In this document: one piece after another, positions 1 through 64,000 of the stretch
How the letters are laid out: each line of letters opens with the position of its first letter
Position numbering within the stretch: position 1 is the stretch's first letter
Origin: Watersipora subatra
Lineage: Eukaryota > Bryozoa > Gymnolaemata > Cheilostomatida > Watersiporidae
Reading direction: 5' to 3'
DNA: 64,000 nucleotides
NCBI RefSeq assembly: GCF_963576615.1
Contig: NC_088717.1
Location: 1,327,001-1,391,000, forward strand
Notes under the pieces: generated by a model
What the model was told of the DNA's origin: nothing
What the model saw: the letters and a program-made list of their open reading frames with translations, nothing else
The model's database searches: none
Translations under genes and position numbers: made by a program

Positions 1-705
1 AGGGTTGATAGATGCAGGCCGCTCATGAACTATTTAATTATATCAATTAATCATAGCAAATTCATTTCTCATTATCAGTAGAACTCCAAAATTATTAAAG
101 TTTCTTCAGAAATCCCTAAGGAACACATTTGGAAAATATATTGCATATGCACAGAACGCTTAAATTAAGATAACATTAGTCATTGTTGAAATCATGACTA
201 ACAACAATAAGATCAGGTCATGGTCACACAGCTTGGGCTATGTCAAGTTTGTATTTCAATAAACAGATCATTATCTCCATAAGTGTATGTTCTACTACAG
301 ACCACTATAATCTCTTGTCCATATAGACTCACTGTGATGGAGAGATTACAAGCTTTAGGTGTTGTTGTACATTAACTCAATACATTTCAAGGTAGATGTA
401 TTTCCTGTGACTCAGTGATTGGATTTCTGTTGAACACACTTATAACACTCATTAAGTGAAGACTAATTATCTGTCAACTTATACATTGATAAAGACGCAT
501 ACAGCAGGTAGTGAGATATCAATGACATACTCTACATTGCAACATTGCATGGTGTTTGAGCTGCTGTACTAAATGTATATGTGTGTACTATATTCAGATC
601 TTCAATTTTCTTAGTCTAAAGTTTAAAATATAAAGGTGTTATGTTTGAGTATTTACGTGCTGGCGTAAGTACATGTACGTATGTTAAGGGACACACTTTT
701 TAGAT
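1..705. repeat. Degenerate piece of the duplicated locus
   Basis: The first 300 bases or so are a diverged copy of 5400-5700, of 13500-13800 (inverted) and of 23100-23350. The shared stretch includes a phrase about a gatgcaggctgctcatgaac-like segment and another around gactaacaacaataagatca. From about 320 to 705 nothing is recognised. No coding exon is seen. Confidence 0.6.
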
Positions 706-1766
706 TGAGAATGAAAAGGATGAGGAGGAGGAATGGCATGGGGCTAGGTTATTTTTACTGTTGTATTGATAGGCCTTTCCTATCATCAATCATAAATCTT
801 TGGGTTCATATGTCATATCACAAAATGGTGTCATATATCTAGTAGCAATAAGCTACCTTGTCTACTGTTTATAATATTTATAAGGAAAAACAGTATATAT
901 TATCTACACTTGGCACTTCTAAGCAATATTTCTATAATAATGCATTCAGCACAACTAATGACCCACTAGATTATATTCTTACTGGCATAAGCTCAGCATG
1001 GCACAATATTTGTTTCCATTTCATTTAAGTAGCCATCAACACGCATGTACATTTTCAGCGCAAGTTTCTACATTGCTTTCACAACATCAATCCAAGAACT
1101 CGTTCATTGTAAGCAGTTGTTTTTAATGCATCCAAAACCCGAATATTTTAGTTTCCAATAAGATAGATCGTAGCTCAGTTATATCAAAGACGAAAGTCTT
1201 AAGATTGCTAACTCAGCCTAGCGTTGCTATAAGTGCGTACACTCCTTCATGTAGTAGTTTTACACACTTCCTTAACACCGCTTCTTCTTTTGTATCCAAG
1301 AGAAACTTGTTCATCCAAAGAGATACTGGTCTAGGAAAGAAATACTAGTCAACGAGAGTCATGATTAGTTGTTACATCAAATATCTCATTATGTGCATCT
1401 CATTCTCAATCTGAAGCATGAGCAGAAATTATGTAAAAATTAATTTTAGTACGCCGATTGAAAAGTTGAGTTGCTAAAGCAGTATTGGGAGTCCCAATCT
1501 GTTAACGTAATTAACAGCAAATATGTCATTAACTGCAACCGCTGAATAACGACTTGATAAAACTCTATTGTGAGGACACATGACCCTTCATACCTTAAAT
1601 GTTGAGGCTTCCATTCTAATTTTATAATTAAAATCTGTTTTTGTAATTAGCAGAAGAAACTAAGCATTAATTCAGGAGATAAACAGACTGATGACATCAT
1701 CAGATGGAATATCCTAATTGTGTTACAGGTATTACTATCTTGTGAAAAGAATGAATATTAATTTGT

Positions 1767-2110
1767 GAGTTTTGTGGTGGATGGCATCCCCTTACATTCA
1801 GCCAAGCCAAGCCCAAAGCCAAGCCAGAGCCGTGCCGAGTCAAGACCAAGCCGGGCTGAGCCGAGCCGAGTCGGGCCAAGTCGGGCCGAGCCGTGCCGGA
1901 TCCAGCCAAATAGAACAAAGGCGAAACTTACTAGCTATATAAGCTCGAACATTTGTGTAGAAAAGCAGAGCTGTTTTGGGCATGTTCATTGCCTGTTACT
2001 TGAGCATTCTTGTACAACTTATGAACTAAGCAGAACATATACGTATAAACTTATGCACCGAGTCTTGTACTAGTGGGGGAAAGTGAAAGTCGCACAAAAC
2101 CTTTACAGTT
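1767..2110. other. GC-rich insertion private to arm A
   Basis: Copies B (near 7702) and C lack this segment. It begins after tttgtgagtt and ends before gatgatgtcat. Positions about 1800-1900 are an imperfect run of gccaagcc/gccgagcc motifs, far richer in G+C than the surroundings. It also contains a tatataag motif near 1938. It may be a mobile insertion with GC-rich subterminal repeats, but no terminal inverted repeat or target duplication was confirmed. Confidence 0.5.
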
Positions 2111-2389
2111 TGATGATGTCATATTTGTGAGCTCAAATTCTTTTCTATGGAAACCTAGAAGTTTTCCGTAGAGCAGCAAATGATAAAGTGTAAAGTGTTT
2201 TTAGGGTTGCCTGGTGTAAAACCAATAGTTTTGTTATAAACCAAAATCCATAACAATGGTTACGAGTATTAGTATTCTGTAGTATTTTATCTACTCAACT
2301 TGTATTGGGACTAACAAAAACTCCTTTATTTTAAAAAGACATTAATATCTATGTCAGCTTTGTATAATAAACAATTAAAAATCATCATT

Positions 2390-2457
2390 AGACATTTACC
2401 TGGTATTAAGTACAGGTGTACATATGTACACTTGTACTTAATACCAGATAAATGTCT
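2390..2457. repeat. 68-bp near-perfect palindrome (arm A copy)
   Basis: Two 34-base arms differ at only about two positions and meet at a catatg centre. The outer ends read agacattta and taaatgtct. The same palindrome recurs at 7971-8041 and 19541-19608. It is followed by a run of acatatgtacaatgt repeats to about 2515. Confidence 0.85.
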
Positions 2458-2934
2458 CATTATATACATACGTACATATGTACAATGTACATATGTACAA
2501 TGTACACCTGTATAATAAGTTAATAACATCAGTAGACAGTCATAATTAGATAGAGGTTAATAAATCTCTATATATACTGTTATAAAGAAAATTTAGGCAT
2601 TTATTCTATTTGTATATCTGTGATATTGTTCTGATAACTGCATGAGTCTGCTAAATTAACAGTGTATTTTTAAATAATCTATGGAATGTTTTCGGAAAAT
2701 CCAAGGAATACCTTTGGAAAACCCATTGATGATATCACTAGATTCTCACATGACAACGAGTTGTAATGCTACTAAACTCAGAGTTACCACAGTGAGTAGT
2801 TGTGATGGCTGTATACACATGTTCACAACTATATGGTACCTAACCAAGTCTTTGTTATTAACAACACGTAACGTAATCAATAACTCCAAATAAAGAAATA
2901 AATTAATAGTTTGTCTGCCAAGTATATAATTGGT

Positions 2935-3240
2935 GATAATAGAGGCAAGTCATTGTAAGGGTGTAAAAATGTATAACAATTGTATGAAAAGTGTCTAACA
3001 CGGGTGTAAAAATGGTGTAACACGCGTGTAACAGACTGTGGTGTAACAAGTGTATAACAAGTGCATAACAATGTTGTAACAAGTATATAAAAAGTGTGTA
3101 ACAAATGTGTAACAAGTATATAACTGGTGTATAACAAGTGTGTAACAAGGTGTAACAAAGGTGTAACAAAATCAATTGTGTCACGAGCGTGTAACAAGAG
3201 GCAACAAGGGTGTAACAATAGTGTCTAGAGTTGTGACAAG
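2935..3240. repeat. 10-11 bp minisatellite (gtgtaacaag/gtgtataacaag)
   Basis: Imperfect repeats of gtgtaacaag and gtgtataacaag. The equivalent positions of copies B and C carry the same array with different lengths. Long open frames across it are repeat artefacts. Confidence 0.85.
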
Positions 3241-3767
3241 GGTGAACAGATTTGAATTTTCTCTATGTGAGAATCACATGACATGCAAATATAATGTAAT
3301 ACTTCTGATGTTATAAAGCTTATAAGTGACAAGACCCATTGCTTTCTTTCTTGTCTGATTCGGCAGATATTCAATATTTCACTAGCGTTTGGTATTTCAA
3401 GAATTTTAAGTATTCCACCAGATATTGAATACTCTGCCAGATATTGGATATTCCACCCGACTTATATATTTTGGCTGGGTTGGATATTTTGCCAGAGGAA
3501 AAAACAGATAACGGATTTGTTGTTATTTGCAGGCATTAGCATACTGATGCTTTTCGACTAAAATGTTTTTTACTAGAAATGTGTTGGACCTCTGATACAA
3601 CCATCCCAAAACAATTTTCTCAGACATTGAAACTAGAGTACTGAGATCACTTTTACATCGAAGCAAATTATAAATCCTATAAAATATTTACAGATATTTT
3701 GATTCTTCTACATAAATCACATTCAAAACCATATACTTCTAAAACTGTCATGTATTTCCATATTTTC

Positions 3768-4553
3768 AATAGCTGGTCCAATACCTTGCAACTATGGTAC
3801 ATCTCTCCTACAATGTTTCCTGTCCATCTCTCCTTTATAATAGCTGGCCCAATACCTTGCAACTATGGTACATCTCTCCTACAATGTTTCCTGTCCATCT
3901 CCCCTTTATAATAGCTGGTCCAATACCTTGCAACTATGGTACATCTCTCCTACAATGTTTCCTGTCCATCTCTCCTTTATAATAGCTGGCCCAATACCTT
4001 GCAACTATGGTACATCTCTCGTACAATGTTTTCTGTCCATCTCCCCTTTATAATAGCTGGTCCAATACCTTGCAACTATGGTACATCTCTCCTACAATGT
4101 TTCCTGTCCATCTCCCCTTTATAATAGCTGGCCCAATACCATGCAACTATGGTGCATCTCTCCTGCAATGTTTCCTGTCCATCTCCTCTTTATAATAACT
4201 GGTCCAATACCTTGCAACTATGGTACATCTCTCGTACAATGTTTTCTGTCCATCTCCCCTTTATAATAGCTGGTCCAATACTATGCAACTATGGTACATC
4301 TCTTCTGCAATGTTTCCTGTCCATCGCCCCTTTATAATAGTTGGCCCAATACCTTGCAACTATGGTACATCACTCCCACAATGCTTCCTGTCCATCTCCC
4401 CTATATAATAGCTGCTCCAATACCTTGCAACTATGGTACATCTCTCGTACAATGTTTTCTGTCCATCTCCCCTTTATAATAGCTGGTCCAATACTATGCA
4501 ACTATGGTACATCTCTCCTGCAATGTTTCCTGTCTATTTCTCCTTTATAATAA
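3768..4553 (+). repeat. 71-bp satellite array, about 11 units
   Basis: The unit contains gtccaataccttgcaactat, then ggtacatctctcctacaatg, then tttcctgtccatctcccctt, then tataatagctg. Units are exactly 71 bases with scattered substitutions. The inverted counterpart at 14732-18358 has about 51 units. Because 71 is not a multiple of 3, each unit opens a spurious 62-codon frame. Confidence 0.95.
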
Positions 4554-5849
4554 GCATATTGTTGTGCTCTTTCTGTATATGAAGTCTGAGATATCAGTCA
4601 GTACACAAATCATACTGTTAACACCTGTTGTTGTTTCACCCTAGTTGGTCATGCACGATATGAGTGCCACTAATATAACATATCAATACACTCAAATCTT
4701 CCTTCATCTGCCTGCTTCAATCTTTTTTGTAATTACATTAAATTTGGTAGAAGATAGACCTTCACCGCATGCTGCTGTTTTATAAATCACTGTAATGTTG
4801 TTAATTGTGTACTTAATGGCATTCAGTGATTTGATAGATGATTCTTTATTCGATCTGAAAGTTTAAAAATACTAAATAAAATATAGATTTATACTCACAA
4901 ATAACTCCACAGGATATGCTTTTTGTGTCTCATATTCATGCAATGGAGCAAGCAAGCTTACATAAGTAGAAGGACACTAGTGTTTAATGTCAGACTAAAG
5001 ATGACAAATTATATTGTATATGTCGATATCACATAACATATGAGAGCTTATTCAAAAGATTTTTATATATTGATACTTACAAATATTGGCAATGATGACA
5101 CTCAATAAATAGTAGATGCATGTATGGGTTTATGTATTGCATATAAATGTATGTAGTTTCAGCTAAGCTATAAGGATATTATTGGAAATCTATTGGATAT
5201 CCTTAGAAAACCAGCCATGGCAATATTAAGTTATGGATGAAGCTACTAAACACTGATGGCTGGTTGATAATGATTAGCTGGGTTCATCAAGGTGGGACTT
5301 AGATGATCTCGAGTATTCGTTGTTATTTTGCTCTATAAAGTGATATAACATTAAATAAAGCTATATACAATTAGAAAGTTTTACTTTTATATATAATATA
5401 TCTGCAATGGATACTACTGGTGTTGATAGAAGCACTCTGCTCATGAAATCTTTAAAAATGTCAATTTATTATAGCAACATTTGATCAATATCAACCGAGA
5501 ATAGTGAACTTCATCAAAGTTTACTATAAATTCTTTTATAACTTCTCTGAACAATCCATGGCATAAACACAAAAAGTTTAAGTAAATGTAATGCAGATTT
5601 CTTGTAACTAAGTCAATCCAATTAGAATTTTTTCAACAAATGTAAAGCAGTAGCGACATTAGTTTACCAAATTCAAAGTCATTACTTTTATATAACATCA
5701 ATATTCAATCATGACCACTAGTATGCTATAAAACTCCTGATAATCTCTTTTAAAAACGTTTGTTTTCAGAGATAAACGCAGACATGAAATTGAAATTTGT
5801 TCACAACAGTTACTGTTATATCAAACACTAAAGCAAATACAGGTGTGAA

Positions 5850-6620
5850 AAAGACTGCATGATTGCTACAACAGTGTTTTCAATTTACCTGTTTGCTGTA
5901 TTATACTTTGTACAACAGGGGCTTCCTCAAAGAATTACATTAAACGACTCTGAAAAATGGGAACTGAAAAATTTGTCAAGAAAGCGTATGGGAGATCTAC
6001 TTAACCTACAGAGACTTCCAGTCATAACCTAACATCAAAACAGAATGTCTTTGAGCTTCGATATGCAAATAACAAAGCTCTCGTGGCTCACACGAAAGAA
6101 CATTTTCAGGAAGCCTAGCTGCTTTTGAGAATGCTTACAGGGCGCTCAGTCTGAAACTGAATGCTAGGAAAACTCGCATACTGTGTCAACCATAGCCAGA
6201 GTCTCACATAGTTTCACTCAGCATCATTGCAGGCGGTAAGCCTCTCTACTCTGTTGATGACTTTGGTGGCCAGAGGAGGCGATTCAAGGACTGTTTCTAA
6301 GATAACTTAAAGTGATGTCACGCCAGAAGGAAAGAAGAAGCCGATGAAGATCTCTGGCCCATCAACGACTGGGGAACTTTAAGAAGGAAAGAATGCAACA
6401 CAGAGATGACCTCGGAGAGATGAAAAAAGAAACGCTCAGCTCAGTGGACACTTAGATGAATGATGACCTCTAATGTCAACGCTGCAACTGTCTGTGCAGA
6501 TCCATGATTGGGCTATAGAGTCATCTAACGCCACACTAATATGCAACTTTTCTCAGCTCTCAGATGTACCCTATGGTAATTAGTTTTGGCCCACTGACCG
6601 TACTAAGTTCTAACTTTGAG
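5850..6620 (+). pseudogene. Non-LTR retrotransposon RT fragment (3' part), dead
   Basis: A conceptual plus-strand translation aligns with the end of the reverse-transcriptase region seen inverted at 9470-12560. It reads through a YLFAVLYFV-like segment, then a RYANN motif at 6059-6073, where active LINE RTs have YADD. It then jumps to a GGQRRRFKDC segment, so some 450 bases present in the other copy are deleted. A C-x2-C...CRSMIGL...SH...H tail near 6480-6530 resembles the C-terminal finger of such elements. Frameshifts and stops are frequent. The fragment begins exactly where arm A ends. Confidence 0.75.
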
Positions 6621-7970
6621 ATTGAGAATGAAAAGGATGAGGAGGAGGAATGGCACGCAGCTAGGTTACTTTTACTGTTGTATTCCTAGGCCTCTTCTAT
6701 CATCAATCATAAATCTTTGGGTTCATATGTCATTTCAAAAAATGGTGTCATATATCTAGTAGCAATAAGCTACCTTGTCTGCTGTGTATAATATTTATAA
6801 GGAAAAACAGTATATATTATCTACACTTGGCACTTCTAAGCAGTATTTTCATAATAACGCATTCAGCACAACTAATAACCTGCTAGATTATATTCTTACT
6901 GGAATAAGCTCAGCATGGCACAATATTTGTTTCCATTTCATTCAGGTAGCCATCAACACGCATGTACATTTTCAGCGCATGTTTCTACATTGCTTTCACA
7001 ACATCAATCCAAGAACTCGCTCATTGTAAGCAGTTGTTTTTAATGCATCCAAAACCCGAGTTTTTGAGTTTCCAATAAGATAGATCGCAGCTCAGTTATA
7101 TCAAAGACGGAAGTCTTAAGATTGCTAACTCAGTCCAGTGTTGTTTAGAGTGCGTACGCTCCTTCATGTAATAGTTTTACACGCTTCCTCAACATCACTT
7201 CTTCTTTTGCATCCAAGAGATACTTGTTTATCCAAGAGATACTTGTTCATACAAGAGATACTTGTCTAGGAAAGAAATACTAGTCAATGAAATTTATGGT
7301 TAGTTGTTACATCAAGTATCTCATTATGTGCAGCTCATTCTGAATCTGAAGCATGTGCAGAAATTATGTAAAAATTAATTTTAGTATGCCGATTGAAAAG
7401 TTGAATTTCTAAAGCAGTATTACGAGTCCCAATCTGTTAACGTAATTAACAGCAAATATGTCATTAACTGCAACCGCTGAATAACAACTTGATAAAACTC
7501 CATTGTGAGAACACATGACTCTTCATACCTTAAATGTTGAGGCTTCCATTCTAATTTTATAACTAAAATCTATTTTTGTAATTAGCAGAAGAAACTAAGC
7601 ATTAATTCAGGAGACAAACAGGCTGATTACATCATCAGATAGAATATCCTAATTGTGTTACAGGTATTAACATCTTCTGAAAAGAATGAATATTAATTTG
7701 TGAGTATGATGATGTCCTACTTGTGAGTTCAAATGCACTTCTATGTAAACCTAAAAGTTTTCTGTAGAACGGCAAGTGATAAACTGTAAAGTTTCTTTAG
7801 GAGTGCCGGGTGTAAAAACGATGGTTTTGTTATAAACCTGTACTGGTCATTAGTATTCTGTTGCATTTTATTTACTCAACTTGTATTGGGACTAACAAAA
7901 ACTCCTTTATTTTAAAAAGACATTAATATTTACGTCAGCTTTGTATAATAAACAATTAATAATCATCATT

Positions 7971-8041
7971 AGACATTTAACTGGTATGTGGTAAGTCCAG
8001 GTGAACATATGTACACTTGTACTTAATACCAGGTAAATGTC
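7971..8041. repeat. Palindrome, copy B
   Basis: This is the copy B version of the 68-bp palindrome. It is a few bases longer and more diverged in the left arm (tggtatgtggtaagtcc), so pairing is weaker than in copies A and C. Confidence 0.75.
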
Positions 8042-8559
8042 TCATTATATACATATGTACATTTGTACAATGTACATATGTACATATGTACAATGTACAT
8101 ATGTACAATGTACACCTGTATAATAAGCTATTAACACCAGTAGACAGTCATAATTAGATAGAGGTTAATAAATCTCTACTGTTATAAAGTAAATTTAGGT
8201 ATTTATTCTATTTGTATATCTGTGATATTGTTCTGATAACTGCATGAGTCTGCTAAATTAACAGTGTATTTTTAAATTAATCTATGGAATGTTTTCGGAA
8301 AATCCAAGGAATACCCTTGAAAAACCTGTTGATGATATCACAAGATTCTCACATGACAACGAGTTGTAATGCTACTAAACTCAGAGTTACCACAGTGAGT
8401 AGTTGTGATGGCTGTATACGCATGTTCACAACTATATGGTACCTAACTAAGTCTTTGTTATTAACAACAGTAATGTAATCAAGAACTCCAAGTAAAGAAA
8501 TAAATTAATAGTTTGTCTGCCAGGTATATAGTTGGGGTTAATAAAAGCAAGTCATTGTA

Positions 8560-8965
8560 AGGGTGTGAAAAATGTATAACAAGTATATGAGAAGTGTCTA
8601 ACACATGTATAAAAATGGTGTAACAAGTGTATAACAGTGGTGTAACAAGTGTATAGCAAGATACAATAAGTGTAACAATTGTATAACAAGTGCATAACAG
8701 GTGTATAACAAGTTTGTAACAAGTGTATAACAAGTGTATAACAAGGGCATAACAAGTGTATAAAAAGTGTGTAACAAGTGTATAACAAATGCGTAACAAT
8801 AGTGTAACAAGTGTATAACAAGTGTATAACAAATGTGTAACAGGTATATAACTTGTGTATAACAAGTGTGTAACAAGGTGTAACAAAAGTGTAACAACAA
8901 CAATTGTGTCATGAATGTGTAACAAGAGGCAACAAGGGTGTAACAATAGTGTCTAGAGTTGTGAC
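8560..8965. repeat. 10-11 bp minisatellite, copy B
   Basis: Repeats of gtgtataacaag/gtgtaacaag, longer than at 2935-3240. A 155-codon open frame on the minus strand here is produced by the repeat. Confidence 0.85.
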
Positions 8966-9469
8966 AAGGGTGAAAAAGATTTGAATTTTCTCTATGTGAG
9001 AATCATATGACATGCAAATATAATGTAATACTTCTGATCTTATAAAACTTATAAGTGCCAAGAGCCATTGCTTTCTTTCTTGTCTGATTCGGCAGATATT
9101 CAATATTTCACTAGCGTTTGGTATTTCAAGAATTTTAAGTATTTCACCAGATGTTGAATACTCTACAAGATATTGGATATTCCACCCGACTTATATATTT
9201 TGGCTGGGTTGGATATTTTGCCATAGGAAAAACATATAACAGATTTGTTGCTATTTGCAGGCATTAGCAAACTGATGTTTTTCGACTAAAATGTTTTTTT
9301 ACTAGAAATGTGTTGGACCTCTGATACATCTATCCCAAAACAACTTTCGCAGACTTTGGAACTACAATACTGAAATCACTTTTACATCGAAGCAAATTAT
9401 AAATCCTATAAGATATTTACAGATATTTTGATTCTTCTACATAATTCACATTCAAAACCATATATGATT

Positions 9470-12400
9470 TTAGCAGTGATAAAAACAGAATTTTAATATA
9501 AATTACAAAACAAATTTTTGAGTAAAGAATTGATACAAGACTATGAATACAAGAATATGACAAGAATATGACAGGACTGTGACCTATGATTTACAGAATA
9601 AAAAACAGGTACTGGTTTTAGCCAAAATCTGTTACTATCATTTGATTCTACACAAATTTGTGGATATACAAGTTAATTCTCATGACAATATATCGTATCT
9701 TCTTCTTTCTATAGTCTTTGGTAGCACCTGGAGTCATATAACCTTGCCAGATCTCCAGTACTTTATGAGTCAGAAATCTCTATCTGGTTCATCTGGTAGC
9801 ATTCCATTCCCACATTTGCCTTCTGTTGTGACATCACTTTAAGTTATCTTTGAGGCAGTCCTTGAATCGGTTTCTCTAGCCACCTTGAGATCTCTTCCCT
9901 TTACCCAGTTAAGCATACAGGATCTATTTCGGTAATTGCTAGTTTAGCATTCTAACCAAGTGTCCTGCCTAGCAACATTTATTTTTTGTGATCAGGGTAG
10001 GTATGTTGGCTTACTGATACATGTTGTTGTTGATGCGTTTGTTCGACAAATCTTTCTTAAATATTCCTTTCAATTTTCTCATGTGATAAATTTCTAAAGC
10101 CTTCATATTTGTACTGTACCTAGCCGGTGTTTCCAAACTATATAGCAGTGCTGGTATGATCACAGCCCCTGTATACTATGAGTATGGTGTTGACTTGCAG
10201 ATCTGAGTTTTCAACACTCTTTGTCTTAGTCTGCTGTATGCGATACTGGCTGCTTGCAGCCTCCTCTATATCTCCTTTTCAAGACCAGCCTTATAGCAGA
10301 AAGACTGCTGCCAAGGTACAGGAAGTCATCAACAGAGTAGAAAGACTCACTGCCTGCAAGGATGCTAAGTGAAACTATGTGAGACTCTGGCTATGGTTGA
10401 CACAGTATGTGAGTTTTCCTAGCATTCAGTTTCAGAGTGAACGCTTTGTAAGCATTCTCAAAAGCAGCCATGGCTTTCTGAAGATGTTCTTCTGTGTAAG
10501 CTACGAGAGCTTTGTTATTTGCATATTGGAGCTCAAAGACATTCTATTTTGATGTTAGGGTTATGACTGGAAGTCTCTGTAAGTTAAGTAGATCTCCCAT
10601 ACAATAGTTTAATGTGATTCCTTAAGAAAGCTCCTGTTTTACAAGGTACAATACAGCAAACAGGTAAGTTAAAACCAGTGTTACAGCAATTACACAGCCT
10701 TGTTTTGCGTCTGTCAGTACTTGGAAAGATCCAGGTAGTCGGACATCAACCAAAAATGATGCGTTCATTCCATTGTGCAAGAGCTGCCTACTCACCACAA
10801 ACTTACAAGGGCAACTGATCTTCTCAAGCGCTCTCCAAAGATATCTCCTGTCAACAGGGTTTAATGTCTTAATGAAATCTATGAAAGCCATGTACAGGTT
10901 TTTGTACCGCATTCTCGACATTTTTCCTAAATCTGTCTAGCGGTAATATCTTGTCTATGGTAGTCCTTCTAGGTCTGAACCTGCATTGAGTTTCAGGAAA
11001 AATATCTTCTGCAACACTAGAAAGTCTATAGTAAAAAGAATGCCAGCCAGAGTTTTCCTTTCTTTTGGCAAGAGGGATATTCCCCTGTAGTTGCCACAAG
11101 AAGGTTTTAGAAGAGGTTTACAATCAGCGCATCTCGTAGATCATCAGGAATTATCTCAGTTGCACATATAAGTATGAAAAGGGGGTCGAGTTTCTCTATT
11201 GGCTAATTTCCTGCGTGCTTAAAAACTTATGCAAGGATTCCATCTGCACCAGTTGCCTTCCCATTCTTCATTGCTTTAATCACTGATTTGAGCTCATCAA
11301 TTGTTGGCTCCTCAGCTAGCTCTGGATTTTGCTAGTTTAGCTCGGATGACTCTAAAAGTGATATATACTTCAAACATTTTCTGACGCATCCTTGTCTTTA
11401 TGGAATCAAACATGCTTATCATTGATTGGTACCAAACTGTGTGAGTGAGGTCCATACAGTTCTCTTATTCTGGTCCAAAACTCTCTCATCTTGTTCTGTT
11501 CAGTTAAACTTAAAAGCTTTATGCTTTTTCTATCCACCATTTGTTCTGCATCATCCTGTCCTCGCTATGTGGTATGCTTTTTCTATCCACCATTTGTTCT
11601 GCATCATCCTGTCCTCGCTATGTGGTATGCTTTTTCTATCCACCATTTGTTCTGCATCATCCTGCCCTCGCTATGTGGTATGCTTTGTCTATCCACCATT
11701 TGTTCTGCATCATCCTGCCCTCGCTGTGTGGGATGCTTTTTCTATCCACCATTTGTTCTGCATCATCCTGCCCTCGCTATGTGGTATGCTTTTTCTATCC
11801 ACTGTTTGTTCTGCATCATCTTGCCCTCGCTATGTGATATGCTTTTTCTATCCACTATTTGTTCTGCGTCATCCTGTCCTCGCTATGTGGTATGCTTTTT
11901 CTATTCACTATTTGTTCTGCATAATCCTGCCTTCGCTATGTGGTATGCTTTTTCTATCCACCATTTGTTCTGCATCATCCTGCCCTTGCTATGTGGTATG
12001 CTTTTTTTATCCACTGTTTGTTCTGCATCATCTTGCCCTCGCTATGTGATATGCTTTTTCTATCCACTATTTGTTCTCCGTCATCCTGTCCTCGCTATGT
12101 GGTATGCTTTTTCTATCCACTATTTGTTCTGCATCATCCTGCCCTCGCTATGTGGTATGCTTTTTCTATCCACCATTTGTTCTGCATCATCCTGCCCTCG
12201 CTATATGGTATGCTTTTTCTATCCACTATTTGTTCTGCATAATCCTGCCTTTGCTATGTGGTATGCTTTTTCTATCCACCATTTGTTCTGCATCCTCCTG
12301 CCCTCGCTATGTGGTATGCTTTTTTTATCCACCATTTGTTCTGCATCATTTTGCCCTCGCTATGTGGTATGCTTTTTCTATCCACCATTTGTTCTGCATC

Positions 12401-12560
12401 ATCTTGCCCTCGTTATGTGGTATGTTTTTTCTATCCACCATTTGTTCTGCATCATCCTGCCCTCGCCATTTGGTATGCTTTTTGCTCCTCTTTGTTTCTG
12501 AAATCATTTTGGCACGCTGTAAATTTAGGTCATTTTTCATTTGCCAGTAATTCTATCTCA
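9470..12560 (-). pseudogene. Non-LTR retrotransposon (LINE) remnant with dead reverse transcriptase
   Basis: Read on the minus strand, family-typical segments occur in order. First is a linker with MQNKWWIEKA (expanded into an array, 11520-12490). Then comes ETQCRFRPRRTT (near 10980), LYMAFIDFIKTL and LLHNGMNA (10780-10890), and AKQGCVIA (near 10700). The catalytic box follows as QYANN (10514-10528) in place of YADD. A C-terminal part reading through EKEIEEAAS and KDCLKD (9850-10330) ends the element. The finger, thumb and palm segments lie in different frames, so the element is broken. Both catalytic aspartates of the YADD box are asparagine. These motifs fit an endonuclease-type invertebrate LINE; the exact clade is not decided. 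Confidence 0.85.
11520..12490 (-). repeat. 53-bp satellite, about 18 units, inside the LINE coding region
   Basis: The unit runs from ctatgtggtatgcttttt through ctatccaccatttgttctgc to atcatcctgccctcg. On the minus strand each unit encodes MMQNKWWIEKA, the LINE linker between endonuclease and RT. The array is therefore a local amplification of 53 bases of the element. 53 is not a multiple of 3, so all three plus-strand frames are open for long distances (one for 336 codons) without being genes. Confidence 0.9.
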
Positions 12561-13340
12561 GAATCATTCTCATCAAACCAGTCTTGATGGTGCCTGTTAG
12601 CCTTTCTATGTACTCTTTAACTTGTCGCAATGATCTAATTATTTAGTTTAGTTCATGTTGAGTCAAAATTTGGGTCAACGTACCAGATAGTTTTTATTTG
12701 TAATCTACTCAGAGAGGTATGCTCATATTTAAGCACATACCTATGTAAATACATAAACATATGCATGAACATGCACTTGTACATTCCCACTGTACAATGA
12801 TACACATATATGCAAAGATGTACATACATGTATGTACTCTGAGGTAAAAGGTATGACCTGTTGAAACTAGAAACTAGAAAACTACTAGAAACTTCTTTAA
12901 ACAACGTCTAAAACTGTGCACCACAAACTTTACTACAAGGTAACAAAGGAGTTCTTCCAGCATCTGCAATGATATTTAAAATAGACAACTGTATGTGTGA
13001 CGTTTATGTTTTAAATTGGTATTGATGGAACAGCAAAATTATATATCCTCACAATAAGCACCTGCCCCAACATGTCACGTATCTTCACCTAATTATGTAA
13101 GAACATGAAATATCTGCTGAGTAAGTGGGTACATAAATAACTATTGTAGAGGTAGTTCTTAGATCTTGTGGGGGTTATCAGAACTTTAGGAATTCCAAAT
13201 TAATTAATTAATCATCCAGTCATGCTATAGTGATTCACAGACAACATACCCAGAATGCTGAGTACCAAAAATACTGAATAAACCCATAAATCAGAAACAA
13301 AGTACAATAATTGTTCTATATTCCCTTTCACTAATTGATC
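12560..13340. other. AT-rich spacer, no gene seen
   Basis: This lies between the 5' end of the minus-strand LINE remnant and arm C. It has short runs of tacatgtatgta-like sequence near 12750-12840. No exon or element was recognised. Confidence 0.5.
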
Positions 13341-14731
13341 AATATCTCAAAAGTCCAGCTTTAGTTCTTTAGTGTTTGATATTACAGTAACTGTTGTAAA
13401 CAACTTTTAATTCCATGTCTGCGTTTTTCTCTGATAAAGCTTTTTAAAAAAGAATCTCATGAATTTTATAGCATACTAGTGGTCATGATCGAATATTGCT
13501 CTAATATACCAATGATGATTTCAAATTTGGTAGATTAATTTAGCTATACTGCTTTACGTTTGTAGAAAAATTCTAATTGTATTGACTTAGTAACACAACA
13601 TCTGCATCACGTTTATTTAAACTTCCCATGAATATGCAATAAGATTTTCAAAGATGTTCTAAGAGAATTTCCAAGAAAACTTTAATGAAGTTCACGATTC
13701 AGTGGTAATACTGACCAAATGTTGTTTTAATAAATGGACATTATGAAGGAGTTCACAAGCTGAATTCTTCTATCAACACCAGTTGCATCCATAACAGATA
13801 TATTATATATAAGAGTAACGCTTCCTATTTGTATATAACGTTACCTAATGTTATATCACTTTATAGAGCAAAATAACAACAGATACTTGTGATCATCTAA
13901 ATACCACTTTGATGGATCTAGCTATTCATATACAGTATATGCAGTTACTCATATCAATCAGTTGTCAGTGTCTAATGACCTCATCCATCACCTAGATTGC
14001 CTTGGCTCGTTTTCCAAGGATATCCCATGGATTTCCCAAAAATATCCGATTGCTTTCTTAAAATAATAGCATCATCCATCACCTAGATTGCCATGGCTGG
14101 ATTTGCCAAGGATATTCCATAAATTTTTTAAAGCTACAAACATGCAATACATAAACACATTCATGCATTTGCTATTTTTTGAGTATCATCATTTCCAATA
14201 TTTTTAAGTATCGATATATAAACATCTTGTGAATAAACTGTCATATGCAATGCAATATAAACATATACAATATTGTTTGTCATCTCTAATCTGATATATA
14301 ACCCTAGTGTCTTTCTACTTACGCAAGCTTGCTTTCTATGTTGCATGAATATGAGACGCAAAAAGCATATCATTGCGAATTATTTGTGAGTATAAATTTA
14401 CATTATATTAGGTATTTTAAAACTTTCAGACAGTATAGAAAACTATCTATCAAATCACTGAATGCCATTAGGTACACAGTTAACAACATTACAGTGACTT
14501 ATTAAGCAGCAGCATGCGGTGAAGGTCTATCTTCTACCAAATTTAATGTAATGACAAAAAAAGATTGAAGCAGGCAGATGAAGGAAGATTTGAGTGTATT
14601 GATATGTTATATTAGTGGCACTCATATCGTGCGTGACTAGCTAGGAAGAAACAACAACAAATGTTAACAGTATGATTTCTGTACTGACTGATATCTCAGA
14701 CTTCATATACAGAAAGAGCACAACAATTTGC

Positions 14732-17700
14732 TTATTATAAAGGAGAGATGGACAGGAAACATCGTAGGAGAGATGTACCATAGTTGCAAGGTATTGGACC
14801 AGCTATTATAAAGGTGAGATGGACAGGAAACATCATAGGAGAGATGTACCATAGTTGCGAGGTATTGTACCAGCTATTATAAAGGGGAGATGAACAGGAA
14901 ACATCATAGGAGAGATGTACTATAGTTGCAAGGTATTGGACCAGCTATTATAAAGGAGAGATGGACAGGAAACATTGTAGGAGAGATGTACCATAGTTGC
15001 ATAGTATTGGGCCAGCTATTATAAAGGGGAGATGGACAGGAAACATTGTAGGAGAGATGTACCATAGTTGCAAGGTATTGGACCAGCTATTATAAAGGGG
15101 AGATGGACAGGAAACATCATAGGAGAGATGTACCATAGTTGCAAAGTATTGGACTAGCTATTATAAAGGGGAGATGGACAGGAAACATCATAGCAGATAT
15201 GTACCATAGTTGCAAGGTATTAGACCAGCTATTATAAAGGAGAGATGGACAGGAAACATAGTAGGAGAGATGTACCATAATTGCAAGGTATTGGACCAGC
15301 TATTATAAAGGGGAGATGGACAGGAAACATCATAGGAGAGATGTACTATAGTTGCAAGGTATTGGACCAGCTATTATAAAGGGGAGATGGACAGGAAACA
15401 TCATAGGAGAGATGTACCATAGTTGCAAAGTATTGGACTAGCTATTATAAAGGGGAGATGGACAGGAAACATCATAGCAGATATGTACCATAGTTGCAAG
15501 GTATTAGACCAGCTATTATAAAGGAGAGATGGACAGGAAACATTGTAGGAGAGATGTACCATAATTGCAAGGTATTGGACCAGCTATTATAAAGGGGAGA
15601 TGGACAGGAAACATCATAGGAGAGATGTACTATAGTTGCAAGGTATTGGACCAGCTATTATAAAGGAGAGATGGACAGGAAACATTGTAGGAGAGATGTA
15701 CCATAGTTGCAAGGTATTGGGCCAGCTATTATAAAGGGGAGATGGACAGGAAACATCATAGGAGAGATGTACCATAGTTGCAAAGTATTGGACTAGCTAT
15801 TATAAAGGGGAGATGGACAGGAAACATCATAGCAGATATGTACCATAGTTGCAAGGTATTGGACTAGCTATTATAAAGGGGAGATGGACAGGAAACATTG
15901 TAGGAGAGATGTACCATAGTTGCAAGGTATTGGACCAGCTACTATAAAGGAGAGATGGACAGGAAACATTGTAGGAGAGATGTACTATAGTTGCAAGGTA
16001 TTGGACCAGCTATTATAAAGGGGAGATGGACAGGAAACATCATAGGAGAGATGTACCATAGTTGCAAAGTATTGGACTAGCTATTATAAAGGGGAGATGG
16101 ACAGGAAACATCATAGCAGATATGTACCATAGTTGCAAGGTATTAGACCAGCTATTATAAAGGAGAGATGGACAGGAAACATTGTAGGAGAGATGTACCA
16201 TAGTTGCAAGGTATTGGACCAGCTATTATAAAGGGGAGATGGACAGGAAACATTGTAAGAGAGATGTACCATAGTTGCAAGGTATTGGACCAGCTATTAT
16301 AAAGGGGAGATGGACAGGAAACATCATAGGAGAGATGTACTATAGTTGCAAGGTATTGGACCAGCTATTATAAAGGGGCGATGGACAGGAAACATTGTAA
16401 GAGAGATGTACCATAGTTGCAAGGTATTAGACCAGCTACTATAAAGGGGAGATAGACAGGAAACATTGCAGGAGAGATGCACCATAGTTGCAAGGTATTG
16501 GACCAGCTATTATAAAGGGGAGATGGACAGGAAACATTGTAAGAGAGATGTACCATAGTTGCAAGGTATTGGACCAGCTATTATAAAGGAGAGATGGACA
16601 GGAAACATTGTAGGAGAGATGTACTATAGTTGCAAGGTATTGGACCAGCTATTATAAAGGGGAGATGGACAGGAAACATCATAGGAGAGATGTACCATAG
16701 TTGCAAAGTATTGGACTAGCTATTATAAAGGGGAGATGGACAGGAAACATCATAGCAGATATGTACCATAGTTGCAAGGTATTAGACTAGCTATTATAAA
16801 GAGGAGATGGTCAGGAAACATTGTAGGAGAGATGTACCATAGTTGCAAGGTATTGGACCAGCTATTATAAAGGGGAGATGGACAGGAAACATTGTAGGAG
16901 AGATGTACCATAGTTGCAAGGTATTGGACCAGCTATTATAAAGGGGAGATGGACAGGAAACATTGTAAGAGAGATGTACCATAGTTGCAAGGTATTGGAC
17001 CAGCTATTATAAAGGAGAGATGGACAGGAAACATTGTAGGAGAGATGTACTATAGTTGCAAGGTATTGGACCAGCTATTATAAAGGGGAGATGGACAGGA
17101 AACATCATAGGAGAGATGTACCATAGTTGCAAAGTATTGGACTAGCTATTATAAAGGGGAGATGGACAGGAAACATCATAGCAGATATGTACCATAGTTG
17201 CAAGGTATTAGACCAGCTATTATAAAGGAGAGATGGACAGGAAACATTGTAGGAGAGATGTACCATAATTGCAAGGTATTGGACCAGCTATTATAAAGGG
17301 GAGATGGACAGGAAACATCATAGGAGAGATGTACTATAGTTGCAAGGTATTGGACCAGCTACTATAAAGGGGAGATGGACAGGAAACATTGTAGGAGAGA
17401 TGTACCATAGTTGCAAGGTATTGGGCCAGCTATTATAAAGGGGAGATGGACAGGAAACATCATAGGAGAGATGTACTATAGTTGCAAGGTATTGGACCAG
17501 CTATTATAAAGGGGAGATGGACAGGAAACATTGTAGGAGAGATGTACCATAGTTGCAAGGTATTGGACCAGTTATTATAAAGGGGAGATGGACAGGAAAC
17601 ATTGTAGGAGAGATGTACCATAGTTGCAAGGTATTGCACCAGCTATTATAAAGGGGAGATGGACAGGAAACATTGTAAGAGAGATGTACCATAGTTGCAA

Positions 17701-18358
17701 GGTATTGGACCAGCTATTATAAAGGAGAGATGGACAGGAAACATTGTAGGAGAGATGTACTATAGTTGCAAGGTATTGGACCAGCTATTATAAAGGGGAG
17801 ATGGACAGGAAACATCATAGGAGAGATGTACCATAGTTGCAAAGTATTGGACTAGCTATTATAAAGGGGAGATGGACAGGAAACATCATAGCAGATATGT
17901 ACCATAGTTGCAAGGTATTAGACCAGCTATTATAAAGGAGAGATGGACAGGAAACATTGTAGGAGAGATGTACCATAATTGCAAGGTATTGGACCAGCTA
18001 TTATAAAGGGGAGATGGACAGGAAACATCATAGGAGAGATGTACTATAGTTGCAAGGTATTGGACCAGCTACTATAAAGGGGAGATGGACAGGAAACATT
18101 GTAGGAGAGATGTACCATAGTTGCAAGGTATTGGGCCAGCTATTATAAAGGGGAGATGGACAGGAAACATCATAGGAGAGATGTACTATAGTTGCAAGGT
18201 ATTGGACCAGCTATTATAAAGGGGCGATGGACAGGAAACATTGTAGGAGAGATGTACCATAGTTGCAAGGTATTGGACCAGTTATTATAAAGGGGAGATG
18301 GACAGGAAACATTGTAGGAGAGATGTACCATAGTTGCAAGGTATTGCACCAGCTATTG
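14732..18358 (-). repeat. 71-bp satellite array, about 51 units, with higher-order structure
   Basis: Same satellite as 3768-4553, in inverse orientation. A diagnostic variant (catagcagatatg) occurs at 15189, 15473, 15828, 16112, 16751, 17177 and 17887. All spacings are exact multiples of 71 (4, 5, 4, 9, 6 and 10 units), so no indel has accumulated over 2.7 kb. The last two copies delimit a 710-bp block whose sequence is repeated almost unchanged. This points to recent amplification in multi-unit blocks. Confidence 0.95.
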
Positions 18359-18769
18359 AAAATATGGAAATACATGACAGTTTTAGAAGTATATGGTTTT
18401 GAATGTGATTTATGTAGAAGAATCAAAATGTCTGTAAATATTTTATAGGATTTATATTTTGCTTCGCTGTAAAAGTGATCTCAGTACTCTAGTTCCAAAG
18501 TCTGCGAAAACTGTTTTGGGATAGACGTATCAGAGGTCCAATGCATTTCTAGTAAAAAACATTTTTGTCGAAAAACATTAGTTTGCTAATGCCTGCAAAT
18601 GACAACAAATCTGTTATATGTTTTTCCTATGGCGAAATATCCAACTCAATGGGTCGTGGCACTTATAAGCTTTATAACAGCAAAAGTATTACATTATATT
18701 TGCATGTCATATGATTCTCACATAGAAAAAATTCAAATCTGTTCACCCTTGTCACAACTCTAGACACTA

Positions 18770-19095
18770 TTGTTACACCCTTGCTGCCTCTTGTTACACA
18801 CTTGTTATACACCAGTTATATACTTGTTACACATTTGTTACACACTTGTTATACACTTGTTACAATATTGATACACACTTGTTATACACTTGTTATGCAC
18901 TTGTTATACACTTGTTACAATATTGATACACACTTGTTACACACTTGTTATGCACTTGTTATACACTTGTTACACTTATTGTATCTTGCTATACACTTGT
19001 TACACCACTGTTACACACTTGTTACACCATTTTTACACACGTATTATACACTTTTCATACACTTGTTATACATTTTTTACACCGGTACAATGACT
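18770..19095. repeat. 10-11 bp minisatellite, copy C
   Basis: Repeats of cttgttacacacttgttata, the inverse of the arrays in copies A and B. Confidence 0.85.
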
Positions 19096-19540
19096 TACCT
19101 CTATTAACACCAATTATATACCTGGCAGACAAACTATTAATTTATTTCTTTCTTTAGGATTATTGATTACATTACGTGTTGTTAATAACAAAGGCTTAGT
19201 TAGGTACCATATAGTTGTGAACATGTATATACAGCGCTCACAACTACTCACTGTGGTAACTCTGAGTTTAGTAGCATTACAACTCGTTGTCATGTGAAAA
19301 TATAGTGATATCATCAACGAAAAACATTCCGTAGATTATTTCAAAATACACTGTTAATTTTGCAGACTCATGCAGTTATCAGAACAATATCACAGATATA
19401 CAAATAGAATAAATACCTAAATTTCCTTTATAACAGTAGAGATTTATTAACCTCTATCTACTTATGACTGTCTACTGGTGTTAATAACTTATAATACAGG
19501 TGTACATTGTACATATGTACATTGTACATATGTATATATT

Positions 19541-19608
19541 AGACATTTACCTGGTATTAAGTACAAGTGTACATACGTACACCTGGACTTAATACCAGTT
19601 AAATGTCT
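19541..19608. repeat. 68-bp palindrome, copy C
   Basis: Two 34-base arms, near-perfect, with centre catacg. It lies at the position equivalent to 2390-2457 in arm A. Confidence 0.85.
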
Positions 19609-21036
19609 AATGATGATTATTGATTGTTTATTATGCAAAGCTGACGTAGATCTTAATGTCCTTTTAAAATAAAGGAGTTTTGGTTAGTCTCCAAAACAAT
19701 ACAAGTTAAGTAGATAAAATACAACAGAATACTAATGATCATAACCGATTTAACGGATTTTGGTTTATAACAAAACCATTGATTTCACACCTTAAAGGTC
19801 ACTTGAAGGGCAACCTTAAAGGCACTTTACAGTTGATCACTTGCCGCTCTACAGAAAACTTTTAGGTTTACATAAAAGTGCTTTTGAACTCACAAGTAGG
19901 ACAACATCATACTCACAAATTAATATTCATTCTTTTCAGAAGATGGTAATACCAGTAACACAATTAGGATATTCCATCTGATGATGTCATCAGTCTGTTT
20001 GTCTCCTGAATTAATGCTTAGTTTCTTCTGCTAAATACAAAAATAGATTTTAGTTATAAAATTAGAATGGAAGCCTCAACAGTTAAGGTATGAAGGGTCA
20101 TGTGTCCTCACAATAGAGTTTTATCAAGTTGTTATTCAGCGGTTGCAGTTAATGACATATTTGCTGTTAATTACGTTAACAGATTGGGACTCGTAATACT
20201 GCTTTAGAAATTCAACTTCTCAATCGGCGTACTAAAATTAATTTTTACATAATTTCTGCACATGCTTAAGATTGAGAATGAGCTGCACATAATGAGATAC
20301 TTGATGTAACAACTAACCATGACTTTCGTTGACTACAATTTTTCCTAGACCAGTATCTCTTGGATGAACAAGTATCTCTTGGATGAAAAAGTATCTCTTG
20401 GATGAAAAAGTATCTCTTGGATGAAAAAGTATCTCTTGGATGAAAAAGTATCTTTTATAAGAAAAAAGAGAAGCAGTGTTGAGGAAACGTGTAAAACTAT
20501 TACATGAAGGAGCGTACCCACTCTAAACAACGCTGGGCTGAGTTAGCAATCTTAGGACTTTTGTCTTTGATATAACTGAGCTACCATCTATCTTATTGGA
20601 AACTCAAAAATTTGGGTTTTGGATGCATTAAAAACAACAGTTTATAATGAATGAGTTCTTGGATTAATGTTGTGAAAGCAATGTGGAAACTTATGTTGAA
20701 AATGTACATGAGTGTTGATGGCTACCTGATTGAAATGGAAACAAATATTGTGCCATTCTGGGCTTATGCCAGTAAGTTGATAAACTAGCATGTCATTAGT
20801 TGTGTTGAATGTATTATGATAGAAATATTGCTTAGAAGTGCCAAGTGTAGATAATATATACTGTTTTTCCTTATAAATATTATACATAGAAGACAGAGTA
20901 GCTTAATGCTATTAGATATATGACACCATTTTTGTGATATGACATATGAAACCAAAGATTTATGATTGATGATAGGAAAGGCCTATCAATACAACAATAA
21001 AAATAACTTAGCTGCGTGCCATTTTTCCTCCTCTAT

Positions 21037-21235
21037 GAAAATATAGAAGTTTTATCACTAGATTTTTTAATATAACTTAAAAAATTTTAATTATGGTAAT
21101 AAATCAAACATTGTAGCTTGTTATGCGTCATTATTTATGCGCCAATAAAACCGCCAAAATTACACCAGCCGACACGACACTTCTTGATTTTTTTTACCCC
21201 AGGTAGAGCAAACTATGGTGAATACTCAAGAATGA
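21037..21235. other. Sequence upstream of the zinc-finger ORF
   Basis: AT-rich leader between the end of arm C and the BED-like ORF. It is not part of any duplicated block seen elsewhere in the window, so it probably came in together with the ORF. A possible splice-acceptor-like tttttttaccccag lies at about 21188-21202. Confidence 0.4.
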
Positions 21236-21487
21236 CAAGTGACAGAAGAAAATAGAACATTTAATCCTATTTGGGCCGACTTGTTTGTTTTCACCACTGA
21301 TGAGACTGGTTCACCAGTTTGCTTAATATGTTATGGGAAATTTGCAAAGAACAAAAAGTCAAATGTCGCAAGACACTTTCAGAATAAACATGCAGACCTT
21401 GTTCAAAAATATCCAGAAGGAGATGAGAGAAAAAAGGCTGTTTTGGAACTGATGCGTAAGGCTAATTTGAGCAAAAATCTGGTATAG
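21236..21487 (+). pseudogene. BED-type zinc-finger ORF fragment, no in-frame ATG
   Basis: The open frame of about 83 codons encodes FNPIWADLFVF, then PVCLICYGKFAKNKKSN, then ARHFQNKHAD, then LVQKYPEGDERKKAV. The finger is C-x2-C-x14-H-x4-H with the aromatic lead-in typical of BED/hAT-derived proteins (ZBED-like or GTF2IRD2-like N-termini). An in-frame TGA sits just upstream (21233-21235). The only early ATG is in another frame, so this is either an exon of a spliced gene or, more likely, a truncated transposase-derived remnant. It ends with TAG right at the block shared with 23660 and 27790, as if inserted at the duplication junction. Confidence 0.65.
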
Positions 21488-21887
21488 CTATTTAGTATAA
21501 AATCTTCAATTAAGAATAATTCAAGGAACATGCCTGCTCACCATGCCATAGGACCTCATGCTACATCTTATACTCTCTTAGAAGATGTTTAGGTAATGTC
21601 TTGTTTAGCCTTTAGTGAGTTTACTTTACTCAGCACTGATGCCCAGATTACAGTTTTGCATCACATCTGTTCCGAATTTAAAAGCAAAATCTGTTAAAGT
21701 AATATATATATTACAGGTATACAATTCCTATAAGGTATACAATTCACCATATAAAAGTGATTTATAAAACAGCAGCAGACATGAGATGACGAGCTGTCAT
21801 CTGGTGGATTTTACATCTGATATCCAATCATGTGCATCTTCTAAAGAATAGGAATACCAACTCTGATGAACTGGAATCCCTGAATGT

Positions 21888-21921
21888 GGGCGGAGATTAT
21901 GTCAGGATGGTTTGTATATAA
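21888..21921 (+). promoter_or_regulatory. GC box plus TATA box of microprotein gene copy 1
   Basis: GGGCGG at 21888-21893 and TATATAA at 21915-21921. Both are conserved in sequence and spacing in the second copy (26218-26251). The leader that follows has no ATG before the proposed start codon. Confidence 0.7.
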
Positions 21922-22064
21922 GCTGCAGACAGCCACTCTACCATCAGAACTACAACTCATTACAAGAGACAGAGGTCTTCACACAGACTACAACTCACCG
22001 GCAGAGATAAAAGTCACTACCAGATCTACTAGTCAGCACCAGAGCTTCAAGTTACTCAAACAGA

Positions 22065-22354
22065 ATGGCCAGATTATTTACCAGCAGTGCAATCGATTTC
22101 ACCAATCAGCATGTAGACAATATCGGTGAGTTTATATTCTCTAAAGAATAGTTTAAAAATAGCTAGAGTAATAAACTTATACCTGTAGCTAAACAAAATA
22201 ACTGTTCATCAGTACTTAGATATTCAGACACCATCTCTATGTCTATGAAAGTTGAACAGCTCTTTTGAAACCTTCATAATAACTTGTCTATCTACTGTAT
22301 ATTGTAGAGAATCCTGATACATTTGAAAATCAAGAATATCCTACAGACGAGTAA
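22065..22354 (+). CDS. Two-exon 35-residue acidic microprotein, copy 1 (unrecognised)
   Basis: I do not recognise this protein. Exon 1 is 22065-22125 and exon 2 is 22308-22354. The donor is G|GTGAGT and the acceptor tgtatattgtag|AG, joined in phase 1 to make a GAG codon. The product starts MARLFTSSAI and ends YPTDE, with a centre rich in N, E and D (for example NIENPDTFENQE). It has no signal peptide or membrane segment and is predicted to be soluble. The start was chosen because it is the first ATG after the TATA box, about 145 bases downstream. A second complete copy lies 4330 bases downstream with the same exon lengths and an intron of the same length (182 bases). AATAAA follows 232 bases after the stop. 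It could instead be the leader of a longer alternatively spliced gene, or a non-coding transcript. Confidence 0.55.
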
Positions 22355-22585
22355 CCAACGCAGACCATGCTATCTACAGGCATAAACTGAGGAGTTATCT
22401 CATCTTCATATTATAATCTAACAGTATATAACAGTCTTCTCTGTTGAATATTTATCTTCAACTAAAAAGCTCCCTCTCTTGGATATTTTATTAATGAAAT
22501 TTAAAGAAGCTACTGCATTTGTGTATTTATTTGTATTATTTTATTCTATTTAAATATTTAAATGGTTTCTTCTATAAGTTTACAT

Positions 22586-22591
22586 AATAAA
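22586..22591 (+). terminator. Polyadenylation signal, microprotein gene copy 1
   Basis: AATAAA within tacataataaaagc. The same context occurs after copy 2 (26917-26922), supporting this as the 3' end of the transcript. Confidence 0.6.
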
Positions 22592-22739
22592 AGCTTCTAT
22601 CATCTTTACTGATTACAAAGTGTTGAGTCACTTTCACTCTGACCTAATCATCAGTTAATGGTAAATACTCCAATAAGTTATACATCTCTTCATGTTAATT
22701 AAAATTATTTTGGTTACATTCATACAATGGTTAAATGAT

Positions 22740-24130
22740 AAGCCAGTTGTGTATCTCAGACTGAAGGTGACAAATATTACTTTTTATATCACAACGCATA
22801 TGACAACTCATCTAAAAGATATTTATTATTACTTGGAAATATTGACAGTATAATAATATCCAGCAGGTAAATGCGTTGTTTGCAATTCCAACAAGGCACT
22901 GTGATATCCTTGGAAAGTGTATGGGATATCTTTGGGAAGTCTAGCCAAGGCAATCTAGGTGATAAATGAAGTTATTAGACACTGACAGCTGATTGACAGC
23001 GAGTGGTTGGGTTCATGGTATTTAGATAATCACAAGTATCTGCTGTTGATTTGCTCTATATGACGATTACCTTAGATCATCTATGGAAAATCTATTATAT
23101 ATATTGTACATGGAAAGTTTAGTAAAAGTAACATTAGCAATTGTTAAAATCAGGACTAACAACAATAAGATCATATTAATGTCACACAGTTTGAGCTATG
23201 GCAAGTTTGTAATTAAATAAAACTTCATATAATGGTTTGACCTTTAACCTCAGGTAAAGATACATTCAAATAGAAGGCTCTTTCAACATATGCTACATCA
23301 TGGATACAACTGGTGTGATAAGTGCAGGCTGCTTGTAACTTACTTAGAATATAAACTACTCAGAAAGACAAAGTTTGATGTTTCTATGCCTGGAGAATAT
23401 AACTACAACCAGGGTCATCCATAAAGTCAAAGCAACTTCTGGAATATTCTAATCTTGCAATGGGCTTGCTACTACATGAGGCAGCTGGCTGCAACATGAC
23501 ACCTAATCGCACCTCTTTGTCTCGTAAGTATTTCTTGATAAATTATAATATTCCTAACAGTTTCCCTCATATTAACTAAGCTTGCAGTCATGTTATCTGA
23601 GACTTAATAACAGCAGATGACAGGCTGATTAACAAGTTTACACATGTTTGAGTTTAGCCCCTTTATATTGCTATTTAGTGTAAGATCTTGAACTAAGAAT
23701 ATTTCAAGGAACCTACCTGCCCACCATGCCACAGGACCTCATGCTATATTTTGTACTCTCTAAGGAGATGTTTAGGTAGTGTTTAGTTGAACACCTTGTG
23801 AGTTTATTTCACTTATCAGTTCTGCACAAACCACTGATGCACAGATTAAAGCTCTGTGCATCTAAATTTAAAATCAAAATTTGTTAATGTAATCAAATGC
23901 AAAAACTAAGGCTATAGCAGTTGTTCAACAGACAAACAGACTGATGACATCATCAGATGGAATATCCTAATTGTGCTACAGGTGTTACCATCTTCTAAAA
24001 AAGTAAGTATTAGTTTGGAAGATGATGTCACACTTTTGGGCTCAAATTCATTTATGCGTAAACCTAAAGTTTTCTGTAGAGACTAAAGTTTCTTACAGGG
24101 TTGCCTGGTGTAAACTTTTGCAGGTTAAGA
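22740..24130 (+). repeat. Downstream part of duplication unit 1, no gene seen
   Basis: Holds the intergenic blocks shared with 27060-28190 and, in part, with arms A and C. No coding exon was recognised. Confidence 0.6.
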
Positions 24131-24479
24131 GAGGCATAGAGTTACTATAGAAGAGCTCTTCAATCTTTGTATTCTAATAATTTCTGACATTCTAAAAGTT
24201 ATCTTTAATATTCGGAATGTTTGATTGTATGCAAAACCCAACTTAAATAAGGGGTTCTTATAGTCAATCACATTCTATAGTATTCCATAATATCTTATCT
24301 AGTAAACTTGTATTGTTTCTGAGAAGAAGGAAAACTCCTGTTTTCTGACTCCTATTTTGTGTTTAGTAAATTTCTGATGTCTACATCATAGTCAGTTTTG
24401 AAATTTCAGGAAATCTGTGTGACACAGCAATAGTATGTGAATTACGCATTTAAGATCAGATGCCTTTTCTGGCACCATT

Positions 24480-24790
24480 AGTGACCTTCTATAAGACTCA
24501 ACAAGCATATCATATTGAACTATTTGTGAGTATAAATCTATACTCTATTTAATTTGTATGAAGCTTTTGGACTAAATTGGTAAACTTCTATCTAAAAACT
24601 GAATGCCATAAGGTACAGAATAAACCATATTACAATGATTTATTAAACAGCAGTACAGTAGATACATGATATGACGAGCTGTAGTTTGGTAGATTTTGTT
24701 TATAATATCCAGTCATGTGCATCTTCTAAAGAATAGGAATACCAGCTCTGATGAGACTAGCACAGAACTGGAATCCCTGAATAATATGCT
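24480..24790 (+). pseudogene. Decayed upstream piece of a third microprotein gene block
   Basis: Matches the region just 5' of both microprotein genes, for example catgtgcatcttctaaagaa and gaactggaatccctgaat. Homology stops before the GC box, TATA box and exons. It is therefore a promoter-proximal remnant without coding sequence. Confidence 0.7.
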
Positions 24791-25260
24791 ATATATCAAA
24801 AATAGTTTTTAATATTATTTTCATCCAAATTTCCCAGTAATCATTCCAGTATCAAGTTGCACATTACAAATGAAAAAATTGGCTGGCATTTGAAAGCAGC
24901 AAGCACCTGTTTACAGTGTCGTAGAGAGACAGCCATACCCACTCTGCAGCCATTCCAGTAGAGTCACATGCAAGGGTGAGTCACCTGCAGCAGTATGATT
25001 ACCAAAACTTTCAGATGACAGTAGCAAAAGTAGTGACTACGCGAGTTGACGAGTTGTCTTATTTTGCTGTTAGCTGAGGACCTTAGGAACAGTGAAAAGC
25101 TGAATAGATCACGTATTTTAAGAGATAATGAGATTGCGACACTTCCTTGCAGTAAGGCCCTGGTCTACAATTTTAACAGAGAACCAGACACTGAGGTGCA
25201 CAAATCACAAGTGCGCAAAAGAGGGTTACTTTTTGTTTTCTGAAAAGATGAGATTTTTGA
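24790..25260. other. Unassigned spacer between the two gene units
   Basis: A 65-codon open frame at 25046-25243 has no recognisable domain and no splice or promoter context. I see nothing else here. Confidence 0.3.
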
Positions 25261-25264
25261 GATG

Positions 25265-25850
25265 AGAAATTGTTTCACAAACAGCCTTGAGTGTGTTTCA
25301 CAAACCACCTTGAGTGTGTTTCACAAACCACTTTGAGTGTATTTCACAAACAACCTAGAATGTGTTTCACAAACAACCTTGAGTGTGTTTCACAAACAAG
25401 CTTGAATGTGTTTCACAAACAAACTTGAGTGTGTTTCACAAACAACCTTGAGTGTGTTTCACAAACAACCTTGAGTGTGTTTCACAAACAACCTTGAATG
25501 TGTTTCATGAACAACCTTGAGTGTGTTTCACAAATGACTTTGAGTGTGTTTCACAAACAACCTTGAGTGTGTTTCTCAAACCACCTTGAGTGTGTTTCCC
25601 AAACAACCTTGAATGTGTTTCACAAACAACCTTGAATGTGTTTCACAAACAACCTTGAGTGTGTTTCACAAACAACCTTGAGTGTGTTTCTCAAACAACC
25701 TTGAGTGTGTTTCACAAACAACCTGAGTTTTTTCCACAAACGATGTTGAGTGTGTTTCACTAACAACTTTGAGTGTGTTTCACAAGCCACCTTGAGTGTG
25801 TTTCACGAACCACCTTAAGCATGTTTCACCAACCCTTTGAGTTTTTAATA
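25265..25850 (+). repeat. 23-bp minisatellite, about 24 units
   Basis: Unit cttgagtgtgtttcacaaac plus aac, with substitutions. It sits between the decayed gene block and the second intact unit, so it may mark a recombination breakpoint. Confidence 0.9.
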
Positions 25851-26217
25851 CAAAGTCATTTATCATGCTAGAAACATAGTTAACTTCTACTATAGTAAAA
25901 ATATTTAATATCAGATGTTCTCAGCACCAGTACTGACATTTTATGTGACTCAAAAAGCATATCATGTGGAATTATTTGTGAGTGTAAATCTATATTTTAT
26001 TTAGTGTTTTAGAAGCTTTCAGACCAAATAGATAATCATCTATCTCATAACTGAATGTCTTAAGGTACACATTTAGCATTATAGTAATTTATAAAACAGC
26101 AGCAGACACATGATATGATGAGCCGTCATCGGGTGGATTTTACATCTAGTGTCTAATCATGTGCATCTTCTAAAGAATTTGGAATACCAACTCTGATGAA
26201 CTGGAATCCTTAAATGT

Positions 26218-26251
26218 GGGCGGAGATTATGTCAAGATAGTTGGTATATAA
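26218..26251 (+). promoter_or_regulatory. GC box plus TATA box of microprotein gene copy 2
   Basis: GGGCGG at 26218-26223 and TATATAA at 26245-26251, with the same spacing as copy 1. The downstream leader again contains no ATG before the proposed start. Confidence 0.7.
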
Positions 26252-26394
26252 GCTTTGGACAGTCTTTCCACCGTCAGAACTGCTATTCACCACAAGAGGC
26301 AGAGATCTTTACACAGATTACGACTCATCGGCATAGATAAAAGTCACCACCAGATCTAAAAGTCAGCACCAGAGCTTCAAGTTACTCAAACAGA

Positions 26395-26684
26395 ATGGCA
26401 AGATTATTTACCCACAGAGCAATCGATTGCACCAATCAGCACGAAGAAAATATCGGTGAGTTTATTTTCTTTAGAGAATAATTTAGGAATAGCTAGAGTA
26501 ATGAACTTATACATTTAGTTAAACAGATCAACTGTTCATCAGTACATGGATAGTCATAGACCATCTCTATGTCCATGAAAGTGAAACAGCTCTTTTGAAA
26601 CCTTCATAATAATTTGTTTATCTACTGTACGTTGTAGAGAATCCTGATACATTGGAAAATCAAGAAAATCCTACCGACGAGTAA
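26395..26684 (+). CDS. Two-exon 35-residue acidic microprotein, copy 2 (unrecognised)
   Basis: Exon 1 is 26395-26455 and exon 2 is 26638-26684, with the same G|GTGAGT donor and an acceptor ending gttgtag|AG. The phase-1 join is intact. The product starts MARLFTHRAI, contains the shared NIENPDT segment and ends NPTDE. It differs from copy 1 at 7 of 35 residues (positions 7, 8, 12, 17, 18, 26 and 31) with no indel. By my count there are 8 replacement and 3 silent base differences. This is close to neutral expectation, so the two copies alone do not demonstrate purifying selection. Function is unknown. Confidence 0.55.
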
Positions 26685-26916
26685 TCAACACAGACCATGC
26701 TATCTGCAGGCTTAAACTGAGGAGTTATCTCATCTCCATATTGTAATCTAACAGTAAATAACAGGCTTCTCCATTGAATATATATCTTCAAACAAAACGT
26801 TCCTTTACTCAGATATTTTATAAATAAATTTTAAAGAAGCCTAATGCATTTCTGTTTTTATTTATATTATTTTATTGTATCTAGATGTTTAAATCCTTTC
26901 CTCTATAAAGTTACAT

Positions 26917-26922
26917 AATAAA
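26917..26922 (+). terminator. Polyadenylation signal, microprotein gene copy 2
   Basis: AATAAA within ttacataataaaggc, matching the copy 1 position. A second AATAAA follows about 25 bases later. Confidence 0.6.
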
Positions 26923-28199
26923 GGCTGCTATTGTTTTTATTGATAATAAAGTGTTAAGTCACTTTCACTCTGACCTATTAATCAGTAAATAATAAATACC
27001 ACCATAAATTATACATCTCCTCCTGTTACTTAAAATTACCTTGCTCACATTCAAACAATGGTAGGATGATAAACTACTTGTGTATTTCAGGCTAGAGATG
27101 GCAATTAATACTGTTTATATCACATTACATATGACAACCTTTTTAAATGTGTCTATGCATTTATACTTAGAAATATTGACAATGATAATGCTCAACAGGT
27201 ATTAAATACATGCATGTCTTTATGCATAACAAGCATGTAGTTTAAAAAATCAATAGGATATCCTTGGAAAATCCATGGGATATCCTTGGAAAATCTATGG
27301 CATAGCATTGGGAAATCCAGCCAAGTCAATTTAGGTGATGGATGAAGTCATTAGGCACTGACAGCTGGTTGATATAAAATAGTTTGGTTCATCAAGATGG
27401 TATTTACAGTGTAGATGATCACAAGTATCCGTTGTTGATTTGCTATATATAACGGCATGACCTTCAACCTCAGGTAAAGATATTTACAAATAGAAAGATC
27501 TTTCAACATAATGCTACATCATGGATACAACTGGTGGTGATAAGTACAGGCTGCTTGTGACCTGCATAGAATGTAAGCTGCTCAGAAAGACAAAGTTTGG
27601 TGTTTTTATGTCTAGGGACTATAGCTATAACCAGTGCCATCCATAAGGTCAAAGCAACTTCTAGAATATTCTATAGTCTTGCAATAGGCTTGCTACTAAA
27701 TGAGGCAGCTGGCTACAACATGACACTTAACAGCAGGTGACAGGCTGATTAACAAGTTTACACATGTTTGAGTTTAGCCCCTTCTTATTGCTATTTAGTA
27801 TAAGATCTTCAACTAAGAATATCTCAAGAAACATGCCTGCCCGCCATGCCACAGGACCTCATGCTATATTTTGTACTCTCTAAGGAGTTGTTTAGGTAAT
27901 GTCTGGTTTAGCCCTTAGTGAGTTTACTTTATTCATTACTGATGCACATATTAAAGTTCTGCACAGCATCTGCTCTGAACTTAAGCCCAAAATCTGTTAA
28001 TGTAATCAACTGCAGAAACTAAGGCTATTAGCAGTTGTTTAACAGACAAACAGACTGATGATATCATCAGATGGAATATCCTAATTGTGTTACAGGTATT
28101 ACCATCTTCTGAAAAGAATAAGTATTTTTTTGAAATAATGAAGATGTTACACCTTTGGGCTCAATTGTATTTCTGCGCAAACCTAAATCTTATCTGTAA

Positions 28200-29080
28200 A
28201 AATTTTTGTTGCTGTTTTTCAAATTCCATATGCGTTTACTAAGTTATGTTTGGTTTTATCCACTTTTTTGAAATGAATGAAGCTTTGTGTTTGTTCTATA
28301 TGGATTTGAATTTTGTTGTGCTCAATCCAATGTATGCTCTTTTGCCTGTCAGTTGTATTTGTTACATTGGCTCAATAAATTATGTATTTGGTGCAATTGT
28401 TGTCTAGAGGACATTTGTTTTTACATCTGTGATTGCATTTACTGTTTGGTTCATAGCATTTTGTTGTGTGAGTGTGTTTTCTGCGTGTTTATTATATACC
28501 CTCCGTATTGTCCATGAGTAATTGATTTTTGCAAATTAGCAAACTGTGTTCTTTGTGGAAGCATTTGGGAAAAATTTGCATTTTTTTACGTTGCAACAAT
28601 TGAGCTATATTACGTTGCAGCATTTTTTTACGTTGAGCTATATGGGAAATTGTACCAAATTATTTTTTGTTGCTGTTTTATCTGTTGTGTATTGAAGTTG
28701 GTGGTTATAATCAATATTTAGTGTGTCTTGCTCTGGTTGTTAAATTTTTCAAATTCTTGTTTGCTGGATGAAAGTGTGCTTAGCCGTTTATTTATGCCTA
28801 TAGGAACGCTGTCGATGATGGTTTTTGGGCGATTGCTGTGTTTTTGTACATACATGTATAGTATGCTGTTGCCTGGTTTTGGGTAGGGACTGTGTGTACT
28901 GTGTACCTGTGGTTAGATTAAGAGTTACATCAAAAAATTAGCAATTTGTTTGCTTCAATTGCTAATTTTACCTGAAGTAATCTCTGAAGTTTTTGCAGAT
29001 TCACATTGTTGTTCTTTCTACTTGTTGCTGGTTTCCTTTACGTAGCCAGTCCTCTCAGTCACCTCTGTATAATCTGGTAG
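28200..29080. other. T-rich sequence, no gene recognised
   Basis: Starts where the duplicated locus ends. A 76-codon cysteine-rich frame at 28287-28517 reflects T/G-rich composition and has no domain match that I recognise. Confidence 0.4.
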
Positions 29081-29084
29081 TTGT

Positions 29085-29253
29085 TTCTAGCTCAATTGAT
29101 AATAGTGAAACTTTGAGCTTTTAAGAGTTTTTGAGCTTTTAAGAGCTTGTAATCACATTTCCACATATTTGGCACCTACAACACAACGGAGTAAGACATG
29201 GTGAATCTTTTGATACCAAATAACTGTAATGTGAATTTTGTTGCAAGTCAACC
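29085..29253 (+). mobile_element. Right-end fragment of the TTAA-family DNA element
   Basis: Matches the right terminal repeat of the element at 48929-49800 (gagcttgtaatcacatttcc through ttgcaagtcaacct). No left end was found nearby, so the copy is truncated. Confidence 0.75.
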
Positions 29254-29254
29254 T

Positions 29255-30718
29255 TCAACTTTATTCAATGCATAGGATTATATGCCAAGTGATTTCACTG
29301 GTTATTATGCAGGTCACAATCTTTATTGACTTTCGTGAAACTTAAACGAACATGTCAGTACTATTGCCATACCAACTTGTTGAGCACAGTAATTATGAAT
29401 GCAATAAAATATGAAAAGTTACAGTATGATACCAAGTAAAAGTACTGAACATCAACCGAAATATGACAAAAAATAATATAAAATGGTATAATAAAATAGT
29501 ATAGACAACTTAACTTACCTATAATATCTAGTAAATAATCCTATAGTAATTAACAACTTAATAATTAAAAGTAGTAATTCAAATCTGGCTGCCTTCTACA
29601 GAAACTAGAGAAATGTCACGCTATGAGTTAAGCAAAACCTTAGCTTATGACTCAATGCCAGCAACTATCATTGGTCAACACGAATTGGGCCAATTTGACT
29701 CGGCCTGAGCTCCAGGAACGCTAAACTAATAAACTTTTCCTAGATGTATCAATGAGCATCAATCACACAAACTCCTAGCAAACAATTGTATTACTTTATC
29801 CATCAATTTCTTGTCAGGCAGTCAGAGATCAGCTGAACACAGCCAGCTGTCAGCCATTTTATATAATTATAAAACATCAAATACCACAACTACGCAAACG
29901 TTACAAACACCGCAAAAAATGCAGCTTTTGTTTCATTTATGAGAATATATTACCCTCTAGATTCTTGTTGGAAACTAAGAGTACGTTTTTATGTACTATA
30001 TTCATTTTAGTGTTTTTTTACATACAAATTTGTTGGGCTGTTGTTGGTATTTTGGAATGTAAGCTTTCATGTCATTTCAATCTGATTACAAAAATTAGGT
30101 TGGTTTTATCTAAATTTTTCTTCATCCTCTGTAGGTGCAGAACAGCATACATATATATATATTTCAGTAACTAGTGAAACACGTATCATAGATGCATGAT
30201 AGGGTAATAGTATCGTAAGCTCACTATTAGTTAGCCCTTGATTGTTATCTTAAAATTGCATTGTTATTGGGATTCAGCTTATTATGTAATTTGAAGGTCA
30301 CAGTTTTTCAGTGCGCTCCCTGGCCTAATCGGTAGCAGATTTCACAGCCATCTGTAGTGTGAAACATTTTTAATGGTATCAAAGGATGAACTGCAGGCAA
30401 GTTGCAAATCTCCAGCAATATTTTGTATAAAATTGTTTTGCATTTTTAGGGCACAAATTAAGTTTATGGACACAAATAAGTGAAATTGGTTACCGACCTC
30501 ACCCATATGTGAGATCAAACGCTCAAGGTTGTACACTAGTACAGGGTAGTTTGTTGTTCCACGCATGTCTTTATGAACCATTCACTACAGCTGCATTTGT
30601 GTTCTTCCATTGATCTATCTTTATATATATATATACATTTAATATATATGTACATAATATATATACATATTACACAAACTATATGTATATATCCTATAAG
30701 TATTGTACATACTTTATA
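29255..30718. other. AT-rich spacer, no gene recognised
   Basis: Contains only short open frames and tatata runs near 30620-30680. A weak tRNA A-box-like phrase (tggcctaatcggtagc, about 30323-30338) was not supported by a B box. Confidence 0.4.
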
Positions 30719-31297
30719 TACTGCAAAAGCAAAAACCTCTAATTGAACGCTACCCTCTATTTAAACGCCACTGACTATCTGTAATCTTTATGAACCCATA
30801 ATCTCAAGTGATCAGTAGAAAAGTGTCCACAAAATCATATTTATACTTAATCATTCGCATTAATAACAATCAATTTTCTCGTCATCCATCTCCAAAGCTT
30901 TGCACTTTTTTTTTGTTAAAATTTGTAAAGCAACACTATAGAAATAACTGTTAACTGTCTTAGGCTAATAATAGTTCCTTGTTTAACATGGTCTTTCTAT
31001 TTCGAAGTACACATACAAAAAATTTTTTCAATTTTCAATGGTAGATGAAGTTTGAAAGCATCACCATAGAAATAATTAATACGATGTAACTGTCTCAGGT
31101 TAATAGTAGTTCCTTGTTTAACACGGCCTTAATAGTTCGATGTACATATATAAAAAAACGTAAAAAACGTAAAAAATACACCACCAGTCTCTATTTGAAC
31201 GCCCCCAATTGAACGCCGCCTCCAATTGATCACCACTATTAATAGAAAAAGCGTTGAAAAATAAAGCGCTCTAGCGTTCAATTAGAGATTTACAGTA
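30719..31297. mobile_element. Non-autonomous DNA element with TA target duplication
   Basis: Left end TA-CTGCAAAAGCAAAAACC with aattgaacgc following. The right end is gcgttcaattagagattt-acag-TA, an inverted repeat of the left end. Internal repeats of the aattgaacgcc motif occur near 31185-31220. A small relative is at 48577-48678. No transposase frame was found. TA duplications suggest Tc1/mariner-type mobilisation. Confidence 0.7.
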
Positions 31298-31513
31298 GAT
31301 ACCTAATATATCTGTATGTACATAAAATATATTAGGTTACAAATTTCTTATATTTTACATATATTTAACGAGTACGGGAATGATGTAGATGACTGCATTT
31401 AAGCACAATAGCGTAATAAATGTTTGCTATAAATCTTTTAGAGAAGCAACGACCTAAGTAACTAAGTCTAACTTAGTTAAATACCTTTAGATAAACACCT
31501 GAAAAAAAGGCAA

Positions 31514-31542
31514 AAGTTGTATGAAAAATTTTCATACAACTT
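31514..31542. repeat. Perfect 14-bp inverted repeat
   Basis: aagttgtatgaaaa and its exact complement are separated by one base. There is no U-rich terminator or gene context, so function is unknown. Confidence 0.7.
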
Positions 31543-31884
31543 CCCTCTAATAAATTGTTGCTATTAGTTTCTAGAGAAGTGTTAACTTAGTCAAAAACCT
31601 CTGGATAAAAAACCTGAAAAAAGCAGTGTTTTCCTTTTGATTAAGCTAAACAACCAAAGACTTTCTTGGTCGTCTCCTCCCTTTTGTTAAAGGGTTCCGT
31701 CACACAGCTGAGCAGCAACTAAGCCAATGATCTTTTACTTTATGCACTGCATCTTCAAAGTATTGCTGAATTGGCTTTTCATTTCACCAAGGAGTATGTA
31801 ATAGAGAAAACAACTCTACATTGTAAACCCTTGTCCAAAGCTTGATCTGACTTTTTTAGACTCTTGGATTATTTCAGTGGTAAA

Positions 31885-32110
31885 TCTTGACAATAATAAG
31901 TGCCGTGTCCGTCTGTCTGTCCGTCCAAAGCCAAAAGCATTAACAAAAATATTTTTACCTTCAGAATCCAATCTCAACCTTTCCACATCTAAGAATAATT
32001 GTGCACACGGTTATTACACATGATGATCTCTCATGGTACACGGGAGTACAACTCTCTCTATAGTACTACCTTGAGTTTAAATATGACAGCTTATTGATCA
32101 ACTATTTGAA
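31885..32110. mobile_element. Fragment of the tRNA-like SINE family
   Basis: Shares gtccgtctgtctgtccgtcc, an aaaaatattttt segment and ataattgtgcacac with the copies at 44530 and 52620. The tRNA-like part is missing. Confidence 0.6.
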
Positions 32111-33595
32111 CAATACTGGTAAATTAATTTATGAGATAGAATTGAAGACTATTGTACTAATCAAACTATTGATGAAAAGTCTTTAGGGAACTATTATTGC
32201 AAAACTTCAATACATGAATAACAAGATCAATGAATTATAAACATTAAAAAAGCAAGGCTAGCTTTGTGAATGATCCATCTTTAAGTGTTGTCTTACGAAA
32301 ACTCTACACTCGACGCTCTAACCTTTGTAATGAATTGTTATCACCGTGTTGTAATAGTTGTGAGTTATTAAAGCACATGATAGTTGCCTGTCTCTTTTGG
32401 TGCTTATTTTGTATGAAAGTTGAACTCACAGGGCTATCCATCAAAGTTCACTGGCTGTGAGCAATGTACTTTACCCATAACTAAAGATGCGATTGTTCTT
32501 AAAACTCTATGAATCAACTATTCAGCACTCTATGAATCAGCTACTGCAGCAGCATCCATATGGCACACGGTATGGCAAACGGCTAAATACTTACTTTTTG
32601 GGATAAATTTATATAAACCAATACTATACTCAGTTATTGCTTTAAAGATGCTGTTAGCTACTGATTCCATTATTACTCTTTTTCTGTTATAAGGTATTTT
32701 TAGAACACTGATTTTATATAAAAACTTTATTCAATAGATTACATATATGTAATAGCATTGCAGACGTATCACCGATTAAATTGTTCATGGCAGATTTCCA
32801 TTGTTATAAATAGTTGTTTTAGCAGTTATTGGCAGGAATTTCTATAGATATGTAGCATTTTCATACAAGTCTAATGTATAGTACATAATCACATTAATTT
32901 TTGTAGCCTTCTGCCATGCCAAACACCAGCACTTCTGAACCTCAGACTGCGTAATCAGTGTTTCAGCGATTCACCATTTCAATGTATAATTTACGTTATA
33001 ATAGCTCTGTCTGGCATTCAGAAAACATCTACAATGAACTAATTAGTTACAAAAGCCTAGTCTTGATGCCATTGGAAACAAATTATAGATGAGGGCGATA
33101 CAAGAAAAGATAATTACCCAACGACAAGTCACTATACACCTACCAGACCGAATATTGTTACAAACCTTTTCAAAATCTTCCACACTCAATCTAATCAGTT
33201 GTTTGCACATAAAATATGCCGCATTTTTAGTTTGTTTCTCGCCAACCTCCTTGTCAAGTCTACCCAGTTGTAGCAGTTCTTCTTAAGGTCTTAGATGAAG
33301 TTAGATTTACAAAAGATGTTGATACTGAGGTTTTGTGTGGTTTAAAATGTGTAAGTATTGGCAGCTGTTTGGCATCTACAAGCAACAAGGGAAGACATAC
33401 ATGTGCTTTCTTTTTCTTGGATTCAAATAAATTCCAGTCTAGTCTGGTTTGGCTGTAATAACTCTATAGATCTAAAATAGTAATGAACAAATCCCTGACT
33501 AAGTGAGTTCTCAATTATAGTAACCAAAGCAAAATCTATTAGTCGAGTACTGGTAATACAAATTGATTTGACAAAGTCTAACCAATAACTTACAT
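32110..33595. other. No gene recognised
   Basis: Short open frames only (for example 32266-32460 and 33089-33286), without promoter, splice or domain support. Confidence 0.4.
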
Positions 33596-33770
33596 GCTTA
33601 TATTAATATATTAATATATTATATTAACTTACATGCTTATATTAATAATATATATAATATAATATTATATATTATTATATAATAATATATACATGTAATA
33701 TTATATTATATATTATAATAATATATAATATTATATATTATGATAATATATATAATATAGCCTGTTTTAT
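33595..33770. repeat. AT-only palindromic microsatellite tract
   Basis: Irregular taatattatata repeats with multiple nested inverted repeats. Strong secondary structure is likely. Confidence 0.8.
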
Positions 33771-34689
33771 AACATGCGTATTTAAAAGTATTTTACTTCT
33801 AAATTATTAGTCATTTGTGATCATGTGAAATTGAGAACACATTGTTATGCTTAACTATCACCTACTAGCAGTGTTTTTCCATATTTTAACTTTCAAGTTT
33901 TACTACAATGAGATAATAATATTAGTAATAGAAAATACACATCTCTACAAGGAAATACACTCAATATATCATATTATAAGATTACATAATGCTGACCAGG
34001 TTATCCAAGCTAGATCAATGGTATTGTATTAGTATGAGTTGTCTTTACAATCCCTAAATCCGCTGATAACAACATCTAACCAGAATAAAAAGACTAAAAC
34101 GATTGTTTTATGTTAGTGATAACATTTAACATAAAACATTAAAAAACCGCTATATATATTCATAATAAGACGTGAGCTTTTTCTTCAACCTTTCTTATAA
34201 AATATTTTTTGCTGCCACCCAACTATGTTAATAGACACAGTTGTATAATAGTTGTAAGACAACCCTTCATTCCTCGCATGTTAACAGTTAGTCACCAAAT
34301 GTAGTTATGATTAGGAGAGTGGGAAGGGTTAACTAGATGCAATTTCTGTAACACCTACGTATATAAAAATTTCAATATTTCAATATGGTATTGTAATTGT
34401 CTTCCCTTGTAGTATCTTTGATTTAGTAAGTAAAATATTATTATCTGTGCTCTGGTCAGACAGATTGTTGTGATGATCAGCGATATTATAAAAACTGGCA
34501 GCATTGAAATTATGAGTCAAGAGACAGATACATTCAGTAAACATCTAACAACATACTTTCTTATCTGAGTTCAGTTACTAAACTTTGTATACTGGTTTAC
34601 CAACATAAAGGCACTGTTACGTAGCTTTGAGACTACTGATGCACAACATCTATATATATATTTCTGTATGTGAATATGTTGGTATACAT

Positions 34690-34690
<1 letters not shown>
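33770..34690. other. No gene recognised
   Basis: AT-rich sequence between the palindromic tract and the SINE at 34690. A 61-codon frame at 33847-34032 has no supporting evidence. Confidence 0.4.
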
Positions 34691-35329
<639 letters not shown>

Positions 35330-35330
<1 letters not shown>

Positions 35331-36700
35331 ATATATTAATGAGTAAAAAGATATAAAATGGAAACATCTAAATCTGCGTTTATGGTTTTTCATAGGACTA
35401 TTAACTAGCTATCAAGTAAACTTATTATATAACTGGTTTGATTAAACTCAATGAGAGCATTTGATTTAGGTTTTGTGACCCTTTATCCTAATTTGGTAAG
35501 AACTGACGGTCAATAAGTTAACATGACCAACAATTACATAAAATGACAAGTAATAACAAGTAACAGACACCAAGTTATAACCTGTGATATATGAAAAACT
35601 TTTTCAGAGAATGTAAAACAATCTTCGTAGTTTTGCTATCTCAACCACAACACCAACACGAGAGTGACTATAGTATGACAATATGTAACCAAAGCTGTTT
35701 CACTCTATCATGAACAAAACTGTACAGTGAATGGCAAGATATAGACCAGGCTAGTTATGGAACCACAAGTCCAACTAAAAAAACTTTCTTTAGCATAATC
35801 CATTTATTACAAATAAACTTTTAGCAGTAGTTGTGTTATAAACAGGTGACATTTTGAGTCGAATCAAATAGCGAATAGCAAGTAGCAAGTAGCATGTAGC
35901 AAATAGCAAGTGGCAAATAGCAAGTAGCAAGCAGCTTACAGCAAGTGGTATACTGCAACCAGAAAGTATAAATGGCAAATGGTGACTGAAAATAGCAAAT
36001 AAAAATAGTACATAACTGATGGTTATTGCCCATTTTTTTCTGTTTGTAGTAGACCATACTTAATTTTGTGACAAAATAAAATTTGTTGCTATTTGACTAT
36101 TTATAAACCATTAGGCCTATATATGACGAATAAACTGACAAGTATAGAGAGTTATGTGGGTCGGTCAGAGTATTATGGAAGTTTTTACTTCTTGTATGAT
36201 TGGGATAGAGGTCCCTTCTGCCCACCAAATTTGATCTTGTGATATTTGTTGACGTACATGACACGGATTAAAACACTCCAATCAAGTTTGTTACAACAAG
36301 AGACATGTAAGCGATACTAGCTATAATTTCGGTGTTAGAAATTCAGAGAACAGTCATAACTATCACATTGCCAATGAAACGCAGTGCATTTCCAAATATT
36401 TGTCACACCATGGAGATATGAGTTATGAATCAGCCAAGGCCTGAGAAGTTCACTTGACCACGGAGTGATTTACCCATAAACTAGGTCAAATAAGGAATTA
36501 TCGCGGTTTAGTGATTTTATGAGTTATTTAATCTATCTTTTTAGTAAAAGATGTTTGTAATGATGATAGCCATTTCTCTGTTACGTAGTGTACTATAACC
36601 TCTACACCAGTATGAGAGTTGGCCTTATTGGTAATGTCTGTTAGACTTACCTTAGGCTATGTAAGATTTGGGCACTTTAAAGAATATAGTATATTGTAAA
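35330..36700. other. No gene recognised; short 7-bp repeats at 35868-35950
   Basis: An agcaagt/agcaaat heptamer repeat makes spurious minus-strand frames. Nothing else is recognised. Confidence 0.5.
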
Positions 36701-36711
36701 ATACAACACAA

Positions 36712-36757
36712 TATAATATTATAAAATTGCCTTCTAAGGCAATTTTATAATATTATA
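36712..36757. repeat. Perfect 22-bp inverted repeat
   Basis: Arms of 22 bases with a 2-base centre around attgcctt-ct-aaggcaat. A half copy with attgccttctaaggcaa-like sequence lies at about 36835-36855, next to the same aatacaacacaata phrase. This suggests a small duplicated element. Confidence 0.75.
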
Positions 36758-36859
36758 TTAATATACTATATAATATTTATAATACTATATAATTATATAA
36801 TTTTAAAATACAACACAATACATGTATACTATTATAAAGTTGCCTTCTAAGGCAAGGCA

Positions 36860-38460
36860 GCAGAGGTGAAATACTGAAAAGGTGAAAATGAGTTGTTGAA
36901 AGGTTTTCACAGATGACTTTGTTCCTTTTTCTCAAACTAAAATGATGAGGATACTAATAGATGCAACTATTACCAGTAATTATAAGAAAAACAAGGAGTA
37001 CATGACAATAACTCATAGACTTATCTTTCCTAGAGTGTAGATGCAATAATAAAGATACTGAAATACTGAAGGCTGATGAATGTGTGAAGATCACGTGCCA
37101 TGAGAATGGTGATGGAACTCAGGAGTCACTCGTTGAGTGAGGATTGAGTTGATCAGCTGTGTTGTCTTTCAGTTTATCTGATCTGCTGACCATATTATAG
37201 TAATTCATCAGTTTTTAGGATGACGAGAATATGTATAAAAATACTATTGCGTACCTAGTAATTAAAACGTAAGGCCTAAAGTGTTTAATTTTAATATTAA
37301 AAGTTCAACTGATTTACAACTGATTTTGAATAGTGACTGTTGGAGCTCATAAACAAAGAGAGGAACAACTGATATCTAAAACTGTCTCTGCAGTGGAGAG
37401 CAGTCAGAGTTAGAATAGTCTCTGGGTTGGTTAAACTTACAGTTAACAACTCTGTTTAGTTGAGAGAAACCTGACTGTCAATAATTGGTAGAAACGTGTG
37501 ATTAAGGAGAGATGTGGTGGTTTTATGGTAAACTTTGTGTTTACCAAGGTAGAGAGTGGTGCGGTCCTGACTTTTCACTAATGGTAATCATAACATTATC
37601 TGGTAACAGGAAATCAATCATAATAATTATACAAAGGACACTCCTCAGTTGACCAAATTGAACTCTGATGTATCTAAAGGTTGAATAACTCTGAATCAAT
37701 CTACAATCTTGCAGTTTAACTCTATAATCCTTCTGTTTCCTTACATATAATTTATAATAAACAATGTTTTGTGATTATACATTGGCAAAAATCAATCTAC
37801 GATAATAGCATAAACAAATTAGTTTTTGCCATAAGTTAAACTACAAGACAGTTTTTTTGTTCAAATGTTTTCTAGCATTTTTTTTAACTTAAGCTGCTCT
37901 TTGGAGTAAAAAGAAGGTTGCAGCTTAGACCAATTTACAAAAAAAAACGATATTACATGGTTGTTATGAAAAGTTCTCTCGCCATTGGTGCTATTGCATC
38001 GGATATAGACTGTTGTATGAATCACACAGATAATTAGACAATGTCACCAATGACACCATTGGTGACAAATTGGTGATAAGGACTGTACTTCGAATCACAT
38101 AGATAAAACTATCAATAGAGTGATATATCAATAAACATGATACTCTGGGATACTCTGGTAAAAGACCTTGAAGGGACCAAACTACATGTTTATGTCAATA
38201 AGTTAATTGAGTTGTGCCTTTTAGGAATGGTATTCTCAACATGACTTCATGACATATTTGGTTATGGTACCATGCATAAATTCTGCATTCATTATTATTA
38301 TTGTATCATGACATATTTATCTGTATTTCAACTGAAACTCAATGTATAGATAGCAGTCTAGCCTATTAAGAGCAGCCTGTGAATACAAACAAGCTAATAC
38401 AAATCAGAGCTGGGTCTGTAGGCATATGCTTAGGTATCAAAAGACTAGAAGCATGACAGC
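36860..38460. other. No gene recognised
   Basis: A short hairpin (tgtcaccaatg / cattggtgaca, about 38041-38066) is the only structured site seen downstream of the peptide gene. Confidence 0.4.
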
Positions 38461-38462
38461 AT

Positions 38463-38468
38463 TTTATT
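38463..38468 (-). terminator. Polyadenylation signal of the SVWC peptide gene
   Basis: AATAAA on the minus strand, about 31 bases past the stop codon at 38499. Together with the TATA box at 42169 it delimits the transcript. Confidence 0.75.
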
Positions 38469-38498
38469 TTGTGTTTTAGCAACAAGAACATGACAGGC

Positions 38499-41400
38499 TT
38501 AGTAACCAGTTATGGCTGAACCATTGAAAAATCTTCTAAAGAATTTTCGTTCCGCTTTTCTGTAACCGGTGTGCCACTCCTCTGGACATTCTACAAACTT
38601 TCCACAGCAATCTGGGTATCTCACAGATGCAGTCACTGTTCTTTCTATCACTACACAGCCTTGTCGAATCTGTTCAGGAGTTAGCTGGATATCCACCACA
38701 CCACATCTGAAAATATTTATTGCTATATTATTCCTACCCTTCCAATATGAATAAAGTTCTCAAGCTAGATAAACTGGTAAATAGATTTACATTTTAATAG
38801 ATGCTGGCAAACTCCCAGCCACCTGTCAATCCTAACGTGATTCTCGATTACTGTTGTGTACAATAAAGAATAAACATAACATGTTTGTTGTTGTCATAAA
38901 TAAGATGGCTGTGTTTACTTCTCTCTTAAGTTACATGTAATATTCATATAACAAGGGACACCATGATTGCGCTCACTATCACTCATGAATACTAAGCTAT
39001 GACATGCAAAAGTTGTACAACAAGTGCATGAAAAGTTGTTGTCTCAGCAAATAAAACTGAGTCTAGGTGTAAAGGTACAAGTACCACTATCAGTACTATT
39101 AGTAAGGTAGTACAAGGATTACTATCAGTACTATTAGTAAGGTAGTACAAGGATTACTATCAGTACTATTAGTAAGGTAGTGCAAGTACTACTATAAGTA
39201 CTACTAGTAAGGTAGTACAAGTACTACTATCAGTACTACTAGTAAGGTAGTACAAGTATTACTATCAGTACTACTAGTAAGGTAGTACAAGTACTACTAT
39301 CAGTACTATTAGTAAGGTAGTACAATGACTGTTATCAGTACTACTAGTAAGATAGTACAAGTACTACTATCAGTACTACTAGTAAGGTAGTACAATGACT
39401 GTTATCAGTACTACTAGTAATGTAGTACAAGTACTACTATCAGTACTACTAGTAAGGTAGTACAATGACTGTTATCAGTACTACTAGTAATGTAGTACAA
39501 GTACTACTATCAGTACTACTAGTAAGGTAGTACAATGACTGTTATCAGTACTACTAGTAAGATAGTACAAGTACTACTATCAGTACTACTAGTAAGGTAG
39601 TACAATGACTGTTATCAGTACTACTAGTAAGGTAGTACAAGTACTACTATCAGTACTATTAGTAAGGTAGTACAATGACTGTTATCAGTACTACTAGTAA
39701 GATAGTACAAGTACTACTATCAGTACTACTAGTAAGGTAGTACAATGACTGTTATCAGTACTACTAGTAAGGTAGTATACAGTCACTACTCTTAAGGCAA
39801 CTATATATGCTGACTTGAGCATTAGCTATTTTAGGGTTTTCAGGGTGATGTTGAAGTTTTAAAATGAATAGTTACAGTGTCAGGGTCACTTGTAGAAATT
39901 GCTAAATAGTAACAGAATGATTCATGGCTAGTAGCGGCTATCTTAATTAATGCAAGGTGTTTTCTCATTTTCAGAGGTCGGGCTTGCGAGAACACAGGCT
40001 ACGGAGAGCAATGCTCCATGCAGCTATTACAAGCTAATTTATGTTAATCAGGGTGCATGTGATCAATTTTTGACATTAAATGATACTGATCAATTGGAGG
40101 AGCTCTTTCCAATGAGTCTAACATCATTGATAAACATCTATTGATATCTGAGTAATAACATTGACGTTTTCCCTGATTGATGCCTTCAAAAATATTCGTA
40201 CTAGTTGTTAGGCAAGCCGTGTGATCAGCCAGGCTTTGATTCTTAGCACATTCAAAACTTCGGTGTCTATCGCAGATTACAACTTTGATTTATCTGATAT
40301 GTAATTGTTACTTTATATCAATCAATCCTATTACCTCTTTCCCGTTGCTAGCTAAGCAAACAAATAATATGGAGCAAAGGTTTTAACTTGGTGAGTTTGT
40401 TTTCTCTTTCGTGTTGTAAAGCCCAGGCAGTAACATAATCTACTTAAAATAAGCATAACTCCGCTCTGGATTTGTACATAATAGATATTTGCAACATTTA
40501 AATTGGATTATGATTAGTAGACATAAGAAAATGTGTCAGATGTAAACATTTAGAATTTCTTTAAACTGGCGGGATCTCACAAGACAGCAAGCTTAACAAT
40601 TAGTATTTGCATTGCTCTTGTTCGGTAATGACATCACGCTGACACTGTGCAGCTATGTTTGGTAATGACATCGCGTTGACCCTGTGCAGCTATGTTTGGT
40701 AATGACATCACGCTGACACTGTGCAGCTAAGTTTGGTAATGACATCATGCTGACACTGTGCAGCTATGTTTGGTAATGACATCACGCTGACACTGTGCAG
40801 CTATGTTTGGTAATGACATCACGCTGACACTGTACAGCTATGTTTGGTAATGACGTCAAGCTGACACTGCGCAGTGATAGAAACTCTTTGATAATTCTAC
40901 TTACGATTCAAAGATTCCAAATGTTCCATTTCCATCCTCTTTACATGTAATCTGATGACAGGAATCAGCTGATAAGATGATGGTGTTGTTTCCATTGCAG
41001 CTGCACTCTAAAGTCAACAGGGCATAAAGTAGAAATATAGTGTATGCTTTTAGCATCACTCATTATAATCTACACTAAGGTCAAGGTTGAACCAAAGCTG
41101 AAACTCATCATATTGAGCTACATGTGGGTCTGTCGGTGTGGACTACCACAGCTTGGTGAGAGTTATTTTAGGATTTTAAAAACCAGTAACTCTGTAAACT
41201 TTAGCATAGAGAGGGTGTTGAAATAAAAATGATAATAGCAGTGCCTCTATTTTAAGCTAATACCTTGGCTATTGGGAGGTTATAACATTAGGTTCTTTGC
41301 ATAAACACTGTCAATAAACTTTATCATGTTTAGTTTTGCAAAAGTGTCATATTTCTGATAATAACATTAAAATTCAAAATTGCCAACAAGATAACAACTG

Positions 41401-42100
41401 TCATTGTTATTGACAAGTTAAACTCTTGTAATTAAATTAAGAGAGAATTTTGTTGACAATTTATAGAAACATGGATTAAATTTACAAACAGTATAAAAAA
41501 GCACATATATTAAACATTCAGATGTTTGTTTAACTATAAATAATATTATCTCTACTGGCTTATTATAATATTAACTCTAGTTTTATAGTCAGGCTATAGT
41601 AGTTGTTTATAACCTCTAGCATTTTATTACTAAAAAGACAACTTATAATACTTGTTTACCTAATTTATTGGTTTACTTAATTTTGATATATAATTAGAAA
41701 ATAACAGATGAAAAGGTCGTGACCTAGAAGAACTATAACTATGATTAATAGTGATGATGTCTACATGATACATTCATGGTAAAAAGTATTATTGGCTTTG
41801 CATGAACTAAAAATATGGTAAAACAACAATAACTAATACAACTAGGCTGACAGATTGAACACTTAAGAAATGTCATACCTTGTACATCAATTTAATACAG
41901 CTGTTTTACAGTTCTTATTAAGTCTTATATTAAAGTATTGAAACATTCAGGTTAGAGTTGAAAGTAGCAGGTATAACATATCAAATGAGAGAGAAGGTTG
42001 TCATGTTATACTCACCATCAAAGTCCCCCAAAAAGACTGCAGCATTTACTGATGCTACATAAGCCAGGGTTAGAGCAACCACTACTGTTAAACCTTTCAT
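38499..42100 (-). CDS. Secreted single-VWC-domain (SVWC-like) peptide, 131 residues, three exons
   Basis: CDS exons are 42016-42100, 40905-41007 and 38499-38706. All introns are GT-AG (donors G|GTGAGT and TC|GTAAGT; acceptors ctttag|AG and ttttcag|A), and phases 1 and 2 match at the joins. Residues 1-20 (MKGLTVVVALTLAYVASVNA) form a signal peptide. The mature part has nine cysteines: CSC, DSCHQITC, ESCG, QGC, and the diagnostic RYPDCCGKFVEC near the C-terminal third. The YPxCC-x5-C block with spaced upstream cysteines fits single-domain von Willebrand factor C proteins. That family includes arthropod Vago-type immune peptides and scorpion La1-type venom peptides; which role applies here is unknown. 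A basic tail follows (RKAERKFFRRFF). One NNT and one NGT glycosylation sequon lie in exon 2, and an NGS lies near the end. Start choice: first ATG giving a signal peptide, about 70 bases after the TATA box. Confidence 0.85.
39080..39778. repeat. 35-bp minisatellite, about 20 units, in SVWC intron 2
   Basis: Unit tactatcagtactactagta plus aggtagtacaag. From about 39300 two unit variants (gtactactatc and tgactgttatc) alternate, giving a 70-bp dimeric repeat. Confidence 0.9.
40625..40868. repeat. 37-bp minisatellite, 6-7 units, in SVWC intron 2
   Basis: Unit gacactgtgcagctatgttt plus ggtaatgacatcacgct. It lies about 40 bases downstream of exon 2 in the gene's direction. Each unit holds TGACATCA, and one unit reads TGACGTCA, a perfect CRE (about 40852). 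Confidence 0.9.
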
Positions 42101-42168
42101 GATGTGTGCTGAGATGATCCTAGACTGTATTCTGTAGATATGTGTGCAAGCTGTTGGGTAGTCATGCA

Positions 42169-42175
42169 TTTTATA
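42169..42175 (-). promoter_or_regulatory. TATA box of the SVWC peptide gene
   Basis: TATAAAA on the minus strand, 69 bases before the start codon. The 5' leader after the expected start point has no ATG before the CDS. Confidence 0.75.
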
Positions 42176-42179
42176 GGCA

Positions 42180-43310
42180 CCAACAATCCGGGTCTGCACG
42201 TCACAAAACCACTTTCATCACCTGTCAATTGTCAATCAATTGAGGACATGATATTATTGTTGTCTAGTCTTACGTAGAAGGGATCTTATATGAGTCACTA
42301 AATAATATCATACGGCTTCGCTATATTGTACCTGATCTCACACCATCTGAGGCCATCTGATACTATAATAAACTAGCAAGCTATGCAGTTTATACATATG
42401 ATATTTTAGTGTCACCAGGTATAGTTTGTAGAGGGTTTGTAGGAAACAAAAAACACAGATTTATCTACCAATTAAGATTACATAATGTGTTTGGTGGAGT
42501 TACATAAAGTTTAGTAAGTACATAAATTGGATTGCTTTCAGAAATTTCCTGAAAAGCTTAGATTAAGAAATAAACACTGAGCAGTTGCTAATGGCACATG
42601 ATCCTTTTTGATGGTGGGCTCGAAACTCGTCAACTAAATCCTTTTAGTAAAGTGGCACTTGGTCATCTTTTGAAAAACCGAGTTTCTTTTTACATCAAAT
42701 AAGTATGTAAGGCAACTTATTCTTAATGAATCTAGAAACTCAACATTGAATCTTTTTGTCCATATTTTACTTGTCATAAACATTTTCTGTCTGTGTACTT
42801 GTAAACTTGTACACTTTAGCTTGCAAACAGAGACTATGTGTACCGCTTCTAAAGCTTCATACAAATTCACCAATTTCTTTGGTCTCATGATAAGGATATC
42901 AACAAAGACATTTGTCAAATCATGTCCAAGTCCTAATTATATTTAGACCATGCATGATGTTAAGAGCCTATAATACATCTATTATCTATCTATAGGTATT
43001 GTCTATGCACTTACTTACGTAGTTATATTAAATTAGTGCAGCTTTTGAAATAGTAAACAGCTAATTATAGAATTCTTGACATGTACAGGCATGTCCATCC
43101 TGATGCTAAGAGAAACTAGTAAGATGTAAAAGCTAACCTAGTATCCGCTAAATGTGACAATAGACTGATTATGTTGCTGTGACATTTATAGTTCTATATA
43201 TAAATAGTATTAGATTTTCAAGGCCAACCGCGCTACGAGTCTGCACGTTTAAACAAAGAATTTACTCACAGGCTTGAAAATCCTAATACAAACGTTTGAG
43301 GCAGCAGTCT
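42180..43310. other. Upstream region of the SVWC gene, no other gene recognised
   Basis: Overlapping 94- and 66-codon frames on opposite strands (42634-42946) have no domain or splice support. Confidence 0.4.
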
Positions 43311-43314
43311 GTAG

Positions 43315-43595
43315 AAAATTGAGACTCTGAACAGCAAGTCTTACTCTACATTTATACGGAGTGAATTGAGACCCTGGACAGCAAGTCTTACTCTACATGT
43401 ATACGGAGTGAATTGAGACTCTGGACAGCAAGTCTTACTCTACATTTATACGGAGTGAATTGAGACCCTGGACAGCAAGTCTTACTCTACATGTATACGG
43501 AGTGAATTGAGACTCTGGACAGCAAGTCTTACTCTACATTTATACGGAGTGAATTGAGACTCTGGACAGCAAGTCTTACTCTACATTCATACGGA
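43315..43595. repeat. 47-bp minisatellite, about 6 units
   Basis: Unit gaattgagactctggacagc, aagtcttactctacatttat, acggagt. Units are nearly identical and alternate catttat and catgtat. Confidence 0.95.
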
Positions 43596-43749
43596 GGAAA
43601 AATAATCTAAACAATTAGAACATAAAACAGCGCAATTTTATTATCTTATGAAATATTTGTTTGTGTTATTGTTGTTATTTGTTGTTGTCATTTTATAATT
43701 TTATTGTTTGTTTTTTCAATCTTACTTATGTTTCCGAACCCAAGACCAA

Positions 43750-44315
43750 TAGGCTTCTTTCTATACTGTAATCAATAGAGATCAAGAACCTTCTATAATG
43801 TAATCAATAGAGATTAATAGCCTTCTATATTGTAGCCAATAGAAATCAATAACTTTCTATCCCGCAATCAATAGAAATCAATAGCCTTATATACTGTAAT
43901 CAATAAAAATCAATAACCTTCTATACTGTAATCAATAGAGATTAATAGACTTCTATACTGTAAACGATAGAGATCAATAGGCTTCTATACCGTAATCAGT
44001 AGAGATTGTTAATTTTCTATATTGTAACGAATAGAGATCAATAACCTTCTATACTGCAATCAATAAAGATCACTAACCTTCTATACTGTAATAAATAAAA
44101 ATAAATAACCTTCTATGCTGTAATCAATAGAGATCAATAGACTTCTATACTGTAAGTGATAGAGATCAATTATAGGCTTCTATACTGTAATCAATAGAGA
44201 TCAATAACCTTCTATACTGTAATCAATATAGATCAGGAATCTTCTATACTTTAATCAATAGAGATCAATAATCTTCTATGATGTAATCATTAGAGATCAA
44301 TGACCCTCTAAACTG
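43750..44315. repeat. 32-bp minisatellite, about 18 units
   Basis: Unit ttctatactgtaatcaatag then agatcaataacc, with many substitutions and small indels, so older than its neighbours. Confidence 0.9.
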
Positions 44316-44524
44316 TAAGTTACATGATGGTACTTTGATAGACATAACTATATTAGTTCAATATATTTATTTTAACGAATTTTGTTCTATTTTACATTAT
44401 TAGGTTATTGGCAAGTATTTAACACTCTTAAAAACAAAGGCCTAGAATCTTGAATAAGCATATTTTATTTTTAAGCATTGTCTTCAAAATGAATAAGTAA
44501 CCTATACACTGCAAAACAAAAAGC

Positions 44525-44718
44525 TTTACTGCGATAATTGAGCAATGTCCGTCCCTCCTGCTGTCCATCTGTCCCTCTGTCTGAAGCCAGGCTTAGAGAT
44601 TAGGAAAAATATTTTGCATGGAAGTTGAACTCAGACACCTGGCCTAGCAGCCAAGCATACTGCCAACTTTACTAATGGGCCACCTGGCTACCTTCCAGAA
44701 TAATTGTACGTATACTTA
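44525..44718 (-). mobile_element. tRNA-derived SINE copy
   Basis: On the minus strand it has a tRNA-like stretch: ggtggcccattagtaaagtt then, at the B-box position, gtctgagttcaactt. On the plus strand it opens with gtccgtccctcctgctgtcc, and ataattgtacgtatactt follows the tRNA part, as in the other copies. Confidence 0.65.
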
Positions 44719-45352
44719 TACTCTCACCACGCATTGAACTGCCAAGATAATCTCACCACACCGAAATGCCAGGATACTCTCACCACACACCAAACTGCCA
44801 GGATACTCTCACCACACACCGAACTATCAGGATACTCTCACCACACACCGAACTGTCAGAATACTCTCACCACACACTGAACTGCCAGGATACTCTCACC
44901 ACACACCGAACTGTCAGGATACTCTCACCACACACTGAACTGTCAGGATACTCTCACCACACACTGAACTGCCAGGATACTCTCACCACACACCGAACTG
45001 TTGAGATACTCTCACCACACACCGAACTGTCAGGATACTCTCACCACACACCGAACTGTCAGTATATTGTCACCACACACCAAACTATCGAGATACTCTC
45101 ACCACACACCGAACTGTCAGGATACTCTCACCACACACCGAATTGTCAGGATACTCTCACCACACACCGAACTGTCAGGATACTCTCACCACACACTGAA
45201 CTGTCAGTATATTGTCACCACACACGGAACTGTCAGGATACTCTCACCACACACCGAACTGTCAGTATATTGTCACCACACACGGAACTGTCAGGATACT
45301 CTCACCACACACCGAACTGTCGAGATACTCTCACCACACACCAAACTGCCAT
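44719..45352 (+). repeat. 29-bp minisatellite, about 22 units
   Basis: Unit gaactgtcaggatactctca then ccacacacc. The 210- and 117-codon open frames across it (repeats of SPHTELSGYSHHTPNCQ) arise because 29 is not a multiple of 3. There is no sign they are expressed. Confidence 0.95.
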
Positions 45353-45359
45353 AATACTA

Positions 45360-47125
45360 GCAAGACAAAAATTAATTTCATTTGGAATCATCACTTAGAT
45401 AAAATTTAAACAACGTAATTTGCCTTTTATAATTTATGGTTTAGTCCAAACGGCATACATATTTAAACATTATTTTTTGTACTAAATCCTAGGAAGATGT
45501 GCAAACACCAGTGATTTAGTATTAACCACATTTTTGGTCCAAATAGAAATATTTGACCTGCAGCAGTCCTGGTACTTCCAGCTCCATTGACAACGGTTTC
45601 ATTGGTTTCAACTGTCATTCCAGGTCACAAAAAGGTTATGGAGGAGGAGTTTTGAACTTGGTCTAACTTGAACAGCTGATCTCTCATTTCGCTATGTTAA
45701 AATGAAATTCAACCCCTTCTATACTATGGAGTTGTTGTATCATTGAATATACCATGCTAGTTTAAGTGGCCATCTCAAAACTCATGAGGAAAAGAGTAAT
45801 ACAGCTTAACTATCCTGACAACTCATATTCTATTGCTAATTTATAGCAGCATTCTCTCCACTGCACACAAACATTGGTGCAGGTTTATGGTTTATCTTTC
45901 TTTCGCACATGAATGACCTTGTGCCAAATACGTTGACACACCAGGTTAAATACTTGGCCTTAGTAAATAATAGATATATTCGACATCAATGTACAAGTTG
46001 TGCCTAGCACGGAATACACGCTGGTACACAATAGATTAAATGTGTTTAAAGACGACTTCCTTTTATCAGTATGATAAATTTATTACCTCCAATTGTCAAA
46101 CAGCTCATTTCCATTTTATGAACCCGCAATTAGCAGGACTCTTCAAGCGTTTCCATAGTAACCAATCTTTATTATCAACATCGAGTGTTCTAGTAAGCTT
46201 TAAGTTACTTTTTCTGTCTCATCCTTTATCTCTGTGGTAATTTGTCAACAAGCTTTCATCATAAGAATAGAACTTTTAGCAGAACAAAAACATTCATGCA
46301 GAACTCTTTCGCTTACATAATTCTTAGCTATAGGCCTGTGAGTAAGACATTAATAGCATTATTGTTCTGTGCTGTTTGTATGGTACATCTGCTGACTTTG
46401 TTTTAAGTAACAATGACAGCTTATCATTGAGGGAATCAGTCAGTCAATCAATCAATCAGTCAATCTCGCTTTAAGACTGTCCTAGTACAGTAAATGGTAT
46501 TTGAGAATGAGCAAGTTAAATATCTCTGTAACATTCATGTTATTTAGGAATGGATATCTAGAATAAAAATATATTTGCTTATTTTAGGAAAATTTCATGG
46601 CTTGTTCTTTAAGGGCAGACAACTCTGAGTGTTTTGCTACAGCTTTGCACTTTTGTGCAGATATAACGTCCTCAATCTAGATAAATCAAGAAAGGCAAAT
46701 CTAAATCATTAAACAAGGCTACAAAATTGTTAAAGGCAGCTTTTCAAACAGCTCTAACAGTCTGGAACTTCTTACCTACAAGTGCGCATCATTATTTCAA
46801 CATGTCAGAACCCTTCCATGGGAGATTTCATAAAACAACAAACATATGAAACAACTAGAAGTGTTCCAAGAAGATCCCAAACCTATCAAATCATTTCTAT
46901 TTGAATAGAAAAAGCTTCAGTGATACAGAATGGTAATATTCTTCAAAATGATTTGCTCAAGTTTTAGGCTTGTTGATCAGATTTGTAACCCCGGTTTCTC
47001 TCTGTGAATATGCTATAGAACTCAGCCAATCCAAATTAGGACAAGTGGCCAATCAGCATGCAGGAAGTGGACAATTAAGATACATAAATTTTAACCAAGC
47101 GAAAGAGCCTCAGCAGTATTAAAAG
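45360..47125. other. No gene recognised
   Basis: An exon-like stretch at 45560-45620 (flanked by cctgcag and cag|gtcaca) is open on the plus strand (PAAVLVLPAPLTT...), but no partner exons were found. A short tcagtcaatcaatcaatcag run lies near 46436-46470. Confidence 0.4.
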
Positions 47126-47129
47126 GCCA

Positions 47130-47176
47130 ACCGTTAAACTGGCACACACCAGTTTGGTGTGTGCCAGTTTAACGGT
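47130..47176. repeat. Perfect 21-bp inverted repeat with 5-base loop
   Basis: Arms accgttaaactggcacacac-c and the exact complement flank an agttt loop. The stem is too short and the loop too tight for a typical microRNA precursor. Confidence 0.85.
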
Positions 47177-47399
47177 GATACGGGCCGGACTGACCAGGAT
47201 AACTGGTCAGAACAGTTGTGATACAACAGCTGTAACATCTGTGGACTTCCTGTCACAAACATATATGACTAGCCTGCCCAGTAACTCCTCTCAACCTAGA
47301 GTGAGTTACACTGCACACCGCAATCTAAACCAATAGTATAAAAAACTCACCTCGGCTCTATCTACAAACTTACCTTAATCAACCATCGCCTATGTATAT

Positions 47400-48510
47400 T
47401 GTTCTAATATAAGAGAAGACAACTTGTGAAATGATATATTTTTATTACTTATCATTGGCCTGAGCACCCTTATAATTAACCTGATACTTGAACATATTAG
47501 TAGTTTTGAAGTTGTTAGCACTATGTTGGAGTTGCTTTCTCTTGGTAACATGTTCAACCCGTGGTCACTAAAATATTTCTAGGGACTTGCTCTAAACTAC
47601 TAGAGTTTTTGCCTGTATCGTTAGATGATTTTATCTTTAGGCTTTTCTCACATTACCATAGCAACCACAAGACAAATATCTGGATAATTTTTTTACACGG
47701 AATCTGCTAACAAAATCCATATTTTATAAATCTTTCATTTTTACGCGTAAATCCTTGGAGTTTTACTCTCAACTTTCATTCCCAAGGGCTCAACAAAAAA
47801 AGCACGTTTAAGGGATGTTTTTTGGTGGCCAGACGCTCAAGAGTGTTTTCATAAAAAAGGGTATGTTTTCTCAGCTTGGTGCAGTGGATAGGGGCCAAAC
47901 CTGTCTCATTGAGTTCCACACAGTGGAAAGGGGTATTCATGAGCAAAAAAGGGGCAATTAGTCTGTGGTGTTGAAGCAATAAGGGGTAGTTTTTTATTAA
48001 TGTGTAAGTCAGTGGAAAGGGTGCATTTTATAACATCTCAAAATAGCCCCTGGGGATGAATAGAAGAGAGTGAAACTCCTGAGACTTAAATACAAACAAA
48101 GTTGTACATCAAGCTCATTCTCTTGTAACTGTAGCATAAACCTTTTTTAAATAAAAGAGGAGATCAAAAGCAAAAAGAAGAGAAAATAAACTTGGATATT
48201 AGAAATAAGTTTTTGGTTGAAACTCAATTTATCAGATGCTTTCTGAGATAAAGTAATGCAGTATAAACTCTCGGTTCAGCAGTTCAGCTTTCTATCTGAC
48301 CCTCACGGTAACAGAACAGTAATTAAAATTATAACAGATTACTACACTCAAATTTCATTACACCTCAACTCACACAAGAGTCCAATTTAAACCATGTTTG
48401 TCGTACAAGTTTTGACAATTTTTAGTATTTTTAAATAATCATGAATAAAAAACATGTTAAATACCTTTTCTACAGAAATGATTTGTTTCAAGAACACTCG
48501 TTAGACAAAC
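47400..48510 (-). repeat. Dispersed repeat, inverted relative to 54880-55820
   Basis: Matches in reverse order: 48200-48510 with 54880-55330, then 47400-47640 with 55580-55820. Shared phrases include aagagtccaatttaaaccat and acaacttgtgaaatga. A segment at about 47690-48060 has no counterpart. No coding frame survives. Confidence 0.65.
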
Positions 48511-48576
48511 TATTTTATAGATTTATACTGTATTATCTTTAAACTATAATAAAACTGAATATAGTGTTTGTAAGAC

Positions 48577-48678
48577 TACTGTAAAACCTCCATTTGAACG
48601 CCATAATGCTGTATTTTTCAACCTTTCCCCAATAGTGGCATTCTCTTACAGGTGGCATTCAATTAGAGGTTTTATGGT
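48577..48678. mobile_element. Miniature TA-flanked inverted-repeat element
   Basis: About 100 bases: left ctgtaaaacctccatttgaa, right the inverse of accataaaacctctaattga. Ends are related to the element at 30719-31297. Confidence 0.7.
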
Positions 48679-48928
48679 GAGTAACATATCTAAACAATAC
48701 TAAGTTTTCCCTACACATGTTGACGCTCAGGAATTCTAAGAATTTTAATATAAAAAAGATTTGCAGAAATAATCTATATATCAGAAAAAACAATAAATAA
48801 GCAACCACACTCAGTGAGATGCTGATAGTAAAGACCACCTACTGAGTTAATACAGAGGTTCAACAAACAACAGGTCAAATACAGGAGATGAGTGTTCAAA
48901 AAAGGAGTTCTACTATAGCTATGCTTAA

Positions 48929-49800
48929 AGGTTGACTTGCAACAAAATTCACATTACAGTTATTTGGTACCAAAAGATTCACCATGTCTTACTCTGCTGT
49001 GTTGTAGGTGCAAAATATATGGGAATGTGATTACAAGCTCTTAAAAGCTAAACAACGAACAGTTAATTGCAGCCACACGATACTGCCGTAGTTTGGGTTC
49101 TCTTTCCAAAACGGCTCAAATGTGACGTAGCTGTGGTAGATGGTTTCTGTTTACAGTTTCTGTTTAATATTTTCACAAATATACTTCATACATGCAATAA
49201 AACTGTCTATCGTTCTTACGCGTCTGTTTTATGGTCACTTTATGGTTTTTTAATGCTGTCACTTTTAGCACTGATATCTTATAATTTACCGTAAAAATTC
49301 ATTCAATTTTTTAGCCTTACTTCGAAGGAGTACATATTATTGTCTAAAAATCAAGACGAGCCTGTTGGTCACCTGTGATAATCGAAAAATGCGGCAAAAA
49401 TTATTTGCAAAGTATTGGGTCACATGATCAGATTACGACTAGACGATTAGATCAAGCCGAAACAAAACTGTAAAGCAGCGAGCATCTATATTTGATACGG
49501 GGTCTTCGGTAAAACCCGAAGTGTTTGTCATAAACTAGTGCTACGATAAGTTTTATATTGAGCTTTTTATTGGCCTTTCAATTCTTGTGAGAACATCACG
49601 TGACAAGACGATAACCAAACTGTAATGAATACGTCAAATAAATAAAGAGATTCCAATCTATGGCGGCGTTTCGTTTTTGAGCGTTTATGAGCTTGTAATC
49701 ACATTTCCACATATTTGGCACCTACAACACAACAGAGTAAGACATGGTGAATCTTATGATACCAAATAACTGTAATGTGAATTTTGTTGCAAGTCAACCT
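48929..49800. mobile_element. 872-bp non-autonomous DNA element with TTAA target duplication
   Basis: Terminal inverted repeats of roughly 120 bases start AGGTTGACTTGCAACAAAA. The flanking TTAA duplications are at 48925-48928 and 49801-49804. The interior has no transposase frame. TTAA targets are typical of piggyBac and Kolobok superfamilies, and the AGG...CCT ends lean towards Kolobok. Relatives are at 29085-29253 and 54635-54838. Confidence 0.8.
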
Positions 49801-49954
49801 TTAAGAAAAAGAAATGACATCACAGTGGAGTGTATTGTGGTGATATGGAATAGAGTGGTTGAACTGAAGATATTCTCTATGATAGAGCATTCATTGGATG
49901 AAAGAGAGAGCACAACTACAATCTCTGTTATACTCTGATCACAGGCTGATAAAC

Positions 49955-50085
49955 ACTCCTCTTGTATTTGCATTGTCATCATATTTGTGTGATTGCCTAC
50001 TCTTGTATTTGCATTGTCATCATATTTGTGTGATTGCCTCCTCTTGTATTTGGATTGTCATCATATTTGTGTGATTAACTCCTTT
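49955..50085. repeat. 41-bp tandem repeat, 3 units
   Basis: Unit cttgtatttgcattgtcatc then atatttgtgtgattgcctcct. Confidence 0.85.
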
Positions 50086-50584
50086 ACAAGTGAATCTGCC
50101 ATTTTATATTTTAAAGTGAACGAACATAAAATTATTAAAAACACTGCAATGCATATAAAAGCTAATTATAACAATTTAAAACTTGCCAACACATGACCAA
50201 ATTTGCCAAAGCATGACAACGCTTTTTAGAAACTGAAATTAGATGATTCCTGAACAAAAGAGGTGAGTCATACATCAGCTATAATAAAGACACCCAATTG
50301 AATATCACGTTCTGTGATATATTTCACAATTCCAACTACATGTCTATTATTATTGATACACGCTCTTAAACAAATCCCTATGATTGGCTCCTTTAAAAAC
50401 ATGTCAGTATGTAAAACCGGCTTTGAGATCTACCAACATCTGCTATCTCTTGGCAGCCATCTGGAGTTATTATATAATTGTGTCCAATGATTACACTAAC
50501 CCTTGAGATCCTGTCAAATGTTTATGTTCCAGCGATTTCATCTTCATCAGCTTTTCTTACCGCAGCCAACAGACAACACAAACT

Positions 50585-50952
50585 CGTGGCATGGCTGCAT
50601 ACTGTGGCATGGGTGCAAACTGTGGCTTGGCTGCATACCATGGCATGACCGCATACCGTGGCATGGCTGCATATTGTGGTATGGCTGCATACTGTGACAT
50701 GGCTGCACACTGTGGCATGGTTGCATACTATGGCATGACTTCATACTATGGAATGACTGCATACTGTGGCATGGCTGCATACTGTGGCATGGGTGCAAAC
50801 TGTGGCTTGGCTGCATACCGTGGCATGACTGCATACTATGGCATGGCTGCACACTGTGGCATGGCTGCATACTGTGGCATGGCTGCATACTATGGCATGG
50901 CTGCATACTGTGGCATGGCTGCATACCGTGGCATAGCTGCATACCGTGTGAA
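50585..50952. repeat. 18-bp minisatellite, about 20 units
   Basis: Unit ggcatggctgcatactgt. Because 18 is a multiple of 3, both strands stay open and give cysteine/histidine-rich artefact frames (MQPCHS and AAYCGM repeats). It lies just downstream of the RBM41-like stop codon and could fall in that gene's 3' UTR. Confidence 0.9.
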
Positions 50953-51038
50953 CAAAAGCTCAACCAGCAAGTTAACTACGTGTGTCTAACTTTGGACTGG
51001 AGCCTCCTAACATCTGAGCACAAGACCTGGCTACAGCA

Positions 51039-54000
51039 TCAAGAAGGACCCGTACCACGGGGCTTTATATCTGAAGTCTTGTCAGCTTTAGCCTGTCTGT
51101 AGCTGATGATCATCGGGCGTCCTTTCAGTCTATATCCGCAGAGAGTGTGCAGACAACGTGATGCAGTTTCGATGTCTGTGAAACAGTTTCATTGATTATC
51201 TTTAGCAGATGTCAAAACAAGCTATTGGTAGGGTGATTGAACAACTTATCTCTAAGCCCGCTATCTATAGACAACCATAATAGTTATACATGTATATAAT
51301 AGCTATACATATGTATATTAGCTATACGTGTGCATATTAACTATGCATTTGTGTAATACCGTAGTTATGCACATGCATATTAGCTATACACACGTCTATA
51401 AGCTATAGATATGCATATTAGCTATACACATGTACATGTATATTAGCTATACACATGTATATTACCTATGCATTTGTATAACAGCTGTACATATGCACAT
51501 TAGCTATATACAAGTATAATTGTTGTACACAGGTATTCTAGCTATATATACATGTATATATGGGTGTCTGCTGTACATATGTATATCAGCGATATACACG
51601 TATATTAGTTATATACATGTATTCTAGCTATATATATGCATACTTGCTATACACACATGTACTAGCTTTACATTTACACTAGCTATACATGTGTATACAA
51701 GCTACATGCATGTATACGAGCCAAACTTGTGTACACTCGCTATAGAAATGTATGCTAGCAAATATACCAAGTACACATGTTAGTTATTCATGTGTATATC
51801 ACCTCTGTACACGCCAAATAGCTACAGACATGTACATGTATATTAGCTATGCATACAGACATAAGGAATACATATATATATATAGAACTGCTATAAGTAT
51901 GTTTATCAAAGCCAACAATCTTGCTATTAATATTTCTATAACCCAACTGGGTCAATAACTATTACAATACACATTCCCACTTGCGCTGTAAGCAAACCCA
52001 CGCACTCTACGAGGTCTACCAACCAGCACACGTGACGAAGGCCTGGCCACTCATTTTGCCTTTCATCAGCTTGCAGCTGATTGGTTCATCGCCAGGAACC
52101 CGGAACCTTCCAAACAGATGAATAAGATGTGCGTCCTTCACCCCTGACCCAAGATTTTTCACATACAAGGTCTACAAATATTAAAGACACTCATAATAAA
52201 TACAGAGAGCGTTTGAGCAGAATACAGCATATGTAAGTAAAATAATTTATAAAGTTAAACAGAATTTATTAATTGTAGTATGATAGTACTAGTAATACTA
52301 GACTGCGGACCTGACCTTACACGGGGAGCCGGGTGAATAACTTGAGAATTTAGGTAAGAGTTTGATCTCTTCCAGAGAGAGCCTGTTAGAGTAGATGGAG
52401 TCATCAGAGACATCAAGGTCCTTGTCTTTCTCCCGAGGACCAACAAACCCTGGAATATCAGAAATACATAGCTTAAGTATTCATGACATAGTAATAATTC
52501 ATATTTATACATTGTATGTTATAGACTGTATGTTATAGACTGTATATGTTACTTATGTACATGTACATGTTATAGACTGTATATGTTATAGACCGTATAT
52601 GTTACTGATGTACATGTTTATGTTATTTGAACTCGGAACCTACAGTTGTCCAGACTTGATTGCCACCCAACACACTACGCATCCAACTGGCTATACTAAT
52701 GAATGATTGTGCACATACTTATGCAGTGCTTGCAAAAAAATTAGCATAACTGATGTGTAACGTCATGACATATGGCATCAATCGTTAAGCTGGCGTTTTG
52801 GCTCTTATTATAGTAAAGATTTAAAATAGCTCAAGTTACTAACATAAGTTACTAATATTTCCTGGGTAATTATTTTATTACTCGTGCAACGCCAGACATT
52901 CAACTAGTAGTTATCCGTAATGCAGTTTGTCATGATTTTCTGATCTTTTTAGAATTCTTGAAGTCATAATAACACCCCCTGACACCTCAATAAGACAGAG
53001 CTAAGGTTTGTTGAGACGATGGATCTTGATCGACCTTGTGAACTGTACTTTCATTTGAAATAAGGAAAAACCGGTAGGGTGGGGCCTAGATTGAGTGTTA
53101 GAGGAAATACCGTGATAAATATAAAACTATGGGTGTTACTAATAGTAAAGGTTGACAGAAGATAGAGAAGGTTGGAGATTTTGAAGGAGAAAAAATGACC
53201 AGAGTCATAGTTGTACTGATAGACTGCTATGATGATGATAGTGGATATAGCTATAGAAGAGCACATATTCATCTAAGTATGCAGAAGACTTTTGTGACAA
53301 GAGGCATGCATGTACAGTGAGTGCTCCTACAACATAGATAATCCGTTCCAGGAATGTTTACGTTATGAGGATTTTATGTTATAAGAATAGTAAAATACAT
53401 GTAAATTGCCTAATCCGTTCCAAGATCTTTCCAAACTCACTCCCTTTAGGCATACAAAAAGAAAAAACTTGACTGGAATTTTTTAATTAGTAGGCTGTAC
53501 CGTAACTGCAGCATTATAAGTTTGCTCAGACAACTTTTCTCCTTTTTATGATCAATCTCACTGGTTTTATAGACCATGTTGCAGTAGTTCTACAATAAGT
53601 TGATGAGGGAAAGTACATCTTTAACGTGCACTGACAACGATTTGTTTGTTCATCTTAACTGCAATGTGTTGTCTTCAAAGTAAAACTAATAACAAATATT
53701 TTATATATCTAGAAGAAAGCAAAACAACAAAATATTTTCCAAAAAAACAGTGCTACTTGTTCGCCCTCTATCTTTATATAGCGGGTCAAGGTTAGGATGA
53801 AAGAGAACTTTTGACGATACTCCAACTTGTGACAGTCGGATTGGTGGACCGATGCTGTAATACCTGCACCAATCAATCACCTTTATATGTGTTTAGTCTT
53901 TATAAACGATGCAAAACTCCCCTATTCTATGTTCTGTTGACACACCTAACGATCTATCACGACTAACTAGATTGTTGCAAAAGTTATATACATATATAGT

Positions 54001-57000
54001 ATGTAAGTTTAACGCTATACGAACGTTGTTTTTTCTTTCACAAGTTCAGCGAGATAGATTACCATTCAAATTAAATTTGAGAACTCGCCCGACTGCACTC
54101 TACGTTATATGGAATTTTTTCGTAGTAGGAAGCAAAAACTTCACATAAATTTTTACGTCATCTGGAATTCAAATTATAGGAGGTATACGTTATAGGGGCT
54201 CCTACTGTAGGCCATAACTAATGACATATCTTGCAGTTGGTTAAATTTGTTATGACAGATGTAACATCAGTTGACATCCTGTACAAAGTACTAATTGCGC
54301 AGTTAGAATCTTTCACTGATTTACGAGCTAAAATAGATCATAAATACCCTCATGCGCAGGCAATTTAGGTACGACGGGTGTCCATGGATTAGGGAACGGG
54401 TCACCGTAGTCCGGAAAAGCGAGTTTCCTGTTAGAGAGATCCTCAGCTAACTCCCTTAGCTGCGAGTCAAGTGTGTCTGAACTCCCACTTGAAGCTGACT
54501 TCAATACTAAAGCTGACAGTTTCTGCTGCTCTGTTCGACCTGTAACCAGCTGATAAATACATCAATGACCACAAAAAAATCGGATAAATTGAATTATAGT
54601 CTTACAAAAATATATTTAGTTTGATTGAGTTTAAGGGTCTACTTGCAACAAAATTCACATTACAGTTATTTGGTATCAAAAGATTCCCCAGGTCTTACTC
54701 TGCTGTGTTGCAGATGCAAAATATGTACAAATGTGTTTATAAGCTCTTAAAAGCTCAAAAACGAACAGTTAATCGCAGCCATCACGAAAGCGGCCGTAGG
54801 TTGGAATCCTTTATTTAATTTTTGTTTCAAGTCAACCTTTAAATAGAATACAGTATAAATCTATAATATATTTTGGTTAATGAGTATCTTTGAAACAAAA
54901 TACATCAGTTTAATAAGTATTCAATATGAAACTTAATGGTTATTTAAAAAAACTAAAGATTGTCAAAAATTTAAAGTACAACAAACATGTTTTAAATTGG
55001 ACTCTTGGGTAAATTGAGGTGGTAATGAGATTTGGGTATAGTGATCTATTATAGTATCAATTACTGCTCTGTTACCTCAGGTTACCTGAGGCTCAGATAG
55101 AAAGCTGAATTGCTGAACCAAAGGTTTATACTATACCTGAGTGATCTTGGAAAACAGCTGGTAAATTGAATTTCAACTAAAAACTTTCAATTACTGCTCT
55201 GTTACCTCAGGTTACCTGAGGCTCAGACAGAAAGCTGAATTGCTGAACCGAAAGTTTATACTATGCCCGAGTGATCTTGGAAAACATCTGGTAAATTGAA
55301 TTTTAACTAAAAACTTTTTTTCAAATATCAAAATTTATTTTCTCTTCTTTTTGCTTTTGATTTCCTCTTTTATTTAAAACAGGTTTATGCTACAATTACA
55401 AGAAAGTAAGTGTGATGTACACACTTGTTTATACTTAAGCTTAAAAATAAAAATAATTTTTACTATGAAACAATTTTGCCATAACAATTTCTGCCAACTT
55501 AAATTGCGCAGACTCTGTATAAAGAGAGCATCATAATATTGATATTGTGGTTGTCATGGTAACTTTGTGCAAAACTTGAAAATAAAGTAACCAAATACTG
55601 CAATAAAATCATTTAAGTATTTTAGAGCAAGCTACAAGAAATAGATCTATTTTAGTGATCGAAAAAAGAAAGCGACTCCAACATAGCACTAACACACCTT
55701 CATAACAACTACTACTCTGTACAGGCATCAGGTTAATTACAGTGCGTTTAAGCCAATAATATGTAATGAAAAGTACCTCATTTCACAAGTTGTCTTCTCT
55801 TACAACAGAAAAACTTACATCTAAAGTCAGGCCTCGACATACAGGAAACTCGAAATATGAGCAGAATTTCGAGGAAGTTTCTTCTTTGAGATACGAGTCA
55901 TCTTTAAAATACTAGCATACGAGCCAGTTGTCGATGGCCACTATATGGCCATGTATGCGGGAGGCCGCTTTCAAGAACAGCATCGCTCGGTCTTTCTCCT
56001 CGAATCAGTTTGAAAAAAGGTTTTAGAAGCTTAGCTAAAACTTGGGAGTAAAAGCAAAAACTCAACCGAAAATGGATAATAAAAAATTAATATGACAAAA
56101 TGTAAGTTTAGTAAAAGATAAAACTTAGCTTTAAGTGTGTGTTTACTAAGTTAATTTCATTCAAGTTAAATTCAACGTTTCTGTTGGTAGCTTCACAAAA
56201 GTTTAGAGTAATGAACATGTTGCTGTCAAGTCTCTCTCAGATTACCGTTAGCCACTACGTCTGTCTTGAAGGTAAACACTTACTGCAGTGTACAGGGTAA
56301 GGCTACATTTTGTTTCAGATTTTAACAACTAAATAGGTACTTGTTACTCTGTTAGCATAGGTACTGAATTACAACAACTAAAAACACATTTTTCTACCGC
56401 AATATTCTGTTTTATGTAGATTTTTTCATAGTTTTGTAACGGATCAAACTGTATTTAGTTATGTTATATAAGAAATAGTGCATTGAAACACGAGTAATTG
56501 ACATACGAGTCGGTCCTAGAACACATTAAGCTCGTTTGCCGAAGTACGACTGTATAGATGTGATGGTTAAAAAGAAATAGTAGAAACATATACTTTTCTG
56601 CATGGGAAGAAAACTTTGCATATCTAAGATTACATGGACATTTTTTAGTTCTTAGGAACAATTTGATTGGTTGCAAGCATTGACCAACATAAACAGTCGA
56701 GCTACAATAATAACAACCAATATCAAGCCAACTGCTGCCACTGAGAGTATATCACACAAGCACCTGTCAGCAAGTGGAAAGGGCCATGAGAAAGAGAGGT
56801 AAATGCGAATGTACAGGTATGAATAAGATATTTTATTCTGGCTTAGATGATATGGTCAACTAAAAATGAACTTCTGTTAAAGGCACTCGACTGTTTTTTA
56901 TTTTAACCAGCTGCAGTATGTTAGCTAAATCAACCAACCAAGTCACAAGAGTTTCTGGCCAACAGCTATGAACAGAGTCTCATGATGCCATGCATTGAGT

Positions 57001-57230
57001 GATACAATGTGGCAGTAACATCTTTCTTGTCTAACATACATAGCCTTAGTACCTTGATTGAGCGCTGCCTCTAGCTCAAGCTTGTGTCTAGACACAGACT
57101 GAGCTGTAGAAAAACCTCCCTCAGTCTTCAACTCTTTCTCATGTAACTTTAGCCTTCTCTCTATATCCTCTAGCCTTAGTTTCAACATCTCAGGATTAGT
57201 TGTCATCACCCCCTCCTTATCGGAATCACG
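51039..57230 (-). CDS. RBM41: RBM41-like RNA-binding protein, last five coding exons (partial)
   Basis: Exons in order are 57053-57230, 54348-54539, 52316-52449, 52030-52171 and 51039-51175. They are joined in matching phases 1, 1, 0 and 1 with GT-AG introns, giving 260 residues and a stop. The first exon begins RDSDKEG and carries a charged helix (LRLEDIERRLKLHEKELK) then LELEAALNQG, as in vertebrate RBM41 ahead of its linker. Exon 3 holds LSLEEIKLLPKF. Exons 4-5 encode one RRM: RNP2 LYVKNL, RNP1 KMSGQAFVTY, and the last strand GYRLKGRPMIISY. RBM41 is a paralogue of the U11/U12-65K protein and has been linked to minor-spliceosome snRNAs, so a nuclear RNA-binding role is likely. Donors AAG|GTCAGG and ACGT|GTGCTG are weak. 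N-terminal exons were not found up to 64000. Confidence 0.85.
51280..51860. repeat. Degenerate tagctatacacatgtatat repeats in the last RBM41 intron
   Basis: Roughly 18-20 base imperfect units of tagctatacacatgtatat, ending just upstream of the intron's 5' half. Confidence 0.75.
52600..52915 (-). mobile_element. tRNA-derived SINE in an RBM41 intron
   Basis: The minus strand reads tagccagttggatgcgtagt (A-box side) and gtaggttccgagttcaaat (B box, close to GGTTCGANTCC). The plus-strand end has ttattactcgtgcaacgcca then gacattcaactagtag, matching the tail of the 60630 copy. Confidence 0.75.
53315..54207. mobile_element. 893-bp non-autonomous DNA element, TA target duplication, in an RBM41 intron
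   Basis: Ends CAGTGAGTGCTCCTACAAC and the inverse of CAGTAGGAGCCCCTATAACG, flanked by TA on both sides. The first 600 or so bases match 63307-64000. No intact transposase frame; a 79-codon frame inside is probably incidental. CAGT-type ends with TA duplications resemble Tc1/mariner-pogo elements. Confidence 0.8.
54635..54838. mobile_element. 204-bp internally deleted TTAA element in an RBM41 intron
   Basis: Left end gggtctacttgcaacaaaat and right end tttgtttcaagtcaacct, flanked by TTAA (54631-54634 and 54839-54842). It is a short version of the element at 48929-49800. Confidence 0.8.
54880..55820 (+). repeat. Dispersed repeat, inverse partner of 47400-48510
   Basis: Contains a roughly 126-bp direct duplication (about 55068-55193 and 55194-55320). 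Each half holds the small palindrome acctcaggttacctgaggct. Confidence 0.65.
55822..56554. mobile_element. 733-bp TA-flanked DNA element in an RBM41 intron
   Basis: Left end TA-AAGTCAGGCCTCGACATAC. Right end is the inverse of TACAGTCGTACTTCGG. Internal gacatacgagtcggtcctag also occurs, inverted, at 63055-63285. No transposase frame. Confidence 0.65.
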
Positions 57231-57239
57231 CTAAAATGA

Positions 57240-58020
57240 GACTAAACTATAAGCACATAAACGACAAGTGCCAACAGTGAATAACATTAGATTTATAGTC
57301 TTTCCTAAACAAGCAGTAAGTCTATTAATGATATACCTAATAATATAAACTTGCTTATTAATATTCCTCATATCGTAGTCAGGAGGTTTATCACTTTATA
57401 TAATATATATTACAGCATATTATATACTAGAAATTCCCGTCATACAGCCCACGACCAAAGTGATATTGGAAAGAAAAAAGGGTACTGATAGTTGAGAAAT
57501 GCAATATTAGCAGCCAAATGGCACTGCAGTGCAATAGGAGAACTGCAATGGTAGCTACAATGGTAGCTGTAATGTACTGGGTGTTATTATGTACAAAAAA
57601 ACAGATATAATGAAAGGAAAAGATTATATGTTTATATCTTCCCTCTGCAATAGGAGAAATGCAATATTAGAAGTGAAATGCACTGATATTATTAGAATAA
57701 CCAATATTATTAATATAGCAATATAGAAGCAATAGAAAACCGATGCACAATTTTGTTTACATTTCAAAACGTCATAGAAACCAATATCAAGAAGTTGTGA
57801 TATTTATCTAGATTTTTAGAAAATCTATTTAACAAAATTATTTAGAAAAAAATAATAACAGTAACATATTGCCTAACATCGGTCACTATATACTTCGATC
57901 TTGTAAATTCGAATGATTATTCTTATAATTAAATCTTATAAAATCGAATAATCATTCTTATAATTAAACATCGTAATAATCTTATAAGAATCATTAGAAA
58001 CATATCATCGTCATTTACTT
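57240..58020. other. No gene recognised
   Basis: Upstream of the first RBM41 exon found. It holds a few related phrases (gcaatattagaagtgaaatg / gcaatattagcagccaaatg) and, at 57905-57990, inverted repeats of attcttataatta. No exon of RBM41 was seen. Confidence 0.4.
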
Positions 58021-58064
58021 TACTTTCAATGCTTTAGACATCAGTTGGAATACCAAAGTACTCA

Positions 58065-58275
58065 TTATAAGTGTCCAAAATGTCAGTTACTTTGAAATCG
58101 GCAAAAAAGAAAGGATTGCTTTTCAGTACTTCTACGTTTGTTACAAAAACCTTCGGCAATTGGACAATATCATAGACTGGTGAAATGTGCACGTTTTTCT
58201 CGTGAAATGCGCACGACTTAATGGTTCTACTCTCTGTCGCACGGCCTTCTCTTCGTTTCGTTGGCCGGTCTTAAT
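58065..58275 (-). CDS. Unrecognised exon-like ORF ending in a stop
   Basis: A minus-strand frame without ATG runs through SPVYDIVQLPKVFVTNVEV and then PFFFADFKVTDILDTYNEYF to TAA. Composition looks like real protein rather than a chance frame (aromatic and aliphatic clusters, no low complexity). Upstream acceptors are weak. I recognise no family. It may be the 3' exon of a gene, or a transposon fragment. Confidence 0.3.
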
Positions 58276-58388
58276 TTTGATTAAAAAAGGCTTGTCAAAG
58301 TTTTAATAACAATTTTAGGCCTAATTAATCTGTTTATTTATGTATAATCCGATCAGATGGGTAAGGTTTAGGATATTGTTTACAAGTT

Positions 58389-58628
58389 TTAAAGAATTGG
58401 TAACATATTTAAATAGGTTTTTATGTGTTTTGTAGCGTTATTATAATTAAACGACTCTATTGAAAAATGGTTAAATTTGTTGATGAGATTTCGGTACAAG
58501 GGTTTGCGACGGCCGTTGATGAATAATTTTTGTGAGTTGTGTGCACATATGCATTTATCATAAAGCTCCCAAACAATCGCTTCACTCGAGTTTGGTGGTG
58601 GGATTATATTATGCTGAAAAATTAAAAA
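58389..58628 (-). CDS. Unrecognised candidate terminal exon
   Basis: On the minus strand a good acceptor (tttttaatttttcag) is followed by an open frame HNIIPPPNSSEAIVWELYD, then a basic stretch (NGRRKPLYRNLINKF), then KTYLNMLPIL and TAA. AATAAA follows about 60 bases after the stop. These features fit the last exon of a minus-strand gene. No upstream exon or homologue was recognised. It lies 5' of the RBM41 exons on the same strand, so RBM41's own N-terminal exons would have to lie beyond it. Confidence 0.35.
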   Translation of the reverse strand, partial: FLIFQHNIIPPPNSSEAIVWELYDKCICAHNSQKLFINGRRKPLYRNLINKFNHFSIESFNYNNATKHIKTYLNMLPIL

Positions 58629-58639
58629 GCATTTCAAAT

Positions 58640-59100
58640 TAGTTACTATACTTTTGATTAGCGCCTTTAATTAAAAATAATTTATTGTAAGCTCAAATAA
58701 TTAAATATGTTTTATTAATAATAACTAGAATCCTGACAGTCTAGTCACTCTAGTGTGCTGTAATCTAAAAAATCTGTTGTAATTACTATACATACAATCA
58801 TTTGAGAATGCTAGTGAGTTGTTAGTGTCGGTCAACCATCCTAAAGTTGGAAGTTCTAATCCTTTATGATGCAATCTTTTTCAAAACCTCAAACTGTGGC
58901 TTCGGACACAACTCTTATTATAGTAAAAATTTGTTCTTATTCTGCTTAGTGAATTAATAATAATAAATTGTTGTAATAATTAAGAGATGATTAAATATGT
59001 TAATTGATTTAATTTAATTAAACAGCCTAATCTAAACCATCAATAGTTATCATTTAAATCTGTATCTGGTGAAATATAGCGCAACAAAATTACACTGATG
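58640..59100. other. AT-rich spacer, nothing recognised
   Basis: No exon, repeat or regulatory site identified. Confidence 0.4.
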
Positions 59101-59104
59101 ATAC

Positions 59105-59380
59105 ACTTTCTAAAAAGGGTTGTTTTACCCTACATGGTGCACTCGTCCAAAAAACTATGTAATAGCCTACTACATGTATATCACTTGCTTAAAAAGAATT
59201 GTCTTATCCTGCATAGATTACTAATGCGATACACAGTATAAAAAGCCTACTAAATCTTTTGCCCAACAAGAGTTGTCTTCCCCTGAATAGATTACTAACA
59301 TAATACACGGTATGAAAGCCTACTAAATTTCGTGATCAGAAAGAGTTGTCTTACCGTGTACATATTACCACGAGAAAACA
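59105..59380. repeat. Degenerate 72-75 bp tandem repeat, about 4 units
   Basis: Units share aagagttgtcttaccctg, agattactaa and agcctactaaat with indels. Confidence 0.65.
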
Positions 59381-59851
59381 ATACCAAAGACCCAATAAAA
59401 CTGCTAGATGAGGGTTGTTTTGCGTTCACTGAGTAGCTTTATGAAAAGCTGTATAACTATTGCACATGATCAGCCCAGAAAACCAATGATTGGGCTTTAA
59501 TTTACTTTATTGTCTGTGCACCTGATTAGTTAGAGCTTTGAGAAGGGATAAAATATTAAACTACAATAGATATTGTCAAGTATTTAACCAATCTGTGGTT
59601 ATATAATTTAACAACATCTATTGAGTCAAAGGAGTATATGTTAGAGTTTACACGAGCATATTACACCCTGTATGTTGGACTGTGACTTGAATGACTAGGG
59701 TGATTGGTACTGGGATGGTGCTAACAAATAGCGAACACAAAACTTATATTCACAGTCTAAAATAAATAAGATTAACTAAATGCTGCAAAATAAAGAAAAC
59801 TGTAAATTTTTAAAAATTTATTGTTTTAAATAGTGAATAATAACTCTTTAG

Positions 59852-60312
59852 CACCATTTAAGACGCACACTCTGTCTTGTACAATCATTTATGACTCACA
59901 CTCTGTCTTGTACAATCATTTGTGACTCACACTCTGTCTTGTACAATCATTTATGACTCACACTCTGTCTTGTACAATCATTTGTGACTCACACTCTGTC
60001 TTGTACAACCATTTATGACTCACAATCCGTCTTGTACAATCATTTGTGACTCACACTCTGTCTTGTACAACCATTTATGACTCACACTCTGTCTTGTACA
60101 ACCATTTATGACTCACACTCTGTCTTGTACAACCATTTGTGACTCACACTCTGTCTTGTACAACCATTTGTGACTCACACTCTGTCTTGTACAACCATTT
60201 ATAACACACAATCCGTCTTGTACAACCATTTATAACTCACACTCTGTCTTGTACAACCATTTATGAGTCACACTCTGTCTTGTACAACCATTTATGACTC
60301 ACACTTCCTCTT
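59852..60312. repeat. 31-bp minisatellite, about 15 units
   Basis: Unit gactcacactctgtcttgta then caaccatttat, with few substitutions. Confidence 0.95.
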
Positions 60313-60629
60313 GCACACTAGTAGTTATATTCATTACTGATACCCACATACTTTAGTTGACACTTATCAGCTAAAGGAGTAAAATATCATAATTATTGAC
60401 TATCAACTTTCATCATACTTTACCCTATAAATCTGCTTAACAAATGTCAGTGTTCTCAATAACTGATAGTTGTATGAGGAAACAGCAAATATTATTTCTA
60501 ACAAAACTATATTGAGAGGGCTAGCAGACAAGACTTGAAATTATATGTTGAATAAATATTAACTTATTAAATTTTAACTGCAAAGAATTGAACAAAATTG
60601 ATTTTCAAATCGGTTTGATTTGGTTTTAA

Positions 60630-61020
60630 ACTTTTTCTATCCACTACGCTACACAGCCTATTTGCTATACAACTGAATAATTGTGCACATACTTAAAACA
60701 TCGGTGAAAATATACCCACCTAGATTGCTTGCAAAAATATTATTGGTTACCACTAGCGCGCTTAAAGAACATGATTACATGAGAGATCATGATAGATAAT
60801 GTAATGATTATTAGCACGGCTCTTATTATAGTAAAGCTTAGGACTAGCGAAAGTTACTAAAATTCAGTAAGTACAGAAACGTAGCCAATGACAACTAAAT
60901 TATCTGCCACAGTTGATAAACTGTTTTAAATTTTGAACGAATGTATATGTTGATTAAAAATAAATTTTCTGTGCAACAACCTTTTTATTACCCATGCAAT
61001 GCCGGACGTTCAACTAGTAT
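60630..61020 (-). mobile_element. tRNA-derived SINE copy
   Basis: On the minus strand tgtagcgtagtggatagaaa resembles an A box. The plus-strand side has ataattgtgcacatactt, a cggctcttattatagtaaag phrase, and ends ttacccatgcaatgccggac then gttcaactagtat. Confidence 0.7.
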
Positions 61021-61029
61021 TAATATATT

Positions 61030-61956
61030 TAAAACTACAATCATTTGATTATTGGTTATGCACAAGATTCAAAGATTTCAATAGCTTTCTTTTTCATACA
61101 AACTTACTGTTCAGTATAAAATACAAACACTTCGAAACATTGCAGTCGTAAACAAGACAATTTACGTAAACAATGTTTCTTATTGGAAAAAAGAAAATCA
61201 ATTTTTACCATGAGAAAAAACTGTGATTATGAACATTGGACAATGAAAATGTGTGAAGTTATTTTTATGCTTCTGATACTATTAGGTTCTACTGTCCAGA
61301 TATGAAACTGTAAAACTATTTACTGTAATATTTAATCTTGTGAAAGGAAAATGTTGACCAAAAACTGTTGGTACAGTCGTCACTCTCAGAGCTGTCAATA
61401 TTCTATAAATATAGCTATTAGCATACAGATAACTCTATTAATAGAAAGCTCTATGGTTGAATGATCCCATTAAAGCTTTTACTATTCATGAGTCTAGAAT
61501 ATTCTGCTAACAAAAAACCTACAAAGTTGAAGTCATTACGGGGAAGAGCTTGCCAATAGATTATTCATATAGCAGGATGTTTTGTAAAGGTCTGCCAAAC
61601 GTCCCATCAATTGAATACTTAAAGATTTTAAGGACAAACCAACTTCCACCATTAGAATCAGGAAATTTTGAGAGAGAATGTATCACTGAATCAAGTTTAT
61701 GGTGAATCTAGAATGTTCTAGACTGTTTGCAGTTCTTAATTTTAAAATTATGACAAAACTAACCGTTCCTGTTAGACAAGTAGTTTTTAAAAATGCCTTT
61801 AGGCACCAATACTTAAATGAGAGAGTGGTATGAGTTTTACAAAAATATGTTAATTGTGACAGATAAGAAAAAGCTCATGATATTTTAATTTTAAACTCAT
61901 GAACTCCGAAATAAAAACTATCTTTTACTTACAGTATGCTAAATCATCCGTTGTGA

Positions 61957-61960
<4 letters not shown>
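61030..61960. other. No gene recognised
   Basis: A 38-codon minus-strand frame near 61560-61680 (FPDSNGGSWFVLKIF...) was seen but lacks context. Confidence 0.4.

Positions 61961-61961
<1 letters not shown>

Positions 61962-62040
<79 letters not shown>
61962..62040. repeat. (AT)n microsatellite
   Basis: About 39 uninterrupted AT units. Confidence 0.98.
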
Positions 62041-62042
<2 letters not shown>

Positions 62043-62044
62043 CA

Positions 62045-63050
62045 GAGGCATAATGAAAACCTGACCACGAGAGACTTCGTCATACTTTAGGCTTTAGATT
62101 TATTTGTACAACTTTCTGCTAGCAGAATTTGAAACCTAAATAACATCTTGTTTGAAAGGAGACTTTAAAAAAGGTTTGAATCAGAAGTAATTTTATGGGT
62201 TATTTTAAATACGCTCAATTCTGACTTAATAGGAATATAAAATTGCTCAAGATTAAATTGCTAGTTTAAACATGGGTTGAAATCTTACCAATTTATTTAA
62301 TCAATTATTAACTTGAAAAGTTCACCTTAATGCAAAAGGCTACTTTAAATAAATTTGGTTGAAAAAATTAGGAAAAAAATAAGTTTTTGAAACTGAACTT
62401 GAAAATTCCTCATTAGAAACATAAACAAATTACTTTAAACAGAGTAAAGATGTTAGAAAATACGTTAAAAATCAGGAGACAGTTTCAAAATTTTTTGTAA
62501 TCGTAAATGTTTTATTTTTACATAGTTACAATTAAACAACCATTGTTGACGCTTTAGTGTTCTTCAATTAAAAAACTATGAGAGGACATCTCAAATTGGA
62601 ATATTAATAGAGAATTCCCTTTGCACACAAATCATTGCAATATTGATTACTTGAGGAATACAGTGTATAAAACATTTATATAATAAATTTCTCTGTAACA
62701 AGACTTTATCTTTATCTTCTTAGGGCCAGAGAGCTGGCCAGTAGCCAATGTTGATTCTGAACTTTAACCAAACTCTGGTGAGATGTTGAGAGGCATGACT
62801 AAATACTTTGACACTCTGCCAACTTCAAACCAGTGTCTGAATGTCAGCTATAGTACAATTACAATGAGGTAATAAGTAGACACAGGACCGGAACAGCTGC
62901 TTCTTCTCAGATAAAAAAGGTAAGAAATGTATTTCATTGAATATATAATGCTAAACAGGGTGTAAGAAATGTTTAGCTGTCTAATCAGATTCCCTGATGT
63001 ACGCGAGTGAGCCTTGTTATCAGAAGTCTGCCAACCAAAAGTGCTTCCTT
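62045..63050. other. No gene recognised
   Basis: A stretch at 62723-62920 is bounded by an acceptor-like tatcttcttag and a donor-like aaaag|gtaaga on the plus strand but is not open in any frame. If transcribed it would be a non-coding exon. Confidence 0.35.
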
Positions 63051-63054
63051 ATGC

Positions 63055-63285
63055 TTCTGTTAATACTAGATGACATCTCGATATACGAGCATAATGTGTT
63101 CTGGGACTGAGCTTGTATGTCAATTTACTCGTGTCTCAAGGCACTATTTCCTATATAAAATAACTAAATACAAATTAATCTGTTACCATACAATGAAAAA
63201 AAATATAAGACAGGATATTACAGTAGGAAAACTTGTTTTAACTCTTGTAAATTTGTTTGCATGGTAAAAAAAGTAGCAAATACCT
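63055..63285 (-). mobile_element. End fragment of the 55822-56554 element family
   Basis: Inverted copy of that element's right end: catctcgatatacgagcata and gagcttgtatgtcaatttac. The rest is missing. Confidence 0.65.
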
Positions 63286-63306
63286 ATTTAGTAACTAAAG
63301 TATGTA

Positions 63307-64000
63307 CAGTAGACGCTCCTATAACGTAAATAATCCGTTCCAGGAACGTTAACGTTATAGAGAATTTACGTTATATGAACAGTAGAATACATGTAAATTG
63401 CCTAATCCGTTTCAAGATCTTCCCCAACTCAACCCTTCGGCCATGCAAAAAGGAAAAAACTTTACTCAACCCTTTTAATTTGTGGGCTGTACCGCAACTG
63501 CAGTATTATTGGTTTGCATCGACAACTTTTCTTATGATCAATCTCACTGGTTTTATAGATTATGATTGTGGTAATTTTACAAGTTGATAGGGGCTGCACA
63601 TTTTCGACGTTCATTTACAACGATTTGCTTATTTTTTCTAAGCAGCAAAATCTATTCTGCAAAGTAAAGCTAATAACAAATAATTTGTACGTCTACAATA
63701 AGGTAAAACAACAAAATATTTTTATTATGAAAAGCAGTTCTACCTGTTCATCGTCTATCACTATCCAGGGGTCAACGTTAGGATAAAGATAATTTTCGAC
63801 AATACTCCAACTTTAGACATTAAGAGTGGTAGAATGACACTGTAACACCTGCACCAATCAATCGCCTTTGTATTTATAAACAATTGCGCAGTTATGCTAT
63901 TCGCCTTTTTGTCGACACATTTAGCTATCCATTACGACAAACTAGAATGTCACAAAAGTTATATATAATAGATATAAAGCTAAACGCAAGGCGTTTTTTT
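63307..64000 (+). mobile_element. Second copy of the 53315-54207 DNA element, cut by the window end
   Basis: Starts TA-CAGTAGACGCTCCTATAACG and stays colinear with 53315-53990 to the last base. A better-preserved left end than the intron copy. The right end lies outside the window. Confidence 0.8.

What the first reader, a model, noticed from the sequence alone, without database searches (positions are those of the whole stretch)
21888..22591. Unrecognised two-exon gene for a 35-residue acidic microprotein
Seen directly: GC box, TATA box, ATG-free leader, ATG, G|GTGAGT donor, tgtag|AG acceptor in matching phase, stop, AATAAA, all in order over 700 bases. The product (MARLFTSSAI... to YPTDE) has no signal peptide and matches no family I know. 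Standard ORF finding misses it because each exon is under 65 bases. This is the strongest candidate for something undescribed here.
Basis: partly seen in the sequence, partly recalled or inferred. Interest (0 to 1): 0.75.

Follow-up and report, generated by a model that had tools for sequence, protein, structure and literature searches.

The report
Four-copy microprotein gene cluster in bryozoan
A tiny two-exon gene of about 35 codons, present in four intact neighbouring copies in a moss-animal (bryozoan) genome, looks like a real but young and probably unannotated protein-coding gene family whose expression and role remain to be shown.

Summary
In detail: GC box, TATA box, ATG-free leader, ATG, donor, in-phase acceptor, stop and AATAAA lie in order over about 700 bases. 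The host is, by two matches, the bryozoan Watersipora subatra. A second copy lies at 26216-26922; a genome search added two, 2-36 kb left of the window. All four keep ATG, splice sites and open frame; coding gaps are 6 and 3 nt only. Signal columns vary in 2 of 46, other noncoding columns in 307 of 926. Exon 2 shows third-position bias in the predicted frame only. Omega and replacement tests are not significant; coding sequence is not clearly better conserved than the intron. No relative was found in Pfam, NCBIfam, PDB or one protein-database search. No RNA or peptide data could be reached, so transcription, splicing and translation are inferred. Best reading: a small, young, locally duplicated family making acidic, probably disordered peptides of 35-38 residues; the molecular role is a guess. 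It is an orphan-gene candidate of a known kind, of modest interest. A second product from a retained intron is possible but untested.

The parts
21886..21895 (+). GC box, copy A (GTGGGCGGAG)
   Evidence: read; 9 of 10 columns invariant in four paralogues
21915..21922 (+). TATA box, copy A
   Evidence: 7 of 8 columns invariant in four paralogues
22065..22125 (+). coding part of exon 1, copy A (MARLFTSSAIDFTNQHVDNI + first base of E)
   Evidence: A at -3, ATG, G at +4 and donor invariant in 4 of 4
22126..22307 (+). 182-nt GT-AG intron, copy A
   Evidence: G|GTGAGT and TGTAG|AG invariant in 4 of 4 copies
22308..22354 (+). coding part of exon 2 with stop, copy A
   Evidence: third-position bias in this frame, P 0.004
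22586..22591 (+). AATAAA polyadenylation signal, copy A
   Evidence: invariant in 4 of 4
26216..26252 (+). GC box (26216-26225) and TATA box (26245-26252), copy B
   Evidence: read; aligned
26395..26455 (+). coding part of exon 1, copy B
26456..26637 (+). 182-nt intron, copy B
26638..26684 (+). coding part of exon 2 with stop, copy B
26917..26922 (+). AATAAA, copy B
24604..24782 (+). truncated copy of the upstream region only (no GC box, TATA or coding part matched)
   Evidence: nhmmer E 1.6e-33, model positions 2-164

Best explanation
A young, locally duplicated protein-coding gene family (four members on C10, 1.291-1.354 Mb of what is by two matches the Watersipora subatra assembly). Each gene has a compact promoter with a TATA or TATA-like box, a 5' leader of about 105-213 nt by model, one phase-1 intron and a short exon 2, and would yield a 35-38-residue acidic, hydrophilic, probably disordered peptide without an evident signal sequence, hence intracellular. 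Shown: the anatomy, its conservation in four copies, and the local cluster. Inferred: transcription start at the TATA box, splicing, translation. Guess: the peptide works as a small partner-binding regulator, with the conserved MARLFT...ID.TNQH segment as binding face and the acidic tail for solubility or charge contacts. Several copies would raise dose and are perhaps kept alike by exchange: A and C are 93% alike in leader and coding exon 1 and 89% in the intron, but 74-83% in the other parts.
For: Four of four copies keep ATG with A at -3 and G at +4, donor, acceptor, TAA stop and frame. The ORF is the longest in 4 of 4 modelled mRNAs, and no other ORF of 15 or more codons is shared by all four. 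The only coding gaps are 6 and 3 nt, while noncoding gaps are of many lengths. Signals are conserved beyond background (2 of 46 versus 307 of 926, P 4e-6). Coding columns vary less than UTR columns (20 of 108 versus 123 of 348, P 0.0005). Variable coding columns by codon position are 2, 6, 12 of 36 each (P 0.0065). Exon 2 alone gives 1, 1, 7 of 15, 16, 16 in the predicted frame, P 0.004, and no such bias in the other two frames. Whole-genome DNA and protein searches matched only one stretch of C10, and the 18-base start pattern had 4 exact matches, all in the four genes.
Against: No RNA or peptide evidence was reachable. Coding constraint is weak by other tests: omega free versus 1 on an assumed ((A,B),(C,D)) tree gives 2 x delta lnL 3.0 (about P 0.08); replacement changes 15 of 23 against 17.3 expected, P 0.15. 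Exon 1 alone shows no codon-position bias (P 0.26). Coding columns are not clearly better conserved than the intron (20 of 108 versus 39 of 163, P 0.18). Random substitutions would leave no stop in about 23% of trials. Two in-frame gaps are few. Gene conversion between copies would make the four not fully independent. Copy D has an upstream ATG in its leader and TATACAAG instead of TATATAAG. With one or two mismatches the start pattern also hits elsewhere in the genome (163 forward and 333 reverse matches in all, many in repeats on C5); those places were not checked for an exon 2.
Confidence: 0.62

Rival explanations
1. A spliced long non-coding RNA family: the promoter, splice sites and poly(A) site are real and kept, while the 35-38-codon ORF is incidental and stays open by recent common descent and gene conversion.
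For: Signals are conserved more strongly than coding positions (2 of 46 versus 20 of 108); the replacement and omega tests are not significant; intron about as conserved as coding sequence; the public annotation of this genome lists 17,199 non-coding genes (PMC12902671, passages seen).
Against: Third-position bias of exon 2 in the predicted frame only (P 0.004), gaps of 6 and 3 nt only in coding sequence, A at -3 and G at +4 of the ATG in 4 of 4, ORF longest in 4 of 4 modelled mRNAs.
Confidence: 0.25
2. An unspliced (or alternatively unspliced) short gene: translation runs past the 'donor' and gives MARLF...GEFIF(S/F)(K/R)E, 28-35 residues, ending a few codons into the intron.
For: That reading is open in 4 of 4 copies and stops at the same codon in 3 of 4 (copy D reads five residues further); the intron interior varies in 39 of 163 columns, UTRs in 123 of 348.
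Against: Donor and acceptor are invariant (0 of 14 columns vary); exon 2 shows the best coding signal; C and D carry minisatellite sequence in the intron yet keep the acceptor and exon 2 frame.
Confidence: 0.08
3. A decaying segmental duplication or mobile-element fragment with no expressed product; the gene-like order is accidental.
For: The region is rich in minisatellites and repeats; fragments of the unit's two ends occur without the gene at several places.
Against: No dispersed copies were found: matches of the DNA and peptide searches lie in one stretch of C10 (best candidates only are scored); none of the four coding copies is broken; signal conservation P 4e-6.
Confidence: 0.05

Closest known systems
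Lineage-specific (orphan) microprotein genes, as a kind (recalled)
   Same: Very short ORF, no database relative found, local duplicates, weak but positive sign of selection on the product.
   Different: Expression and translation not shown here; presence or absence in other bryozoans not tested.
Beta-thymosins (recalled, not searched by name)
   Same: Small, hydrophilic intracellular peptide of about 40 residues without signal sequence.
   Different: The actin-binding LKKTET motif (recalled) is absent by inspection, and Pfam gives no family for 4 of 4 members.
Spliced lncRNA genes with small ORFs (recalled)
   Same: Short two-exon polyadenylated transcript model with a short ORF.
   Different: Codon-position bias in exon 2 and frame-keeping gaps point to coding.

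Membership tests
Orphan microprotein gene family | ORF under 100 codons with a complete gene structure | tested here: met
   35-38 codons with promoter, splice, stop and poly(A) signals in 4 of 4 copies
Orphan microprotein gene family | Selection on the encoded sequence | tested here: inconclusive
   codon-position bias P 0.0065 overall and P 0.004 in exon 2, but P 0.26 in exon 1; omega and replacement tests not significant
Orphan microprotein gene family | No relatives outside the lineage | tested here: inconclusive
Orphan microprotein gene family | Transcribed and translated | not testable with these tools
   no reads or spectra held
Secreted peptide (antimicrobial, neuropeptide precursor) | N-terminal signal sequence with a hydrophobic core | tested here: not met
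   by inspection no hydrophobic run near the N-terminus; whole-peptide GRAVY -0.99 to -1.46; no signal-peptide predictor was run
Transposable element | Dispersed copies in the genome | tested here: not met
   DNA and peptide matches only within about 70 kb of C10 (best candidates only scored, very common words skipped)
Beta-thymosin | Matches the family profile / LKKTET motif | tested here: not met
   Pfam 0 families for 4 of 4 members; motif (recalled) absent by inspection

The most novel reading that the evidence does not exclude
A bryozoan-restricted microprotein family born and amplified at one site, which by splicing or intron retention makes two conserved alternative short peptides (acidic tail ...ENPD..NQE.PT.. 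or ...GEFIF(S/F)(K/R)E) from the same start, giving a minimal two-product switch.
Probability: 0.08. Interest if true: 0.55.

Novelty: new member of a known kind. Interest (0 to 1): 0.36.

Why it matters
If expressed, it is a multi-copy gene family that ORF- and homology-based annotation is likely to miss, in a phylum with few genomes and few studied genes. It makes a clean test case of how short genes with introns arise and spread in animals. If not translated, it shows how strongly gene-like anatomy can mislead.

Tried and rejected
Rejected: a dispersed repeat or transposon (matches of the DNA and peptide searches in one stretch of C10); a structured RNA family (Rfam 0 matches at gathering score in the window); a known protein family (Pfam and NCBIfam 0 families for 4 of 4 members; PDB one match at E 0.59, taken as chance); leader coding (in-frame stops in A, B and D, none in C; leader gaps of 1, 4, 92 and 19 nt). 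The idea of a rapidly induced, unstable mRNA was not supported: ATTTA in the 3' UTR exceeds shuffles in A (5, P 0.01) and C (5, P 0.03) but not in B (1, P 0.80) or D (4, P 0.15). A scan for eleven simple promoter motifs gave CANNTG in 4 of 4, and GGGCGG, CCAAT and TTCTAAAGAA in 3 of 4 each; no inducer can be read from that.

Context: six-frame Pfam scans of the whole window, X at stops, gave only a reverse-transcriptase match (cut-off 1e-4 for the first set, 0.01 for the other two). These scans are insensitive: they did not list the zinc-finger match that a single ORF gave at E 1.2e-06. COX1 was not found in the assembly, so HSP70 was used to name the host. A separate 1-kb repeat with an 86-codon frame was dropped as a gene, because the frame is cut to 58 codons in one of three copies. 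Recalled fish and frog repeat motifs found nothing in the window. Literature: searches for Bryozoa with microprotein (0 papers), orphan genes with small open reading frames and Lophotrochozoa (0), and broader ones showed nothing on this family in the listings; only listings were seen, except passages of PMC12902671.

Full report
What is there. The 61 + 47 nt of coding sequence give MARLFTSSAIDFTNQHVDNIENPDTFENQEYPTDE. A second copy at 26216-26922 lies in an aligned stretch of about 1.1 kb, 84% identical.

Where it is. The window is C10:1327001-1391000 of a 783,720,542-base assembly in 239 contigs. A 577-residue stretch of a heat-shock-70 gene of that assembly is 100% identical to a protein of Watersipora subatra, and the published W. 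subatra assembly spans 783.70 Mb in 240 scaffolds, with the mitochondrial genome in the same submission (PMC12902671, passages seen). The contig length given with that protein (75,932,528) differs slightly from C3 here (75,923,518), so the version may differ. The host is therefore most likely this cheilostome bryozoan (lineage).

The family. A whole-genome DNA search with copy A found two further copies on the minus strand, left of the window. Copy C has its ATG at C10:1324611 and copy D at C10:1292423. Their products are MARLFTNSAIDCTNQHVDNTNTENPDKLDNQEHPTEDD and MARLFTNRVIDCTNQHGDNINTENPDKLDNQEHPTEDD. Their introns are longer, about 1.3 and 0.7 kb, in good part minisatellite sequence (read). 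A genome-wide peptide search and a search with copy D's exon 2 and downstream region matched only this stretch of C10. A pattern for the first 18 coding bases had 4 exact matches, all in the four genes; with up to two mismatches it had 496 matches in all, and those elsewhere were not checked further. A local scan of 264 kb, left flank plus window, found four coding copies, several fragments of the unit's ends, and two weak peptide matches (E 0.97 and 0.31) taken as chance. The right flank beyond the window was not fetched; it was covered only by the whole-genome searches, which score the best candidates.

Is it more than chance? The four copies were aligned, with the inserted middle of the C and D introns left out. 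Of 46 columns in the named signals 2 vary, against 307 of 926 other noncoding columns (P 4e-6). Coding columns vary in 20 of 108, UTR columns in 123 of 348 (P 0.0005), intron interior in 39 of 163 (not different from coding, P 0.18). Variable coding columns by codon position are 2, 6, 12 of 36 each (P 0.0065). Exon 2 carries the signal: 1, 1, 7 of 15, 16, 16 in the predicted frame (P 0.004) and no such bias in the other two frames; exon 1 alone is not significant (P 0.26). Coding gaps are 6 and 3 nt only; noncoding gaps are of many lengths. Against this, a codon model with free omega beats omega 1 by 2 x delta lnL 3.0 only, on an assumed tree, and replacement changes (15 of 23) are not significantly fewer than random placement gives (17.3 expected, P 0.15). 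Pairwise divergences shift along the unit: A and C differ by 7% in the leader and in coding exon 1, by 12% in the intron, and by 17-26% upstream, in coding exon 2, the 3' UTR and downstream. This suggests gene conversion and lowers independence.

How it most likely works. TATA-directed transcription gives modelled spliced mRNAs of 480-723 nt (start set 30 nt after the TATA box and end 20 nt after the start of AATAAA, both assumptions). The ORF is the longest in each of the four, and no other ORF of 15 or more codons is common to all. The peptides are acidic (pI 4.05-4.39, charge -6.3 to -7.4) and very hydrophilic, without a hydrophobic N-terminal run by inspection, so an intracellular, mostly disordered product is likely (inference; no predictor was run). 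Invariant residues are MARLFT, ID, TNQH, N, ENPD, NQE and PT. I commit, at low confidence, to a partner-binding regulator whose dose is raised by several similar copies; nothing here tests that.

Rivals. A spliced non-coding RNA is the main rival (about 0.25): it explains the strong splice and promoter conservation and the weak replacement tests, but not the frame-specific bias in exon 2. An unspliced product MARLF...GEFIF(S/F)(K/R)E is open in 4 of 4 copies and could be an isoform. A dead duplication is least likely.

Known or new. No Pfam or NCBIfam family was listed for any of 4 members at a cut-off of E 10 (HMMER's filters drop most matches above 0.1), no PDB chain beyond one match at E 0.59, and one protein-database search found no candidate sharing three 5-residue words (on a 42-residue query with seven leader residues, one of them mistyped). 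That database does hold W. subatra and other animal proteins, but products this short are often not annotated (recalled). The kind, a lineage-limited microprotein gene family, is known; this family did not appear in the listings of the searches named.

Verdict. Interest is modest: a good, cheaply testable orphan-gene candidate.

Noticed in passing
window 14733-18357 and 3768-4552: Long 71-bp minisatellite array (51 copies) with an inverted partner array (11 copies) about 10-13 kb away; fragments of the gene unit's ends lie right beside both arrays.
   Followed up: partly
window 4753-5105 and 14180-14531; C10:1316389-1316744: The start and the end of the gene unit occur side by side in opposite orientation without the gene between them, at three places: gene-less remnants or a small inverted element used by the duplications.
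   Followed up: partly
window 21236-21487: 83-codon frame with a Spin-doc type zinc-finger match (PF18658, E 1.2e-06, just over the cut-off) shortly upstream of copy A; possibly a transposon-derived exon.
   Followed up: no
window 722-1679, 6639-7615, 20001-21033: Three copies of a repeat of about 1 kb (88-95% alike in parts); its 86-codon frame is open in two copies and cut to 58 codons in the third.
   Followed up: partly
introns of copies C and D (L010, L009): By eye, a minisatellite with a unit of about 33 bases, close to CTACTTACTGTAGGGGAGAGTAGGGCAAGTTGT, fills much of the intron; most units carry a TGTAG or TGCAG that resembles an acceptor, so there are many possible decoys.
   Followed up: no
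C3:7.90-7.91 Mb and 8.77-8.88 Mb of the same genome: Eleven HSP70 copies in both orientations in two groups, each with an open long exon covering about positions 28-598 of the 599-position profile.
   Followed up: no
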